Assembly: GCA_902777325.1 (NCBI GenBank)
Contig: CACYTH010000003.1
Span: 124,001-188,000, forward strand
Direction of reading: 5' to 3'
DNA: 64,000 nucleotides
Source of the DNA: an uncultured Coriobacteriaceae bacterium
GTDB taxonomy: Bacteria > Actinomycetota > Coriobacteriia > Coriobacteriales > Atopobiaceae
Shown here: piece after piece, positions 1 through 64,000 of the stretch
How the letters are laid out: every line of letters begins with the position of its first letter
How positions within the stretch are numbered: position 1 is the stretch's first letter
Notes under the pieces: generated by a model
What the model saw: only the letters and a program-made list of their open reading frames with translations
Databases searched by the model: none
Told to the model about the DNA's origin: nothing
Translations under genes and position numbers: made by a program

Positions 1-141
1 GTGGAGGTGTTCCTGCGACGGAACCTCGGGTAAACAGCGCATCTACCTGCGTACTTACTTTAAGGTGCGTTCTTTTGCGCAAAAGCGCTGCCTCTCATAC
101 TTGATAGCGACAGCACACGATTCAAGGGAAGGAAGCCCCTC
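1..141 (+). other. Window edge: possible gene tail and leader
   Basis: The first 33 bases read in frame 1 as ten residues followed by TAA, which could be the C-terminus of an upstream + strand gene cut by the window edge. Too little remains to identify it. The rest is the leader of the ChbG-like gene that starts at 142, and ends in a GGAAGGAAG ribosome site. Confidence 0.3.
72..85. promoter_or_regulatory. Perfect 14-bp palindrome, operator-like
   Basis: CTTTTGCGCAAAAG is a perfect palindrome about 57 bases upstream of the ChbG-like gene. Its size and its TTTTGCGCAAAA core resemble sites bound by dimeric LacI- or GntR-type sugar regulators. No regulator gene lies next to it in this window, so its role is a guess. 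Confidence 0.35.
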
Positions 142-903
142 ATGAAGAAGCTCATCATCCGCGCGGACGACCTTGGCTACAGCGAGGCGGTGAACCGCGG
201 CATCGAGAAGACGGTGCGCGAGGGCCTGGTGCGCAGCGTGGGAATGATGCCCAACATGCCCGAGGCCGAGCCAGGCTGGAAGATGCTTGCTGGCTGCGAC
301 ATCGCCATCGGCCAGCACACCAACCTCTGCCTGGGGACTCCCTGCGCGGATCCGGAGAACATTCCCTCGCTCGTGGACGAGAGGGGACAGCTGCTTTCCA
401 GCCGAGCCTTCCGCGAGGCCTTCGCCCGTGGCGAGGAGCTGGCGACCATCGACGACATGGCAACCGAGATCGAGGCACAGTACCTGCGCTTTCGCGAGAT
501 CGTGGGGCGCGACCCCGACTACTTTGAGGCGCATGCCGTCGCCAGCAAGAGCTTGAACGAGGCCCTCGCGCGCGTGGCCGAGAAGTACGACCTGCCCTTC
601 CTCGAGCTCTATCCCGAGACGCTCTCTGGCTTCTTCAAGGGCCGTCCCGTGCAGATACTGCCCATGTACGCAAGTCCCGAGGATTACGACGCGGTTGCAT
701 GGTTCAAGCGGGACGTGGGCCTTCTCGAGGACGAGGTGCCTGGCATGTTCATTGGCCATCCCGGGTGGCTGGATGACTTCATCCTGCGCAACTCCAGCCT
801 CACCATCAACCGCACGCGCGAGGCGGCGGCCCTCACCGATCCGCAGCTGGCTTCTTGGCTTGCCGAGCAGAATGTCGAGCAGCTCGACTACCGCCAGCTG
901 TAG
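142..903 (+). CDS. ChbG/YdjC-family carbohydrate deacetylase
   Basis: A 253-residue protein of the ChbG/YdjC family, metal-dependent deacetylases that remove acetyl groups from N-acetylated sugars such as chitooligosaccharides. The N-terminal RADDLGYSEAVNRGI carries the Asp pair that helps bind metal, and IGQHTNL supplies a conserved His. Instead of the DxHHHxH block of E. coli ChbG it has EAHAVASK, which I recall from a Gram-positive subgroup, so the substrate may differ. The start has a GGAAGGAAG ribosome site. The MFS transporter 49 bases downstream on the same strand probably shares the transcript, which suggests uptake and processing of an amino-sugar or acetylated compound. No signal peptide is visible, so it should be cytoplasmic. 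Confidence 0.85.
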   Translation: MKKLIIRADDLGYSEAVNRGIEKTVREGLVRSVGMMPNMPEAEPGWKMLAGCDIAIGQHTNLCLGTPCADPENIPSLVDERGQLLSSRAFREAFARGEELATIDDMATEIEAQYLRFREIVGRDPDYFEAHAVASKSLNEALARVAEKYDLPFLELYPETLSGFFKGRPVQILPMYASPEDYDAVAWFKRDVGLLEDEVPGMFIGHPGWLDDFILRNSSLTINRTREAAALTDPQLASWLAEQNVEQLDYRQL

Positions 904-951
904 AGACACGGCCGCGAGAGTCCGACCAAAGACAAGACTGGGAGTGTACTG

Positions 952-2163
952 ATGAAGATAAATGGCAGATACCTCGGCATCGTGGCGGCTATGTGCGGCC
1001 TCTCTGCCGCAACCGTCGGCCTTATCACCAATGTTGCCGGGCTCTTTTTTGGCCCCATGGCAGAGGAGTTCGGCGTCCTGCAGGGCGCCGCGAGCCTCAC
1101 GCTCACCATTGCCAACGTGTGCATGGCCGTGGGCGGCCTCTTCACGCGGCGCCTGGCCAAGGCCATGCCCCTGCGTGTGCTGCTTCTCGCTGGCGTCGCA
1201 CTTCTCGCCGGGTCAAGTGCGCTGACGGCGCTTGCTCCGAGCATCGCCGTGGTGTACGCGGCGTCGGCGGTCAAGGGGCTTGCGGCGGGCGTCATCGGCT
1301 TCGTGCTCATCACCTATGTGCTGGGCAAGTGGTTCCGCTCGCAGCTGGGTATCGCCACGAGCATGGCCATGGGCTGCAGCGGTCTGGCTGGTGCGATCTT
1401 CTCGCCCGTCATCCAGGGTGTTGTGGCCGGCATGGGCTGGCGTGCGGGGCAGCTGCTGGTCGCCGTGTTCATGGTGGTGCTTACGCTCCCGGCCATCCTC
1501 TTGGTGCCCTCGTGCAATCCCGAGGACGCAGGCATGGTGCCCTTTGGGGCGGACGGCGCGCAGGCCAAGGTTGGTGAGACCGCCGAGAAGTCGGATGGCA
1601 GGGTCGGCGTCGACACGATGCTCTTTGTGGCCGTTGTGGTGTATTCGGGTCTGTGTGCGGCGGTGAGCGCGCTCCCGCAGCACTTCCCCGGCATGGCGGA
1701 CGTCGCGGGACTTGGCGCGTCGGTCGGCGCAACCATGATCTCCATGTGCATGATCACCAACACCGCTGGCAAGATCCTTATGGGTTGGCTCTGCGACCGC
1801 ATCGGCGCACGCGCCTCCGTCCTCGCCTACACGGCGTTGACCGCAGCCGCCCTTGTCGTGCTGCTGCTCGTGCCGTCCGGCACCCCTTACGTGGCGGCGG
1901 CGCTGGTGTCTGGCCTGTGCTACTCCCCGGCGACCGTCGGTCTCACCATGCTCTGCAACGAGCTCTTTGGCAGGCGTGGCTCGGGCATCGTCTACCCCGT
2001 GGGAGCCATGGCGTGCAGCCTCTCCAACGCGGTCTTCTCCTCGGTCATCGGTTTTGCCTACGACCTCACAGGAGGCTACGCGATCATGCTGGTCGCCTTC
2101 GTGGGCTTTCTGGTGGTAGCCGACCTCCTGGTGCTTTGGGGCTACCGGCGGAAGGCCGCGTAA
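952..2163 (+). CDS. MFS transporter
   Basis: A 403-residue major facilitator superfamily protein with about 12 hydrophobic segments and a charged loop near residue 200 between the two six-helix halves. The N-terminal half ends its second helix with FTRRLAKAMPLR, matching the loop 2-3 region of MFS carriers, and GWLCDRIGAR near residue 280 is the equivalent loop of the second half. It resembles the oxalate/formate antiporter-like group. Substrate is not readable from sequence. The start is preceded by GGGAG. Its position behind the ChbG-like deacetylase suggests a shared operon and a sugar-derived or organic-acid substrate. Confidence 0.85.
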   Translation: MKINGRYLGIVAAMCGLSAATVGLITNVAGLFFGPMAEEFGVLQGAASLTLTIANVCMAVGGLFTRRLAKAMPLRVLLLAGVALLAGSSALTALAPSIAVVYAASAVKGLAAGVIGFVLITYVLGKWFRSQLGIATSMAMGCSGLAGAIFSPVIQGVVAGMGWRAGQLLVAVFMVVLTLPAILLVPSCNPEDAGMVPFGADGAQAKVGETAEKSDGRVGVDTMLFVAVVVYSGLCAAVSALPQHFPGMADVAGLGASVGATMISMCMITNTAGKILMGWLCDRIGARASVLAYTALTAAALVVLLLVPSGTPYVAAALVSGLCYSPATVGLTMLCNELFGRRGSGIVYPVGAMACSLSNAVFSSVIGFAYDLTGGYAIMLVAFVGFLVVADLLVLWGYRRKAA

Positions 2164-2218
2164 GCAGGGTGTGACTGGATTCGCCGCCCGGCGTACGGGC
2201 GCGTGGTTTGCCTGATGG

Positions 2219-3835
2219 CTAGCCTCGTGCCACGTGCGCCGGGTACCAGCGTTGGAACACCACGGTGAAGACGGCAGCTGGAAGCGGGAGAAGCTCGCTT
2301 ATGAGTGGCGTCGCGGCTGGGGCTAAGAGGGCAGACACAGCTGCAGCCAGGTAGGTGATGCCCCACACCACGCAGATAATGCGGTTGGTCTGGAGGTAGA
2401 TCGCGTTTTGCAGTGCCTTGTCACCGCCGTAGGACCCCTTGACGTAGTAGGCGCTCAGCGGTGTGAACCAGAGAGCCGAGACAAGCCACATCAGGCCAAA
2501 GACCAGAAAGGACGCGGGCAGTAGCAAGGCCAGCGGAACGCCTACGAGTGAGGCTGCCACGAGGACAAGCACCGCAGCGAGCGACAGCGTGTCGTAGATT
2601 ACGCGCTCGTGCCGGAAAGACCACAAGATGGTGAGGGCGCAGGCGGCGATGACGATGGCCGGGCCTGTCGCGACACTGATGGACATGGCTGTCCAGAACG
2701 CCACCCAGGGGGTGAGCATGGCAAGCATCGTGGGCTGCCTTGCAGGAGAGGCGCTCGCCTCGGCGTTGCGGCGTGCGGCCGCGCTGCCCCCGTCGCCAAA
2801 GAACTCGTCCCAGCGCACCATGAGGTCAAAGTCGCCCGTCACGCTGTAGCGGTGCTGAGCCAGCGCGTCCACGCCGCTCACCTTGCCCTGAGCGATTTCC
2901 TGCCACACGGCATAGGGTGTGTGGACGGACGTGGTGGGGGAGACGGACCCGTCCGTTACCACGGTGGCACCTTCGGCCCCCAGCACGATGCAGCAGCTCA
3001 CGCCGCGGTCGGTGTAGTCCATCTCGAGCACGCGCTGCGTGCCGTCAAAGGATGCGGGATTGTAGAGGGCAGCCATCTGGCGCGTAAAGGAGATGGCCTC
3101 GTCCTCCGCCTCGCCCGTCTCGCGCGAGATGCCCCAGCTGGCGTCTGCCATGGCCTCGAAGGTCTGACGTGCAAAGAGCGGCTGGCCGAGCTCCTCGGTG
3201 GTCTCGCGCGCAATGCCGCCCCGTGCAAACTCGCTGCCAGCCCGCCGCACCAGCTGCAGGTAGGCATCGGTGCGCTCGTGAAGCTCGGGCACGCGAAAGA
3301 GCTCGCCCTGTCCGCAGAGGACCTGCTCGTAGTTGTTACGGCCACACATGTGGTCAAAGAGCGACTGCACGCCGTCGTAGTTGCCCTCGGCGGTATAGAA
3401 CCCGCAGGTAGAAATGATGACGTTGCGCTTGCCGGACATTTCGTAGCGGGAGGGGTGGCTGCCGTTTCCCACGTTGTCGGAACGCTCTTCCATAAAGGGG
3501 AGCGACATCGGAAGCTGCCGGTCGATGAGGTTCTTGAGCGGTCCGGGCACGGAGAAGTAGTAGAGCGGGAAGCTCCATATGGTGACGTCAGCCCACACGC
3601 GGCTCTCGATGACGGAGGCCATGTCGTCATGCAGGCAGCAGGTGCCCGTCTCGCTGCGCCAGCATGTGAAGCAACCGAGGCAGGGGCGAATGTCCGCCTT
3701 GCTCGTCTCGATGGTGCGCACCTCCATGGCGTCCTCGCCCTGGCTGTCGGCAATTCCGGCGAGAAATGCCTGCGTGAGCCGGTAGGTGTTGCTGCGCTCG
3801 CCCTTGGGGCTGCCGTTGATGACGAGGATGTTCAT
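2219..3835 (-). CDS. Flavodoxin-fold oxidoreductase fused to SCP2-like and membrane domains
   Basis: A 538-residue protein with three parts. Residues 1 to about 210 form a flavodoxin-like NAD(P)H:FMN oxidoreductase domain, starting MNILVINGSPKG (the FMN phosphate loop) and carrying a Cys-rich PCLGCFTCW segment seen in iron-sulfur flavoprotein relatives. Residues about 265-370 resemble an SCP2 sterol-carrier fold, a hydrophobic-ligand pocket. Residues about 390-530 contain four or five hydrophobic helices. The open frame extends 24 codons upstream, but the ATG at 3835 has a GGGAGGAGACGG ribosome site and gives the canonical flavodoxin start. A membrane-tethered flavoprotein acting on a lipophilic substrate is a reasonable inference. 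It is convergent with the MFS gene and divergent from the GH1 gene. Confidence 0.75.
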   Translation of the reverse strand: MNILVINGSPKGERSNTYRLTQAFLAGIADSQGEDAMEVRTIETSKADIRPCLGCFTCWRSETGTCCLHDDMASVIESRVWADVTIWSFPLYYFSVPGPLKNLIDRQLPMSLPFMEERSDNVGNGSHPSRYEMSGKRNVIISTCGFYTAEGNYDGVQSLFDHMCGRNNYEQVLCGQGELFRVPELHERTDAYLQLVRRAGSEFARGGIARETTEELGQPLFARQTFEAMADASWGISRETGEAEDEAISFTRQMAALYNPASFDGTQRVLEMDYTDRGVSCCIVLGAEGATVVTDGSVSPTTSVHTPYAVWQEIAQGKVSGVDALAQHRYSVTGDFDLMVRWDEFFGDGGSAAARRNAEASASPARQPTMLAMLTPWVAFWTAMSISVATGPAIVIAACALTILWSFRHERVIYDTLSLAAVLVLVAASLVGVPLALLLPASFLVFGLMWLVSALWFTPLSAYYVKGSYGGDKALQNAIYLQTNRIICVVWGITYLAAAVSALLAPAATPLISELLPLPAAVFTVVFQRWYPAHVARG

Positions 3836-3966
3836 GGGCCGTCTCCTCCCGCGTCCGACGAGGCCTCGCGGTTGCCTCTGCACCTGACCATTATGCCGTA
3901 TGCGCATGCCACGTCGTCTATCGTCCGTTCCGTGCAGTAACGTGTAGGCGGGACTTTGTCCTGTGA

Positions 3967-5475
<1,509 letters not shown>

Positions 5476-5599
5476 CGACGGCTTCAGTGGACAATCCCCT
5501 TGCTTTGTCAACTTGTGGACGCGTCCGTCCTTCCGTGCGTGGCGCGCGGTGGTGCGCGTCCATACAATGATGCCAAGCCACAACGCAAGGAGGAGCATC

Positions 5600-6427
5600 A
5601 TGAGCGTACAGATCCGTCGCAGCGCATCCGGTCAGGCCATGCCGAGGGAGACGGTCCAGCTGCCGGCCGAGGCCTTTGGCCCCAGCGACACCACCACCGT
5701 CTATTGGCTCGGCAATGCCGGGTTCCTCCTCAACAGCCGGGGAACCACCATCATGTGCGACCCGCTGCTGGTGGGCTTTGACATGCCCGTCCTGGTGGAG
5801 CCGCCCATCCTGCCCGAGGACGTGCAGGCATTTGACGCGCTGCTCTACACCCACATCGACAACGACCACTTTGCCCGCGAGACGCTTGCGGGGATCAAGG
5901 ACAAGGCCGGCGAGGTCCATGCCAGCCACTATGTGGCTCAGGTCGCTCGTGACGAGGAGCACGTGACCGGTGCCATCGGCCACGACATCGGCGAGCGCTT
6001 CTGCGTGGGCTGCGTGGACATCACGCTGACCCCCACCTGGCACAACTGGCAGGAGCACATGACCAGCGAGAAGTACCAGCACCGCACCTGGGAGCGCAAG
6101 GAGTACTGCGGCTACTGGTTTGACACTCCTGACGGCTCCATCTGGCTGCCCAGCGACAGCCGCCCCCTGCCCGAGTTCCTCGAGTGGGAGAAGGCTCCGG
6201 ACATGATGCTCTTCGACTTCTCGGACAACATCTGGCACATCACCTTTGCCGGTGCGGTCGAGCTGGCCAACCACTATCCCGAGGCCGACCTGCTGCTCGT
6301 TCACTGGGGCTGCGTGGATGCGCCAAACTACACGCCCTTCAACGGCGACCCCGAGCGCCTGGAGGCTGCCGTCAAGAACCCCGAGCGCGTGCACGCACTG
6401 GCGCTGGGCGAGGGCCTGTCGCTGTAG
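5600..6427 (+). CDS. MBL-fold metallo-hydrolase, UlaG-like
   Basis: A 275-residue metallo-beta-lactamase-fold hydrolase related to the UlaG/YtnP-type lactonase group. The first strand GNAGFLLNSRG and the DPLL segment are typical. The metal motif reads THIDNDHF, so the second His of the classic HxHxDH is Asp; a later LVHWGCVD near residue 240 supplies another His. Possible reactions are lactone or phosphodiester hydrolysis; the substrate is unknown. The open frame runs much further upstream, but AAGGAGGAG just before the ATG at 5600 fixes the start. It follows the GH1 gene after 124 bases and ends in a hairpin terminator at 6444. Confidence 0.8.
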   Translation: MSVQIRRSASGQAMPRETVQLPAEAFGPSDTTTVYWLGNAGFLLNSRGTTIMCDPLLVGFDMPVLVEPPILPEDVQAFDALLYTHIDNDHFARETLAGIKDKAGEVHASHYVAQVARDEEHVTGAIGHDIGERFCVGCVDITLTPTWHNWQEHMTSEKYQHRTWERKEYCGYWFDTPDGSIWLPSDSRPLPEFLEWEKAPDMMLFDFSDNIWHITFAGAVELANHYPEADLLLVHWGCVDAPNYTPFNGDPERLEAAVKNPERVHALALGEGLSL

Positions 6428-6443
6428 ACAACGACGTTAGAGA

Positions 6444-6480
6444 CGCACCGGGGAGGGTTGACCTTCCCGGTGCGCTGCTT
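6444..6480 (+). terminator. Rho-independent terminator after MBL-fold gene
   Basis: A 13-bp stem (6444-6456 pairs with 6462-6474, one G-T pair) with a GTTGA loop is followed by CTGCTT. It sits 16 bases after the MBL-fold stop codon. Confidence 0.7.
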
Positions 6481-6510
6481 TGGGGAATGGGGAGAGTAGA
6501 GGAGCGGGTT

Positions 6511-7500
6511 ATGCAATACACCACCATCGGGTGCACGGACATCGAGGTCAGCCGCTTCTGTCTGGGCTGCATGGGCTTTGGCGAGGTCCGCGAGGGTGCC
6601 CTGCACAAGTGGACGCTGGGCCCTGACGACACGCGCGCCATCATGAGACAGGCGCTTGACGCTGGTATCAACTTCTTTGACACGGCCATGGCCTACTCCT
6701 TTGGCACGAGCGAGGAGTACGTGGGCCAGGCCCTGCGCGAGCTTGCCCCGCGCGACGAGTGGGTCATTGCCACCAAGTACAGCCCGCGGCCTGCAGCGCA
6801 GGTTGATCCGGCCGTGAGCGGTGCCGAGTGGATCCGCACTTGCATCGACAACAGCCTGCGCCGCCTGGGCGTGGAGACCATCGACCTGTACTACATGCAC
6901 AGCTGGGACTACGCCACGCCGGTCGAGGAGTCGCTCGAGGCGCTGAACGAGGCCGTGACCGCCGGCAAGGTGCGTGCGCTGGGCGTCTCCAACTGCCATC
7001 CGTATCAGCTGGCTCGTGCCAACGACATCGCCGCGGCACACGGCTGGGCCCGCTTCGAGGCCATCCAGAGCCACATGAACCTCATCTTCCGCGAGGACGA
7101 GCGCGAGCTGCTGCAGCTCTGCGCCGAGGACGGCATCTCCACCATGCCGTACAGTGCGCTTGCCGCTGGCCGTCTCGCCCGCAAGCCTGGCGAGACAAGC
7201 AAGCGTCTTGAGATGGACACCTTCGCAAAGGGCAAGTACGACGCCACGGCCGAGCAGGACAACGTGATCGTGGAGCGTGTGGCCGAGGTGGCCGAGCGTC
7301 TGGGCACGTCGATGACGGCCGTCTCGCTCGCGTGGCTGCTCACCAAGGTTACGAGCCCAGTGGTTGGTGCCACCAAGCCGCACCATCTGGAGGGCCCGGC
7401 TGCGGCGGCGGACCTTGTGCTCTCGGCCGAGGACATCGCCTACCTGGAGGAGCCGTACGTTCCGCACGCGCTTGTGGGCGTGATGGCGCAGAGGCGCTAG
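6511..7500 (+). CDS. Aldo/keto reductase
   Basis: A 329-residue aldo/keto reductase with an (alpha/beta)8 barrel, an NADPH-dependent carbonyl reductase. The catalytic tetrad is visible: Asp in FFDTAMAYSFG with its Tyr, Lys in ATKYS, and His in YYMHSWD. The C-terminal GATKPHHL segment fits the cofactor phosphate loop. It resembles the YajO/IolS-type group. The ATG at 6511 is preceded by GGAG at 6501; an in-frame ATG at 6487 lies inside poor context. It is probably monocistronic between two terminators. The physiological substrate cannot be told from sequence. Confidence 0.88.
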   Translation: MQYTTIGCTDIEVSRFCLGCMGFGEVREGALHKWTLGPDDTRAIMRQALDAGINFFDTAMAYSFGTSEEYVGQALRELAPRDEWVIATKYSPRPAAQVDPAVSGAEWIRTCIDNSLRRLGVETIDLYYMHSWDYATPVEESLEALNEAVTAGKVRALGVSNCHPYQLARANDIAAAHGWARFEAIQSHMNLIFREDERELLQLCAEDGISTMPYSALAAGRLARKPGETSKRLEMDTFAKGKYDATAEQDNVIVERVAEVAERLGTSMTAVSLAWLLTKVTSPVVGATKPHHLEGPAAAADLVLSAEDIAYLEEPYVPHALVGVMAQRR

Positions 7501-7525
7501 CTGCGGCCAAAGAAATCGTGCGTGA

Positions 7526-7557
7526 GCGGGACGATCCCTGTGGGTCGTCCCGCCTTT
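7526..7557 (+). terminator. Rho-independent terminator after aldo/keto reductase
   Basis: The stem GCGGGACGA (7526-7534) pairs with TCGTCCCGC (7545-7553) and is followed by CTTTTGT, 25 bases after the stop codon. Confidence 0.85.
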
Positions 7558-7626
7558 TGTCTCTTGGCAACGTTCGTCGGAGGTCTGAGTATAGTGAGGG
7601 GAGACTGAGACGAGGCTGGTGAGACG

Positions 7627-8394
7627 ATGAGCGAGGCGACAAAGCTTGCACAGGCGGCAAGCGTGCTGGCACGGTGGTGTGCACAGCGCGATGTGAGCGC
7701 GCTGAGCCTGGAGGCGTTGCGTGCCGAAGCAGGGTTTGCCGACGGCGTGGCAGACCTGTTTGTGCTCTTTGGCGGCGGTGTGACGGGTACGCTCGAGACG
7801 CTTGCAGCGGCCATGCGTGCTGGCGCCGCGCGGCGCTATGCCATCGTGGGCGGACGCGGTCATGCCACCTACTGGCTGGATCAGGCGATAGGGCGACTGA
7901 GCGGGGAGTACGGTATGCTGCCCGCGCCGGGCGAGACCAGCGAGGCGGAGATGCTCGACGCCTTGCTCCATGCGCGCCACGGCCTGCATGCGGACTTCTT
8001 GGAGACGCGGTCCACCAACTGCGGAAACAACATCACCTACCTGCTCGATCTTCTCGAGGGGGAGGGGTGCGTGCCAGAGGGCGTGATTCTCTCGCAAGAT
8101 GCGGTGATGCAGCGGCGGATGGACGTGACTTGGAGGCGTCAGGTGATGGACCGACCCCTGTTCGCGTCCACGCGCGTGGTCAACTGGCCTGCATATGAGG
8201 CGGAGCTTGCTGCGCGTGACGGGAGTCTCGTGTGGGCACAGGCGCCAGAGGGCATCTGGCCTATGGAGAAGTACCTGCAGCTGCTGTTGGGAGAGGTGGA
8301 CCGCCTGACCGACGACGAGGGTGGCTATGGCCCGCGTGGACGTGGCTTTGTGGTGCATGTTGACGTGCCGGCCGAGGTGCGCTGCGGCCGATGA
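7627..8394 (+). CDS. YdcF family protein (DUF218)
   Basis: A 255-residue protein of the YdcF branch of DUF218. LFVLFGGGVTGTLE near residue 45, ETRSTNCGNNI near 130 and SQDAVMQRRMD near 155 are the family landmarks. E. coli YdcF has a Rossmann-like fold and binds S-adenosylmethionine; its biological role is not settled. Unlike SanA/ElyC relatives, no membrane anchor is seen, so it is probably cytoplasmic. The gene stands 232 bases after the aldo/keto reductase and 128 bases before the TIGR04076 gene, all on the same strand. The length is close to that of E. coli YdcF. Confidence 0.8.
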   Translation: MSEATKLAQAASVLARWCAQRDVSALSLEALRAEAGFADGVADLFVLFGGGVTGTLETLAAAMRAGAARRYAIVGGRGHATYWLDQAIGRLSGEYGMLPAPGETSEAEMLDALLHARHGLHADFLETRSTNCGNNITYLLDLLEGEGCVPEGVILSQDAVMQRRMDVTWRRQVMDRPLFASTRVVNWPAYEAELAARDGSLVWAQAPEGIWPMEKYLQLLLGEVDRLTDDEGGYGPRGRGFVVHVDVPAEVRCGR

Positions 8395-8522
8395 GCTTCG
8401 TGCGGCGTGCGGGGAGGCCGGCCGAGCTCCTGACGAGCGCTTTGGGTAAACGAAGGACGGCGCTGGCTTGACGAGGCGCAATGACGCGACAGCTGGACTG
8501 TTCGAGGGATAGGGGAGAACGA

Positions 8523-8975
8523 ATGCGACATCATGTGAGAGTTACGGTGCTGGACAAGAAGTGCTTCTGCGACCTGCAGGAACACTATCTGGCGGATCCA
8601 AAGAGCGGTCCGTGTGGGGTCTTTGAGGTGGGGGACACCTTCGAGTTCTGGCGCGACGGTGGCCGCGATGACTTCTGGAACTTTGGAGCAGCGTCCGGCC
8701 CCGACGGACGCGCCTTCCCCTGCGCGGAGGCCTGGGACTGCATCAGTCGCTACGTGTACACGGCGCTGCAGGGTGGCTCCATCATGCATCGCTGGACGGC
8801 AGACGACCGCCAGATGGTGGCCTGCTGCAACGATGGCACGCGTCCCGTGGTCTTTCTCATCGAGCGCGAGGACCTGCCCGACACGCCCGAGGAGGAGGCA
8901 TGGCTCGCCGAGGCCGAGCGCATGGGATACTTCAAGTGTGACTCCCAAGATGCCTACACAGGTAGTGGCGAATGA
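8523..8975 (+). CDS. TIGR04076 family protein
   Basis: A 150-residue protein matching the TIGR04076 family of unknown function, common in anaerobes. It begins with a short strand and KKCFCDLQEHY; GVFEVGDTFEF near residue 35 and PCAEAWDCISRYVYTALQGG near residue 65 are the conserved blocks. Several Cys residues (KKCFCD, GPCG, FPCAEAWDC, ACCND) suggest metal or redox sensitivity, but no known cluster motif is present. The ATG at 8523 has AGGGGAGA upstream. Its stop overlaps the start of the next gene in an ATGA arrangement, so translation of the two is probably coupled. Confidence 0.75.
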   Translation: MRHHVRVTVLDKKCFCDLQEHYLADPKSGPCGVFEVGDTFEFWRDGGRDDFWNFGAASGPDGRAFPCAEAWDCISRYVYTALQGGSIMHRWTADDRQMVACCNDGTRPVVFLIEREDLPDTPEEEAWLAEAERMGYFKCDSQDAYTGSGE

Positions 8976-9622
8976 GCAGGTCAACCATAGTAAGGCAATG
9001 GTTGCAGATCGCATTGGGCTTGCTGGTCTTCTCCTTTGGCGTGCATCTCACCATCTTTGCCAACATTGGCCTGGCGCCATGGGACTGCCTGGGCATGGGC
9101 ATTGCGGCGCACACGCCGCTCAACTACGGGCTGGCCATGACCGTAACGAGCGTAATCATCCTCGGCATCGACCTCGCCCTGCGTGAGCGCGTTGGCTACG
9201 GCACCATCATCGACGCGCTGCTGACCGGCAACTTCGTGCAGGCCTTCAACGACCTGAGCCCGCTCGAGCCATGCTCCAACATGTGGGCGGGCATCGCCAT
9301 GATGCTCGTGGGCTTTGCCTTCATGGCGGTGGGCATGTGGATCTACATGCGTGGCGAGCAGTGCTGTGGCCCGCGCGACGCGCTGCTCGTAGGCCTGGGC
9401 AAGCGCCTTCCGAGCGTGCCCATCGGTGCGGTGCAGATCGTTCTGTGGTCTGCGGTCACGGTGGTCGGCTGGCTCTTGGGCGGGCCCGTGGGCGTGGGCA
9501 CGCTGCTCTCCGCCTTTGGCGCGGGTGCCGTGATGCAGCTGGTGTACCAGCTGTTGCGCTTTGAGCCGCGTGACATCGAGCACAAGAGCGTGATGGAGAT
9601 CAATCGCCAGCTGCACGGGTAG
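8972..9622 (+). CDS. YczE/YyaS/YitT-family membrane protein
   Basis: A 216-residue integral membrane protein of the YczE/YyaS group with about five hydrophobic helices. IGLAPWDCLGMGIA near residue 30 and the CGPRDALLVGL block near residue 130 are characteristic repeats of this family. Function is not established; members are often predicted transporters or membrane regulators. The start overlaps the TIGR04076 stop by four bases (ATGA), which suggests the two proteins work together or are at least made in fixed ratio. Confidence 0.78.
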   Translation: MSRSTIVRQWLQIALGLLVFSFGVHLTIFANIGLAPWDCLGMGIAAHTPLNYGLAMTVTSVIILGIDLALRERVGYGTIIDALLTGNFVQAFNDLSPLEPCSNMWAGIAMMLVGFAFMAVGMWIYMRGEQCCGPRDALLVGLGKRLPSVPIGAVQIVLWSAVTVVGWLLGGPVGVGTLLSAFGAGAVMQLVYQLLRFEPRDIEHKSVMEINRQLHG

Positions 9623-9712
9623 CGATCGCGTGCGGTCGTGCCCTCTGGGTAGCTCGCCAACGCACCATTGGTATATCGTTGCTAGCAGATACCGGCAACC
9701 AAAGGAGCTCCC

Positions 9713-10669
9713 ATGACCATCCCCTCGATCGACGTCCACTCCCACGCTCTGCCCCAGGCTTACCTTGACGCCCTTGCCGAGCTGGGTGTGAACCCGGTGG
9801 AGGAGGACGGCTTTCCCACGCCCACGTGGAGCGAGGATGCCCACCTACGCTTTATGGAGGAGACGGGCCAGGAGTTCTGCGTCCTCTCCATCTCGACCCC
9901 GCACATCCATCGTGGTGACGATGCCGTGGCCACCCGCCTTGCGCGTGCCGTGAACGACGAGCTCGCCGAAGTCTGCCAGCGTCATCCCGACCGTCTGGGA
10001 TTTGCCACCACGCTGCCTATGCCCGCGGTTGAGGCCTCCATCGAGGAGGCGCGCCGTGGCTTTGACGAGCTTGGCGCGATCGGCGTCAAGCTCCCCAGCA
10101 ACGGCAATGGCGTCTACCTGGGCGACCCCTCGCTTGAGCCGCTCATGGCATTTCTCAACGACCGCGCAGCCGTGGTGACCATCCATCCGTCGCTCCCGTC
10201 TGCGGTGCCCCAGGGGATATTCACTGCCGGTCCGGCCCCGCTCTTTGAGTACGTCGCCGACACCACGCGTGCGGTGCTCAACCTCATGGCGCAGGGGGTG
10301 ATCGACCGCTACCCGTTCATCAGCTGGGTGGTGCCGCACGCAGGCTCCTTCGTTCCGTCCATTGCGCATCGGCTCGCCGGCATATCGCAGATTCTGGTGC
10401 CCGCCGGGCTCATGGAGCCCATCAACGTCATGGACAACCTCAAGAGCCTCTACTGGGACCTTGCGGGGGACGCGCGCCCGGTCATGCTCGAGGGCCTGAT
10501 GCACATCGCCGACCCCACGCACCTGCTCTATGGCAGCGACACACCCTACACGCCGGTACCTATCACCGCACGCAACAAGGAAGGCCTGGCAAATGATCCG
10601 CTGATCGCGCCCATTGCGCAGGATGTGTTCCACGATAACGCGGCGCGGCTGTACGGATTGGACTGTTAG
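9713..10669 (+). CDS. Amidohydrolase family protein (ACMSD-like)
   Basis: A 318-residue TIM-barrel metal-dependent hydrolase of the amidohydrolase 2 group, which includes aminocarboxymuconate-semialdehyde decarboxylase and gamma-resorcylate decarboxylase. The N-terminal DVHSHALP gives the HxH metal ligands, WVVPHAG near residue 205 a further His, and LLYGSDTPYTP near residue 280 the final Asp. Members decarboxylate or hydrolyse aromatic or related acids; here the substrate is unknown. AAAGGAG precedes the ATG. The gene stands alone and is convergent with the polyphosphate kinase gene across a palindromic element. Confidence 0.85.
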   Translation: MTIPSIDVHSHALPQAYLDALAELGVNPVEEDGFPTPTWSEDAHLRFMEETGQEFCVLSISTPHIHRGDDAVATRLARAVNDELAEVCQRHPDRLGFATTLPMPAVEASIEEARRGFDELGAIGVKLPSNGNGVYLGDPSLEPLMAFLNDRAAVVTIHPSLPSAVPQGIFTAGPAPLFEYVADTTRAVLNLMAQGVIDRYPFISWVVPHAGSFVPSIAHRLAGISQILVPAGLMEPINVMDNLKSLYWDLAGDARPVMLEGLMHIADPTHLLYGSDTPYTPVPITARNKEGLANDPLIAPIAQDVFHDNAARLYGLDC

Positions 10670-10718
10670 CGCACGCTGGCGGACATCTCAGGCGCAACCT
10701 GTGAGCAAGTGCGTACCG

Positions 10719-10894
10719 AAGTGGCAAGAACATCGAGTTTTGGCAATCGGTTCTCAGGCGTCATCGGAACCCCTCTGAGCGCTTTGAGAATCCGCTGGTA
10801 AACGCGTTGCGTGAATCGGACAAAAACACAGAGCAATCGGGTTCGAGGGTAAACCCCCAAACCCGATTGCCAAAACTCAGAGTTCTTGCCACTT
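10719..10894. repeat. 176-bp inverted-repeat element 1
   Basis: Arms of 30 bp at 10721-10750 and 10863-10892 match as inverted repeats at 28 of 30 positions; two more outer bases also pair. Each arm contains GTTTTGGCAATCGG. Inside, 10833-10870 forms a second hairpin (GCAATCGGGTT paired with AACCCGATTGC) that shares the right arm. No coding potential is seen inside. It lies between convergent genes. A second element with the same core but different outer arm sequence is at 28740-28932. Confidence 0.75.
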
Positions 10895-10946
10895 TGCTGG
10901 CGTGGTGCTTTCTAAGTCGCCCAATTTGGCAGCCAATCGCGCTCCG

Positions 10947-12422
10947 TCAGTCCTTGCAAGCCTCCTCCAACGTGTCGACCACGATCTGTAGCGCCTTGAT
11001 GCGCGCATAGTGCTTGTCCACCGACTCCAGAATGTGCCACGGGGCAAACGAGGTGCTGGTCTTGCGCAGCATCTCGTCGATGGCGGCCTCGTACTGGTCC
11101 CATTTCTCGCGGTTGCGCCAGTCCTCCTCGGTGATCTTCCACTGCTTCTCGGGCGTGTTCTGGCGGTCGGTAAAGCGCGCGAGCTGCGTGTCGGAGTCGA
11201 TCTGCACCCAGAACTTGATGACTACCATGCCGGCGTCCACGAGCTCCTTCTCGAACTCGTTCATCTCGTTGTAGGCGCGCTGCCAGTCGTTCTCCGAGCA
11301 GAAGCTCTCGAGGCGCTCCACCATCACGCGACCATACCAGGTGCGGTCGAAGATGGCGATGTGCCCGCTCTTTGGCAGGCGGTTCCAGAAGCGCCACAGG
11401 TAGTGGCGTGCCTTCTCGTGCGGCTCGGGGCTGGCGATGGGGTGCACCACGTAGCCGCGCGGATCGAGCGCCGACGTGATGCGCTTGATGTTGCCGCCCT
11501 TGCCGGCGGCGTCCCAGCCCTCGTAGCAGATGACCACCGGGATGCGCTTGCGGTAGGCGGTGTAGTGCAGCTCGCGCAGGCGCACGTGCAGCGCCTTGAG
11601 CCGCTCGTGGTACTCCTTGTCGGTTATGGTCTTGTCCAGGTCGACCTGGGCGAGCGGCGTGACCTTCTTGAGCGGGAAGACGTTCTGGCGCAGGGGCGCG
11701 GCGACGCCGCGGTTGTGGATGGCCACGTCAACGCCCATGTTGAGGAACTCAAGCACCTGCAGCGTGGCCCAGGCGCGGTCGCGCGCGTCGATGATGTACC
11801 ACGGGGCACTCGAGCGATTGGTGTCGCGCAGGTAGCGGTCGTAGACGTCCAGGCACTCGTCGTAGTGGTCGTTCTCCCAGATGTCCGACTCGTCCACGCG
11901 CCAGCTGGTGTTCTCGTTGGCGCGCAGCGCGTCCAGGCGCCGGCGCTGCTCCTTCTGTCCGATGTGGAAGAAGAACTTCATCACCAGGTAGCCGTTGTCC
12001 ACGAGCTGGCGCTCGCACATGTTGATGGAGTCGATGCGCTGGTCGTAGGTGTCGCGGTCGAGGTCTCCCTTCACGCGGCTGTGGGTGACCTCCTCCATCC
12101 AGTAGGTGTCGAAGAACTTGAACTGGCCCTCCTCGGGAATCTCCACCATGTAGCGCCAGAGGAAGGGGTAGCGGCGCGCGTCCTCGGTGGGCTCGGCGTC
12201 CAGGGTGGACACTTGGAAGAAGCGTGGGTCCATGTCCTTGATCACACGCGAGAGCACGCTGCCCTTGCCGGCCGACCCCCAGCCCTCGAAGATCACCATG
12301 ACAGGGACCTTGGCCTCCTTGATGCGCATCTGGTTGGCGGCGAGCTTTGCCTGCTCCTCGTCGGTGCGCTTCTTGATCTCGGCCTTCTCTGGCTTGCTGG
12401 CCTTGGCAAAGTCCTTGAGCAT
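10947..12422 (-). CDS. pap: Two-domain polyphosphate:AMP phosphotransferase (PPK2 family)
   Basis: A 491-residue protein with two fused PPK2 domains, the architecture of polyphosphate:AMP phosphotransferases that make ADP from AMP using polyphosphate. Each half has a Walker A loop: EGWGSAGKGSV near residue 40 and EGWDAAGKGGNIKR near residue 300. Lid-region motifs FDRTWYGRVMVERLE and SFCSENDW are in the C-terminal half, which is usually the catalytic one. The longer open frame upstream is not used: GGGAGGCAGCC just before the ATG at 12422 and the typical MLKDFAKAS-like start support this choice. It would help regenerate adenylates under energy stress. The SnoaL-like gene lies upstream on the same strand with a 140-base gap. 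Confidence 0.88.
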   Translation of the reverse strand: MLKDFAKASKPEKAEIKKRTDEEQAKLAANQMRIKEAKVPVMVIFEGWGSAGKGSVLSRVIKDMDPRFFQVSTLDAEPTEDARRYPFLWRYMVEIPEEGQFKFFDTYWMEEVTHSRVKGDLDRDTYDQRIDSINMCERQLVDNGYLVMKFFFHIGQKEQRRRLDALRANENTSWRVDESDIWENDHYDECLDVYDRYLRDTNRSSAPWYIIDARDRAWATLQVLEFLNMGVDVAIHNRGVAAPLRQNVFPLKKVTPLAQVDLDKTITDKEYHERLKALHVRLRELHYTAYRKRIPVVICYEGWDAAGKGGNIKRITSALDPRGYVVHPIASPEPHEKARHYLWRFWNRLPKSGHIAIFDRTWYGRVMVERLESFCSENDWQRAYNEMNEFEKELVDAGMVVIKFWVQIDSDTQLARFTDRQNTPEKQWKITEEDWRNREKWDQYEAAIDEMLRKTSTSFAPWHILESVDKHYARIKALQIVVDTLEEACKD

Positions 12423-12562
12423 GGCTGCCTCCCTCAGGCGTCTTCGGCACATGCTTGGATTGTATGTGCTGGTGATTGGCGGTGGCGCGCATGCGAGAGC
12501 CCGGTCTGCCGAGTGGCGCGAAGCGTCGGGCGCTTTACGGTTGACGGACCTCTCTCTGCCTT

Positions 12563-12925
12563 CTAAAACTGGCCGTTGTCGTTGGCGGGAACCTGGCTGG
12601 GATCGAGGTGCTGCACGACGTCCCAGTGCTCGGCAAGCTTGCCGTCCTGCATACGATAGATGTCGCACACCTTGTTTACGCCCATGTCGACAGTGCACTT
12701 GAAGAAGACCATCACGAGGTCGCCCTCTTCCACAATGTGGATGATCTCCATCTTGGGGTGGGCGGCAAAGAAGCCCTCGCAAAAGCGCGTGAACCCGTCG
12801 CGCCCGTCTTCGACGGTGGGGTTGTGCTGCTTGTAGTCGGGCAGCATGTACTCGTCCAGCTTTGAGGTGTCCCAGGCATTGAAGACCTCTGCGTAGAACT
12901 TCTCGACAATCTGCTTGTTGGTCAT
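12563..12925 (-). CDS. SnoaL-like/NTF2-fold protein
   Basis: A 120-residue protein of the SnoaL-like cyclase group in the NTF2 superfamily. The sequence NKQIVEKFYAEVFN at the start, DYKQHNPTVEDGRDGF near residue 30 and AEHWDVVQ near residue 100 are the familiar landmarks of this fold, with a conical pocket lined by His and Asp. Bacterial relatives range from polyketide cyclases to small-molecule-binding proteins of unknown role, so a reaction cannot be named. AAAGGAGATC precedes the ATG at 12925, ruling out the longer open frame. It is divergent from the rhamnosidase gene, with a shared AT-richer 219-base promoter region. Confidence 0.8.
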   Translation of the reverse strand: MTNKQIVEKFYAEVFNAWDTSKLDEYMLPDYKQHNPTVEDGRDGFTRFCEGFFAAHPKMEIIHIVEEGDLVMVFFKCTVDMGVNKVCDIYRMQDGKLAEHWDVVQHLDPSQVPANDNGQF

Positions 12926-13144
12926 CTCTCGATCTCCTTTGCTGACGTGGTGGTCACAACTGCCTGACAGATATGCTGCCGTGTTGAGCAATTCAATGGT
13001 AATTGTTTTCCGTTTGCCGCGATTTCTGATTATCAACTCTAGTTTTTCGAAAATCGATACAAGCATATTTTGACGTCTTTCTTTGGCGTCCATCCTTCCT
13101 GTATAAATCGATTAACAGCACAAAGAGCAGGGGAGTGAGGCACA

Positions 13145-15925
13145 ATGAAGATCACGAGGATGCGCGTCAACCACCTCAAAGAGCCTATCGGTTTTCGACT
13201 TTCGTCCATCATGTTCTCGTGGGTGGTGGAGGACTCCGAGGGCACGTGCGCAAAGGCTTCGCGCATCGTGGTGACAAGCGCGGGCGCCACCGTGATTGAC
13301 ACCGGTTGGGAGCAGCTTGACTCGCTGGCGGCCAGGGTGGACGTTCCCCTCAAGCCGCGCACCTGCTATGAGTGGACTGTGGCCGTGCGCACCGATGCCG
13401 GCGAGGAGACGATCTCTCCTGTCGCCACCTTCGAGACCGGCAAGATGGACGAGCCTTGGTCTGCCCAGTGGATCTTCTGCGATGGCGATGAGTCTCCGCG
13501 TCACCCGATCTTCTCGCGGTCCATCAAGCTCTCCGGTGAGGTTGCCTCCGCTCGTCTTTATGCCTGTGGCCTGGGCTTCTATGACGCGAGCATCGACGGC
13601 AAGCGCGTGGGCGACGAGTACCTTGCACCCGGCACCAACGCCTACGACCGCTGGCTTCAGGTGCAGGCCTACGACGTGACCGGGCAGCTGGCTGCTGCGG
13701 GAGACCAGGCCGAGCTCGCGTTTCTCATGGGCAACGGTTGGTGGAAGGGCCGCTTTGGCTTCATTCCCGAGGACCGTGGCTTCTACGGCAACGACTGGCG
13801 CCTGATCGCCGAGCTGCACGTGTCTTATGCCGACGGATCCGAGCAGGTCTTTGGTACCGGCGAGGGCTGGACCATGACGCGCTCCAACATTACGGGCTCC
13901 AACATCTACGACGGCATGTACGTGGACGACACCCTGCCTGCAGTCGAGTCCATGCCTGCGGCCCTGCTCGACGAGGTTGAGGCCGAAAAGTCCACCGCCA
14001 AGCTCACGGACCGTCTATCCCTGCCCGTGTGTGCGCACGAGACCTTTGTGTCGCAGGTGGTCGAGGTTCCCTCGGGCGACCTGGTGCTCGACATGGGCCA
14101 GGAATTTGCGGGCACCTTCCGTCTGCACGTGAGCGAGCCTGCCGGCACGCGCATCCACGTGCAGCTGGGCGAGCTGCTGCAGGACGGCGAGTTCTATCGC
14201 GACAACCTGCGCTCCGCCAAGCAGGAGTACGTGTACGTGAGCGACGGCGAGGAGCATGTCCTGGAGCCGCGCTTCACCTACTACGGCTATCGCTACGTGC
14301 GCATCTCCGGACTCTCGCACTTCGATCCCGCCGACTTCACCGGCGTGGCGCTCTACTCGAGCTTTGAGGAGGCGGGTACCCTCACCACCGGCCACGAGCT
14401 GGTCAACAAGCTGGTCTCCAACAGCCGCTGGGGCATGAAGAGCAACTTTGTGGACACTCCCACCGACTGCCCGCAGCGCGACGAGCGCATGGGCTGGACC
14501 GGCGATGCGCAGGTCTTTGCCCCCACGGCCCTCTACCTGGCCGATCAGCTGCCCTTCTATCGCAAGTTCGCCTACGACATGGCGCAGGAGGCCGCCAAGC
14601 ACGATGGCGGTGCGCCGCTGGTGGCCCCGTCCTTCATGCTGGACGGGCCGGGCTGCGCGGTCTGGGGAGATGCCACGTGCTTCATCCCCTGGCAGAGCTA
14701 CGTGTTCAGCGGCGATGCATCGGTGCTGGAGGAGCACTACGAGACCATGCGTGCTTGGGTCGACTACATCGAGCGCACCGACGAGGGTGACAAGCACCTC
14801 TGGGGCGGCCTGCATCAGCTGGGTGACTGGCTGGCCCTGGATGCCCCCAAGAACGACCGCACTGGCGCGACCGACCCCGACTTCATCTCGTATCTGTACT
14901 GGTGGCGCAGCGCTTGCGAGGTTGCCGACGCGGCGCGCGTGCTGGGCAAGGACGAGGACGCGCGCACCTATAAGGCCATGGCCCAGCGTGTGAGCGACTA
15001 CATCTACGCCGAGTACTTCTCGCCCAACGGTCGCTGCGCCGTTACGACCCAGACTGCCTACGCACTCTGCCTGGCCTTTGGCTTCGGCTCGCCCGAGTTC
15101 TCGGCCTTCGCGCTCGACCGCGCACTCACCCGCAACGAGGGCAAGCTGCTCACGGGCTTTGTGGGCACTAACTTCCTGCCGCGCGCGCTCTGCCTGGCCG
15201 GCATGCCCAACAAGGCCTATGACCTGCTCCTCGACGAGGGCTATCCCGGATGGCTGCGCGAGGTCAAGCTTGGCGCCACCACCATCTGGGAGCGTTGGAA
15301 CTCGCTTGACGACGACGGTGTGATCACTGGCATCGGCATGAACTCCATGAACCACTACTCCTACGGCTCCATCACCGAGTGGCTCTTTGGCTACGCCGCC
15401 GGTCTGCGTCCGGTGGAGGGCGAGCCGGGCTTCCGTCGCGCCATCGTGGCGCCGCTGCCCGCCTGGCGCCTGGGCCACCTCGAGTGCGAGCGCACGAGCT
15501 CCGCGGGCACCTGGCGCGTGGCTTGGGCCTGCGTGGACGAGCATCACCTGCGCGTGGAGCTCACGGTGCCATTTGGCTGCACGGCTGAGGTCACGCTGCC
15601 CCTGGCTCCTGCGAGCGCCTACGACGAGCTGGGCGGACGCGAGCTGGGTGCCGGAACCTACGTGGTGGAGTACGAGACCACCTCTCCGCTGCGCCGCGTC
15701 CCCTCCGTCGACTGGCCCATCGGCGACCTGCTGGCAGCTCCCGACACCGACGCCATCGTGCGCGCCCACTGCAAGCCCGACTGGGTTGCCCCGGACGAGC
15801 TGGGCATCTCGATGCGCGACCTCGCGTACAAGCTCGCACGAGGCTCTCGCCCGATGAGCGAGGAGGCGCTCGCAGCCTGTGACGCAGAGCTGCGCGCCCT
15901 GGCGGAGAAGGGCCCCGAGGACTAG
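13145..15925 (+). CDS. GH78 alpha-L-rhamnosidase
   Basis: A 926-residue family 78 glycoside hydrolase that removes terminal alpha-L-rhamnose from plant glycosides such as rutin, naringin or other rhamnosides. Residues 1-100 form a beta-sandwich with a FETGKMDEPWSAQWI-type junction, followed by the Bac_rhamnosid_N region (GLGFYDASIDGKRVG), a second beta domain, and the (alpha/alpha)6 barrel. DCPQRDERMGWTGDAQ at residue 441 contains the general acid Glu447, and TTIWERWNSLD near residue 715 carries the second catalytic Glu. No signal peptide is visible, so it should act inside the cell on imported substrate. It heads a probable operon with the PTS EIIBC and ROK kinase genes. Confidence 0.95.
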   Translation: MKITRMRVNHLKEPIGFRLSSIMFSWVVEDSEGTCAKASRIVVTSAGATVIDTGWEQLDSLAARVDVPLKPRTCYEWTVAVRTDAGEETISPVATFETGKMDEPWSAQWIFCDGDESPRHPIFSRSIKLSGEVASARLYACGLGFYDASIDGKRVGDEYLAPGTNAYDRWLQVQAYDVTGQLAAAGDQAELAFLMGNGWWKGRFGFIPEDRGFYGNDWRLIAELHVSYADGSEQVFGTGEGWTMTRSNITGSNIYDGMYVDDTLPAVESMPAALLDEVEAEKSTAKLTDRLSLPVCAHETFVSQVVEVPSGDLVLDMGQEFAGTFRLHVSEPAGTRIHVQLGELLQDGEFYRDNLRSAKQEYVYVSDGEEHVLEPRFTYYGYRYVRISGLSHFDPADFTGVALYSSFEEAGTLTTGHELVNKLVSNSRWGMKSNFVDTPTDCPQRDERMGWTGDAQVFAPTALYLADQLPFYRKFAYDMAQEAAKHDGGAPLVAPSFMLDGPGCAVWGDATCFIPWQSYVFSGDASVLEEHYETMRAWVDYIERTDEGDKHLWGGLHQLGDWLALDAPKNDRTGATDPDFISYLYWWRSACEVADAARVLGKDEDARTYKAMAQRVSDYIYAEYFSPNGRCAVTTQTAYALCLAFGFGSPEFSAFALDRALTRNEGKLLTGFVGTNFLPRALCLAGMPNKAYDLLLDEGYPGWLREVKLGATTIWERWNSLDDDGVITGIGMNSMNHYSYGSITEWLFGYAAGLRPVEGEPGFRRAIVAPLPAWRLGHLECERTSSAGTWRVAWACVDEHHLRVELTVPFGCTAEVTLPLAPASAYDELGGRELGAGTYVVEYETTSPLRRVPSVDWPIGDLLAAPDTDAIVRAHCKPDWVAPDELGISMRDLAYKLARGSRPMSEEALAACDAELRALAEKGPED

Positions 15926-15935
15926 CGCCAAGGGC

Positions 15936-15969
15936 AAAGTGGGACACCAGGCACGTCCCCTGTCCCACC
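15936..15969 (+). repeat. 34-bp GTGGGACACC repeat unit
   Basis: This unit is identical to one arm segment of the large palindrome at 50821-50938. It is itself imperfectly palindromic: GTGGGACA pairs with TGTCCCAC. It lies between the rhamnosidase and PTS genes. Confidence 0.75.
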
Positions 15970-16065
15970 CCGTCCCGAAAAACCAACTGATAGAGGCACT
16001 GCTCGTGCAGTGATGACCCACTGCGCGCAAAACATCCGAAGCATCGGAAGAAAGGGAAGGGAATC

Positions 16066-17448
16066 ATGGCTCAAGACTGGAACAAGCTCGCGACCGACAT
16101 CATCGAGCTCGTGGGCGGGGAGGAAAACATCACCTCCATCACGCACTGCGTCACGCGTCTGCGCTTCATGCTCAAGGACGAGTCCAAGGCCGACGACCAG
16201 CGCATCGGCCAGCTGAACGGCGTCATCCAGGTGATGCACGCCTCCGGCCAGTACCAGGTGGTCATTGGCAACAAGGTGGGCGACGCCTACGACGCGGTGG
16301 TCGCTCAGCTGCCGGGCCTCGCCGCCGGTGAGGTGGAGGCCGAAGATGAGGAGAAGAAGGGCGGCTTCAGCCTGAACGCCCTCTTTGACATCGTCTCGGG
16401 CATCTTCGTTCCGTTCATCGGCATCTTCACCGCAGCCGGTCTTGCCCGTGCCCTGGTGATGATGGCTGTCACGCTGGGCTGGATGGACCAGGCCAGCTCC
16501 ACCTACGTGGTGCTCAACGCCATCGGTGACGGCGTCTTCCAGTTCCTGCCCATCTTCATCGCGTGCACTGCGGCCAAGAAGTTCAAGTGCAACCAGTGGA
16601 TCGCCATGGGCGTGGCAGCCTTCCTGGTGTGCCCCTCGATGGTCGGTCTCAAGGACGCCTTCGCCGAGGCGGGTGGCCCGACCCTCTTTGGTGCGCCTGT
16701 GGTGCTGCCTGACTCCGGCTACCTGCAGGCCGTGTTCCCCATCATCTTTGCCGTCTACCTGCAGTCCTGGCTCGAGAAGCCAATGAAGCTGCTGCCGGGC
16801 GTCCTGCGTGACCTGCTGGGCAACATGCTCGTGCTCGTGCTCACCTCGCTCATCACCCTCATGGTCGTCGGCCCCGTCATCAACACCGTCTCCAGCTGGA
16901 TCGCCGCTGGCCTCATGGCCATCCTGAACGTCGTGCCCGTGCTCGCCGGCTTCCTCATCGCTGCCCTGTGGCCCGTCCTCATCATCTTTGGCATGCACTG
17001 GGGCATCATCCCCATCATGATCTCCAACCTCATGACCCTCGGCTATGACGTGATCGGCCCCATCACCAACGGCACCAACTACGTGATCGGCGCGGTCGTC
17101 CTGGCCATCCTGCTCAAGACCAAGAAGCAGGGCGTGCGCACCACCGCCACCGAGTGCCTCGCATCCGCCTGGCTGGGCGCCATCACCGAGCCCGCAATCT
17201 ACGGCCTGCTCCTCAAGTTCAAGCGTCCGTTCCTGACCATGGCCCTGGCCTGCGGCGTCTCCGGTGCCGTCACCGCCGCCATCGGCGTGCAGCAGGTGGG
17301 CATCCTTACCACCTCGGTCCTGACGCTGCCGGTCCTGGCTGCCACCAATGGCGTGCCTCACGTGATCGGCATCCTCGTGGCATCGGTCGTGGGCTTTGTG
17401 GCCACCTACTTCTTCGGCTTCAACGACAGCATGGTCGTCGACGAGTAG
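16066..17448 (+). CDS. PTS beta-glucoside-type EIIBC component
   Basis: A 460-residue sugar permease of the PTS glucose/beta-glucoside class. Residues 1-80 are the EIIB domain with the phosphorylated Cys28 in ITHCVTRLRF. Residues about 100-455 are the EIIC membrane domain with some ten helices; GAITEPAIYG near residue 370 is the sugar-binding GITEP motif, and MHWGIIPI is the matching upstream signature. No EIIA domain is present, so EIIA must come from another gene. It would import and phosphorylate a glycoside in one step. Placement between the rhamnosidase and a ROK kinase suggests the substrate is a rhamnose-containing disaccharide or glycoside. Confidence 0.92.
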   Translation: MAQDWNKLATDIIELVGGEENITSITHCVTRLRFMLKDESKADDQRIGQLNGVIQVMHASGQYQVVIGNKVGDAYDAVVAQLPGLAAGEVEAEDEEKKGGFSLNALFDIVSGIFVPFIGIFTAAGLARALVMMAVTLGWMDQASSTYVVLNAIGDGVFQFLPIFIACTAAKKFKCNQWIAMGVAAFLVCPSMVGLKDAFAEAGGPTLFGAPVVLPDSGYLQAVFPIIFAVYLQSWLEKPMKLLPGVLRDLLGNMLVLVLTSLITLMVVGPVINTVSSWIAAGLMAILNVVPVLAGFLIAALWPVLIIFGMHWGIIPIMISNLMTLGYDVIGPITNGTNYVIGAVVLAILLKTKKQGVRTTATECLASAWLGAITEPAIYGLLLKFKRPFLTMALACGVSGAVTAAIGVQQVGILTTSVLTLPVLAATNGVPHVIGILVASVVGFVATYFFGFNDSMVVDE

Positions 17449-17461
17449 CCCTTCCTTTCGG

Positions 17462-17500
17462 GTCCGGCCTTGCAGCCACGGCTGTGGGGCCGGACTTGCT
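17462..17500 (+). terminator. Intercistronic hairpin between EIIBC and ROK kinase
   Basis: GTCCGGCC (17462-17469) pairs with GGCCGGAC (17488-17495), with an inner CAGCC/GGCTG stem, followed by TTGCTCTC. The T run is short, so partial termination or RNA stabilisation is as likely as full termination. Confidence 0.6.
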
Positions 17501-17532
17501 CTCAATGCAGAAAGACAGATGAGGAGATAGTC

Positions 17533-18426
17533 ATGAGCAAGAAGTTCCTGTGCATGGACGTGGGTGGCACCAACACGCGCGTGGGTGTGGTGAGCGAGGA
17601 CCTCAAGGTGCTGGGCTCTGCCATCGAGCGTACGCCCGAGCTTGCCGCCAAGGGTATAGGCGTGGGCCTTTGCGACCTGGTCCTGCGTTGGGTCGAGCTG
17701 GCCAAGGCCGAAGGCAACACGATCGATGGCGTCGTCATCGGCGTGCCGGCGACTGTTGACGCGAGCTGCCGCGTAGTGCTGCAGGCACCCAACGTGGAGG
17801 GCCTCACCGGCCTTCCCCTGGCCGATCTCGTTGAGCAGGCCACGGGCATCCCCACCACGGTGGAGAAGGACGTCAACCTGCTGATTCTCTCCGACATCCA
17901 CTCGCTGGGCATCGATCCTGCCTCTGCCGTGTGCGGCGTGTACTTTGGCACGGGCATCGGCAACGCGCTCTACCTTGGCGGCAAGGTGTGGCATGGCGCG
18001 CACGGCTCTGCGGGCGAGCTTGGCCACGTGCCTGCCCTCGGTCGCACCGAGACCTGCGGCTGCGGAAACCCGGGCTGCCTCGAGTGCTTTGGCGGCGGAC
18101 ATCACCTGGCCAGCGTGGTCAAGGAGAGCTACCCCGAGACTCCTATCGGCCGTGCCTTTGCCGAGCTTGCCGACAAGCCCGAGGTCGTCGAGGTGCTCGA
18201 GGCCATGGCCATTGCCGTGGCGGCCGAGGCCAACATCATCGATCCGGACGAGGTCATCATCGGCGGTGGCCTGCCGCTCATGGAAGGCTTCGACCGCGAG
18301 GCGTTTGCCAAGCGCGTTTACACGCACCTGCGCAAGCCCTATCCCGCTGAGACGCTCGAGCTACGCTACTCACGGCAGGGCCAGCTGAGCGGACTCATCG
18401 GCGGCGCGATTCGCCTCGCGAGCTAG
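17533..18426 (+). CDS. ROK family sugar kinase
   Basis: A 297-residue ROK kinase. MDVGGTNTRVGVV at the N-terminus is the ATP phosphate loop, GTGIGNALYLGG near residue 140 the second nucleotide-binding loop, and GHVPALGRTETCGCGNPGCLE the Zn-binding signature CxCGxxGCxE with its preceding His. VEKDVNLLIL holds the catalytic Asp region. Likely substrates are glucose, allose or a related hexose released from the imported glycoside; E. coli AlsK is a recognisable relative. GAGGAGAT precedes the ATG at 17533. It is the third gene of the rhamnosidase operon and its stop meets the convergent AraC gene. Confidence 0.88.
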   Translation: MSKKFLCMDVGGTNTRVGVVSEDLKVLGSAIERTPELAAKGIGVGLCDLVLRWVELAKAEGNTIDGVVIGVPATVDASCRVVLQAPNVEGLTGLPLADLVEQATGIPTTVEKDVNLLILSDIHSLGIDPASAVCGVYFGTGIGNALYLGGKVWHGAHGSAGELGHVPALGRTETCGCGNPGCLECFGGGHHLASVVKESYPETPIGRAFAELADKPEVVEVLEAMAIAVAAEANIIDPDEVIIGGGLPLMEGFDREAFAKRVYTHLRKPYPAETLELRYSRQGQLSGLIGGAIRLAS

Positions 18427-19289
18427 CCCTCGCGCAGTTTGCGGTAGTCGCGCGGCGTGATGTCGCACACGCGGGCGAAGCGGTACGAGAAGTTGCTCTC
18501 GTTGGCAAAGCCGACCTGCCTTGCGATGGTCCCAATGGATAGGTCGGTCTCCATCAGCAGCTGCTTGGCATGCGTGATGCGGTAGCGCAGGAGGTAGTCG
18601 TGCGGAGACGTCTCCATCTGCTGGCGAAAGAGCTTTGTGAGGTAGCTGGTGCTGACGGAGGCGGCGCGGGCGAGGTCGTCTACGGTGATGCGCTCGGCGT
18701 AGTGTTTGGCGACGTAGTTCTGCGCCAGGACGACGGGGCTGTCTGAGGGGATCTCGTCGCGCGACCGTGCGATGAGCATGCTGGAGAGCAGTCCGTGGGC
18801 TGCCATGCCCACCAGCTCGCCGTCCATGATGCTGTCCTTCTCGATCCTCTCGAGGATGGTGTCAAAGAAGGGCTGCACGCGCGAGTTTGGCACGGAGATG
18901 GCGGTGAGCGCCGGTAGCCCAAGGCGGCGTGCGGTTGCATCCACGCCGCTGCCCTGCACGTGTACCCACAGGTGATACCAGTGGTCGCTGTTTGGCTCGG
19001 TTCCGTAGGCTTGTGGTTTGCGGCAGTCAAGGAGCAGCATTTGTCCCTGGCGTACGACCGCGCTTCGCCTGCCCTGTCGTACGAGGCCTGCGCCGTCGAA
19101 GGTGTAGAAGAGGAGGTAGCTGTCCTTGCTGTCGCGCTCGGTCACAAAGCCGCGCTCGCCGTAGAGGGCTCCTGCCTCGGTGCACACGTAGGGCATGTCG
19201 AGCTGAGCGGCGCTGGGGGTATTTGCCAGCCAGAAGCTGCGCCGGTCAAAGTATCCTCCTATTTTGTAATGCTCGACTGCCGTACCCAT
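18423..19289 (-). CDS. AraC family transcriptional regulator
   Basis: A 288-residue regulator. Residues about 20-170 form an AraC-type cupin ligand-binding domain; residues about 185-285 contain two helix-turn-helix motifs, ITVDDLARAASVSTSYLTKL and a second ending IARQVGFANESNFSYRF, followed by TPRDYRKLR. The start at 19289 is the first ATG after weak AGGCAG; an upstream in-frame GTG is possible. It overlaps the ROK kinase stop by four bases tail to tail and is divergent from the esterase gene, so the rhamnosidase operon and the esterase are natural targets. The effector is probably a sugar or glycoside. Confidence 0.88.
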   Translation of the reverse strand: MGTAVEHYKIGGYFDRRSFWLANTPSAAQLDMPYVCTEAGALYGERGFVTERDSKDSYLLFYTFDGAGLVRQGRRSAVVRQGQMLLLDCRKPQAYGTEPNSDHWYHLWVHVQGSGVDATARRLGLPALTAISVPNSRVQPFFDTILERIEKDSIMDGELVGMAAHGLLSSMLIARSRDEIPSDSPVVLAQNYVAKHYAERITVDDLARAASVSTSYLTKLFRQQMETSPHDYLLRYRITHAKQLLMETDLSIGTIARQVGFANESNFSYRFARVCDITPRDYRKLREG

Positions 19290-19358
19290 GACATAGCCAA
19301 TCTGCCTGCGGGTGGTTTTGCTCACGTACGTTGTATCACGAACGAAAGGATAAACGAC

Positions 19359-20177
19359 ATGGCCCTCATCCAGGTCAACTACCTCTCCAATGCGCTTGCC
19401 CGCACGGTGCCCGTCAACGTGATCTTGCCTGCCGACAAGGTCGACTCCAAGACGCATCGCTATGCAAGGCGTGAGAAGCCCTTCAAGACCCTCTACCTGC
19501 TGCATGGCATGTTTGGCAACTACACCGACTGGTGCGCCAACACGCGCGTGCAGCGTTGGGCGGAGGAGCGCAATCTGGCTGTGGTCATGCCCTCGGGCGA
19601 TAACATGTACTACGTCAACAGCCTGCTGCCGTTTAACGACTACGGTGCGTTTGTGGGCGAGGAGCTGCCTCAGGTCATGCGCGCGATGTTCCCGCTGTCC
19701 GGCGCGCGAGAGGACACCTTTATCGCCGGTCTCTCCATGGGTGGCTTCGGTGCGCTGCGCAACGGCTTCAAGTATGCGGACACCTTCAGTCGTATCGGTG
19801 CGCTGTCGAGTGCCATCACGGTGCTCGACCCAACCTTCCATCCCATCGCAGGTGACAAGGCGGTCTTCGGCGATCTTGCCGAGGCGGCCAAGACTGACAA
19901 GAATCACCAAGTGGCCTACGCCCAGCTACGTGAGCGCGTGGCGGCGGGGGAGGCCACGATGCCCGAGGTCTACCTGGCCTGCGGCACCGAGGACGAGTTC
20001 ATCACCAGCACGCGGGCGCTGCGCGACCAGCTGGTGGGCGATGGCGTGAGCGTGACCTACGACGAGCAGCCTGGTGGCCACGAGTGGGACTTCTGGGATG
20101 CGCAGATCAAGAAGATCATCGACTGGCTGCCGCTCGACGAGGCCGACCAGGGCTTTGGCAGCGGAGCCATCGATTAG
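19359..20177 (+). CDS. Esterase family alpha/beta hydrolase
   Basis: A 272-residue esterase D/feruloyl esterase-like hydrolase. LYLLHGMFGNYTDW forms the oxyanion region, GLSMGGFGAL holds the nucleophile Ser, and GTEDEF with GGHEWDFW carry the catalytic Asp and His. Relatives include acetyl esterases and tributyrin esterases of lactic acid bacteria and feruloyl esterases that release plant phenolic acids. GAAAGGAT precedes the ATG at 19359; the longer open frame crosses the AraC gene and is not used. Divergent from AraC with about 70 bases between starts, it probably belongs to the same glycoside regulon. No signal peptide. Confidence 0.85.
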   Translation: MALIQVNYLSNALARTVPVNVILPADKVDSKTHRYARREKPFKTLYLLHGMFGNYTDWCANTRVQRWAEERNLAVVMPSGDNMYYVNSLLPFNDYGAFVGEELPQVMRAMFPLSGAREDTFIAGLSMGGFGALRNGFKYADTFSRIGALSSAITVLDPTFHPIAGDKAVFGDLAEAAKTDKNHQVAYAQLRERVAAGEATMPEVYLACGTEDEFITSTRALRDQLVGDGVSVTYDEQPGGHEWDFWDAQIKKIIDWLPLDEADQGFGSGAID

Positions 20178-20532
20178 GGTGCGGACATAAGCTGAGTGAG
20201 GTGGCGGGGTGGATGCAAAGGATGGCACCATCCCGCCGATTCTATTGCCTTGCGAGAAAAGCTCCCTTGGAGGCGTGCGTGAGGCGTGCTCTGCCTGTTG
20301 CCGACAGGGGCTTTGAGAGGTCAACGGAAGATTCGATATCAGTGAGATAAGGCGGCTGCAACCTCCACCAATGAGGATAAGCGGATGCTTGTCGAGTAGC
20401 GTATCTAGCGCCTCTGCAGTCGCTTGTGACGTATGCTGGCGCACGACACCCTGGCTCACCTGCTTGCCCGGTGCCCATATCGCAGGGGTCGCATCGGCAT
20501 ATCCCGAGCGAGGGTCCTAGCTGCCGGCACCG
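20178..20532. other. Gene-free stretch of about 355 bases
   Basis: Between the esterase and Fe-alcohol dehydrogenase genes I see no recognisable gene, RNA or strong hairpin. A minus-strand frame reads QATAEALDTLLDKHPLILIGG, which hints at a protein fold but continues into low-complexity text and has no start signal. It may be a worn-down remnant. Confidence 0.4.
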
Positions 20533-21768
20533 CTATCGTTCTGTGGTGACCTTGAGCTTACCGATGAGACGCTCAAAGTCGCCGCGGCACCATACCACGG
20601 GCACCGGATAGAGCGGGTTGGCCTCGGCATCTGCCCAGGCGATTATCTGGGGAATGTCCTCGTCGCGGATGCAGTCGAAACCCGCGGGAATGCCCAGCTG
20701 CTCGTTCAGCTGCTCGATGCGGGCGATGAGGGTGAGCGCGCGCTCGGCGGTCGTGTTGGCCTTGATGCCGCAGGCGTCGGCGAGCTCTGCAAGCCTGGGG
20801 TAGACCGCGGGGCCATACTGGCGCAGCACCTTGGGCAGGATCACGGCCATGGCAAGCCCATGCGATACACCATAGAGGCCTCCCAGTGTGTGGCCAACCG
20901 CATGTACGTAACCCACGCAGCCACGGGTGAAGGCGCGTCCCGCATAGAAGGCGGCCCTCTGCAGATTCTGGCGGGCCGTGAGGTCGTCGCCCTGCTCATA
21001 GGCGCGCGGCAGGTTCTCGAAGATGAGCCGCACGGCACGGCGGGCGTAGTCGTTCTCCAGCTTGGTGCAGTAGGTCGCGTTGGTGTAGCTCTCCACTGCG
21101 TGACAGAGGGCATCCATGCCCGTCGTTGCCGTGACGTGCGGAGGCAGGCTCACGGTCAGCTCGGGATCAAGCACCGCTAGTGTGGGCATGAGGGCCGGGT
21201 CGTTGATCGAGGCCTTGTGGTGCGTGGCGGCATCGGTGATGACGGAGGCGATGGTGGTCTCCGAGCCCGTGCCTGCCGTGGTGGGGACGGCAAAGAGAGG
21301 GACGAGCTTGGTGCGAACCTTGAGGACTCCCTGGTAGGCGGTGACCGGCTTTGTGGGATGAGCTGCCTTGACGGCTATGGCCTTGGCGCAGTCGAGGGGA
21401 GAGCCGCCGCCAAAGGCGATGATGGCCTCGCAGGCATTTTCGACAAACGACGCATAGCCCGCCTCCACGTCCCGGTCGGTGGGATTGGCCTGCAGGTCGC
21501 AAAAGACATGGGCCTCGATCTCCTGAGCCGCAAGGGCTTCCATGAGGCTGTCGGCAGCGCCGCGCGCATACAGGTGGGGGCCACATACCAAAAGCACGCG
21601 GCCGATTCCGTGCGCGGCGATGGCGCGGGGCAGCTGTCGCACGCAGCCTGGCCCCTCCAGCACCTCGGGTGTCTGGTAGCCCAACAGGTAGTTGGCCACC
21701 TTGAGGGCAGCCTGATAGCTGCGGCACCATGCGGTCTTGGCAATGCGGTTCTCCATCGTGCTCATCAT
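20533..21768 (-). CDS. Iron-containing alcohol dehydrogenase
   Basis: A 411-residue group III alcohol dehydrogenase. AFGGGSPLDCAKAIAV near residue 110 is the NAD-binding GGGSxxD motif, PTTAGTGSE the second, and GMDALCHAVESY with HAVGHTLGGLYGVSHGLAMA give the metal-binding His residues. Such enzymes reduce aldehydes such as lactaldehyde, butanal or glycolaldehyde; lactaldehyde would fit rhamnose breakdown, but this is only an idea. The start at 21768 has AAGGA seven bases upstream. A 426-base in-frame extension upstream is rejected because it lacks homology and overlaps the ferredoxin gene. Confidence 0.9.
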   Translation of the reverse strand: MMSTMENRIAKTAWCRSYQAALKVANYLLGYQTPEVLEGPGCVRQLPRAIAAHGIGRVLLVCGPHLYARGAADSLMEALAAQEIEAHVFCDLQANPTDRDVEAGYASFVENACEAIIAFGGGSPLDCAKAIAVKAAHPTKPVTAYQGVLKVRTKLVPLFAVPTTAGTGSETTIASVITDAATHHKASINDPALMPTLAVLDPELTVSLPPHVTATTGMDALCHAVESYTNATYCTKLENDYARRAVRLIFENLPRAYEQGDDLTARQNLQRAAFYAGRAFTRGCVGYVHAVGHTLGGLYGVSHGLAMAVILPKVLRQYGPAVYPRLAELADACGIKANTTAERALTLIARIEQLNEQLGIPAGFDCIRDEDIPQIIAWADAEANPLYPVPVVWCRGDFERLIGKLKVTTER

Positions 21769-21988
21769 TCCAATCCTTGGGAGGGTGCGCATTGTCCCTC
21801 CTCCTCCACCTGCTGTCAAAGGCAATTCGTGCGTCGCCGCTGTGCCCACACGCTGAGTATTACGCACTTCTACCTGCGCAATTGACTTGTAGTCGGGCAG
21901 GGGAGCGTGTGGTAGCGCCAGCGCCCCGCGCGGAAGGGGCCGCGCGGGGCGCTGGGAGAGGTGCCTATGGGAGAGGTGACGGCGTTGG

Positions 21989-22783
21989 TTACCTCTGGCT
22001 GTTTGCCTGCACGATGTCGGCAAGCGTGACATGCGGGTTGCGGTAGCGCGCGTTGGGATTGGGCTCGTCGAAGGTGGCGTACTGAATTGCCTTCTTGGGA
22101 CAGGCATGGAGGCATCCGAAGCAACCTGCGCAGTTGGTGTAGTCGTAGATGGGACGCGTGTCCACGATGCGGATGCATCCTCCGGGGCATACACGTGAGC
22201 AGGTGCCGCAGCCGATGCACTCGTCGGTCACCCGGTAGAAGGGCTCGTCGTTCGTGGGTTGCAGATTGAAGGGGTGCTTCATGTAGCCCTCGTAGAAGTC
22301 GATCTCCTCCTGCAGGGCTGGCTGAATGTAATGCTTGCGTGCCTCGATGTCCGCACGTACCGCTGCCAGCTGCTCGTCCACGTGCTTCTCGGGGTCGATG
22401 CGGATCTGCTCGGCCATGTCAAAGACCTGCGCTGCGTTGTCCGCTATGATTACAGTGTTGTAGTAGTCAACGTGGCGGCCGGTTGCCTCAAGGCGGGCGC
22501 TCACGCGCTGGGCGATGCCGCCGTTGTGCATGCCGTAGGTGCTGACGATGTAGAAGTAGCTGGTGTCGAACGTGGAGCCCTCTATGAACTCCCTCACCAC
22601 GCGCGGCAGGTCGAACTCGTAAAGCGGGACCACGATGCCGATGGCCTCTGCCATGTAATAGCGGTCCGTCTTGCGCAGCTCCTGGGCAATGCTAACGAGT
22701 TCCTCTCCCTCGCCCCCGATCTGTCGAGCCGCATAAAGGCTGTTGCCGGTCGCCGTGAAGTAGAAGATTCTGGAATGCCCCAA
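21989..22783 (-). CDS. EFR1 family ferrodoxin (flavodoxin plus 2x[4Fe-4S])
   Basis: A 264-residue electron carrier. IFYFTATGNSLYAA is a flavodoxin phosphate loop, and residues about 175-250 hold two [4Fe-4S] motifs, CIGCGTCSRVCP and CAGCFGCLHACP. This architecture defines EFR1-family proteins of anaerobes, thought to pass electrons between flavin and iron-sulfur partners. The start is TTG at 22783, directly after an in-frame TGA, with no ATG near; translation may be weak. It sits 220 bases upstream of the Fe-alcohol dehydrogenase on the same strand, so a redox pairing is possible. Confidence 0.88.
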   Translation of the reverse strand: MGHSRIFYFTATGNSLYAARQIGGEGEELVSIAQELRKTDRYYMAEAIGIVVPLYEFDLPRVVREFIEGSTFDTSYFYIVSTYGMHNGGIAQRVSARLEATGRHVDYYNTVIIADNAAQVFDMAEQIRIDPEKHVDEQLAAVRADIEARKHYIQPALQEEIDFYEGYMKHPFNLQPTNDEPFYRVTDECIGCGTCSRVCPGGCIRIVDTRPIYDYTNCAGCFGCLHACPKKAIQYATFDEPNPNARYRNPHVTLADIVQANSQR

Positions 22784-22854
22784 TCATCCGATAGCGACGC
22801 GTCCCCTGTGCGTCCGCCTGGTTCCATTATCCGAATGGGGCGAAAACGATGCCA

Positions 22855-22886
22855 ATGCCTTACGGCAATGCTTTGTTATAAGGCAT
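22855..22886. promoter_or_regulatory. ATGCCTTA...TAAGGCAT inverted repeat, operator-like
   Basis: An 8-bp inverted repeat with a 16-base spacer lies between the divergent EFR1 and RES genes, within the likely promoter region. It could bind a dimeric regulator or form a small hairpin. Confidence 0.35.
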
Positions 22887-22989
22887 CCGTATGAGTAGAG
22901 CGCCCTGCCGCGAGCGGCCTGGACACGCGATGCGCTTGTCTGGGCACCTATAATGGGCTTAACCGCCACCTCAGGCTACGGGGGACATC

Positions 22990-23985
22990 ATGGATGCAAG
23001 CGAGCATGCGACCTTAGCCCATCTGCTGCAGATGCGCGAGCAGCTCTCCCTCAGGCATGCCATCCAAAGGCAGCTCATGGCGTTCGAGCGCGAGCTGTGC
23101 AACAGCAACAGGTTCTTTCCTCGCACGGACATCCTGAACTGGGTCGATGCGATCGCCCCCATGGTGCTTAGGACCCTTGAGCCTGGCTCGATGCTCTTTC
23201 GTGGCCGGATCATCACCAAGGCGGACGAGGACAAGTTCCTGGCACCCGTCTACCATGCGCTTGGCGTCTATATCGAGGACGACGAGGGCGACCTCGGTCA
23301 CACGCGGTTTGCCGAGGCGTACGTCCAACAGGAGATCGAGCGCCTGAAGGCGGGGGAGGCTGCTCTGGACCACGCCTCCTTCGAGGACAGGATCAAGGCC
23401 TTCAGGGCCAAGGGGTGGTGGGGCTACGGCAAGCGGGAGTCCGATGCCGCTCCCTCGGATGCCACGGGAAACGGCCGCATCAACCCGGCGGGCATCAGCT
23501 ATCTCTACGCCTCCAACCGGCGGGAGACGGCCGCCCTCGAGGCGCGTCCTCACATCTCGCAGATGGTGAGCATCGCCGAGGTGATGACCACCGACAAGAT
23601 CGTGCTCTTTGACCTCACGCGCGACGTCTTTGCGGACGACGAGTCTCCCGACGACCAGACCAAGATGTTCCGCAAGCTCCTCGCGCACTACTTCTCCCGG
23701 CCCAACTACTCGGGCGACCAAGCGTACCTGGTGACGCAGTACATCAGCGAGTACGTGAAGGGACGCATTGCGCAGACGACAGGCTTGCACTTCGATGGCA
23801 TCTGCTTCAGCAGCTCGCTCGACCGCCAGGGCACCAACTACGTGATCTTTGACACGAAGGAGAGCCCCAAGTACGAGATCGTCTCGTCCTCCCTCGAGAA
23901 GGTGATGGACATGCAGGGCACGCTCGAGACCTATCTGCCCATGAGCGACGCCACGGTCCGCGGGCTGATGGACGCGACGTTCTGA
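22990..23985 (+). CDS. RES-domain protein
   Basis: A 331-residue protein with an RES domain spread over residues about 65-300: SMLFRGR early, GRINPAGISYLYASN with ETAALEARPH in the middle, and FDGICFSSSLDRQGTNYVIF late. RES proteins are NAD+-degrading enzymes, best known as toxins paired with Xre antitoxins. The conserved Arg, Tyr, Glu and Ser positions all appear present. It is longer than classical RES toxins (150-200 residues), with an N-terminal helical extension, and no Xre antitoxin gene adjoins it. The longer form is known in other bacteria, often alone. GGGGAC precedes the ATG. Confidence 0.8.
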   Translation: MDASEHATLAHLLQMREQLSLRHAIQRQLMAFERELCNSNRFFPRTDILNWVDAIAPMVLRTLEPGSMLFRGRIITKADEDKFLAPVYHALGVYIEDDEGDLGHTRFAEAYVQQEIERLKAGEAALDHASFEDRIKAFRAKGWWGYGKRESDAAPSDATGNGRINPAGISYLYASNRRETAALEARPHISQMVSIAEVMTTDKIVLFDLTRDVFADDESPDDQTKMFRKLLAHYFSRPNYSGDQAYLVTQYISEYVKGRIAQTTGLHFDGICFSSSLDRQGTNYVIFDTKESPKYEIVSSSLEKVMDMQGTLETYLPMSDATVRGLMDATF

Positions 23986-24244
23986 TACGCCAGTATTTCC
24001 TACCTGAAATAAATGGTGCTCGCGGTTATGCCGATGCTGCCAAAGCCAGCAAAGGCCACCTTTTATGCGAGCACCTTCCAGTATCCGCCGCGTGGGGGTC
24101 CGATTCGCTCGATGGCGCCATTTGCCTTCAACGACGCCAAGAGGCGTTCAACGTGACGTTTGCTTACCCCGAGTTGCAAAGCAGCCTGAGAGGCAGAAAG
24201 GGACGGATCTCTTTTCAACAATTCAAGCAGGGCACTCGTTGTGG

Positions 24245-24280
24245 TATCACCGACATTATCACCGACATTATCACCGACAT
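24245..24280. repeat. Three perfect 12-bp tandem repeats in the Fic linker
   Basis: The unit TATCACCGACAT repeats three times. It encodes VGDN repeats on the minus strand. Copy-number change would alter linker length without shifting frame. Confidence 0.9.
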
Positions 24281-24810
24281 GGAGAAGGCTCGTTTGCTTG
24301 AGTTGGTGTAAGTTGTTTTGCGCCTCAACCAAAGCATCTCGGGTCGCCTCGAGCATGTACTCAATAAACAATGTGGCGTCACCAGTGTTGGAGAAGCCGA
24401 GTACCTGATAGTAGTCTTGTCTTCGGTTGTCCACCATGGTCTCCACGGGGAGCCATGCGAGTATTGGCTTCCATGTATAGGTGATAAGGGTGTGCCAGAG
24501 TCTTCCGGTGCGTCCGTTGCCATCGGAAAACGGGTGGATGCATTCGAATGCGCAATGGAAGAAACACGCCTTGATCAGAGGATGGTCATGCGATGTGGCA
24601 AGCCACGTAAAGAGCTCGTCCATGGCAGCTGGCACCTCGTCTGGCTCTGTACCAGCATGAATGAGAAATGGTCCAGTGTACACGCAAACTCTCATCTTGC
24701 GGCAGCCACCCGCATCAGACGTGATGCCCCCCATCATGATTCCATGGGCAGCGAGTAGGTCATGCTGAGCCAAGGGATTGAGGTGCTCAATGAGACAAGG
24801 TTTCCTCCCG

Positions 24811-24882
24811 TTTGATAGGCGAAATGTCTTGGCTATCCCATGGTCTTTTGATAGGCGAAATGTCTTGGCTATCCCATGGTCT
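24811..24882. repeat. 36-bp direct tandem duplication
   Basis: Two perfect head-to-tail copies (24811-24846 and 24847-24882) of a 36-base unit containing GCGAAATGTCTTGGC. They lie just upstream of the point where Fic homology begins, marking a recent duplication. Confidence 0.92.
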
Positions 24883-24961
24883 TGGCTTCTAGTAACTAAG
24901 CATACCGCTTGCCCAAGACATAAACGTTGGCTCTCCCAGGTAGCAAGACGGACGCATGGCA

Positions 24962-24989
24962 AAGCCCCGCACGGGTTCGTGCGGGGCTT
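24962..24989 (-). terminator. Hairpin terminator below the EIIC fragment
   Basis: AAGCCCCGCAC (24962-24972) pairs with GTGCGGGGCTT (24979-24989). On the minus strand it lies 40 bases after the EIIC stop and runs into TTTGCC, so it is probably the original terminator of the broken gene. Confidence 0.75.
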
Positions 24990-25028
24990 AGGAAGGAAGG
25001 TCTTTCAGGGAGTGTCTTTGCGGAGTGC

Positions 25029-25397
25029 CTAGGCGGCGTTGGCCTCGTTCTCGGCCTCCTTCTCGAGGCACTTCTTCTCGTAGGCCCTCCAGAAGGGCAG
25101 GTAGATGACCAGGCCGATGACGAAGGCGAGCACGGGGAGCAGCGCCGTCTTGATGTCGCCGGTGCCGAGGGGTCCCAGCAGGAAGGGAGGAGTGGCCCAG
25201 GGGAGTGCGGCGAAGAAGCGGCCGAAGAAGCCCACCATGGTCAGGCCGTAGCCCACTGCCATGCTGATGGAGGCGGAGAGGATGAACGGGATCATGAGGT
25301 AGGGGTTGAGGGCCAGGGGCAGACCGAAGACGACCGGCTCGACGACGGTGAAGATCGCAGGGGGCAGGCAGGCGATGCCAAGGGTCTTGTGGTACAT
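25029..25397 (-). pseudogene. C-terminal fragment of CelB-type PTS EIIC
   Basis: About 122 residues match the C-terminal third of lactose/cellobiose-family EIIC permeases: EPVVFGLPLALNPYLMIPF is the conserved sugar-binding segment and two or three helices follow. Some 300 N-terminal residues are absent and the upstream sequence does not continue the homology. The ATG used by the frame falls inside a conserved region and has no clear ribosome site. The fragment keeps its terminator. This is a deletion remnant of a cellobiose or chitobiose permease. Confidence 0.8.
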
Positions 25398-25551
25398 CGG
25401 TTACGTTTTCGTTGACCTCGCTATACGATGCGCTTAGATATAGAGCCAATACCTATGAAGTACGTCATGATATAGTTTTGAAGCATGGATATGACGTGGC
25501 TGCGCAGGTGCGGTGTCCACGGCTGTGCGCGATGCGCGAGGGGAGACGGAT

Positions 25552-26571
25552 ATGTCGGATGACGTGCGCAAAGACAAGTGCCAGGGATGCCTTGTGGGTG
25601 GAGCCGTGGGCGACGCGCTGGGCTATCCCGTGGAGTTCATGAGCTACGAGTGCATCTGCCGGCAGTTTGGGTCCTCTGGCATCCGCTCGTATTGGCTGGA
25701 GGAGACGGGCGGTGTCGCGCTCTTCTCGGACGATACGCAGATGACGCTCTTTACGGCGGCGGCGCTTCTTGCTGCTGGGCACGAGGCGGGCCGCAAGAAG
25801 GTTCGCTCGAACGTGCACCGCTCGTATGTCGACTGGCTGCACACGCAAGATCGCAGCGTAGAGCCCTACGGTGTCTCGGAGCTGCTGGACGAGAGGCAGC
25901 TCTACTCCCGTCGCGCGCCAGGCAACACCTGCCTTTCCGCCTTGCGCAGCGGCCGGAAGGGCACACCAAGCCAGCCCATCAACGGCAGCAAGGGCTGTGG
26001 CGGCGTGATGCGCGTGGCGCCGCTGGGGCTCTGGGAGGCTGATCCAGAGCGTGCGGCCCTGCTCGCCGCCGACGCAGCGGCAATCACGCACGGGCATCCC
26101 ATGGGGTGGATCCCTGCGGGCGCCCTTGCATGGATCGTCAACCGCTGCCTCTACGCGGAGGTCGAGAGTCTTGCGGGCGTCATTGCGGAGTGTGCCGACA
26201 ATCTGCCCCTGTTGTTCCACTCGCAGGCGGACGCCGCTGCAGACATGGCAGGGCAGCTCAGGCGTGCCGCGGAGCTGGCTGACAACGAGGACGCCGACAG
26301 CGTGAATATCCCCTTGCTGGGTGAGGGTTGGGTGGGCGACGAGGCGCTTGCCATATCGGCGTACGCCTGCCTGCGCCACCCTGACGACTTCTCGGAGGCG
26401 GTCATTGCCGCCGTAAATCACGGAGGAGACGCCGACTCGACGGGAGCAATCGCCGGCAACATCATGGGCGCGTGGCTTGGGCTTGGCGCCATTGATGCGC
26501 GCTGGACCGACGACCTCGAGCTTCGTGAGCTTCTGCTTCAGATCGGATCCGCGCTGGCCGAGTGCCGCTAG
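25552..26571 (+). CDS. ADP-ribosylglycohydrolase family protein
   Basis: A 339-residue DraG/ARH-family hydrolase that removes ADP-ribose from proteins or cleaves related glycosides. GCLVGGAVGDALGYPVEF at the N-terminus, SDDTQMTLF near residue 65 and NHGGDADSTGAIAGN near residue 290 are the metal-binding motifs for the two Mg2+ ions, all complete. The ATG at 25552 has GGGGAGA upstream, shortening the open frame by 13 codons. It neighbours Fic and RES genes, two other families that use or attack nucleotide cofactors, and may counter ADP-ribosylation in the cell. The partner modifier is not in view. Confidence 0.9.
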   Translation: MSDDVRKDKCQGCLVGGAVGDALGYPVEFMSYECICRQFGSSGIRSYWLEETGGVALFSDDTQMTLFTAAALLAAGHEAGRKKVRSNVHRSYVDWLHTQDRSVEPYGVSELLDERQLYSRRAPGNTCLSALRSGRKGTPSQPINGSKGCGGVMRVAPLGLWEADPERAALLAADAAAITHGHPMGWIPAGALAWIVNRCLYAEVESLAGVIAECADNLPLLFHSQADAAADMAGQLRRAAELADNEDADSVNIPLLGEGWVGDEALAISAYACLRHPDDFSEAVIAAVNHGGDADSTGAIAGNIMGAWLGLGAIDARWTDDLELRELLLQIGSALAECR

Positions 26572-26600
26572 ATACGCGCCTTATCAAGAGGGGATAACCG

Positions 26601-27494
26601 ATGGAACTCCGCACGCTTCGCTACTTTTTGGCCGTGGCCTACGAGGGCAACATCTCTCGGGCGGCCGAGTCGCTCTACATCGCGCAGCCGTCGCTCTCGC
26701 GCCAGATCCAGAGTCTGGAGAAGGAGCTGGGTTGCCAGCTGTTCGTCCGCAAGAGCCACCGTGTGGAGCTGACGCCCGAGGGCCTTGAGCTGCGCAGCCG
26801 CGCCACCGAGGTGCTTGAGATGGTTGGGCGCATAGAGGACGAGTTTGCCCAGCGCGATGCCGAGGCCATCACAGGTGACGTGCACATCGTGGCAGCGGAG
26901 ACGGCCGGCATGCGTCTGGTGGCGCGTGTGATCGCTGATATTCACGAGGCGCATCCGCAAATCGAGTTCCACCTGCATACGGGTGACGACCTGCAGGCCT
27001 CTGACATGCTGGACAAGGGCTTGGCCGACTTTGCGGTCATCTGCCAGCCGGCGAACCTCGTCAGCTATCACGTGCGCGACCTGCCCGACAGGGATGTCTG
27101 GGGCGTGATCATGCGTGCGGATGACCCGCTAGCCGATGAGACGGGCATCACCCCGGCACAGCTCGCCAAGCGCTCGGCCTACTTCAGCCGTCAGCAGGTG
27201 AGCCTTTCTCACGAGACCAATCCCCTGCGCAACTGGCTGGGCCACTACCGTGGCCATACCAAGCAGGTGGGAACGCTCGACCTCGTGCGCAACGCCGGGG
27301 CGATGGTGGCGGCCGGCGACGCACTGGCTGTCACGTTCCAAGGCATCGGTGGTTACGATGGTGACGAACTGGCCTTTCGTCCCTTTGAGCCGCGGCTTGA
27401 GACGGGCTCCGTCTTTGCCTGGAAGCGCCACCGCACCTTCAGCGAGGCCAGCCGCGTGTTCCTCGACGCGATGCGCGCCCAGCTGGAGGGGTAG
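26601..27494 (+). CDS. LysR family transcriptional regulator
   Basis: A 297-residue LysR regulator. The N-terminal ELRTLRYFLAVAYEGNISRA with SLYIAQPSLSRQIQSLEKEL is the winged helix-turn-helix; residues 90-295 are the two-lobed effector domain. The ATG at 26601 follows AGAGGGGAT. It lies 29 bases after the ADP-ribosylglycohydrolase stop, so the two may be cotranscribed, which is unusual because LysR genes are mostly divergent from their target. It resembles CynR/CysL-type members. No target site is evident. Confidence 0.9.
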   Translation: MELRTLRYFLAVAYEGNISRAAESLYIAQPSLSRQIQSLEKELGCQLFVRKSHRVELTPEGLELRSRATEVLEMVGRIEDEFAQRDAEAITGDVHIVAAETAGMRLVARVIADIHEAHPQIEFHLHTGDDLQASDMLDKGLADFAVICQPANLVSYHVRDLPDRDVWGVIMRADDPLADETGITPAQLAKRSAYFSRQQVSLSHETNPLRNWLGHYRGHTKQVGTLDLVRNAGAMVAAGDALAVTFQGIGGYDGDELAFRPFEPRLETGSVFAWKRHRTFSEASRVFLDAMRAQLEG

Positions 27495-27534
27495 AAACTG
27501 CTATTCCGTTCGGGCGGCGTGGCAGATTATTGAA

Positions 27535-27568
27535 GGCGGCGACCCCACAGTGCCGTGGGGTCGCCGCC
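27535..27568. terminator. Bidirectional terminator between LysR and aldo/keto reductase
   Basis: A perfect 14-bp stem (27535-27548 with 27555-27568) and a 6-base loop, centred between convergent genes. Confidence 0.85.
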
Positions 27569-27591
27569 ATTCGGTCGCTTTGAGCTTTTTG

Positions 27592-28575
27592 TTACTGCTG
27601 GCCAAACCTCTCGGGATGCATCTCGTCGAGGCGCGCTTCAATGTCGGCCATCTCGTCGGGCGTGAGGATGATGTCGGCAGCCGCGAGGTTCTCGCGCATG
27701 CGGGCGGGGTTGGTGGTGCCGGGGATGGGTACGAGGTACGGGCGCTTGTTGAGGATCCAGGCGAGGCAGAGCTGAGTCCAGGTGCACTCGTGCTTCTGGG
27801 AGTACTCCTCCAGCAGGGCGTAGAGCGGTGCCGCCTCGGCCACGCCCCTCTCCGAGTACTGCGGAATGAAGCGACGGAAGTCGTCGCCCTCGCGCATGAG
27901 GTGCTTGATGTCCGCCGGTGCGGTGAGGAAGCCCTTCATGAGCGGGGTGTAGGTGGTGGCGGCGATGCCGAGCTCCTCGAGCACGGGGAAGAGCTTCTCG
28001 GTGTCGCGGTTGGCCATGTTGAGCTTGTTCTGGATGACCGCGACGGGCGTGACGGCATGCGCGCGGCGCAGGTAGTCTGGATCGGTGACCTCGGAGATGC
28101 CCCAGGCGAGTACCTTGCCTTCCTTCATGAGCTCGCCCACGACTCCGGCCAGCTCCTCCGGACTCACGCGCTCGTCGCGACGCGCCTGGTAGAGGATGTC
28201 CAGATGATCGGTGCGCAGCTGGCGCAGGCTCGTCTCCACAGTCTTACGAATGACGGCTTCGGAGGAGTCGTAGACGAAGGTGTGGCCCGGGCCAATCTTG
28301 ACGCCGAACTTGGTGGCGATGGTCACCTGGTCGCGCACGGGCTCCAGCGCCTCGCCCACCACGAGCTCGTTGTTGGCGTCGTTACCAGCGCGGGTGACGC
28401 CCGTGTACATGCCTGACGTGTCGAAGTAGGTGTAGCCGGCATCCACTGCCTCGCGCACAACGCGCACGGCGTCATCGTGCTCCATGGCGTAGCCGTGGGC
28501 ATGCGAGAGTCCCATGCAGCCGTAACCCACTGCACTGATCTCAAACCCGCTGGTACCCAAAGTCCTTGTCTGCAT
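27592..28575 (-). CDS. Aldo/keto reductase lacking the catalytic His
   Basis: A 327-residue AKR protein close to the YakC/AKR13 group. Asp and Tyr of the tetrad are in YFDTSGMYTG and Lys in ATKFGV, but the segment that normally reads YYxHRxD is ILYQARRD, with Ala in place of His. The cofactor end IPGTTNPARM is normal. In other AKRs loss of this His lowers activity or changes the reaction, so the substrate may be unusual. The ATG at 28575 has GGAGGGGCAGC upstream. The gene is transcribed away from element 2 and convergent with LysR. Confidence 0.88.
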   Translation of the reverse strand: MQTRTLGTSGFEISAVGYGCMGLSHAHGYAMEHDDAVRVVREAVDAGYTYFDTSGMYTGVTRAGNDANNELVVGEALEPVRDQVTIATKFGVKIGPGHTFVYDSSEAVIRKTVETSLRQLRTDHLDILYQARRDERVSPEELAGVVGELMKEGKVLAWGISEVTDPDYLRRAHAVTPVAVIQNKLNMANRDTEKLFPVLEELGIAATTYTPLMKGFLTAPADIKHLMREGDDFRRFIPQYSERGVAEAAPLYALLEEYSQKHECTWTQLCLAWILNKRPYLVPIPGTTNPARMRENLAAADIILTPDEMADIEARLDEMHPERFGQQ

Positions 28576-28739
28576 CTTGCTGCCCCTCCGTCTGGTTTCC
28601 TCTGATTTCATTCAAGCAGCTTAGAGAAGGCATGTCTAATGCCTATCAAAAATCATTAGTGATGCAGTATTGGTATGATTTAAGCGTGTCGGCAACATTG
28701 GTAGCGGTCAGCCGTATTGATCGTGTAAGCGGGTGACAA

Positions 28740-28932
28740 CCAGAGTGGCAGGATTTACGCGTTTTGGCAATCGGGCTGTCCGATGTCCGCGGCACGTGCG
28801 TCACGGATAAAGCTGGTCTCGGAAAATCGCAGGTAAATGAGCTGCAGCAAGTACCAAGAAAATACCGAGAAACGAGTGGTGCGGACCATCCTGGAAATCG
28901 ATTGCCAAAACGCGTAAATCCTGCCGCTCTGG
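28740..28932. repeat. 193-bp inverted-repeat element 2
   Basis: Arms of 34 bp at 28740-28773 and 28899-28932 match as inverted repeats at 33 of 34 positions. Each contains GTTTTGGCAATCG, shared with element 1 at 10719-10894, while the outer halves differ between the two elements but agree within each. No coding content is seen inside. No target-site duplication is obvious. Confidence 0.78.
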
Positions 28933-29022
28933 TCGACCCGCGCTCCACGACCCACGCCACAGTCATCGGTTCAATGCCTGTTGCGTTGGGTACCCTAGCC
29001 TCGTCTGATGTGTTCCGAATCG

Positions 29023-29118
29023 GAACTGCTCACAACCTCGTGTGTTGTGAGCAGTTCTGCCATAAAAAGGCAGTTGAGAAGAGGTGGTTTGCTCACAATA
29101 AGGCAGTTGTGAGCAGTT
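29023..29118. repeat. Cluster of TTGTGAGCAGTT repeats and hairpin
   Basis: GAACTGCTCACAAC (29023-29036) and GTTGTGAGCAGTTC (29044-29057) form a perfect 14-bp hairpin. GTTGTGAGCAGTT recurs at 29106-29118, with an inverted GCTCACAA at 29091-29098. CTGCC and GGCAG boxes lie between them. The role is unknown. Confidence 0.75.
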
Positions 29119-29394
29119 TTGCAGAGTCCTGTCTTGACTTTGTGCGACGGGGAGGTTACTCAGGGCGGGGGCAAGACTGGTGTCGTCACTTGCTTCAAGC
29201 ACTTTCCCGGCGCCGGTGACGGCAGCGACTTCCACAAGGCGATTCCCATCACGCTGGAGCGGCTGGAGAACGAGGGCCTCGGCGCTTTTGTAACCGCCGT
29301 CGAAAACGATGCTGACATGGTCATGACCTCTGTCTGCACCTTCCCCGCCTTCGACGACGAGGTGCTCTACGCGCGCGGCACGGGTGCGGCGTAG
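29119..29394 (+). pseudogene. GH3 (NagZ-like) gene remnant
   Basis: About 85 residues match the middle of family 3 beta-N-acetylglucosaminidases: VVTCFKHFPGAGDGSDFH is the KHFPG substrate-binding segment, and an ADMVMTSVCTFPAF stretch follows at the usual spacing. The N-terminal 150 or so residues and the rest of the barrel are absent, and the frame ends at a TAG soon after. No plausible start is present. It is a small relic of a cytoplasmic amino-sugar hydrolase. Confidence 0.72.
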
Positions 29395-29453
29395 CGGGAG
29401 CCCGATCGACCGATTGCGTCGAGCCCCGCCCTGTGTGGCTGCGGCCCTCGTGG

Positions 29454-32150
29454 CTAGAGAAGGCTTCCGTGACGCCTGACGTAGACGCGGCGCACCACAA
29501 GCACGGATGCACCGTATGCAAGCGCAATCAGGGCAACCATGATGACGGCAACCGCGGGAAGTACGGACAGGTCGATCACGTACCCAAGGCGCGTGCAGCA
29601 CATGGCTCCAGCCGTGATGATGCCGGCGACTCCCAGCACGCCGATCTGCCAGCTCGCGTGGCTCTCGACAAAGGGGCGCAGCTCGGTGCGCAGCAGATGC
29701 ACGGCAAGCACCTGCGTGACCATGCTTTCCAAGAGCCATCCGGCTTGGAAGGTGGCGGCAAAGGCAAGCTGCCCCGCCGCATCCTGCTGCGCCCAGGTGC
29801 CACCGCAGACCATCGGGCAGACCACCATGAACAGCACCAGAAACGTGGCGATGTCAAACACCGAGCTGATGGGCCCGAACCAGCGCATGAACGACGAGAT
29901 TGAGCTGGAGTCCCAGGCGCGAGGCTTGCGCAGCGCGTCCTCGTCCACCGCGTCCCACGGCATGGCGATGCAGGTGAGGTCATATACGAAGTTGAGGAAC
30001 AGCAGCTGCACGGCGGTCATGGGCAGGAAGGGGAGGAAGGCGCTCGCGACCAGCACGCTAAAGACGTTGCCGAAGTTGGAGCTCGCCGTCATCTTGACGT
30101 ACTTGTTCATGTTGGCAAAGGTGCGGCGGCCGCCCTCGACGCCGCGCTCGAGGACCATCAGGTCCTTCTCCAGCAGGATGATGTCGGCAGCTTCCTTAGC
30201 CACGTCGGCGCCCGTGTCAACGCTCACGCCGCAGTCGGCCTGACGCATGGCTGCCGCGTCGTTGACGCCGTCACCCATGAACCCGACGACGTGCCCGTTG
30301 TGCTGCAGGGCGGCCACGACGCGGGCCTTCTGGTCGGGTGAGAGCTTGGCAAACAGCACCGTCCCCTCGACCTTGGCGCGCAGCGTCTCGTCGGAGAGCC
30401 CCTCGACCTGAGAGCCCTCGAGCACCTCACCCGTGCCAAGGCCAAGCTCGTCGCAGACATGGCTGGCAACGCGTGCGGAATCGCCCGTGAGAACCTTGGT
30501 GGCAACGCCATGTGACGCCAGTGCCTCGATGGCCTGGCTGGCATCCTGCTTGGGCGGATCGAGAAAGGCCAGGTATCCGATGAGGGTCATCTCGCGCTCG
30601 TGCTCGACGGTCAGGTTACTTACGCCAGCAGGGTCATCCTTGCATGCGACGCCCAGAACGCGCATGCCGTCGTCGGACAGGTCGTGCGCACGCTCGAGCA
30701 CCTCAGACTCGATCTCGCGGGTGAGCGGGATCGTCTTGCCTGCGAGCTCTACGCTGCTGCAGATGGAGAGTATCTCCTCGAGCGCTCCTTTGGTGATCAT
30801 GCGCGTGTGGCCGACCTCGTCACCCACGACCACGCTCACCCGACGGCGCTCGTAGTCAAAGGGCAGCTCGTCCACCAAGAAGTTGTCCGCGACGAGAGCC
30901 TTGTCATCCAGGCCGGTCTCGTCGTGCGCGCATTTGATGATGGCCGTGTCGATGAGGTTGAGCATGCCGGTCTCAAAGTGGCTGTTGAGGAAGGCGTGGC
31001 GCAGCACCCGCATGTCCTCGTGGCCGGTGACGTCAAGATGACGCTCCAGCACCACGCGGTCCTCGGTCAGCGTCCCGGTCTTGTCGCAGCACAGCACGTC
31101 GATGGACCCAAGATTCTGGATCGCGTCCAGGCGCTTGACCACCACCTTGCTGTGGCTGAGGTCGACGGCGCCCTTGGCCAGGCATGTGGTTACGATCATT
31201 GGCAACATCTCGGGCGTCAGTCCGACGGCGACCGAGAGCGAGAACAGCAGCGCGCTGAGCCAGTCACCCTTTGTCAGCACGTTGATGACAAAGACGATGG
31301 GTACCACGATGACCATCAGACGGACAAGCAGCAGGGACACGTCGCGAATGCCACGGTCGTAGGCGGTCTGCTTGCCGGAGGCGTCCAGCCGTGCGGCGAT
31401 GCTGCCCAGCTCGGTCTGCTCGCCTACGCGCACGGCCACGCCGATTCCCGTTCCCGAGATGACCGTGGTACCGAGAAACGCGAGGTTCGCTGCCTCGAGT
31501 GGCGGGAGAAGACCGTCGGTCGGAGCGGGAGCCTTTTCGATGGCGTCAGACTCTCCCGTGAGTGCCGACTGGCCCACAAACAGGTCTCGGGCTGCGACGA
31601 TACGCAGGTCGGCGGGCACGATGTCGCCAGCTGCAAGGTGGACGATGTCGCCCACCACCACCTCGTCGAGCGGAATCTCGGTACGTCCCGTGCCTGCACG
31701 CTCCACGCAGCAGGTGGTCTCGATGCTCTCCGCAAGGGCCGCGGCCGCATCGGCTCCACGCGTCTCCTGCACGAAGCGCAGGATGACGGACACCAGGGCC
31801 ATGGCGGCAATCAGCAGGGGAGTCGCTGGATCTTTGGTGCCCGGCGCCGCAAAGATGACGTCGGTGGCGAGGGATACCACGCCCAGCGCCAGGAGGATGA
31901 GGACGAAGGGATCCCCAAAGGCCTGCAGAAAGCGCAGCGGCGCCGGCACTCGCTCGGCCCGTGCCATCTGGTTGGCACCATGATTCTCGCGCGACGCCTC
32001 GACCTCGTCAGGTGTCAGGCCATTGCGCCTGGTATGGAGCTCGTCGTAAACGCCCGGGGTGTCGAGGGTGGCGATGTACGAGAGCCACGTCTGCTCCATC
32101 ACGCCGGTCGGGTTGTTGCGACGGATGGTGCGCTTGGTTACTTTGGTCAT
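29454..32150 (-). CDS. mgtA: Mg2+-transporting P-type ATPase MgtA
   Basis: An 898-residue P3B-type ATPase, the same length as E. coli MgtA, that imports Mg2+ with ATP. The phosphorylated Asp is in CDKTGTLTED near residue 360, LTGESDAIEK forms the actuator TGES loop, and MGDGVNDAAAMRQADCG is the hinge. Ten hydrophobic helices are arranged as expected. AAAGGAGG lies eight bases before the ATG at 32150. A 126-base leader separates it from a 21-codon reading frame with a strong ribosome site (32278-32343), which may control its expression. Low-Mg2+ induction would be expected from family knowledge. Confidence 0.93.
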   Translation of the reverse strand: MTKVTKRTIRRNNPTGVMEQTWLSYIATLDTPGVYDELHTRRNGLTPDEVEASRENHGANQMARAERVPAPLRFLQAFGDPFVLILLALGVVSLATDVIFAAPGTKDPATPLLIAAMALVSVILRFVQETRGADAAAALAESIETTCCVERAGTGRTEIPLDEVVVGDIVHLAAGDIVPADLRIVAARDLFVGQSALTGESDAIEKAPAPTDGLLPPLEAANLAFLGTTVISGTGIGVAVRVGEQTELGSIAARLDASGKQTAYDRGIRDVSLLLVRLMVIVVPIVFVINVLTKGDWLSALLFSLSVAVGLTPEMLPMIVTTCLAKGAVDLSHSKVVVKRLDAIQNLGSIDVLCCDKTGTLTEDRVVLERHLDVTGHEDMRVLRHAFLNSHFETGMLNLIDTAIIKCAHDETGLDDKALVADNFLVDELPFDYERRRVSVVVGDEVGHTRMITKGALEEILSICSSVELAGKTIPLTREIESEVLERAHDLSDDGMRVLGVACKDDPAGVSNLTVEHEREMTLIGYLAFLDPPKQDASQAIEALASHGVATKVLTGDSARVASHVCDELGLGTGEVLEGSQVEGLSDETLRAKVEGTVLFAKLSPDQKARVVAALQHNGHVVGFMGDGVNDAAAMRQADCGVSVDTGADVAKEAADIILLEKDLMVLERGVEGGRRTFANMNKYVKMTASSNFGNVFSVLVASAFLPFLPMTAVQLLFLNFVYDLTCIAMPWDAVDEDALRKPRAWDSSSISSFMRWFGPISSVFDIATFLVLFMVVCPMVCGGTWAQQDAAGQLAFAATFQAGWLLESMVTQVLAVHLLRTELRPFVESHASWQIGVLGVAGIITAGAMCCTRLGYVIDLSVLPAVAVIMVALIALAYGASVLVVRRVYVRRHGSLL

Positions 32151-32277
32151 GGTGAGCCTCCTTTGGTTCGCCGCGAAATGCTCCAAGGTGGGCGACATGG
32201 TGCTTCAGACGCCATGGGGGCTCGGTTGTCAGTGGGTTATTCTCGCGAGGTAGTGCACGAAAGAGGGCGAGAGACAG

Positions 32278-32343
32278 CTATCCGATGGAATCGGTCCCCA
32301 TGGTGCGGTTTACTATGCAAGGTTTGTCGGCATTAGCATCCAT
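32278..32343 (-). CDS. Candidate mgtA leader peptide, 21 residues
   Basis: A short frame MDANADKPCIVNRTMGTDSIG ending in TAG. AGGAGG sits six bases before its ATG, one of the best ribosome sites in the window, and a promoter-like TTGCCT/TATAGT pair lies about 30 bases further up. It is followed by a 127-base leader and then mgtA. E. coli and Salmonella mgtA are controlled by translation of the leader peptide MgtL; this peptide is different in sequence and only singly proline-containing, so any mechanism is inferred. Confidence 0.55.
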   Translation of the reverse strand: MDANADKPCIVNRTMGTDSIG

Positions 32344-32382
32344 GGAGCACCTCCTCGAGCTCGGATTTCGATATTCGCTGCC

Positions 32383-32411
32383 ACTATAGAATCAGAGAAA
32401 TGTAAAGGCAA
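32383..32411 (-). promoter_or_regulatory. Candidate promoter for leader peptide and mgtA
   Basis: On the minus strand TTGCCT (32406-32411) and TATAGT (32383-32388) are separated by exactly 17 bases, close to the sigma-70 consensus. Transcription would begin near 32376, giving a leader of only about 32 bases before the small reading frame, so there is no room for a Mg2+ riboswitch ahead of it. Confidence 0.6.
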
Positions 32412-32524
32412 GCGTTACCCGATGATGTCATAGTTCCGTGGTTGACTGGTCTGCCCCTACGAACGCCATTGCCACACCTGTCACATGCTAAGGTGGTTGG
32501 AGGCCGCATACATGAGGAGGGACC

Positions 32525-33754
32525 ATGCGCATCCAGAGGTTGACGACCGCCGACGAGCTCTTTGAGAGCGAGCGTGTGCTTGCCACGGCGTTTTTGCACC
32601 CATGGGATGAGAAGGAGGCGCGCGAGAAGGCGGAGTCCCAGGCGGCGGGCACGGCACCTGTCCCTGAGGAGAGCTGGGGCATCTTCGACGATGCCGACAA
32701 GCTCGTTTGCAGCATCTCGACCCTCCGCCACCAGCTGGCCTTTGGTGGTCAGGCGATCCCTGTTGGCGAGGTCCACATGGTGGGGTCGCTCCCTGAGGGG
32801 CGTGGCGGTGGCAACGTGCGCACGCTCATGGCGGAGATCCTGCGCCACTTCAAGCAGCGCGGCGATCAGATGGCGGTGCTCATCCCGTTCTCGTTCTCGT
32901 TCTATCGCAAGTTCGGCTTCGAGCTGGCGGCGCGTAGGATGACGCAGCGCGTGCCCATCGACCAGCTGGGGGCGTTCGTGTGTGACTATACGGTCACGCG
33001 CGTGAGCAGCGAGCGTGACGCGGCCATCATCCGGCGCCTCTACGACGACTTTGCTGCCGCTCGCAACCTGGCTGAGTTGCGTGGCGATGCCGCATGGACA
33101 TACGCAGGTAATGGCGAATGGGGTGAGCGTGACTTCTTCCACCGTGACAGCATGCGCTACACCTACGTGCTGTGGGACGAGGCCGGCCGCGCCCATGCCT
33201 ACGTGACCTTCATCTTTGTGACTGGCGAAAAGGGGCCCTTCGTGGGAGAGCTCAAGGTGAGCGACCTCGTCTACGACAGTCCTGAGGTCTTCCGCGCGGT
33301 GCTCGGGTTTCTCTACCGCATGCGGGCAAAGGCGACGCACGTCACGTTCGAGCTCATGGACGACATCGACCTGGGCACGCTCATCCCCGATTGCGACCAG
33401 GCCGAGCGTACGGTGGGCGGACACGTTATGGCGCGCCTTCTGGACGTGCCGGGCATGCTGCAGAAGATGCCGCACCCCGCAGGCTCTAGCTCCTATGTGG
33501 TGGAGGTCGAGGACTCCTTCATGCCCGAGAACGACGGCCGCTATCGCGTGTCGTTTGGGGCGGGCAAGGCCACAGCCGTCGAGAAGACCGAGGATGGTGC
33601 GGATCTCTCCGTCACCGAGGAGACCCTCTGCCAGCTGGTCGTGGGTCGCATTGGGCTCGATGACGCGCGCTACCGCGCGGGTACGGTCATCCAGTGCAGC
33701 AAGCAGGTCCTCGAGCAGGTGTTTGTCCGCCGTCCCGTGTGCCTGGACCTGTAG
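32525..33754 (+). CDS. Eis-like GNAT acetyltransferase
   Basis: A 409-residue protein with the Eis layout: an N-terminal GNAT domain, a second GNAT-like domain from about residue 155, and a C-terminal SCP2-like domain from about residue 300. VHMVGSLPEGRGGGNVRTLM near residue 85 is the acetyl-CoA binding motif, and FYRKFGFELA follows the catalytic strand. Mycobacterial Eis acetylates aminoglycosides and peptides; other members are of unknown substrate. GAGGAGGGACC precedes the ATG. It is divergent from the mgtA leader and convergent with the AEC transporter. Confidence 0.88.
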   Translation: MRIQRLTTADELFESERVLATAFLHPWDEKEAREKAESQAAGTAPVPEESWGIFDDADKLVCSISTLRHQLAFGGQAIPVGEVHMVGSLPEGRGGGNVRTLMAEILRHFKQRGDQMAVLIPFSFSFYRKFGFELAARRMTQRVPIDQLGAFVCDYTVTRVSSERDAAIIRRLYDDFAAARNLAELRGDAAWTYAGNGEWGERDFFHRDSMRYTYVLWDEAGRAHAYVTFIFVTGEKGPFVGELKVSDLVYDSPEVFRAVLGFLYRMRAKATHVTFELMDDIDLGTLIPDCDQAERTVGGHVMARLLDVPGMLQKMPHPAGSSSYVVEVEDSFMPENDGRYRVSFGAGKATAVEKTEDGADLSVTEETLCQLVVGRIGLDDARYRAGTVIQCSKQVLEQVFVRRPVCLDL

Positions 33755-33772
33755 CTGGCGCCGGTGCCGCAG

Positions 33773-34705
33773 CTACGCGACGAGGAGCACCACCAGCGTA
33801 TAGGCGATGAGCGTCACCACGATGTAGAGCGACATGAAGGCAGAGGTGAAGCCAGCCTCGCGATTGTCCTTGTAGAGCGGGTACAGGAGCGGCGTCATGC
33901 CAAAGCCGGTGGGGCAGGCGAAGTAGATGAGCACGGCCATCAGGAACTCGTGGTCGGCCATACGCGCATTAAAGAGCAGGAAGAAGCCCAGCACGATGAG
34001 CAGCGACCACGCAAGACGCACGGCACCAAGGCGCAGGATGGGCGCGAGGCTGTCCTTGTCCACGGTGAGGTCGTAGCCCAGGCAGAAGAGGATGAGTCCC
34101 ACGATGGGGCTGGTCACCATGGAGATGGTGGCCGACCAGGCGCTTCCGAAGGGCGAGGCGAGGATGAGCCCGTAGAGCCCCGTGAGGTTGAGGATGAGAC
34201 CCGCCACGACTGCGATGATGAAGGGGCTTGTCACGATGCCGCGGACGATGTCGGCTGCGCTCGTGCCCTTGGCGGACTCGCGGGCGATCATGATGGGGAT
34301 GACGACAAAGCAGGTAAAGGTGCCTGCAAGGTCGAAGATGACGGTGTTGGACGAGGCCCCCACGATGGAGAGGTAGAGGGGCAGTGCCACGTTGCCGCCC
34401 TCATGCGTGGAGAGCAGGTACTTGGAGAAGTGCGCACGCTCGGGGCCAGTGAAGCGTGCCGTGAGCGGTCCGACCACCAGCATGGCCAGCAGGTACATGA
34501 CAAACACGTAGCCGACGATGGGCATGACGCCCATGTCGAGGTCGGCGCTCGCCATCAGGTTGAAGATCATGATGGGGAAGAGCAGGTCGAAGATGACGGA
34601 GTTGGCGCCAGCCTTGCTCTCAGGGGAGACCCATCCAAACTGGTGCGACGCCCAGCCGAGCGCGAGCATGAAGAAGACGGGCAGAAGGGTGGTGAGAGCG
34701 GCCAT
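33773..34705 (-). CDS. AEC family transporter
   Basis: A 310-residue membrane protein of the auxin efflux carrier (AEC) family with about ten helices in two inverted halves. NSVIFDLLFPIMIFNLMA near residue 35 and the GGNVALPLYLSIVG block near residue 105 are family signatures. Bacterial members move malate, malonate or other small carboxylates, though substrates are rarely proved. AAAGGATCATC precedes the ATG. The Nudix gene starts upstream on the same strand, with its stop 111 bases away. Confidence 0.88.
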   Translation of the reverse strand: MAALTTLLPVFFMLALGWASHQFGWVSPESKAGANSVIFDLLFPIMIFNLMASADLDMGVMPIVGYVFVMYLLAMLVVGPLTARFTGPERAHFSKYLLSTHEGGNVALPLYLSIVGASSNTVIFDLAGTFTCFVVIPIMIARESAKGTSAADIVRGIVTSPFIIAVVAGLILNLTGLYGLILASPFGSAWSATISMVTSPIVGLILFCLGYDLTVDKDSLAPILRLGAVRLAWSLLIVLGFFLLFNARMADHEFLMAVLIYFACPTGFGMTPLLYPLYKDNREAGFTSAFMSLYIVVTLIAYTLVVLLVA

Positions 34706-34816
34706 GATGATCCTTTCCTGGAGTGGTCGTCACCATCATATGGCCTAAGCTTGGGCCGTTAAAATGCCCGCTTCGTATCTTGTGCAATGCAATTTGGATA
34801 TGACGACCGCCGGGGA

Positions 34817-35335
34817 TCAGAGGGTGCCGTCTGCGGTGAGCGCCTGACGCAGGCGCTCGTAGTGCAGGAAGGTTCCACTCTCTGCGAGCTCGGTGATCTC
34901 ATCCCAGGTTGCGAGTCGGAAGCTGATCGCCTCACCATCTACCAGCGACACGTCCTCCGGCGCAAAGTCCAGGCGCACGTGGTAGATGTCCACAAAGTAG
35001 TTGTCGCCGCGCTTAAGATCGACGTTCTCGTAGCTGTACACCGGCTCGACCTCAATCTGCCCCAGGTCAAGACCCACCTCCTCGGGCACCTCTCGCCAAA
35101 GGGCCTCAAGCGAACTCTCGCCAGCGCGCACGCCGCCACCGGTGACCTCCCACCAGCCGGCGCCCCAGTGCTTGTCCAGCGAGCGCTGCGTGATGAGCAG
35201 CCGTCCCTGTGTGTCCTCGATGAGCGCGAGCACGTACAGCATGTACTGGCCCTCGGAGAGAAACGCGCCCTCCCGCGGGATGGTGATTCCGGTGAGCTGG
35301 CGATTGCGGTCGTAGATGTCGATCATCTCTTGCAT
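34817..35335 (-). CDS. Nudix hydrolase
   Basis: A 172-residue Nudix protein. The box reads GGGVRAGESSLEALWREVPEEVG, with the metal-binding REVPEE in place. The N-terminal MIDIYDRNRQLTG resembles isopentenyl-diphosphate isomerase-like and YfcD-type Nudix proteins that begin with a short strand about carrying out a hydrolysis of a nucleoside or prenyl diphosphate. The ATG at 35335 trims 27 codons from the open frame; a GGGAGACCC-type site precedes it. The stop of the DUF975/CmpB gene lies 22 bases upstream, so the two probably share a transcript. Confidence 0.85.
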   Translation of the reverse strand: MQEMIDIYDRNRQLTGITIPREGAFLSEGQYMLYVLALIEDTQGRLLITQRSLDKHWGAGWWEVTGGGVRAGESSLEALWREVPEEVGLDLGQIEVEPVYSYENVDLKRGDNYFVDIYHVRLDFAPEDVSLVDGEAISFRLATWDEITELAESGTFLHYERLRQALTADGTL

Positions 35336-35357
35336 GGGGTCTCCCGTCGTAAGTCTC

Positions 35358-36908
35358 CTAGAGGTCCTCTCCCACGCCAGCCCCAGAGTTGAAGCCGTTG
35401 ACCATGCAATAGGCATAGTCGGCGAGGAAGGTGAGGGTCAATGCCATCGCCCCGACGTTACGAACACGCGGAGGCAGCTTGCCTACGCCACGACTGATGG
35501 CGGGGGCAGCTACGTATGTAGCAAGAAGCCCGCCGAGGCCAAAGGCGAGTAAGCCTGCCAGGCAAATGCGGCCATTGAGGTTGAACATCATGTCGCTGTA
35601 GTCCCAGTACGAGGAGTTGAACATGAAATCCAGAATGAAACTGGTCAGATATTCGAGGACGGCGCACAGACTGACGGTCATGACAAAGAGCCTCGTGGGG
35701 CTCTCCCTGTAGCGATCGAGCAGGACAATGATGCCTGCGCCGCCAAAGCCGTAGATGGGAATCCACGGGCCATAAAGGGTGCCGCGATTGACGAACTCGT
35801 GCGCCTGGAAGAGGTGCAGGGACACTTCCCAGACCCAACCGACAAAGCAGAAGACAAAGAACATGTAGATGAGGTCAATCACGGAGTAGGGCAACGGCCC
35901 CCTCTGGGCGCGGCGTGATCTGACATCAAGGTCTTTGAGCAGATAGACGGGCTGGTTTGCATCGATGGCAGCCTGCTGGTCCTGCCGCAGGCACGCATAG
36001 GGCTCCCCGTCGAAGGCACGCTCGACAAAGGCGCGCGATGCCAGCGAGCCGTCTTCGAGGGCTGGATTGGAGCGCAGCGTGAAGTAGAACTCCGTCTGCA
36101 ACACCTCAAAGAGGGGAACTTCCACGGCCAGGCCAATCACGGGAATCGCACGTAGCAGCACGATATAGATAAAGCTCAGCTCCGTGAGCAGCATCTTCCA
36201 CTTGTAGCCGTCGGTCATGCGTATGGAGAGCCGCCTGGCATCTCGCCACCCGATCTCGGGGTTCTCCGCAAGCAGGTAGGGCACCATCCGATACTGGAGG
36301 CTCTTGTAGATGCCGCCGACGATGGTGGGCCACCACAGCAGAAGCGCCGCATGATAGCAAACCATCACCCTGATCATGTTGAGCAGCGTGTGGAGGTGAA
36401 ACGGTGCGAGCATGCGCCGCCATGCCACGTCGCGCGAGAAGCGCGACTCCATGATGAAGCGATATTGGCCAAGGGCGATGACGTTGAGGACGCAGAAGCG
36501 CAGAAGAGAGCTGATAACTGCCACGACGGCAACGACGACAGCCACTTCCTCGGGATTATCGGCAAAGTAACGGGGGTTCAAGGCGAAGATGTGGACGAGC
36601 CACGAGGTGTGCTCGGTGATGCTATTGATGATGTGCTGTCCAAGGTCCGGATGGGCCACAAGCAGTTCGCTCAAGATGGGCAGGCGGGAAAGATAGCTGA
36701 TGAGGACCTTTGCGTTTTGGGGCTGCAGGGGCGTCCCGCTACCGATGAGGTGGTCGATGCCGTCGATGAACGAGGCCTGCGAGGAGTTAGTTGATCCGAT
36801 GAAGGCAAAAATGGAGCAGACGGCCACGAGCTTGAGCCACGCGCGCCAGCCACGATGAAACGTGGTGAGCAAGGCATTGCTTCGAACATCCCTGTAGCTC
36901 CACTCCAT
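35358..36908 (-). CDS. DUF975/CmpB-like two-part membrane protein
   Basis: A 516-residue membrane protein. The first 290 residues resemble the DUF975 family with several helices and a WRDARRLSIRMTDGYKW stretch; residues about 335-500 match the putative ABC-transporter type IV (CmpB, DUF1113) family with FVGWVWEVSLHLFQ and NRGTLYGPWIPIYGFGG. The two halves are usually separate proteins. Neither has a proven role; CmpB-like proteins may be permease parts or membrane sensors. Its partner ATPase is not adjacent. It reads toward the Nudix gene. Confidence 0.78.
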   Translation of the reverse strand: MEWSYRDVRSNALLTTFHRGWRAWLKLVAVCSIFAFIGSTNSSQASFIDGIDHLIGSGTPLQPQNAKVLISYLSRLPILSELLVAHPDLGQHIINSITEHTSWLVHIFALNPRYFADNPEEVAVVVAVVAVISSLLRFCVLNVIALGQYRFIMESRFSRDVAWRRMLAPFHLHTLLNMIRVMVCYHAALLLWWPTIVGGIYKSLQYRMVPYLLAENPEIGWRDARRLSIRMTDGYKWKMLLTELSFIYIVLLRAIPVIGLAVEVPLFEVLQTEFYFTLRSNPALEDGSLASRAFVERAFDGEPYACLRQDQQAAIDANQPVYLLKDLDVRSRRAQRGPLPYSVIDLIYMFFVFCFVGWVWEVSLHLFQAHEFVNRGTLYGPWIPIYGFGGAGIIVLLDRYRESPTRLFVMTVSLCAVLEYLTSFILDFMFNSSYWDYSDMMFNLNGRICLAGLLAFGLGGLLATYVAAPAISRGVGKLPPRVRNVGAMALTLTFLADYAYCMVNGFNSGAGVGEDL

Positions 36909-37084
36909 GGCATCTCCGTTGTGGTCGAGAACACGGCCAGGTTCTGATTATATGTGGAGCCCGCAATCGAATACCGAAAATGGGGGATTGTTCGCGATTC
37001 GTATTAAAAGGGACGAGGGCCCTGCCTGCACGCGGGGCCCTCGCGGGGTTGGTCTATGGTTGCAGCCTTAGGTGGCGGTTTCGG
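36909..37084. other. Leader of DUF975/CmpB gene and intergenic text
   Basis: This stretch holds the promoter side of the DUF975/CmpB gene and, on the minus strand, the terminator of the 35-residue peptide gene. No other gene is visible. Confidence 0.5.
37007..37042 (-). terminator. Terminator of the small membrane peptide gene
   Basis: On the minus strand GAGGGCCC (37035-37042) pairs with GGGCCCTC (37015-37022) and is followed by GTCCCTTTTAAT, about 43 bases after the peptide's stop codon. Confidence 0.75.
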
Positions 37085-37192
37085 CTACGCGACGTTGGCG
37101 AGCATGCTGCCAAGGATGGTGAAGGTCGCGATGAAGCCAACGAGGGTGATGTCGAGCTGGATCAGGGCGTTCTTGGCGTTCGTGCGGGGCAT
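37085..37192 (-). CDS. Small single-helix membrane peptide, 35 residues
   Basis: A 35-residue frame starting MPRTNAKNALIQLD with a hydrophobic stretch TLVGFIATFTILGSMLANVA. AGGAGG lies six bases before the ATG and a terminator hairpin follows the stop. A positively charged N-terminus and one membrane helix suggest a small membrane protein, possibly a regulator or toxin-like peptide. It would be missed by length filters. No neighbour overlaps it. Confidence 0.65.
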   Translation of the reverse strand: MPRTNAKNALIQLDITLVGFIATFTILGSMLANVA

Positions 37193-37407
37193 TGCTGGCC
37201 TCCTCTTCTTGTCGCTCTCTCTTTTCACCCATTAGTACGGGGCCGACCGCTATTCCGTCTCAAGTTTTTTTCGAAATTCCTCTGCATGAAGGCGACGGCG
37301 CGTACGTCATGTCGCGAGCGCGCCATCGGCCGTCTGGCTGCAATGGTGTCTCATGGCTAGCGAGCTGGAATTATCATGGTCATATCAAAGGGATTGAGGA
37401 GGCACAC

Positions 37408-38712
37408 ATGAGCTATGCGCTGGTAAATGGGCATGTGCTGGACGGAACGCTCGACGAGGGCGGCCAGATGGCCGTGCATGACGGATGGGCTGTGATCGTC
37501 GAGGGCGACCGCTTGGTTGCGGTGGGTGAGCTTTCCACGGCGGACCTCGTTGGTCACGAGATCATCGACCTTGCCGGTGCCTACGTGCTGCCCGGCCTCA
37601 TCAACCTGCATGCGCACCTCCCGGCCACGGGCAAGCCGCCAAAGGCCAACGCCAAGCCGGTCGACTACAAACGACTCTTTGACACGCTCTCCAAGGTGCC
37701 GCCTGCGCTGGCCTACTTCATGAGCATGGAGAAGGGCTCGGCACGCAACCAGCTGCTCTCTGGCGTGACCACGCTGCGCACGGTGGGCGGCGTGATGGAT
37801 CACGATGCGCGCATCCGCGACCAGGTGAATGCCGGCAAGGCGCTCGGTCCGCGCATGCTGGTGTGCAACACGGGCGTGAGCGTGCCGGGTGGCCACTTTG
37901 CCGGGTCTCTTGCCACCGAGGCCTCCTCGCCCGAGGAGGCGGCTGCCCACGTGCGCCAGATTGCCGAGACCAACCCCGACTGGATTAAGCTCATGATTAC
38001 CGGCGGCGTGATGGACGCGAGCGAGGAGGGGGAGCCCGGTGTGCTGCGCATGCCGCCCGAGGTGGTGCGTGCGGCCTGTGACCAGGCCCACAAGCTGGGC
38101 TTTAACGTGTGCGCGCATGTGGAGAGCCCCGAAGGCGTGCGCGTGGCGCTGGAGAACGGCGTGGACAGCATCGAGCATGGTGCCAAGCCAGACGAGGAGA
38201 TTCTCGAGCTCTTCCGCTCGAACGATGCGGTCGACGTCTGCACCATCAGCCCGGCGCTGCCCTACGCCATCATGTCCACGAGCGAGAGCCATGCGCCGGA
38301 GGTCGCCAAGGCCAACGGCAAGGTTGTGATGGACGGCATCATCGAGTGCGCCAAGGCCTGCCTGGCAGCCGGCATTCCCGTTGGCCTGGGTACGGACAGC
38401 GGCTGTCCCTTTATCACTCACTACGACATGTGGCGCGAGATCTACTACTTTGCCAAGTACTGCGAGGTGAGCCCCTCGTTTGCGCTGCATACGGCCACGA
38501 TGGTCAACGCGAGGATCTTGGGGCTTGCGCAGGAGACCGGCAGCCTCGAGGCTGGCAAGTCCGCGGACCTTATCGTGTGCGAGGGCAACCTGCTGGACGA
38601 CCTCACGCGTCTGCGCAGCCTCCGCTATGTGATGTGCCGCGGACAGCTCATAAGCGACCCAAAGCCGCGCAGGCAACCCAAGGTCGACCGAGCCCTCGAT
38701 CGCTATCTGTAG
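37408..38712 (+). CDS. Amidohydrolase family protein, imidazolonepropionase-like
   Basis: A 434-residue metal-dependent hydrolase. LPGLINLHAHLP near residue 65 gives the HxH ligands, ICAH-type NVCAHVESPEGV near residue 235 and SIEHGAKPDEE near 260 further His residues, and GLGTDSGCP near residue 330 the Asp. The N- and C-terminal beta strands form the composite sandwich typical of the imidazolonepropionase and prolidase-like group. Substrate is unknown; relatives cleave cyclic amides and dipeptides. GATTGAGGAGG precedes the ATG at 37408. It stands alone. Confidence 0.88.
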   Translation: MSYALVNGHVLDGTLDEGGQMAVHDGWAVIVEGDRLVAVGELSTADLVGHEIIDLAGAYVLPGLINLHAHLPATGKPPKANAKPVDYKRLFDTLSKVPPALAYFMSMEKGSARNQLLSGVTTLRTVGGVMDHDARIRDQVNAGKALGPRMLVCNTGVSVPGGHFAGSLATEASSPEEAAAHVRQIAETNPDWIKLMITGGVMDASEEGEPGVLRMPPEVVRAACDQAHKLGFNVCAHVESPEGVRVALENGVDSIEHGAKPDEEILELFRSNDAVDVCTISPALPYAIMSTSESHAPEVAKANGKVVMDGIIECAKACLAAGIPVGLGTDSGCPFITHYDMWREIYYFAKYCEVSPSFALHTATMVNARILGLAQETGSLEAGKSADLIVCEGNLLDDLTRLRSLRYVMCRGQLISDPKPRRQPKVDRALDRYL

Positions 38713-38713
38713 C

Positions 38714-38798
38714 GGGGAACGGGGGACAGGTACCCGTCTCGTTTTCCTTGCTATCGCCTTCTTAAGGAGAACAGCTACCTGTCCTCCTGTTTCCCTTG
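38714..38798. repeat. Imperfect GGGACAGGTA palindrome
   Basis: GGGGAACGGGGGACAGGTAC (from 38714) is mirrored by a related stretch ending near 38798 (reverse complement GGGAAACAGGAGGACAGGTAGC). The right arm overlaps the last codons of the CPBP protease gene. It resembles the GGGACA-type repeats at 15936 and 50821. Confidence 0.6.
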
Positions 38799-39503
38799 CG
38801 GGACGTTTCGCATGAGCCAGAGCGAGTAGGCGAGCAGGGCGACGAGCACCGCGACGAAGACGAGGATCATGGGGATGCTCGCGCTTGCGGGCTGCGTGGC
38901 AAATATCTGGTTGGAGAAGTCGATCGCGGTGTGTGCGAGGATGACGGTCGCGATGTCGTTGCTCCTGAGATAGATGGCACCGAGGAACAGGCCGATGACG
39001 GTCGAGTATAGTGCTTGGACGAGCAGGCTGGGAAGGTCCATGCCCACTGCGTTGGTGAGGTGAATCACGCCAAAGACCAGGGCGGATGCGATGAGCACGT
39101 ACCGTGGTCCCTCGCCGCTCTTCTGCAGTCGGTCAATCAGGATGCCACGGAAGATGACCTCCTCGAAGATTCCTGGGGCAAAGGCGCACAGGACGGCGTT
39201 CGGCAAGAGGCTGGGAGAGACGAAGCCACAACCCGATATGAGGTGGTATATGACGTTCCACGCCACGATGACAATAACTGGGAGCGCGAGGCTCAGCGCT
39301 GAGAAGGACCTATTCCAGTGAAAGCACGAGTGAAACACCACGATGAGGACGAGTCCCACGAGGATGCGCCCGATGGCTCCGGCGACATCGGCGGGAATCG
39401 CTCCGCCGCCGATGACGGCGGCAGGGACAGCGGCAGCGAAGATTGCGACAAAGAAGAGGACGAACCCAAAGACGATGGGATATTTGGTTGAGAAGGACTT
39501 CAC
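38775..39503 (-). CDS. CPBP family intramembrane protease
   Basis: A 242-residue membrane protein with about seven helices. GIFEEVIFRGIL near residue 115 is the EExxxR motif, VFGVIHLTN and LAHTAIDFSNQ supply the catalytic His and the final motif of CPBP/CAAX-like proteases. Bacterial members cut prenylated or bacteriocin-related proteins, or act in immunity to bacteriocins. The start is set at GTG 39503, nine bases after AAGGAG; the longer ATG at 39560 has no ribosome site. The last codons overlap a palindromic repeat. Confidence 0.85.
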   Translation of the reverse strand: MKSFSTKYPIVFGFVLFFVAIFAAAVPAAVIGGGAIPADVAGAIGRILVGLVLIVVFHSCFHWNRSFSALSLALPVIVIVAWNVIYHLISGCGFVSPSLLPNAVLCAFAPGIFEEVIFRGILIDRLQKSGEGPRYVLIASALVFGVIHLTNAVGMDLPSLLVQALYSTVIGLFLGAIYLRSNDIATVILAHTAIDFSNQIFATQPASASIPMILVFVAVLVALLAYSLWLMRNVPQGKQEDR

Positions 39504-39535
39504 GGCAGGAGACTCCTTCGATCGTGTTTGCTTGA

Positions 39536-41134
<1,599 letters not shown>

Positions 41135-41249
41135 CTAGGTGATTGCTATCCCGTGAAACGATTTGCCGCAACCTGCACATCACGTTGCCGGGTTGCGCGC
41201 GCACTAACGCATGGAATGGCTAGCGCCAAGGCGCGCAGAACGAGTTACG

Positions 41250-41286
41250 AGGGTGACGGGACGACGAATCGTCTTCCTGTCACCCT
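41250..41286. terminator. Bidirectional terminator between GH1 and ABC exporter
   Basis: AGGGTGAC (from 41250) pairs with GTCACCCT (to 41286), with a further GGGACGA/TCGTCTTCC inner stem. The hairpin lies between convergent genes and is followed by TGTGCTT on the plus strand. Confidence 0.75.
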
Positions 41287-41318
41287 TGTGCTTGGTTCGA
41301 TTATTCGGCTATTAGAAG

Positions 41319-43124
41319 TCACTCCGCCTCGAGGAAGGCGCCGGTCTGGCGGTCCCAGAGGGACTCGTAGGTGCCGCCCGCCCGGCTGAGCTCGGCGTGG
41401 GTGCCGTCCTCCACGATCTGGCCCTCATCCAGCACCACGATGCGGTCGAGGGCGGCCACGGTGGAGAGGCGGTGGGCGACGACGATCGAGGTGCGGCCGC
41501 GCATGAGGTTCTCGAGCGCGCCCTGCACGAGCGCCTCGCTCTCGCTGTCGAGGGCGCTCGTGGCCTCGTCGAGCACCAGGATGGGGCAGTCGGCCAGTAT
41601 CGCGCGGGCGATGGCCACGCGCTGGCGCTGGCCGCCGGAGAGCTTGACGCCGCGCTCGCCGACCATGGTGTCGAGCCCGCGGGGCAGCCGGTCCACGAAC
41701 TCGAGCGCGTTGGCCAGGCGCGCGGCCTCGCGTACTTCGTCCTCCGTCGCATCGGGGCGCCCGTAGGCGATGTTCTCGCGGATGGAGCGGTGGAACAGCA
41801 GCGCCTCCTGCGGCACGTAGGCGACCTGCCGCCTGAGCGACTGCTGCGCGCAGGCGGAGATGTCCTGCCCGTCCACGAGGACCCGCCCCTCCTGCACGTC
41901 GGAGAGGCGGAGCAGCAGCTTGGTGAGCGTGGTCTTGCCCGATCCCGAGCGACCCACCAGTCCCACGCGCTGGCCCGCGGGCACGTGGAGCGTGAGGTCG
42001 CGGAAGACGTAGTCGCCCTCCGCCGCGTCCTCGTAGCGGAAGGCCAGGTGCTCGAAGTCCACGGCCCCCTCGCTCACCACCAGCTCCGGCGCACCAGGCG
42101 CGTCCTCCGCCAGCCGCGGCTCGTCCAGGACCTTGGTCATCTCGGCCGCGTCGCCCACCGCTCGGTTCATGCGCGCCATCATCGAGTTGATGTAGTTGAA
42201 GCGCATGGACAGGTTGTAGGTGTAAGTGAACATCATGACCAGCGTGCCGGCGCTGATGCCGTACCACGCGTTACCGCCCACCACGAAGATGCTGGTCACA
42301 AACATGATGAAGGTGATGAGCCCGCTCGTCATGGCACCGCGGCGCATCATGGCGTTCATGCTCACGCGCTCGGCGGTCATGGCCTCGCGGTCAGCCTCGT
42401 CAAAGAGCTGTCGCTCGAAGTCCTCGCGGCCACAGGTCTTGACGGCCAGAATGTTGGTCACCGCATCGGAGAGCACGCCCGAGAGCTTGTTCTGCGCCGC
42501 GGCGGTGGCAGCGGAGAGCGGAAGGATCCGCTGGTACATGGTGTAGGCAACTACCACGTAGACCGTGAGCATCAAAAATAGGATGCAGACGAACAGCGGG
42601 CTTGCCGGCCACAGCAGCACGATGGTGCACACGATGGAGGCGAGCGTGGGGATGAGCGAGTAGACCACCACGTCCACCAGGCCCACGTAGCCGCCCATGA
42701 AGCGGCTGGTCTGGCTCACGAGGCTGCCGCCAAAGCGGCTGGTGTGGAAGGTCATCGACTGGTTGGAGAGCGTGTCAAAGCAGAGCCTGGCAAGATGGAA
42801 GTTGCCGTTGAGCTCCAGCTGCATGACCGACCAGTCCTGCAGCTTCGAGCAGGTCTGGCCGACGGCGTTGACCACGAGCAGGGCGATTACGTATGGCGCG
42901 AAGACCTCCCACACCTGGGTGGCAGGCACTGGCTCCGCCTGCACGCGGTCGACGATGAGGCCCATGACCCAGGTGTTGGCGTAGTTGAGCAGCGCGGTAT
43001 ATGCGACGCTGGTGAAGACTGCCATGAACGCCGCAAGTGGCTTCTTGCGTGTGACCCACCAGAACCAATGGAGCGTGCGCCGGATGGTCTGGCCGCTGAG
43101 CGGCCCGGTCTTTCTCTGTGCCAT
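41319..43124 (-). CDS. ABC exporter, fused membrane and ATPase domains
   Basis: A 601-residue ABC half-transporter with six helices in residues 30-310 and an ATPase domain from about 350. GRSGSGKTTL is Walker A, KLSGGQRQRVAIARAIL the signature and ILVLDEATSALD Walker B, with the H-loop in VVAHRLS. It would export lipids, drugs or peptides as a homodimer, since no partner gene adjoins it. AGAGGGAGATCG precedes the ATG. It is divergent from the DAACS-type gene and convergent with the interrupted GH1 gene. Confidence 0.93.
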   Translation of the reverse strand: MAQRKTGPLSGQTIRRTLHWFWWVTRKKPLAAFMAVFTSVAYTALLNYANTWVMGLIVDRVQAEPVPATQVWEVFAPYVIALLVVNAVGQTCSKLQDWSVMQLELNGNFHLARLCFDTLSNQSMTFHTSRFGGSLVSQTSRFMGGYVGLVDVVVYSLIPTLASIVCTIVLLWPASPLFVCILFLMLTVYVVVAYTMYQRILPLSAATAAAQNKLSGVLSDAVTNILAVKTCGREDFERQLFDEADREAMTAERVSMNAMMRRGAMTSGLITFIMFVTSIFVVGGNAWYGISAGTLVMMFTYTYNLSMRFNYINSMMARMNRAVGDAAEMTKVLDEPRLAEDAPGAPELVVSEGAVDFEHLAFRYEDAAEGDYVFRDLTLHVPAGQRVGLVGRSGSGKTTLTKLLLRLSDVQEGRVLVDGQDISACAQQSLRRQVAYVPQEALLFHRSIRENIAYGRPDATEDEVREAARLANALEFVDRLPRGLDTMVGERGVKLSGGQRQRVAIARAILADCPILVLDEATSALDSESEALVQGALENLMRGRTSIVVAHRLSTVAALDRIVVLDEGQIVEDGTHAELSRAGGTYESLWDRQTGAFLEAE

Positions 43125-43314
43125 CGATCTCCCTCTTCCCTCCGTGTTCCGCGCCCTATTGTGCCACGAGTGATGGTGAGGAAGGTTGCATGCAATGTTG
43201 CTACGACATCTTGGCGCGAAGGCGTACTGGCTTGCGCAGTTTGTTGGTCTGCGCTCAGCCTAACTCCCGCTTTGCATGTATACAATGGGAATGTTTGTTT
43301 TCGGGAGGGGTGCC

Positions 43315-44901
43315 ATGGCCATCAAAACATCCGACATCGTCCTTGACCTTGAGGGAATAGATAGTGCGTCAGAGGCGGTCGAGGAGTTTCTCGCCAAATC
43401 GAAGCTCGATAGGCGCAGCCAGCTCTCGGCTCGCTTGACCTTCGAGAATGCCCTGCTCAACCTGCGCGACACCTTTGGGGACGGCTTTCCCGCGCAACTT
43501 GTGGTGGGCAGCCGCCTTGGCAAGCCGCTCCTCGTGGTCAAGGTGCGGGGCAGGCGCTTTGACCCGCGCACTTTGGGCGACGAGAGTGCCTGGGAGCACT
43601 CGCTCATGGAGGCCGCCGGCCTGAGGCCGTCGTATGCCTACCGTGGCGGGCACAACATCATTTCCATCTCCTGCCCCCGGCCTCCGATGGGGTCTGCCCT
43701 AAAGGCGGCCATCGCCATCGTCCTTGGACTGGCGCTCTCGCGGGCGGGATTCCTTTTGCCTGACTCTACGCGCGAGTACATCCTCACAGGTCTCGTCAAA
43801 CCGCTCTTTGACATCTACGTCAAGATGCTTGCGGGCGTGGCAGGTCCCATGGTGTTTCTCTCGGTGGCCTGCGGCATCGCCGGCATCGGCGACATGGTCG
43901 CGCTGGGGCGCAGTGGCAAGGCGATCATGAGGCGACACTTTGTGGTGAACCTCTTTGGCGCGCTCCTGGCCCTTGTCGTAGGCATTCCGATCTATCGGCT
44001 GACGTACGGATCGACTGTGGGGGAGAGTGGTGCGCTCCTCAGCATAACGAACCTCATCTTGGGGATGTTTCCCACCAACTTTGTCGAGCCTATCGTGGAG
44101 AGCAACACCTTGCAGCTCTCGGTGCTCTCGGTCGCCGTAGGAATAGCTGCGCTGGCGCTGGGCGACCTCACCGAGCACGTGCGCAAGCTCCTGCAGGAGC
44201 TCAACATGCTCGTCCAGTTCCTCATGGAGCAGCTCTGCCGACTCCTGCCCGCGTTCATCGTGGTCATGATGGTCTCGCAGTCCTGGTCGGGCACCATGGG
44301 CGCCCTGCTGGCTTCGTGGTTCCCCATCCTTTTGATCTCCTGCACCATGTTGGTCTTTGTGGTTGGGCAGCTGCTCTTTGTGGCGATGCGCTGCAAGGTA
44401 CCTCCCGTGCGAATCCTGCGCGCGATCTCGCCCGCCATGGTCATCGCATGCATCACCGCGTCCTCCTCGGCTGCGTTTGGGTCGATGCTCTCCATTTGCC
44501 AGGACGACCTCGGAATCGACGAGGGACAGGCGTCATTTGGCGTTCCCCTGGGCATGGTGCTCTGCAAGCCCATGCCCACCATCCAACTGATCATCATGAT
44601 GCTGTACTGCGCGCAGGCCTATGGCGTGGCTGCCGACACTCTCTGGTATGTGCGGATGGGCATCACGTGCCTGCTCTATGCGATCGCGATTCCTCCCGTG
44701 CCAGGCGGCACGCTCGCCTGCTATGGCATCATGCTCGGGAGCCTCGGCATCCCGCTCGACGCCATTGCGGTGGTCACGGCGCTCGACCTGCTGCTGGACA
44801 ACTTCTGCTCGGCCGGCAACGTCGCCACGGTGATGCTGGGGATCCTGACGGCGGCCAGCTCGCTTGGCGCGGTCGACCACGAGCGGTTGAGCAAGTCGTA
44901 G
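43315..44901 (+). CDS. DAACS-family symporter with extra N-terminal domain
   Basis: A 528-residue protein. Residues about 130-515 form a dicarboxylate/amino acid:cation symporter with eight or more helices and the serine-rich ITASSSAAFGS of this family. The next motif, usually NMDG, reads VLCKPMP, and DLLLDNFCSAGNV replaces DRxxDMxRTxxNV, so ion or substrate preference may differ. Residues 1-115 form a soluble domain with RLTFENALLNLRDTFG resembling the N-box of GHKL ATPases, not present in standard symporters. GGGAGGGGTGCC precedes the ATG at 43315. Coupling of a nucleotide-sensing domain to uptake is a tempting inference. Confidence 0.8.
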   Translation: MAIKTSDIVLDLEGIDSASEAVEEFLAKSKLDRRSQLSARLTFENALLNLRDTFGDGFPAQLVVGSRLGKPLLVVKVRGRRFDPRTLGDESAWEHSLMEAAGLRPSYAYRGGHNIISISCPRPPMGSALKAAIAIVLGLALSRAGFLLPDSTREYILTGLVKPLFDIYVKMLAGVAGPMVFLSVACGIAGIGDMVALGRSGKAIMRRHFVVNLFGALLALVVGIPIYRLTYGSTVGESGALLSITNLILGMFPTNFVEPIVESNTLQLSVLSVAVGIAALALGDLTEHVRKLLQELNMLVQFLMEQLCRLLPAFIVVMMVSQSWSGTMGALLASWFPILLISCTMLVFVVGQLLFVAMRCKVPPVRILRAISPAMVIACITASSSAAFGSMLSICQDDLGIDEGQASFGVPLGMVLCKPMPTIQLIIMMLYCAQAYGVAADTLWYVRMGITCLLYAIAIPPVPGGTLACYGIMLGSLGIPLDAIAVVTALDLLLDNFCSAGNVATVMLGILTAASSLGAVDHERLSKS

Positions 44902-45027
44902 ATACTGTTCGGGGATGCCCTTCTGCCAACGTACCGCGATAGAATGATTACTTAGACCCGCCAGAACCGAGGTGGCATAAGGGTCCATTAGGGCAAATGA
45001 GGTGCCGACGAGTCAAAGGAGTCGAGC

Positions 45028-46440
45028 GTGAACGATCTGGCACAGGCGTATCGCCAGTGGATTTTGGCGCAGCAGATTGAGGGCTGCACGCTTTCGGAGA
45101 CCGACAAGGGCAACATCGTTTTGGAGAACGACCTCGTCAAGGGCTGGGTCAACTTCTACGACATCGATGGTTCGACCATCGTCGAGCTGCGCCTCGAGCG
45201 CGTGCTCGATGGCGAGCCCGCCTTCTTCCTCCACTTCGAGCTGGAGGATCTGGTACGTGCCCAGAACCTGTTTGGCGAGATGGCCCAGGTGGTCGACGAG
45301 GTCACGCATTGCGAGGTGCGCCACGTGCTGCTGTGCTGCACCTGTGGCGTGACTACGACCTTCTTCTCCAACAAGCTCAACGAGCTTGCCCAGGGCTTTG
45401 GTGTCGACTACGACTTTACGGCGCAGCCCATCGAGTCGGCCAAGAAGAACGGTGCGCAGTATGCTGCGGTGCTGCTGGCGCCACAGGTCGGCCACCAGCG
45501 CAAGGAGGTGGCCGAGGCCCTTCCCAACGTGCCGGTCATCGAGCTTCCGGGCAAGATCTTTGGTGCCTATGATGCCGCGGCGGCGCTGCGCCTTGTGGTT
45601 GACGCGCTCTCCGGCGCTCGCTCCGCTCCATCGGAGGACACGCTCATGCCGGCGCGCGACTACGACAAGACTAAACGCGTGCTTGCCCTGAGCTACATCC
45701 ATCGCGAGGACGAGCCGACGCTGAGCTACCTCGTGCTCGACCATGGCGAGTTCGCCCTGTCGGGCATGCTGGTGCGCCGCAGCTTTACCATCGACACCCT
45801 CAAGGACTTGGCAGCCACGCTGCGCGTCGAGGGGTGGAAGACCTCGGAGTTCGATGCCATCGGCATTGCCGTGCCGGGCATCGTGGACAACGGCGTGGTC
45901 ATCAGCCACCGCAACGGCGAGGAGGTGCGCTTTGACCTGGCCGCCAAGCTCGCCGAGATCTGGCACACGCAGGTCTACGTCGACTACAACGCGTGCGCCG
46001 CGGCCGTGGGCTGCTACGTAAGCCAGGACAAGTACGATGACGTGGTGTTTCATGCGCAGGCCATCGGCGTTGCCGATGGCGAGCAGGGCTATGTGGTTGG
46101 TGGCGAGCCGCTTGTCGGCCGCGGTGGTCGCTCCGGGCATGTGGGGCCGCTCGCTCAGGGCTATGCGCTGGGCATGGGGCTTGACGATGCCGCGTGGCGC
46201 GTGAACGGCATGCGCGAGCTGGTTGCCCGCTACCTCTCCAACGTCATCTGCACGCTTGCCCCGCAGGCGATCTTCGTGTGGTGCGACCTGCTCCCCGACA
46301 TGGACGAGCTGCGCGAGGAGCTGCTCAAGACCCTGCCCATCGCGTCGATTCCCGAGCTGATAGACGTGGCCGACTACGATGGCTGCGTGCTGACGGGCGA
46401 GCTGTCGCTGTGCCTGAGGAGGCTCGCGCACAAGGGCTGA
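45028..46440 (+). CDS. PTS EIIB-like domain fused to a ROK-like kinase domain
   Basis: A 470-residue protein with three parts. Residues 1-95 are an unidentified alpha/beta domain. Residues about 97-190 match lactose/cellobiose PTS EIIB, with the phosphorylatable Cys104 in LLCCTCGVTT and LLAPQVGHQ further on. Residues about 215-470 resemble ROK proteins: GIAVPGIVDNG, GRGGRSGHVGPL and LAPQAIFVWCD. The ROK catalytic Asp position reads Asn321 (YNACAAAVG) and there is no CxCGxxGC zinc motif, so it is probably a sensor rather than a kinase. GTG start with AAAGGAG. A role as a PTS-phosphorylation-linked regulator is an inference. Confidence 0.75.
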   Translation: MNDLAQAYRQWILAQQIEGCTLSETDKGNIVLENDLVKGWVNFYDIDGSTIVELRLERVLDGEPAFFLHFELEDLVRAQNLFGEMAQVVDEVTHCEVRHVLLCCTCGVTTTFFSNKLNELAQGFGVDYDFTAQPIESAKKNGAQYAAVLLAPQVGHQRKEVAEALPNVPVIELPGKIFGAYDAAAALRLVVDALSGARSAPSEDTLMPARDYDKTKRVLALSYIHREDEPTLSYLVLDHGEFALSGMLVRRSFTIDTLKDLAATLRVEGWKTSEFDAIGIAVPGIVDNGVVISHRNGEEVRFDLAAKLAEIWHTQVYVDYNACAAAVGCYVSQDKYDDVVFHAQAIGVADGEQGYVVGGEPLVGRGGRSGHVGPLAQGYALGMGLDDAAWRVNGMRELVARYLSNVICTLAPQAIFVWCDLLPDMDELREELLKTLPIASIPELIDVADYDGCVLTGELSLCLRRLAHKG

Positions 46441-46453
46441 CATGAGGGGTGAG

Positions 46454-46516
46454 ACCTGCCACCGGGGGTAACCCCCTTTGGCAGACCTGCCAAAGGGGTT
46501 ACCCCCGGTGGCAGGT
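46454..46516. repeat. Near-perfect 63-bp palindrome
   Basis: The left arm 46454-46483 and right arm 46488-46516 are inverted repeats with one extra C in the left arm and a four-base GACC loop. It lies 14 bases after the PTS/ROK fusion gene, before the terminator at 46531. Confidence 0.9.
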
Positions 46517-46530
46517 TTGAGGACCAAAAA

Positions 46531-46565
46531 GGCGGGACAGACCTGACTGGGCCTGTCCCGCCTCT
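46531..46565. terminator. Bidirectional terminator
   Basis: GGCGGGACAG (46531-46540) pairs with CTGTCCCGCC (46553-46562), flanked by AAAAA on the left and TCTTT on the right, so it can work for both convergent genes. Confidence 0.9.
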
Positions 46566-46598
46566 TTGCGTTTGGTTGTTGCTGTCGCTTGTGTGCGC

Positions 46599-47273
46599 CT
46601 ACGCGGTGACGATGTAGGGCTGGATGGCACCGGCGACGCCAGGGATCGGCATGGTCTGCAGCCAGATGCGGCCGGGGCCGGTGAGTACGGTGTTGAAGAG
46701 GCCCTCGCCACCGAGCAGCTTGTTCTTGATGCCCTTGACCTGCTGGATGTCGATGGAGACGGAGCTCTCGAAGCCTGCGACATAGCCAGTGTCGATGATC
46801 ATCTGCTGGCCGGGCTTGAGCTGGTACTCGATCAGCTCGCCGTCGATCTCGGCGAAGGCGACGCCGTGACCGGAGAGGCGCTGCATGATGAAGCCCTCGC
46901 CGCCAAACAGGCCGGCGCCGAACTTCTTGTTGAAGAAGATATCCAGGTTCACGGTCTCCTCGGAGGCGAGGAAGGCGCTCTTCTGCAGGATCCACTCCTG
47001 GCCGCGCTCAAGGGTGATGGGGACGATCTTGCCCGGGAAGCTGGAGCCAAAGGTGATCATGCCCGGGCCACCCTGTGCGGTGTAGATGTTCTGGAACATG
47101 CTCTCGCCGGAGAAGGCCTTGGAGAACATCTTGCCGACGCCGCCGCCCTTTGTTTCCATCTGCATGTTGGGGGTCATCCAGGTCATGGAGCCCTTCTCGG
47201 TGATCATCCTCTCGCCGGACTGGAGCTGGCAGATGACAACAGGAAAGTTACCGCCGCGAATCTCGTACTGCAT
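46599..47273 (-). CDS. TIGR00266/AIM24 family protein
   Basis: A 224-residue protein of the TIGR00266/AIM24 family, which has a TRAP-like beta fold of repeated Gly-rich turns. GERMITEKGSMTWMTPN near residue 20 and SGHGVAFAEIDGELIEYQL near residue 135 are characteristic. Function is unknown in bacteria; the yeast homologue AIM24 is mitochondrial. No membrane helix or signal peptide is present. GGAGGACATT precedes the ATG. It is convergent with the PTS/ROK fusion gene. Confidence 0.85.
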   Translation of the reverse strand: MQYEIRGGNFPVVICQLQSGERMITEKGSMTWMTPNMQMETKGGGVGKMFSKAFSGESMFQNIYTAQGGPGMITFGSSFPGKIVPITLERGQEWILQKSAFLASEETVNLDIFFNKKFGAGLFGGEGFIMQRLSGHGVAFAEIDGELIEYQLKPGQQMIIDTGYVAGFESSVSIDIQQVKGIKNKLLGGEGLFNTVLTGPGRIWLQTMPIPGVAGAIQPYIVTA

Positions 47274-47417
47274 AATGTCCTCCTAGACTTATAGACTGAG
47301 ATGCCTCACGTTTAGTTGCCTGTTATACGCAGTATATGGCTAGGTTGTCTCAATAATAATTGGCGAAAACGCTTATTTCTTTGGAATGAGGTTACGCAAC
47401 CGCAGAAGGGGGTGCCC

Positions 47418-48359
47418 ATGATCGTCAATACCGGTGCGCGCACCGACACGGCGCAGTGGTATGCGCCCTGGCTGCTTAGGCGCTTTGCGGAAGGCTTTGT
47501 CTTTGTGCGCAACCCGCTCTTCCCGCACAAGGTGAGCCGCCTGGAGCTCGACCCAGCGGTCGTGGACTGCGTCGAGTTCTGCAGCAAGAACTACGCCCCG
47601 CTGCTTCCGCGTCTTGGCGAGATAACCGGCCGCTTTAACACGCACTTCCATTACACCATCACGGCCTACGGGCGCGACATCGAGCCCTTGGTGCCGAGCA
47701 TCGACGACTCGGTGGAGACCTTATATGACCTCGAGCGCATCGTCGGCGCGCGGCGCATCTGCTGGCGCTACGACCCAGTTCTTCTGAGCGACACCTACAC
47801 TATCGGGCGCCACCTCGAGACCTTCGACTATCTCTGCGGGCGTCTGTCCGGCCATGTGGACCGCTGCATCTTCTCCTTCGTGGAGCGCTACAAAAAGCTC
47901 GAGCAGAACTTTCCGGAGCTGGCCGAGATTACTCTCGCAGACCGCGACGCTCTTGCTGCGGGCCTTGGGCATATTGCCGCAGAGCATGGCATACCTATCC
48001 AGACCTGCGGAAACAACGGACTCTGGCCGCAGTATGGCATCGCGGCGAGCGGATGCACGACCTTGGCCATGCTCGGTGCGGCCAACGGGGTGGAGTTCAG
48101 GGAGCTCAGGCACAAGGGCCAGCGGGCGGGCTGTGGCTGCTTCGAGAGCCGTGACATCGGTGCCTACGACAGCTGCCCAAATGGTTGTCGGTATTGCTAT
48201 GCCAATCGCAGTCCCGAGAAGGCGCGGGAGAACTATCGTCTCAACCACGATCCTGAAAGCCCGCTGCTGCTTGGACACCTTGCGGACGGTGACGAGATCA
48301 GCTTCGCTGACCAGAGGAGCCTGCTCAAGCCGAGCCAGCAGCTGACGTTTGGCCTCTAG
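47418..48359 (+). CDS. DUF1848 family protein
   Basis: A 313-residue protein of DUF1848, a family often linked to radical-SAM-like or DNA-related enzymes of anaerobes. The C-terminal CGCFESRDIGAYDSC and CPNGCRYCYANRSPEKA carry a Cys cluster expected to bind an iron-sulfur centre, and WRYDPVLLSD near residue 115 is the barrel motif. The reaction is not known. AAGGGGGTGCCC precedes the ATG at 47418, so the 34-codon upstream extension is not used. It ends 59 bases before the convergent nitroreductase stop. Confidence 0.85.
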   Translation: MIVNTGARTDTAQWYAPWLLRRFAEGFVFVRNPLFPHKVSRLELDPAVVDCVEFCSKNYAPLLPRLGEITGRFNTHFHYTITAYGRDIEPLVPSIDDSVETLYDLERIVGARRICWRYDPVLLSDTYTIGRHLETFDYLCGRLSGHVDRCIFSFVERYKKLEQNFPELAEITLADRDALAAGLGHIAAEHGIPIQTCGNNGLWPQYGIAASGCTTLAMLGAANGVEFRELRHKGQRAGCGCFESRDIGAYDSCPNGCRYCYANRSPEKARENYRLNHDPESPLLLGHLADGDEISFADQRSLLKPSQQLTFGL

Positions 48360-48365
48360 TGAAAA

Positions 48366-48397
48366 GCGGCGCAGCAGGCCTGAGCTCGCTGCGCCGC
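48366..48397 (-). terminator. Terminator of nitroreductase gene
   Basis: GCGGCGCAGC (48366-48375) pairs with GCTGCGCCGC (48388-48397). On the minus strand it is followed by TTTTCAC, 21 bases past the nitroreductase stop, and it lies between convergent genes. Confidence 0.85.
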
Positions 48398-48418
48398 AAA
48401 ATGCAGGTGGTTGCGTGT

Positions 48419-48943
48419 CTACTCGGCCCAGAAGACGCGCCCGTCCTTGCGCGGCGCGCCTGCGGGTGCGGGCTTGTCGGAGTAGCCTAGCACGCAGTGG
48501 CCGATGCCCTCGTAGTCGCCCTCGACGCCCAGCTCGGCGAGGATGGCCTTGCCCTCGTCGGAGTCGAACTCCTCCTTGGCGCGGTGGATCCAGATGGAGC
48601 CCACGCCCAGCGACTCGGCGGCGTTCATGAGGTTGCCCATCACCAGCGCTCCGTCATAGAGGTAGGTGGGCACGGAGCGGTCGGAGAGCACCACTAGCAC
48701 GGTGCGTCCGCCGTAGAAGGGGTCAAAGCCGTCCTTGCCCATGATCTTCGCGTTCATGGCGGAGAGCCGGTCGCGCAGCTCGGGATCGGTCACCGCCACG
48801 ATGATGGGTGCCTGCTTGCCAATGCCGCTTGCCGCCCAAAGCCCGGCATCGATGATCTGCTCGATGAGCGCCTTGTCCACGGGCTTGTCATTGAAGGTGC
48901 GGATGGATCGGCGGGTTTTGAGGGTCTGGATGGTGTCGTTCAC
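48419..48943 (-). CDS. Nitroreductase family protein
   Basis: A 174-residue FMN-dependent nitroreductase. TRRSIRTFNDKPVD near the start is the FMN-binding RRSIRxF motif; LWAASGIGKQAPI and the C-terminal CVLGYSDKPAPAGAPRKDGRVFW complete the family pattern. It would reduce nitro or quinone groups with NAD(P)H, or act in flavin or redox balance. It forms a homodimer in known relatives. AGAGGAGCATC precedes the ATG. It is transcribed away from the aldo/keto reductase gene. Confidence 0.92.
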   Translation of the reverse strand: MNDTIQTLKTRRSIRTFNDKPVDKALIEQIIDAGLWAASGIGKQAPIIVAVTDPELRDRLSAMNAKIMGKDGFDPFYGGRTVLVVLSDRSVPTYLYDGALVMGNLMNAAESLGVGSIWIHRAKEEFDSDEGKAILAELGVEGDYEGIGHCVLGYSDKPAPAGAPRKDGRVFWAE

Positions 48944-49082
48944 GAGATGCTCCTCTCAAACGTATTGCATGCAAACTAATCGTACCCACAATTGAACTAG
49001 GTATGCGCGTCGCGTACGGGAGGGTCCGCGAGCGTGACGCGCGAGCAAAGCACGGGTTCGGCTACATACGTGAGGGGGAGCC

Positions 49083-50012
49083 ATGCGCTACATCGAGTAC
49101 GGACAGCAAAAGGCCAAGGTGTCCGAGGTCATCCTTGGCACCATGCGCATTTGGGAGAAGACGCCCGAGGAGGTTGCCACGCTTATCGAGTCCGCGCTTG
49201 ATGAGGGCATCAATGCGGTGGACACGGCTCCCATCTACGGGCCGAGCGAGGGCAAGATCGGCGCAGCCTTTGCACTGACGCCGGGTCTGCGCGACCGCGT
49301 GTGGCTGCAGACCAAGCTGGGCATCCGCAAGCATCCGCGGCTGGACGCCAACTACTTCGACTTCTCGCATGACTACATCATCGAGAGCGTCGAGGAGAGC
49401 CTGCGTGCCCTGCAGACCGACCACATCGACTCGCTGCTGCTGCATCGCCCCGATGCCCTGATGGTGCCCGAGGAGATCGCCGACGCCTTCCAGCAGCTGT
49501 ATGACCAGGGCAAGGTGCTCGACTTTGGCGTTTCCAACCAGAACGTGGCCATGATGCGCCGCCTGCAGCGTTACCTGCCCTTCCCGATTGCGGCCAACCA
49601 GGTGCAGCTCTCGGCAGCCTTCACGCCGGCCTTTGACAGCTTCTTCAATGTGAACATGCAGAACGAGGCCAGCCCCATGCGCGACGACGGCATCTTCGAG
49701 TATGCCTATGACCACGACCAGGCCATCCAGGCGTGGTCGGTGCTGCAGCACGGCTACTTTGGCGGCGTGTTCTTCAACAACCCCGACTACGCCGAGCTCA
49801 ACGAGGCGCTCGACCGCATTGCCGCCGACCACGACACTACCCGTACCGCCGTGGCGGTCAACTGGGTGCTGCGCTATCCTGGCAAGATGCAGGCCATCGT
49901 GGGCACCACGCGTCCGGAGCGCGTCGCGGAGGCTGCTGCGGCCTGCGACTTCGAGATGTCGCGTGAGGAGTGGTACGAGGTCTACCTTTCCGCTGGCAAC
50001 CGTCTGCCCTAA
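49083..50012 (+). CDS. Aldo/keto reductase
   Basis: A 309-residue AKR with a complete tetrad: Asp and Tyr in AVDTAPIYGPSEG, Lys in LQTKLGI, and His in LLLHRPDAL. The C-terminal GTTRPERV is the NADPH phosphate loop. It is related to the YdhF-type oxidoreductases, with unknown substrate. GAGGGGGAGCC precedes the ATG. It ends at a perfect hairpin that separates it from the convergent lectin-fold gene. Confidence 0.9.
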   Translation: MRYIEYGQQKAKVSEVILGTMRIWEKTPEEVATLIESALDEGINAVDTAPIYGPSEGKIGAAFALTPGLRDRVWLQTKLGIRKHPRLDANYFDFSHDYIIESVEESLRALQTDHIDSLLLHRPDALMVPEEIADAFQQLYDQGKVLDFGVSNQNVAMMRRLQRYLPFPIAANQVQLSAAFTPAFDSFFNVNMQNEASPMRDDGIFEYAYDHDQAIQAWSVLQHGYFGGVFFNNPDYAELNEALDRIAADHDTTRTAVAVNWVLRYPGKMQAIVGTTRPERVAEAAAACDFEMSREEWYEVYLSAGNRLP

Positions 50013-50020
50013 CCTTTGTG

Positions 50021-50063
50021 CTGCGTGACACACTAACTCCCGGGGAGTTAGTGTGTCACGCAG
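50021..50063. terminator. Perfect 20-bp stem hairpin between convergent genes
   Basis: CTGCGTGACACACTAACTCC (50021-50040) is a perfect inverted match to 50044-50063, with a three-base CGG loop. No T run follows, so it may be a palindromic repeat as much as a terminator. Confidence 0.8.
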
Positions 50064-50068
50064 CGAGC

Positions 50069-50689
50069 TTAGTCGGCGTAGCTCACCTGTAGGTTCTTGA
50101 AGTTGCCCTCGGTGCCGTTGTCCACGTAGAGGCCGACGGCGCCGTGGGCATCCGCACCGCCGAACATCTCGTCGACAACCAGAGCCGGGGTCTTCATGTC
50201 GTCCACGTAGAACTTGGCGCTTGCTTCGTCAATCTCCGCCTTGATGTGCACCCACTCGTCCAGATCGATGTCGGCCTTTGCCTCGTAGTCGGCAATGCCG
50301 CGCTCGCGGAAGTAGGCAAAGGTGTAGCCGGGGTAGGAGAAGTACTGCATCGTGTGGATGCGGCGCTGCGGCTCGGTGCAGCTGCGACCGTTGCGCGGGC
50401 GTACGTAGAAGCTCTCAAAGCGGTCGTTCTCCTCCGAGGCACGGAAGACGATGCCGATGAAGCCGCGGCAATCGATGTCCGCCCAGTGCATGAGGCGCGA
50501 CCGCACGTCTACCTCGATGGTGCCGTTGTGGAAGTCGCTATCAACGAGGCGCGCATAGGTGGGGACGTCTGGCTCGACGTTCTCCTCGGGCTTGACAACA
50601 CGGATGAGCTGCTCGCCGTCGAGTTCGACGAGGCCACAGCTTACACCAACGGGCACGAAGGTCTGATCTTGGAAGGTGATGCAGTTCAT
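50069..50689 (-). CDS. Concanavalin-A-like lectin/glucanase fold protein
   Basis: A 206-residue protein that looks like a single laminin-G/DUF1080-type beta-sandwich: FHNGTIEVDVRSRL near residue 52, RGFIGIVFRAS near residue 75, FESFYVRP, and DEWVHIKAEIDEASAKFYVDD near the end. Such domains bind or cut glycans, but no catalytic residues are obvious here. No signal peptide is present, so it is probably cytoplasmic. AAGGAGCGCTCC precedes the ATG. Its stop faces the aldo/keto reductase across the 50021 hairpin. Confidence 0.78.
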   Translation of the reverse strand: MNCITFQDQTFVPVGVSCGLVELDGEQLIRVVKPEENVEPDVPTYARLVDSDFHNGTIEVDVRSRLMHWADIDCRGFIGIVFRASEENDRFESFYVRPRNGRSCTEPQRRIHTMQYFSYPGYTFAYFRERGIADYEAKADIDLDEWVHIKAEIDEASAKFYVDDMKTPALVVDEMFGGADAHGAVGLYVDNGTEGNFKNLQVSYAD

Positions 50690-50820
50690 GGAGCGCTCCT
50701 TCTCGATACGGTTTTCCTCCCTGCCTATGATACGGGCGCGTGTGCCACCTTGGCATGATCATTAATCTGATGACTGATAACAATTCGGAAAGAATGCGGA
50801 AACGGGAGAGGAAGCGGGCC

Positions 50821-50938
50821 GTGGGACAGGTGGGACAGGTGGGTGGGACAGGGGACGTGCCTGGTGTCCCACTTTCCTGTAAGAAAGTGGGACACCAGGC
50901 ACGTCCCCTGTCCCACCCACCTGTCCCACCTGTCCCAC
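50821..50938. repeat. Perfect 56-bp stem palindrome
   Basis: The arms 50821-50876 and 50883-50938 are exact inverted repeats with a six-base CTGTAA loop. Each arm contains the GTGGGACACC unit found singly at 15936-15969 and tandem GTGGGACAG boxes. It lies just upstream of the DUF3990 gene. Confidence 0.95.
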
Positions 50939-50963
50939 CCCACCCGCGCAGATAGGAGTTGTG

Positions 50964-51547
50964 ATGGCACATATGGGAGCGTCTTTGTACGGCCAATCGG
51001 CCGAGCACCTTTGGCTCTACCACGGGTCGGATATGGCTATCGAGCGTCCCGACGTGTCGCTAAACACGGGCTTTCGGATCTGGGCCGTGGCTTCTACCTG
51101 ACCGACAACCACGATGCCGCACGGCGCAGGGCGATCACGCGAGCGCGCCGGACAGCTGCTGCCACAGGTGTGGTGTCGGTATTTGAGCTGGACGAGACGA
51201 GTCTGCCCTGGATAAGCGTCGGTGCCAGTGAGGTGCCGGCGTCCGTCGAAGGCCCCTTTGGCCTGCGCTTCGAGGCTGACGCCACAGGGCTTGCGGCATG
51301 GATCTCCTACATCAAAGCTTGTCGCAGCGGCAAGACGGCCGTCGCTGGCCTGGGAGACTCTGCCGTCGTGCGCGCATGGATTGCCACCGAGGAGGCGGAG
51401 ATGGTCTGCTCGGGTCTTGCTACCGCCGACGATCTGGTGCCGTACCTCGACGTTTCAGAGCTGCTGGTGCAGTACTGCCTGCGCGACCAAGCGTTTGCCG
51501 ACGAGTACCTCAGCTTTCTTGAGACCGAGGTCCTGCCAATCGGATGA
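50964..51547 (+). pseudogene. DUF3990 gene with a -1 frameshift
   Basis: The first 37 codons from ATG 50964 (ribosome site GATAGGAG) read LYHGSDMAIERPDVSLNTGF, matching the DUF3990 start, then run out of frame. The homology resumes in another frame as SDLGRGFYLTDNHDAARRRA. Restoring one T in the TTT at 51072-51074 rejoins them as GF-SDLGRGF. The rest, to 51547, is typical, including VSVFELDE and LEVSELL-type end. DUF3990 proteins are ADP-ribosyltransferase-fold candidates, often near DUF3791. Either a pseudogene, a sequencing slip or a phase-variable switch. Confidence 0.82.
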
Positions 51548-51663
51548 CGCGTTACGGCTGCCAAGTCTCAGACAAGGGCCGAGCGAACGAAGATGTCGGC
51601 GACATGAGTTTTCATATGGCCAGCATCGATGTAGATACCGCCGATGCCGGTTATGAGGGATAG
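51544..51663 (+). CDS. Small frame overlapping the DUF3990 stop
   Basis: A 39-residue frame beginning MTRYGCQVSDKGRANEDVGD whose ATG overlaps the DUF3990 TGA (ATGA), so it may be translationally coupled. No homology is recognised and it could be chance. It ends at TAG 51661, just before the convergent nitroreductase stop. Confidence 0.35.
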   Translation: MTRYGCQVSDKGRANEDVGDMSFHMASIDVDTADAGYEG

Positions 51664-51666
51664 GGG

Positions 51667-52416
51667 CTAGCCCCTGGGGACAAAGGTGGCCGGCGCACCT
51701 GCATTCCAGGCGCCGGCCATCCCCGCCGCCTCGGCCGCGATCTCAAAGTGCAGCTTGGCGATGCCGAGGTCGGTGTACTCAAGGTTGCGCTTGCCATAGG
51801 GCAGGGTCGCCGTCAGGCGCTCGTCCTCCCAGACAAAGACCACGGGTTGCTCGTTTACTGCCGAGGGCCCCTTGATGACGGCGTCGACGCCGGCAGCGAT
51901 CCACGCTGGAGCCTCTGCCAGCGGCACGGACCCTTGGTAGAGGGCTTCGGGCCTGCGGTCGCGCTTGCGCAGGCCCGCGCGGATGGCCCTCTGGGCAAAG
52001 GGCTGCTTGGCGGGCATGTGTCCTAGGGGAATCACGTCGTGGAGCACCTCGCCTGCGGCAAGCGGCTCGCTCACGCTTGCGCGGTCGAAGGTCCCGGCAA
52101 CCCAGCAGCTGCCAAGTCCCATCTGCGTTGCCTTGAGCACGAGCTTCTCGCCCAGATAGCCGACCTTCTCGCGCGTGGGGTTGTCGTCAGGACCAATGAG
52201 CGCGGCATAGGTGCTCACCTTGCCCGTGAACATGCGCTTGACAAGCTTGAGCCGTGCGCCACCCTCGGCAGGGCCAACGATCACAAAGCGCAGGTCGGTG
52301 CCACGGGTCAGCTCCTCGGTATATGCCCGTAGCTCATTGAGGGAGCCCTGGTCGAGGGGCTCGTCAGCGTAGGCGCGGCATGAGATGCGGGCTTCGATTG
52401 CTTCCATAGGGGTCAT
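51667..52416 (-). CDS. Nitroreductase family protein, second type
   Basis: A 249-residue protein of the TM1586-like nitroreductase branch. MEAIEARISCRAYADEPLD is the FMN-binding start, KVGYLGEKLVLKATQMGLGSCWVAGTFDR the middle block, and NLEYTDLGIAKLHFEIAAEAAG the dimer-domain end. It is longer than the 48419 enzyme, with two similar halves. The reaction is probably NAD(P)H-dependent reduction of nitro or related compounds. The gene is preceded by a weak GGAGT-type site and is transcribed in the same direction as the next gene upstream, 56 bases away. Confidence 0.85.
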   Translation of the reverse strand: MTPMEAIEARISCRAYADEPLDQGSLNELRAYTEELTRGTDLRFVIVGPAEGGARLKLVKRMFTGKVSTYAALIGPDDNPTREKVGYLGEKLVLKATQMGLGSCWVAGTFDRASVSEPLAAGEVLHDVIPLGHMPAKQPFAQRAIRAGLRKRDRRPEALYQGSVPLAEAPAWIAAGVDAVIKGPSAVNEQPVVFVWEDERLTATLPYGKRNLEYTDLGIAKLHFEIAAEAAGMAGAWNAGAPATFVPRG

Positions 52417-52472
52417 GGCAAACTCCTTGTGTCTTGGTAACGGTCGGATGCGTTATGCCTAGCCACCCGAGG

Positions 52473-53213
52473 TTACAGAGTCTGAATGAACTGCTGGACC
52501 GCCTCCACCACCTGGTCGAGGTGGGCGTGGTAGTTGTGGTCGTCGTTTTCGATGATGACGAGTTCTGCATTGGCGTACTTCTTGGCTGCCTCGAGGGAGT
52601 AGTGCACAGGTACAGCCTGGTCTTGGTCTCCGTGCACAAGGAGTACGGGGCCTAGGTAGCGCGCGATGGCACCATCCACGTCGAGCGTCTGCGCCACGCG
52701 GAAGTAGTTGCCATTGAAGGATGCCGGCCCAAAGGCAAAACGGTCGGGTATGTGGGCGGGGTCGAAGGTCATGCCAAGCATCTCGCCCCTGCGCGCCCCA
52801 TCGGCAATGACGATGGCGGGGGAGAGCGGGAAGATGGCCTTGAGGTCGTCGGGGCGCATGCCGGCCACCAGCATCGTGGTGAGCCCGCCTTGGGAGTGAC
52901 CTCCCAGGTAGAGTTCCGTGGGCCAATCGAGCGTCTTGACGTAGTCGATGACGGCCAGCACGTTGGTGATCCACTTGTAGAGCGTGTGCTCGGCAAAGTC
53001 GCCGCCGCTCTTGCCGTGGCCGTAGAGCTCGACGCGCAGGGTTGCCACGCCTACCTGGTTGAGGCCAGCGGATACAGCGACGATGTGTTCCTCCTCCATG
53101 TGGCCGGTGAGGCCGTGCAGCACGATGGCCAGCGGGCAGCGCTCAACGCCTTCTGGCCTATCCAGCTTTGCGTGCAGCTTGATGCCGTCGTTGTCGAGAT
53201 AGAACTCCTCCAT
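52473..53213 (-). CDS. Alpha/beta hydrolase, cinnamoyl-esterase-like
   Basis: A 246-residue hydrolase similar to gut-bacterial cinnamoyl/feruloyl esterases such as Lactobacillus johnsonii LJ0536. LHGLTGHMEEEH gives the oxyanion region, GGHSQGGLTTM the nucleophile Ser, GDQDQAVP the Asp and ENDDHNYHAHLD the His. An insertion around residues 130-180 resembles the lid of these enzymes. It could release phenolic acids from plant esters. GGAGGGTGAC precedes the ATG. It heads a two-gene unit with the nitroreductase. Confidence 0.88.
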   Translation of the reverse strand: MEEFYLDNDGIKLHAKLDRPEGVERCPLAIVLHGLTGHMEEEHIVAVSAGLNQVGVATLRVELYGHGKSGGDFAEHTLYKWITNVLAVIDYVKTLDWPTELYLGGHSQGGLTTMLVAGMRPDDLKAIFPLSPAIVIADGARRGEMLGMTFDPAHIPDRFAFGPASFNGNYFRVAQTLDVDGAIARYLGPVLLVHGDQDQAVPVHYSLEAAKKYANAELVIIENDDHNYHAHLDQVVEAVQQFIQTL

Positions 53214-53365
53214 GTCACCCTCCGTTCCTCAGTTCCCATCACATCACGACTATAGTGCCCAGCGGCAAAAGTCATACGAGGTTGCCAGTCAGCGGGCATG
53301 AACGGGCGGATAAGTCATATGCTTATCATTAGCGCACAAGTTATTGGCATGTGGAGGAGAAGACA

Positions 53366-54208
53366 ATGATCAAGGCCATCCTGCTCGACATCGACGGCAC
53401 CCTCACCAACGACGAGAAGAAGATCACGCCGCGCACGGCAGAGGCCCTGAAGGTCGCTCAGGCCTCCGGCATCAAGCTGGTGCTGGCATCCGGTCGTGCC
53501 GACGTGGGCCTGCACGCCTTTGCCGACGTGCTCGACATGAAGGACAACGGCGGCGTTTTTGTGGCCTTCAACGGGGCAAAGTCCCTCAACTACGAGACTG
53601 GCGAGATCTACTTCGAGCAGGCCATGACCGTCGACCAGGGCAAGCGCGTGCTGGAGCACATGAAGAACTTCGAGGTCGCCTCCTGCATCGACTGCGGTCC
53701 CTACATGCTGACCAACGACGCCTACTTCACCATCGAGCGCGACGGGGCACCGTACCTCATCGTGGAGTACGAAGCCCACAACAACAGCTTCCTGGTGCGC
53801 GAGGAGGCAGACCTAGCCGCCACGGTCGACTGGGGCATCAACAAGATCCTCAACGCCGGGCAGCCGGAGTACCTGCAGGAGCATTGGCAGGAGATGCTCG
53901 CGCCGTTTGAGGGCGAGCTCAACGCCATGTTCACCGCGCCGTTCTACTACGAGTTCACGCCGCTGGGCGTGGACAAGAGCCGTGCCCTGCGCGAGACCTT
54001 TGCGGCGCTTGGGATCGACCAGTCCGAGATCATCGCCTTTGGTGACGCGCAGAACGACCGCACCATGCTCGAGTGGGCGGGCATCGGCGTCGCCATGGGC
54101 AACGCCGTGGACGAGGTCAAGGCCGTGGCCGACATCGTGACCCTCTCCAACAACGAGGATGGCATTGCGGTAACGCTCGAGGAGGTGCTCCCCGAGCTGT
54201 ACGCCTGA
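53366..54208 (+). CDS. HAD-family sugar phosphatase, Cof type
   Basis: A 280-residue haloacid-dehalogenase phosphatase of the Cof subfamily. LLDIDGTLTND is motif I with the nucleophile Asp, LASGRADVG motif II, and FGDAQNDRTMLEWAG motif IV, separated by the C2 cap domain from about residue 85 to 195. These enzymes dephosphorylate sugar phosphates, FMN or pyridoxal phosphate. GGAGGAGA precedes the ATG at 53366. It is divergent from the esterase gene and convergent with the sirtuin gene. Confidence 0.9.
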   Translation: MIKAILLDIDGTLTNDEKKITPRTAEALKVAQASGIKLVLASGRADVGLHAFADVLDMKDNGGVFVAFNGAKSLNYETGEIYFEQAMTVDQGKRVLEHMKNFEVASCIDCGPYMLTNDAYFTIERDGAPYLIVEYEAHNNSFLVREEADLAATVDWGINKILNAGQPEYLQEHWQEMLAPFEGELNAMFTAPFYYEFTPLGVDKSRALRETFAALGIDQSEIIAFGDAQNDRTMLEWAGIGVAMGNAVDEVKAVADIVTLSNNEDGIAVTLEEVLPELYA

Positions 54209-54232
54209 TGGTGATGAGGCTGAGACGAGCCC

Positions 54233-55123
54233 CTAGCCTCGCCTCAGCCCCCTGACCACAGACAGCACCTTTGCGGCATCACCGTCGATGAGCATCGTCC
54301 GGTCGGCAATCTGCGCTGGGGCAATCACCTCGCCGAGGTTTATCTGCACGTAGAAGCCCAGCGGGTTTTGGGCCACCACGCGCCAGAACGGGTACTTGAT
54401 GATGGCCGGCGTATTGGCTCCCACGCCCAGCTCCAGGTACACGACCTTCTTGTCGTCATGCTCCTCGCGCCAGCTGACGTAGCGCTCGCATGCGCGGTCC
54501 CATCCCTCGTCCTGCACGAAGGTGTCGTCCGCGCGCAGGTTCATGCTCATGGGCTCTCCGCAGCGCGGGCACCTCGGTATCAGCTCGCTGGGGATGCGCA
54601 GGTCGTGCTGTTGCTCGACCATGGCCTTTACAGCATCGTAGTTGTCGTAGGTCTTCTGGTGGCAGGGCTTCGAGCACTGGAACAGCCCGTAGTCGCCCTG
54701 CGTGTAGAACAGCCGCTCCTTGTCGAACCCTGCCCGCTGGAACTGGTGGTCGACGTTGGTGGTCAGCACGAAGTAGTCCTTGTCAGCCACGATGTCGAGC
54801 AGGTCTAGGTAGGGCTGGCCCACGGGGCAGTCGTAGCGGTTGTACCACACGTTGCGGCCCCAAAAGGCCCAGCGCTCCTCCGGCGTGGCATAGGGGTAGA
54901 ACCCGCCGGAGTACATGTCGGCAAAGTGGTAGCGGCGGCGAAAGTCGCCAAAGTAGCGCTCGAAGCGCTCGCCTGAGTAGGCAAAGTCTGGGCCGCAGGC
55001 GGTGGAGAGTCCGGCACCGGCTCCGATGAGCACACCGTCCGCCTCGTCGATGCGGCGGACCAGCTCCTTAACGCTCGACGAGAAGGTCCCGGTAGATTGC
55101 GTGATCCACTGGCTTGAAGACAT
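54233..55123 (-). CDS. Class M (macrodomain-linked) sirtuin
   Basis: A 296-residue Sir2-family protein of the class M type. GAGAGLSTACGPDF is the NAD-binding loop and TTNVDHQFQRAG the catalytic Asn segment. The expected His is replaced by Gln in FYTQGDYGLFQC, a mark of SirTM proteins, which ADP-ribosylate rather than deacetylate. Cys pairs CSKPCH and CPRCGE bind zinc. The GGAGG site is nine bases before the ATG at 55123, so the gene overlaps the macrodomain gene's 3' end by 56 bases and the two are translationally linked. In characterised SirTM operons the target is a lipoyl-carrier GcvH-L, absent here. Confidence 0.86.
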   Translation of the reverse strand: MSSSQWITQSTGTFSSSVKELVRRIDEADGVLIGAGAGLSTACGPDFAYSGERFERYFGDFRRRYHFADMYSGGFYPYATPEERWAFWGRNVWYNRYDCPVGQPYLDLLDIVADKDYFVLTTNVDHQFQRAGFDKERLFYTQGDYGLFQCSKPCHQKTYDNYDAVKAMVEQQHDLRIPSELIPRCPRCGEPMSMNLRADDTFVQDEGWDRACERYVSWREEHDDKKVVYLELGVGANTPAIIKYPFWRVVAQNPLGFYVQINLGEVIAPAQIADRTMLIDGDAAKVLSVVRGLRRG

Positions 55124-55865
55124 TGAACACCACCTCCATGGGCTTGTCTGACTGTTGCAGGTAGTCATGCACGGCGTCGATTGCGATGCGGGCCGCCTGG
55201 TCGTTGGGATAATGGAACTCTCCGGTGGAGATGCAGCAGAAGGCGAGCGAGCGCAGGTCGTTGCGCTCGGCAAGCTCCAGGCACGAGCGATAGCAGGAGA
55301 TGAGCGAGGCCTGGTCGCGCGGGGTCACCCGGTAGCCCACGATGGGTCCCACCGTGTGGAGCACGTGGGCGGCAGGCAGGTTGTAGCCCTCGGTGATCTT
55401 TGCCGTGCCCGCGCGCTCCTCGTGGCCCTGGATCGCCATCAGTCGCGCGCACGCCAGGCGGAGCTGCACGCCGGCAAAGGTGTGGATCGCGTTGTCGATG
55501 CAGCCGTGGTTTGGCGCAAAGCAGCCCAGCATCTGGCTGTTGGCAGCGTTCACGATGCCATCCACCGCGAGCGTGGTGATGTCTCCGCGCCACAGGTAGA
55601 TGTGCTCCTGCAGGGGCGTGAGGTCCTCCAGGCGCGTCACGCCCTTCTCGCGGGTGCGCTCCTTGAGGTAGGCGTCTTGCACGGCGAGAAAGTCGTCGCC
55701 AACCGGCTGCGGAGGTCGCACGTTGAGGAGCGCGCGGAGCAAGGCGCGCTGGTCGTCGGCGCTATCGGGGATGCGGACCTGCGCATACTGCTCGTGCTCG
55801 GCCAGCAGGGAGCGGATCAGCCAGAGCCTGCGTTCGTCCTGCGTGACGGGCAGATCGTCTCTCAC
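55068..55865 (-). CDS. Zinc-type macrodomain ADP-ribosyl hydrolase
   Basis: A 265-residue macrodomain protein. DGIVNAANSQMLGCFAPNHG holds the ADP-ribose-binding Asn and, at Cys115, His120 and Cys122, likely zinc ligands of the Zn-macro subgroup that removes ADP-ribose placed by SirTM. AHVLHTVGPIVG and FCCISTGEFHYPN are the usual later motifs. The start is set at GTG 55865, eight bases after GGAGG; an ATG at 55901 lacks a site. Operon with the class M sirtuin downstream. Together they form a write-and-erase pair. Confidence 0.86.
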   Translation of the reverse strand: MRDDLPVTQDERRLWLIRSLLAEHEQYAQVRIPDSADDQRALLRALLNVRPPQPVGDDFLAVQDAYLKERTREKGVTRLEDLTPLQEHIYLWRGDITTLAVDGIVNAANSQMLGCFAPNHGCIDNAIHTFAGVQLRLACARLMAIQGHEERAGTAKITEGYNLPAAHVLHTVGPIVGYRVTPRDQASLISCYRSCLELAERNDLRSLAFCCISTGEFHYPNDQAARIAIDAVHDYLQQSDKPMEVVFNVFKPVDHAIYRDLLVER

Positions 55866-55926
55866 GCGAACCACCTCCAGTCGTGTTAAGGTGTCTTGCA
55901 TCCCTATCGTACACGAGGAGAGACGC

Positions 55927-56952
55927 ATGCTTTCTTTTGTCAACGACTACTCCGAGGGTGCCCATCCTGCGGTGCTCGACGCCTTTGTGCGCACCAACCT
56001 CCAGCAGGAGCCTGGCTATGGCGATGACGCCTTCTGCGCCTCCGCGCGCGACAAGATCCGTGCCGCCTGCGCGGACCCGAGTGCGGACGTGTTCTTTCTG
56101 GCGGGCGGAACCCAGACCAACCAGGTGGTCATCGACACGATGCTCGCTCCCTACGAGGGTGTGGTGGCGTGCGAGACGGGCCATGTGAGCGTGCACGAGG
56201 CTGGTGCCATCGAGTACACCGGCCACAAGGTGCTCACCGTGCCGCAGCATGAGGGCAAGATGGACGCGGGCGAGCTCGATGCCTACGTGAGCACCTTCTT
56301 TGCGGACGAGAACCACGACCATATGGTCTTTCCAGGGCTGGTCTACATCTCGCATCCCACCGAGTATGGGACGCTCTACACCAAAGGCGAGCTCGAGGCC
56401 CTGCGCGCGACGTGCGATCATCACGGCCTCAAGCTCTACCTCGACGGCGCGCGGCTGGGCTATGGGCTGGTCGCTCCCGGCAACGACGTCACGCTTGCCG
56501 ACGTCGCACACCTGACCGACGCCTTCTACATCGGAGGGACCAAGGTGGGGGCGCTTATTGGCGAGGCCGTGGTCTTCCCGCGCCGCGGCATGCCCGCTCA
56601 CTTTGTGACCATGGTCAAGCAGCATGGCGCGCTTCTCGCCAAGGGCCGCGTGCTGGGCATTCAGTTTGACGTGCTCTTCACCGACGACCTCTACACGCGC
56701 ATCGCGCAAAACGCCATCGTCTGCGCGGACGCGCTGCGCAAGGCCTTCAAGGAGAAGGGCTACCGCTTCTTGGTGGAGAACACGACAAACCAGGTGCTGG
56801 TGGTGCTTGACAACGAGCGCTACGAGAGCCTGCGCAAGGTGGTGGCGACCAGCTATTGGGAGCGCGTCGACGACACGCATACCGCCGTGCGCTTTGCCAC
56901 CAGCTGGGCGACGCGCATGGAGGACGTGGAGGCGCTCGTGGGGCTGCTGTAG
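55927..56952 (+). CDS. Threonine-aldolase-like PLP enzyme
   Basis: A 341-residue fold-type I PLP enzyme of the beta-eliminating lyase group, close to low-specificity L-threonine aldolase. LAGGTQTNQVVIDT near residue 60 is the early cofactor segment, LYLDGARLGYG near residue 173 holds the Asp, and YIGGTKVGAL near residue 200 the Schiff-base Lys. It would split L-threonine into glycine and acetaldehyde or act on a similar beta-hydroxy amino acid. GAGGAGAGACGC precedes the ATG. It is divergent from the macrodomain gene with about 60 bases between starts. Confidence 0.88.
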   Translation: MLSFVNDYSEGAHPAVLDAFVRTNLQQEPGYGDDAFCASARDKIRAACADPSADVFFLAGGTQTNQVVIDTMLAPYEGVVACETGHVSVHEAGAIEYTGHKVLTVPQHEGKMDAGELDAYVSTFFADENHDHMVFPGLVYISHPTEYGTLYTKGELEALRATCDHHGLKLYLDGARLGYGLVAPGNDVTLADVAHLTDAFYIGGTKVGALIGEAVVFPRRGMPAHFVTMVKQHGALLAKGRVLGIQFDVLFTDDLYTRIAQNAIVCADALRKAFKEKGYRFLVENTTNQVLVVLDNERYESLRKVVATSYWERVDDTHTAVRFATSWATRMEDVEALVGLL

Positions 56953-57063
56953 GCTTTGTTTCCAGCTCTTTCCAAAAGGTGCCACTCATGTGATTGATAG
57001 GACTCTACCTGCGCAAATCCGATACCATGGCCATAGGTTACGGTACGTAATTGGTGGTGAAAC

Positions 57064-58437
57064 ATGGCAGATGACCGCAATCCCTACATGAGTGACATAC
57101 CCAGACGCCGCAGGGGAGCCCACTTTGCCCCGGAGGCCCAGCCGATGGTGCCCGCCGCGCCTCCTCGCAAGAGGCGCTCGCTCAAGCCGCTGCTTGCAGT
57201 GCTGCTCCTGGCCGCGCTCACGGCGGGAGGCTACCTTGGCTGGCAGCGCTTCGGAGACGCATTGATCGCCCGTCTGGGCATCGGCGGCAGGCGGGTGGAG
57301 GTGACCGTCAACGGCGAGATTGCCCACGTGCCCGAGGGCAGTACCGTCCAGGCGGTCTTCGAGGCCGTGAAGCCCGATGTTGCGGCAGGCAACCTCATGT
57401 CCGTGGGTGGCAACGTCCTAGAGGAGGGTGGCGGAGACCTGTTTGCCGCGACCCTCGACGGGCAGGACCTCAACTACGCGGAGGCGGGTACCACCACGGT
57501 GGCCAAGGGTGCCTCGATCACCTTTGCCGACGGCGCGGACGCGTGCGAGCAGTACACGAGCGAGACCGTCGTCACGACACAGCCAAAGCTGGTGCGCCAG
57601 GTCAAGGAGGGGACCGAGGAGACCAACCTCCAGCAGACCGGTACCGTGCAGTACATCTACCAGTGGGGCAAGGAGGGCACCAAGGAGGTGCGCACGGGTT
57701 CCGTCTCCGGGGAGACGGCCGACGGCACCGTCACCGAGGGTCAGGACTGCATCATCATGTGCCAGAACGTCCATCCCGATGACAACGAGAAGCTTGTAGC
57801 CCTCACCTTTGACGATGGCCCTGGCCTCTACACCGAGCGCTTCATGCAGATTCTCGATGACTACGACATCAAGGCCACCTTCAACCTCATCGGCGAGCAG
57901 GTGGAGGACTGCGCCGACATAGTGAGCCGCAACTGTGCCTCGGGCAACCAGATCTGCTCGCACTCGTGGAACCACCCCCTGTTGACGAACATCGGCCAGG
58001 AGGATCTCCTCGCCCAGCTGGACGACACCTTCGCCGTCATCAAGAGCGTCGGTGGCTACGACACCTCGACGATCCGCGCGCCGTACGGGGCCCTGAACAT
58101 CGACATGTGGCTCAAGTCGCAGGGCCACATGACTCTGTCGGTCTGCTGGTCGCACGATTCGCTTGACTGGGAGCAGCCAGGCGTGAACGCCATCGTGGCC
58201 AACTGCACGGGCGTCATGAGGCCCGGAAGCATCATCCTGATGCACGACGCTGGCGGCGAGCGCGAGCAGAGCCTGGAGGCACTCCCGCGCATCATCGAGG
58301 CATGGCAGAACGCCGGGTACCGCTTTGTGACGGTCGAGGAGCTGATGGCCTCTGACAGCAGCATCCCGGAGGAGTGCTGTGCGAACTACCGCACCATGCC
58401 CGAGGATGCGGTGTGGCCGACGGAGATCGCCTCGTAG
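57064..58437 (+). CDS. Membrane-anchored polysaccharide deacetylase
   Basis: A 457-residue protein with a cytoplasmic Arg-rich N-terminus, one membrane helix near residue 42-60, an extracellular spacer, and a NodB-type deacetylase domain from about residue 240. LTFDDGPGLYTE is motif 1, SHSWNHPLL motif 2 (HxxxH metal ligands), and RAPYGALN motif 3. It probably removes acetyl groups from peptidoglycan or a surface glycan and so affects lysozyme sensitivity. GGTGAAAC precedes the ATG weakly. Followed by a hairpin terminator. Confidence 0.92.
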   Translation: MADDRNPYMSDIPRRRRGAHFAPEAQPMVPAAPPRKRRSLKPLLAVLLLAALTAGGYLGWQRFGDALIARLGIGGRRVEVTVNGEIAHVPEGSTVQAVFEAVKPDVAAGNLMSVGGNVLEEGGGDLFAATLDGQDLNYAEAGTTTVAKGASITFADGADACEQYTSETVVTTQPKLVRQVKEGTEETNLQQTGTVQYIYQWGKEGTKEVRTGSVSGETADGTVTEGQDCIIMCQNVHPDDNEKLVALTFDDGPGLYTERFMQILDDYDIKATFNLIGEQVEDCADIVSRNCASGNQICSHSWNHPLLTNIGQEDLLAQLDDTFAVIKSVGGYDTSTIRAPYGALNIDMWLKSQGHMTLSVCWSHDSLDWEQPGVNAIVANCTGVMRPGSIILMHDAGGEREQSLEALPRIIEAWQNAGYRFVTVEELMASDSSIPEECCANYRTMPEDAVWPTEIAS

Positions 58438-58460
58438 CGGGTGCTTTTGCAGAGTACGGA

Positions 58461-58498
58461 CGAAGACGCCGCAAAGCCCGGGCTCTGCGGCGTCTTCG
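58461..58498. terminator. Bidirectional terminator between deacetylase and coiled-coil gene
   Basis: A perfect 13-bp stem (58461-58473 with 58486-58498) lies between convergent genes. The flanking T run is short. Confidence 0.75.
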
Positions 58499-58544
58499 CG
58501 TCTGGCTGTCGTTCTGGCGTTTCGGGTGGGTCGCGGTTGCTCCG

Positions 58545-60569
58545 CTAGCCGATGGCCGGCGTCTTGTAGACGAAGCGCACGGTACCGGTCTGGTCCTCGG
58601 CCTTGCCGGCAAAGGTGTCGTATCCGTCGGCGGCCTCGCGGAGGGCGTCAAGCTTGTCCGAGATGTCGCCCATTCCGTCATCGAGCTCGTTCAGGGCGTC
58701 AACCAGCTCGGAGATGCCCTCGTTGTCAAAGGTCTTGAGGCCGTCCGTCAGCTGACCCGAGCCGCTTGCTGCCGCCGAGAGGCCCGTGGAGAGGGCGTTG
58801 GCGCCGGTGGCGAGACCATCTGCGCCCTGGAGAAGCAGCGGGAGGTTCTCGGAGAGCGGGGCCACGCCCTTGGACAGCGCGCTGGCTCCTGCCGAGGCGC
58901 CGGAGACCTGCTGGGCAAAGGCATCGAGCTGTGCGCTTAGCGCCTTCGAGCCGTCGGCGACACCAGAGACGACGCCGGCTGCGCCGTCGGTTGCCCCCTT
59001 TGCGGCGGAGAGCTCCTTCAGCGCGGTGTCGGCGCCGCTCGTGACGCTGTCCACTCCCTTGGCATCGGTGTCCAGGCTGCCTGCATTGTCGTCGAGGGTG
59101 TGGGCAGCCTCACCAAGCGTCTTGACGTCAGCCTCGAGCGCGCTTGTGTCGACTGACAGGTCAACGTCCTCGAGGGCTGCCTCCGCCTCCGCGAGCTTTG
59201 CCTTGGCCTGCCTCTGCTCTTCGGTCAAGTCCTCCTCGGGGATACCCTCGAGGGCCCCAAGCGCCTCGCCGACGGCGTTGGCCGCTGCCTCGCTCTTTGT
59301 CTTGAGGTCCTGCGACGCTGACGCCACGGCGCTCTCGATGGCCGTCTCCGCATCGGCTGCCGCGTCGTGGGCCGCATGCGCCTGCTTGCCGGACTGCTCG
59401 ATGAGCTCCTTGTCCCGTGCGAGGTCGAGCTTGTCGACCTCGCCCTTGAGCACCTTGACGGAGGAGGTTGCGTTGTCGATGGAGTCGCTCGCGCTGCTCG
59501 CATAGCCGCTGGCGGTCCCTGCCGCCTCGGAGAGGTCGGCGGCGCCGCCGGAGAGCTGCGAGGCGTAGCCGCTTGCTGCGGAAAGCCCGTCAGAGAGATT
59601 GCCGAGGCCCTCCGTGAGCGCGCTGACGCCGCTTGGCAGCAGGCCCAGTGCCTCCCTAAGCGCGGTGACCCCATCGCCGAGCTGGCCGCTGCCGTCGGCG
59701 AGCTGCCCGAGGCCCTGGGTCAGCGTGTCGGATCCGTCGATGAGCGCACCCATGGCGTCCCTCAGCGCGTCCGTCCCCTCGTCGAGGTCGTCAAGCCCAA
59801 GGTCGAGGCCATCCGTGTCCAGGTCAGTGAAGAGCTCGGGGGTCACGATGGCATAGATGGGGTCCATCACGAGGTCGCTCACGTCCGCCTCGATCTCGAC
59901 GAACTCGGGAAGGTCGAGGTCGAGCTCGTCCTCGTTCAGGTCGAGGCTGTCCTTGAGACCGGGCATCGCATAGCCGATCACGGCCAGGCCGCCCTTGTCA
60001 TCGATGACGCGGCCGTTGCTGACCTCGACGTTCGAGAAGACGTCGCCGTCCAGCGTGGCTGCCGTGAGACAGACGAAGGGCGTCTTTACGGTGCCGTTTG
60101 CGGTCTGGCTGACAGAGCTGTTCTCAAACGCGATGTGGATCACCAGGTGCCCCGTGGCCCCGGCAAGCGTGCCCGGGTCGACCTGCTTGCCGTCTAGCGT
60201 GTAGGTGATGCTCATCTTGACGGGGGGCGTGGCCTCGCTCGTGCCCTCGTAGCTCACCGCGTCGCCGTTGGTGGTCCAGGTGAGGGCACCTTCCGAACCC
60301 TGGGCAAAGGTCTGCTTCTCGTCTTCCGCCGTGATGCCGGTGAGGGTGGAGCGGTCCGCAATCTGCTGGGCTCCGCCGTCGTTTGCGAGAAGGTCCTCCA
60401 CGCGAATGCTTGACACCTGGCCAGAGCCGTCAAGCTGCACGTGCACGGTCTCGGCCTTGTCCACCGAGGCGGCGGCAAGGGCAAGGGTGGGGGAGACCTG
60501 CGAGGTGGCGAGCACGACCGACACGAGAACGCCGCCGACGCGGCCCCAGGCGGAACGTGATTTGAACAT
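58545..60569 (-). CDS. Secreted coiled-coil protein with YhgE/Pip-like repeats
   Basis: A 674-residue protein with a signal peptide (residues 1-32, ending TLALAAASVDK). Residues 35-260 form a beta-rich domain; from about 260 to 640 repeats of the type LxxGxxxLxxG make a long helical, Ala/Ser/Gly-rich rod like the extracellular part of YhgE/Pip phage-infection proteins. Unlike those it has no membrane helices after the rod and ends at TGTVRFVYKTPAIG. It may be released, or held by partners at the surface. GGAGATAGGAGCGC precedes the ATG at 60569. Its function is unknown. Confidence 0.8.
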   Translation of the reverse strand: MFKSRSAWGRVGGVLVSVVLATSQVSPTLALAAASVDKAETVHVQLDGSGQVSSIRVEDLLANDGGAQQIADRSTLTGITAEDEKQTFAQGSEGALTWTTNGDAVSYEGTSEATPPVKMSITYTLDGKQVDPGTLAGATGHLVIHIAFENSSVSQTANGTVKTPFVCLTAATLDGDVFSNVEVSNGRVIDDKGGLAVIGYAMPGLKDSLDLNEDELDLDLPEFVEIEADVSDLVMDPIYAIVTPELFTDLDTDGLDLGLDDLDEGTDALRDAMGALIDGSDTLTQGLGQLADGSGQLGDGVTALREALGLLPSGVSALTEGLGNLSDGLSAASGYASQLSGGAADLSEAAGTASGYASSASDSIDNATSSVKVLKGEVDKLDLARDKELIEQSGKQAHAAHDAAADAETAIESAVASASQDLKTKSEAAANAVGEALGALEGIPEEDLTEEQRQAKAKLAEAEAALEDVDLSVDTSALEADVKTLGEAAHTLDDNAGSLDTDAKGVDSVTSGADTALKELSAAKGATDGAAGVVSGVADGSKALSAQLDAFAQQVSGASAGASALSKGVAPLSENLPLLLQGADGLATGANALSTGLSAAASGSGQLTDGLKTFDNEGISELVDALNELDDGMGDISDKLDALREAADGYDTFAGKAEDQTGTVRFVYKTPAIG

Positions 60570-60797
60570 GTGCGCTCCTATCTCCAGGCAATCGCGCAAA
60601 GTTTACCACATATAACTCTCGTCGCATGCAGGGCCCAAAAGGGGCACAATTCAGCTTGGTCCGCGGCACGAGGCACGCGTCGGCTTGGTGGGAGCGGATG
60701 GAATCGTTTGCCCGCTTGGCGCAAAGTCGCCGCGATTGGTGTCCCGCCATAGTGGCATGATTGAAGGCACGTTCTAAAGACACGGAGTCGAGGAGCC

Positions 60798-61391
60798 ATG
60801 CAGTCAACCTTCTTTGCCATCGTCTCGCGCATGAAGCACATCGATCGCTGGGCGCTTATGCGCAGCTCAAGGCCAGAAAACCTGAGCGAGCACTCGCTTG
60901 AGGTGGCCATGATCGCCCATGCGTTGGCCACCATCGGCAACGTGCGGTATGGGCGCTCGCTCGATGCCGGGCGCGCCTCGTTGGTGGGTCTCTATCACGA
61001 CGCGTCCGAGATCATCACCGGTGACATGCCTACCCCGGTCAAGTACCACGACAGCAGCATCCGCGATGCCTACAAGCAGGTGGAGCACGAGGCCGAGCAG
61101 ACGCTTCTCGCAAAGCTGCCCCAAGACCTGCGCCCCGCCTACGAGGAGCTCTTTTCCACGAACGGCTCAGAGGACGACGCCTACCTGCTCGCGCTGGTGA
61201 AGGCGGCCGACAAGATCTCGGCGCTCATCAAGTGCATAGACGAGGCACAGGCGGGCAATGCGGAGTTTCGCACTGCCGAGGCAAGCACGCGCGCCCGTGT
61301 GGAGGAGCTTGCCCAGACCATGCCCGAGGTGCGCGACTTTGTGGACGAGTTTCTCCCATCCTATGGCAGCACGCTTGACGAGCTGCTATAA
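60798..61391 (+). CDS. YfbR-like 5'-deoxynucleotidase (HD domain)
   Basis: A 197-residue HD-domain protein related to E. coli YfbR, which dephosphorylates deoxyribonucleoside 5'-monophosphates. SEHSLEVAMIAHAL near residue 30 and LYHDASEIITGDMPTPVKYH near residue 65 are the HD metal-binding motifs, and KAADKISALIKCIDEA near residue 135 holds the final Asp. GTCGAGGAGCC precedes the ATG. The GH2 gene follows after 51 bases and could be cotranscribed, though the functions differ. Confidence 0.88.
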   Translation: MQSTFFAIVSRMKHIDRWALMRSSRPENLSEHSLEVAMIAHALATIGNVRYGRSLDAGRASLVGLYHDASEIITGDMPTPVKYHDSSIRDAYKQVEHEAEQTLLAKLPQDLRPAYEELFSTNGSEDDAYLLALVKAADKISALIKCIDEAQAGNAEFRTAEASTRARVEELAQTMPEVRDFVDEFLPSYGSTLDELL

Positions 61392-61442
61392 CGCCCCGCG
61401 CAGCACGGGCGCACCCCGACCGACCCCACCGAAAGGACACCC

Positions 61443-63284
61443 ATGGACCTCGACATCCGCCGCGTGATCAAGAGCATCCCCAAGGACCACGGCCCCGAGA
61501 CGCTGGCCGAGCTCACGACGCCGTGGGGAGAGGCCTTGGGCGACAAGGCCATCGCGTACGAGAGCAACCCGCGCCCGCTCATGGCGCGCGAGAGCTGGCA
61601 GTCGCTCGACGGCTGGTGGGAGTGCTCGTTCGTGCCGTGCGCCACGGCCTCTGCCGACTGGCAGACGGCCACGGCGCCCGAGTCCTTTGACCAGCGGATT
61701 CGCGTGCCGTTCTCGCCCGAGGCGTCCCTCTCGGGCGTGGGGCGCCAGCTGCAGCCGACGGAGCTTCTGTGGTACCGGCGTAGCTTTGCGACGCCGGAGC
61801 TGCCCGCGCGCGGCGTGTGCGTCCTTCACCTGGACGGCGTGGACCATGCCTGCTCGGTGTATGTCAATGGCAGCAAGGTGGCCGAGCACGAGGGTGCCTA
61901 CCTGCCCTTTGAGGCGGATGTCACCCATCTGTTGCGCGACGGCGAGGACAACGTGATCGAGCTGTGCGTGTACGACCCAAGCGAGACGGGCACGCAGCTG
62001 CGTGGCAAGCAGCGCCTGCAGCGCGGCGGCATGTGGTACACCGCGCAGTCGGGCATCTGGCAGTCGGTCTGGCTCGAGGTCATGCCACGTACCCATGTGG
62101 AAGACCTGCTCGTGGAGGCTGACCCTGAGGACGGCAGCGTGCTGGTGTCGGTGCGCGCGAGCGGCATCGCCATGCTCTCCGTGGAGCTGCGCGACGGAGG
62201 CGCGCTCATCGACCAGGGCATACAGTCGCGCCGCGTGGGCGGGCGGATGGAGCTCCAGCTTGCGGTGGACGACTTCGAGCTGTGGTCACCAGATAACCCG
62301 CACCTCTACGACCTGCACGTCAGCTATGGTGACGACGTGATCGACAGCTACTTTGCCTTCCGCACCGTGAGCGTGGAGGCCGACGAGCAGGGCGTGATGC
62401 GTCTCTGCCTCAACCATCGCCCGATCTTTGTGCGCGGCCTGCTTGACCAGGGCTATTGGCCCGACGGCCTGCTCACGGCACCCTGCGAGGACGCCATGGC
62501 CTTCGACCTGCGCGCGGTGCTGCGGTCGGACTTCAACCTGGTGCGCAAGCACATCAAGGTCGAGCCACAGCGCTTCTACGCGCTCTGCGACCGTATGGGC
62601 GTACTGGTGCTGCAGGACATGCCCAGCGGCGGCGACAAGCCGTCCGATCGCTGGTCGCGCGACATTCCCACGCTCGTGCGCAAGTCGTGGCACAGCCAGC
62701 GTGACGACACCGAGCGCGGCTACGCGCGCCTGGGGTCCACGGACGAGGCCTACCGCGACGAGTGGACCCGTACCTGCGAGGACGTGATTGGTCGGCTCTC
62801 GGCGCATCCGTGCGTGGTGGGCTGGGTGCTCTTCAACGAGTCGTGGGGGCAGTTCGACTCCGCGGCCGCGGCGCGGCTTGCCGCCGACCTCGACCCGTCG
62901 CGTCCCGTGGTGGCCGCCAGTGGCTGGTACGACCAAGGCGCAGGTGACATCCGCGGCGTCCACAACTACTTCCGCGGCATGCACATGTTTGCCGACCCCT
63001 ATGCGGGGCAGGGCGAGAAGCCCGCGCGCGTGCAGATGGTAACGGAGTTTGGCGGGCTCACCTGGCGTGTGGCCGACCACAGCCAGCTCGACCACACCTA
63101 CGGCTACGCGGAGTTCGAGACCAAGGATGCCTGGCGAGCCGCCCTCGACGAGATGCTCTCCCAGATGGACGCGCTCGAGGCGGAGGGCCTCTCGGGCTAC
63201 GTGTACACGCAGCTCACCGACGTGGAGGAGGAGACCAACGGCCTTCTCACCTACGACCGTCGCGTGGACAAGCTGGAGGAGTAG
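61443..63284 (+). CDS. GH2 family beta-glycosidase
   Basis: A 613-residue family 2 glycoside hydrolase: a sugar-binding jelly roll (residues about 40-210), an immunoglobulin-like middle (to about 310), and a TIM barrel. VLFNESWGQF near residue 465 carries the acid/base Glu and MVTEFGGL near residue 535 the nucleophile. It is shorter than classic beta-galactosidase and closest to the beta-glucuronidase or galactosidase-like group; the exact sugar cannot be told. No signal peptide, so it works on imported substrates. GAAAGGAC precedes the ATG at 61443. Confidence 0.92.
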   Translation: MDLDIRRVIKSIPKDHGPETLAELTTPWGEALGDKAIAYESNPRPLMARESWQSLDGWWECSFVPCATASADWQTATAPESFDQRIRVPFSPEASLSGVGRQLQPTELLWYRRSFATPELPARGVCVLHLDGVDHACSVYVNGSKVAEHEGAYLPFEADVTHLLRDGEDNVIELCVYDPSETGTQLRGKQRLQRGGMWYTAQSGIWQSVWLEVMPRTHVEDLLVEADPEDGSVLVSVRASGIAMLSVELRDGGALIDQGIQSRRVGGRMELQLAVDDFELWSPDNPHLYDLHVSYGDDVIDSYFAFRTVSVEADEQGVMRLCLNHRPIFVRGLLDQGYWPDGLLTAPCEDAMAFDLRAVLRSDFNLVRKHIKVEPQRFYALCDRMGVLVLQDMPSGGDKPSDRWSRDIPTLVRKSWHSQRDDTERGYARLGSTDEAYRDEWTRTCEDVIGRLSAHPCVVGWVLFNESWGQFDSAAAARLAADLDPSRPVVAASGWYDQGAGDIRGVHNYFRGMHMFADPYAGQGEKPARVQMVTEFGGLTWRVADHSQLDHTYGYAEFETKDAWRAALDEMLSQMDALEAEGLSGYVYTQLTDVEEETNGLLTYDRRVDKLEE

Positions 63285-63374
63285 CGCGGCCGACCTCTGC
63301 CGAACTCGTGAACATGGGGCAGACGTCTCCAATTCTGCGACACTAGGGTGGTAACCCAGTGAGAAGGAGTGCGT

Positions 63375-64000
63375 ATGGCCGAGTTCGTGTATCAGATGTA
63401 CAAGGCCCGTAAGGCCGTTGGTGACAAGGTCATTCTCGACGACGTGACCGTGGGCGTCTTCCCGGGCGCCAAGATCGGCGTGGTCGGTCCCAACGGCATG
63501 GGCAAGTCAACCCTGCTCAAGGTGATGGCCGGCCTTGAGGACGTCTCCAACGGCGAGGCGCACCTCTCGCCTGGCTACACCGTGGGGCTGCTCCAGCAGG
63601 AGCCGCCCCTCGACGAGGACAAGACCGTCCGCGAGAACATCGAGCAGGCCTTTGGCGCCATCATTGCCAAGATCGAGCGCTTCAACGCCATCAGTGAGGA
63701 GATGGCCGACCCCGACGCGGACTTCGACGCCCTTATGGCCGAGATGGGCAAGCTGCAGGACGAGATCGACGCCGCGAACGGCTGGGACCTGGACAGTCAG
63801 CTCTCGCAGGCGATGGACGCGCTGCAGTGCCCTGACCCCGACACGCCCGTCAGCGTGCTCTCCGGTGGCGAGCGCCGTCGCGTGGCCCTCTGCCGCCTGC
63901 TGCTCGAGGCCCCCGACCTGCTGCTTCTCGACGAGCCGACCAACCACCTCGATGCGGAGTCAGTGCTCTGGCTGGAGCAGTTCCTCCATCGCTATCCCGG
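63375..64000 (+). CDS. ettA: EttA, energy-dependent translational throttle (5' part)
   Basis: The first 208 residues of an ABC-F protein, cut by the window end. GVVGPNGMGKSTL is Walker A (Met in the usual Ala place), VLSGGERRRVALCRLLL the signature and LLLLDEPTNHLDAES Walker B of the first ATPase domain. The MAEFVYQMYKARKAVGD-like start and the ARM-type insertion near residue 95 match EttA, which gates the first steps of translation in response to ATP/ADP. GAAGGAG precedes the ATG. Confidence 0.92.
   Translation, partial: MAEFVYQMYKARKAVGDKVILDDVTVGVFPGAKIGVVGPNGMGKSTLLKVMAGLEDVSNGEAHLSPGYTVGLLQQEPPLDEDKTVRENIEQAFGAIIAKIERFNAISEEMADPDADFDALMAEMGKLQDEIDAANGWDLDSQLSQAMDALQCPDPDTPVSVLSGGERRRVALCRLLLEAPDLLLLDEPTNHLDAESVLWLEQFLHRYP

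Follow-up and report, generated by a model that had tools for sequence, protein, structure and literature searches.

The window, by which we mean the whole stretch of 64,000 nucleotides that was analysed, contains a gene whose product joins a lactose/cellobiose-type EIIB domain to a ROK-fold domain. The features at this locus are as follows.

43276 to 44901, plus strand: sodium:dicarboxylate symporter gene with an N-terminal extension of about 130 aa, 126 bases upstream of the EIIB-ROK gene (Pfam SDF, E = 9.6e-51)
45015 to 45021, plus strand: Shine-Dalgarno-like AAAGGAG, 6 bases 5' of the GTG start (direct sequence reading)
45028 to 46440, plus strand: gene for a protein of 470 aa made up of an N-terminal domain, an EIIB domain and a putative pseudo-ROK domain (ORF list, Pfam, AlphaFold model)
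45028 to 45312, plus strand: N-terminal domain, residues 1-95, helix-five strands-helix (AlphaFold models, alignment)
45316 to 45618, plus strand: EIIB domain of the lactose/cellobiose type, residues 97-197 (Pfam PTS_IIB, PDB 1h9c, model)
45337 to 45339, plus strand: codon of Cys104, the predicted phosphocysteine (aligned with EIIB Cys10)
45673 to 46437, plus strand: ROK-fold domain, a putative pseudokinase, residues 216-470 (Pfam ROK, Foldseek to NanK 6jdc)
45988 to 45990, plus strand: codon of Asn321, where ROK kinases carry the catalytic Asp (alignment to canonical ROK proteins that the same genome encodes)

Re-reading of the sequence returned the same open reading frame, coordinates and frame as the original prediction. 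The start codon at 45028 is GTG, and the motif ahead of it is a good candidate for a ribosome-binding site. The symporter gene, which also adjoins the family gene in the closest relative when neighbourhoods are compared, is a neighbour and a mere candidate for a place in the EIIB-ROK system; an RsbW-like N-terminus was suspected in it by eye, and Pfam returned nothing. Just 3' of the EIIB-ROK gene, on the opposite strand, lies a gene for an AIM24-family protein (46599 to 47273). The window also holds a glycoside hydrolase family 1 gene (39896 to 41134) that lacks its N-terminus, the open frame beginning at profile position 70, and that is perhaps frameshifted or a pseudogene. No PTS gene adjoins the EIIB-ROK gene and, as had been stated originally, no EIIC stands beside it; a full Pfam EIIC match comes no closer within the window than about 16.4 to 17.3 kb, roughly 28 kb off.

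All three domains are supported by the AlphaFold model of the window protein (mean pLDDT 87, pTM 0.83), for which the input alignment comprised 51 sequences from the window and from genome-contig relatives. The middle part, described originally as a lactose/cellobiose EIIB with its Cys104, matches Pfam PTS_IIB (PF02302, residues 100-172, E = 7e-7, 30.2 bits versus a cut-off of 23.6), and in the PDB profile alignment Cys104 takes the position of the active-site Cys10 of the chitobiose EIIB 1h9c (E = 1.5e-9). Structure prediction, on which this assignment had been staked beforehand, likewise folds the middle part as an EIIB: residues 98-195 form an EIIB-like beta-alpha series, followed near 196-204 by a linker of low confidence. 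The C-terminal part matches Pfam ROK (PF00480, residues 270-373, E = 6.5e-8, 32.9 bits versus a cut-off of 22.9), and its modelled fold (216-470) matches N-acetylmannosamine kinases in Foldseek, with NanK 6jdc as the best (E = 8e-14); the Mlc/EIIB complex 3bp8 is also among the Foldseek matches of the model, via its ROK chain.

The N-terminal domain reaches a pLDDT of 91 when modelled separately, and E53 and L81 are invariant in it across alignment A3. In agreement with its first description as a domain of unfamiliar kind, it finds no Pfam match, no PDB profile match below 0.3 and no Foldseek match below E = 0.16, and a PUR/PC4-like likeness was set aside as weak (Foldseek, E = 0.16 or worse). 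Across Pfam, PDB profiles and Foldseek, the window protein shows neither a DNA-binding or recognised output domain nor an N-terminal HTH of the Mlc/NagC type, and Pfam matches no PRD domain up to E = 10.

All searches together gathered 122 distinct full-length family genes, every one from Atopobiaceae or closely titled MAGs. The genome from which the window comes holds five full-length members, with the other four 35-41% identical to the window protein; members occur in every same-genus genome searched, and two more genera of the same bacterial family appear among the first 60 relatives. Four genera, all within one bacterial family, were positive in a 398-genome sample of the class, the window's own genome was the sole positive in a 396-genome sample of the phylum, and the viral contigs searched held no relative. 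Among the best 80 of 159 relatives, the genome-contig loci are titled Atopobiaceae, Coriobacteriaceae, Coriobacteriales or uncultured actinobacterium, with ruminant guts as the source of many. The arrangement had been held to differ from that of standard PTS regulators; compared across genomes, the domain order defines a conserved multi-copy family, and a search of the available literature for an EIIB-ROK fusion found no paper describing it. The EIIB-ROK proteins apparently constitute a large, lineage-restricted, undescribed family in one group of gut bacteria. As a separate observation, members in L097 and L098 (on a contig shared with L054; G017:C87) are mirror-image copies with identical scores and look like an inverted-duplication assembly artefact.

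Throughout this family, the EIIB site is kept and the kinase motifs are lost. Cys104 is Cys in 121 of the 121 aligned sequences that have a residue there (from the set of 122), Thr109 and Gln153 (of the EIIB 'PQ') are equally invariant (121/121), and the adjacent Cys103 is common but gives way to Ser, Val or Thr in 16 relatives. Position 321, that of the catalytic Asp, is occupied by Asn (88), Asp (27), Ser (5) or Gly (2) in the 122 sequences. Alignment with eight canonical ROK proteins from the same genome, which retain DxGGT, places Asn321 at the D of 'NDAN', bearing out the originally reported replacement of the catalytic residue; the zinc motif CxCG, likewise reported as absent, is found in 0/122, as are DxGGT and GTGxG, a single pattern match lying misplaced elsewhere in the domain. 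A search for an alternative kinase site, envisaged as a way to overturn this picture, found none with an ATP loop. Because Cys104 is present in 121/121 and the ROK kinase motifs in none, we conclude that selection maintains the EIIB site and, judged from these alignments, that the ROK part is a pseudokinase across the whole family. Positions 320 and 371, which we take to be residues that usually hold the sugar in ROK kinases, are Asn in 110/122 and Glu in 96/122, respectively. Tyr320 and His371 replace them in the window clade, and sugar binding by the ROK part of this clade is therefore doubtful.

A sister genus carries the same parts in split form. One cluster of genus g49 (L199) encodes an N-domain-EIIB protein of 207 aa, a HAD phosphatase and a ROK protein (L199:1183-2172) with an HTH-like N-terminus, the HTH being assigned by eye and Pfam giving ROK only. 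In the collected set, the nearest relatives of this ROK protein belong to the fused family (E = 1.5e-14), with a profile score of 62.9 bits, compared with 33.8 for the highest-scoring canonical ROK. In G364 this set of genes is found at two contig ends, arranged in a way that would fit the L199 cluster, the join itself not being seen. Genera g7 and g6 possess the ROK protein with no adjoining EIIB, so linkage to an EIIB is not universal. The L199 ROK protein and the unfused N-domain-EIIB protein may be an ancestor or cousin of the fusion.

With respect to gene neighbourhoods, a same-strand upstream gene lies within 250 bases of 80 of the 122 family genes, and 72 of these 80 were scanned alongside 72 control genes taken from the same loci. 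GH1 (7), MupG (7), HAD Hydrolase_3 (6), GH13 (5) and STAS (4) exceed the control (at most 1 each), and RpiR (2) and EIIA-Glc type (1) were also found (control at most 1 each), in counts that are not independent events because orthologues repeat. Inspection for conserved neighbours, proposed at the outset, shows that neighbourhoods differ widely between paralogues and that many copies look monocistronic. Sugar-phosphate genes (GH1, MupG, HAD phosphatases) are frequent among the neighbours, and HPr, EIIA or EIIC occur at times. A calcineurin-like phosphatase domain is added N-terminally in one clade, and a subset of this clade lies 3' of EIIA-Lac and MupG with an EIIC further upstream, so that the absence of an adjoining EIIC, true of the window gene, does not hold as a general rule. 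HPr is directly upstream of one phosphatase-fused and one unfused member in L107, and an EIIA-Glc type gene is located 139 bases upstream of the family gene in L087. Some loci of the window clade (L056, L057, L060 and L061) carry a STAS gene 36-99 bases upstream of the family gene; this STAS gene is missing at the window gene and its closest relative, where the dicarboxylate symporter gene is found instead. Near a phosphatase-fusion paralogue in L036 we also observe two copies of the start of a stand-alone EIIB (L036:3622-3966 and 7073-7345) with a similar internal loss in both, which may reflect either a true deletion or an error of assembly; L071 has Ns at that place and L100 an intact copy.

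The closest known parallel in kind to such a protein is offered by Mlc and the glucose transporter EIIB of E. coli. In that pair, the activity of a ROK-fold protein not used as a kinase depends on whether an EIIB is phosphorylated, as we propose for this family, and the repressor Mlc is held (sequestered) by dephosphorylated EIICB-Glc (PMC3901232). Mlc, however, has a DNA-binding domain and is a protein separate from the EIIB, which is membrane-bound and belongs to the glucose type; in the window protein the two are fused, the EIIB belongs to the lactose/cellobiose type and a DNA-binding domain is not seen. The fold, the active-site Cys with its loop and the invariant Gln of the 'PQ' motif are those of lactose/cellobiose EIIBs (PF02302; chitobiose EIIB 1h9c), but the EIIB of this family is fused between an unmatched domain and a ROK domain, usually with no adjacent EIIC. 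Similarly, the family resembles ROK sugar kinases (NanK, NagK, glucokinase) in fold by Foldseek and in its Pfam match, yet lacks the ATP loops, the zinc motif and, in most members, the catalytic Asp. Regulators of the PRD type that contain EIIB-like domains (MtlR, LicR and the Mga/AtxA group; compare PMC8560693) also place a regulatory EIIB inside a larger soluble protein, whereas the window protein has a ROK domain and no PRD or HTH match.

On balance, we favour the reading that the window protein is one of a set of lineage-specific soluble PTS-linked regulators, a sensor of PTS phosphorylation whose ROK module is non-catalytic, and the EIIB-ROK protein probably acts as a nutrient sensor and not as an enzyme. 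In the mechanism that we infer, which covers phosphotransfer, EIIB-ROK coupling, any ligand and the output, EIIA~P would hand its phosphoryl group to Cys104 at low PTS sugar flux, and Cys104 would give it up at high flux. The phosphorylation state of the EIIB would then alter its contact with the adjoining ROK-fold module, which would itself phosphorylate nothing and might serve as a scaffold or as a ligand- or partner-binding part, as in ROK repressors such as Mlc. The output would pass through a partner or the N-terminal domain: the fused phosphatase domain is a possible output in one sister clade, and the window clade has a candidate partner in the STAS protein (anti-sigma-factor-antagonist type) whose gene immediately precedes the family gene in several relatives. 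The sensor originally envisaged was to read PTS phosphorylation together with sugar; its PTS half fits the conservation and the neighbourhoods, and its sugar half is weakened by Tyr320 and His371.

The main rival to a sensor is a role in transport, which we consider unlikely, in which the protein would be a soluble EIIB subunit, extended by a tail of ROK origin, and would phosphorylate sugars via orphan cellobiose-type EIICs of the genome. The conserved EIIB active-site residues are compatible with it, and the window's genome does have four cellobiose-type EIIC loci (C12, C3 twice, C6) beside which neither an EIIB nor an EIIA lies, and the stand-alone EIIBs found there number just two or three, while genus g1 is rich in lacE-type EIICs (mostly 6 per genome). 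We compared EIIC counts with family-gene counts, since a clean EIIC:EIIB ratio was not obtained because PF02302 counts over Atopobiaceae are mixed with fructose-type EIIBs. Genomes of genus g46 carry at least 4 (G207, G391) or at least 5 (G328) family genes versus one lacE-type EIIC each, and these numbers therefore do not fit a one-to-one supply of EIIBs. In addition, the L100 EIIC cluster that holds a phosphatase-fusion paralogue has its own intact EIIB, and transport needs neither a conserved 250-residue ROK tail nor a phosphatase fusion. Less probable still is a stress or developmental partner-switching circuit (STAS, RsbW-like HATPase) in which the EIIB would be mainly a docking or redox site and not a phosphate relay. 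The upstream STAS genes of the window clade, a HATPase_c_2 gene that is also present in L060 and the common Cys103 beside Cys104 would suit such a circuit, but the STAS association is confined to that one clade and fails at the window and its closest relative, and Cys103 is replaced in the 16 relatives mentioned above while Cys104 is constant. That the ROK part has shifted its active site and still works as a sugar kinase is highly improbable, since the ATP phosphate-binding loops DxGGT and GTGxG are missing in 122/122, despite the Asp at position 321 in 27 relatives and the common Glu371.

For the proposed sensor, we tentatively suggest a wider role: the family may represent one-protein PTS sensors, expanded in some Atopobiaceae genera only, in which EIIB phosphorylation would control a ROK pseudokinase in cis, with outputs that may be specific to the clade (phosphatase domain, STAS partner switching, single-sugar operons). 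ROK proteins and EIIBs are known to interact as separate proteins, as in Mlc; in this family the two are fused, stripped of kinase chemistry and present in several copies per genome in gut bacteria. To our knowledge, PTS regulation in the gut bacteria that carry this family has been little studied, and a single-chain soluble protein would offer a direct test object for the coupling between EIIB and ROK.
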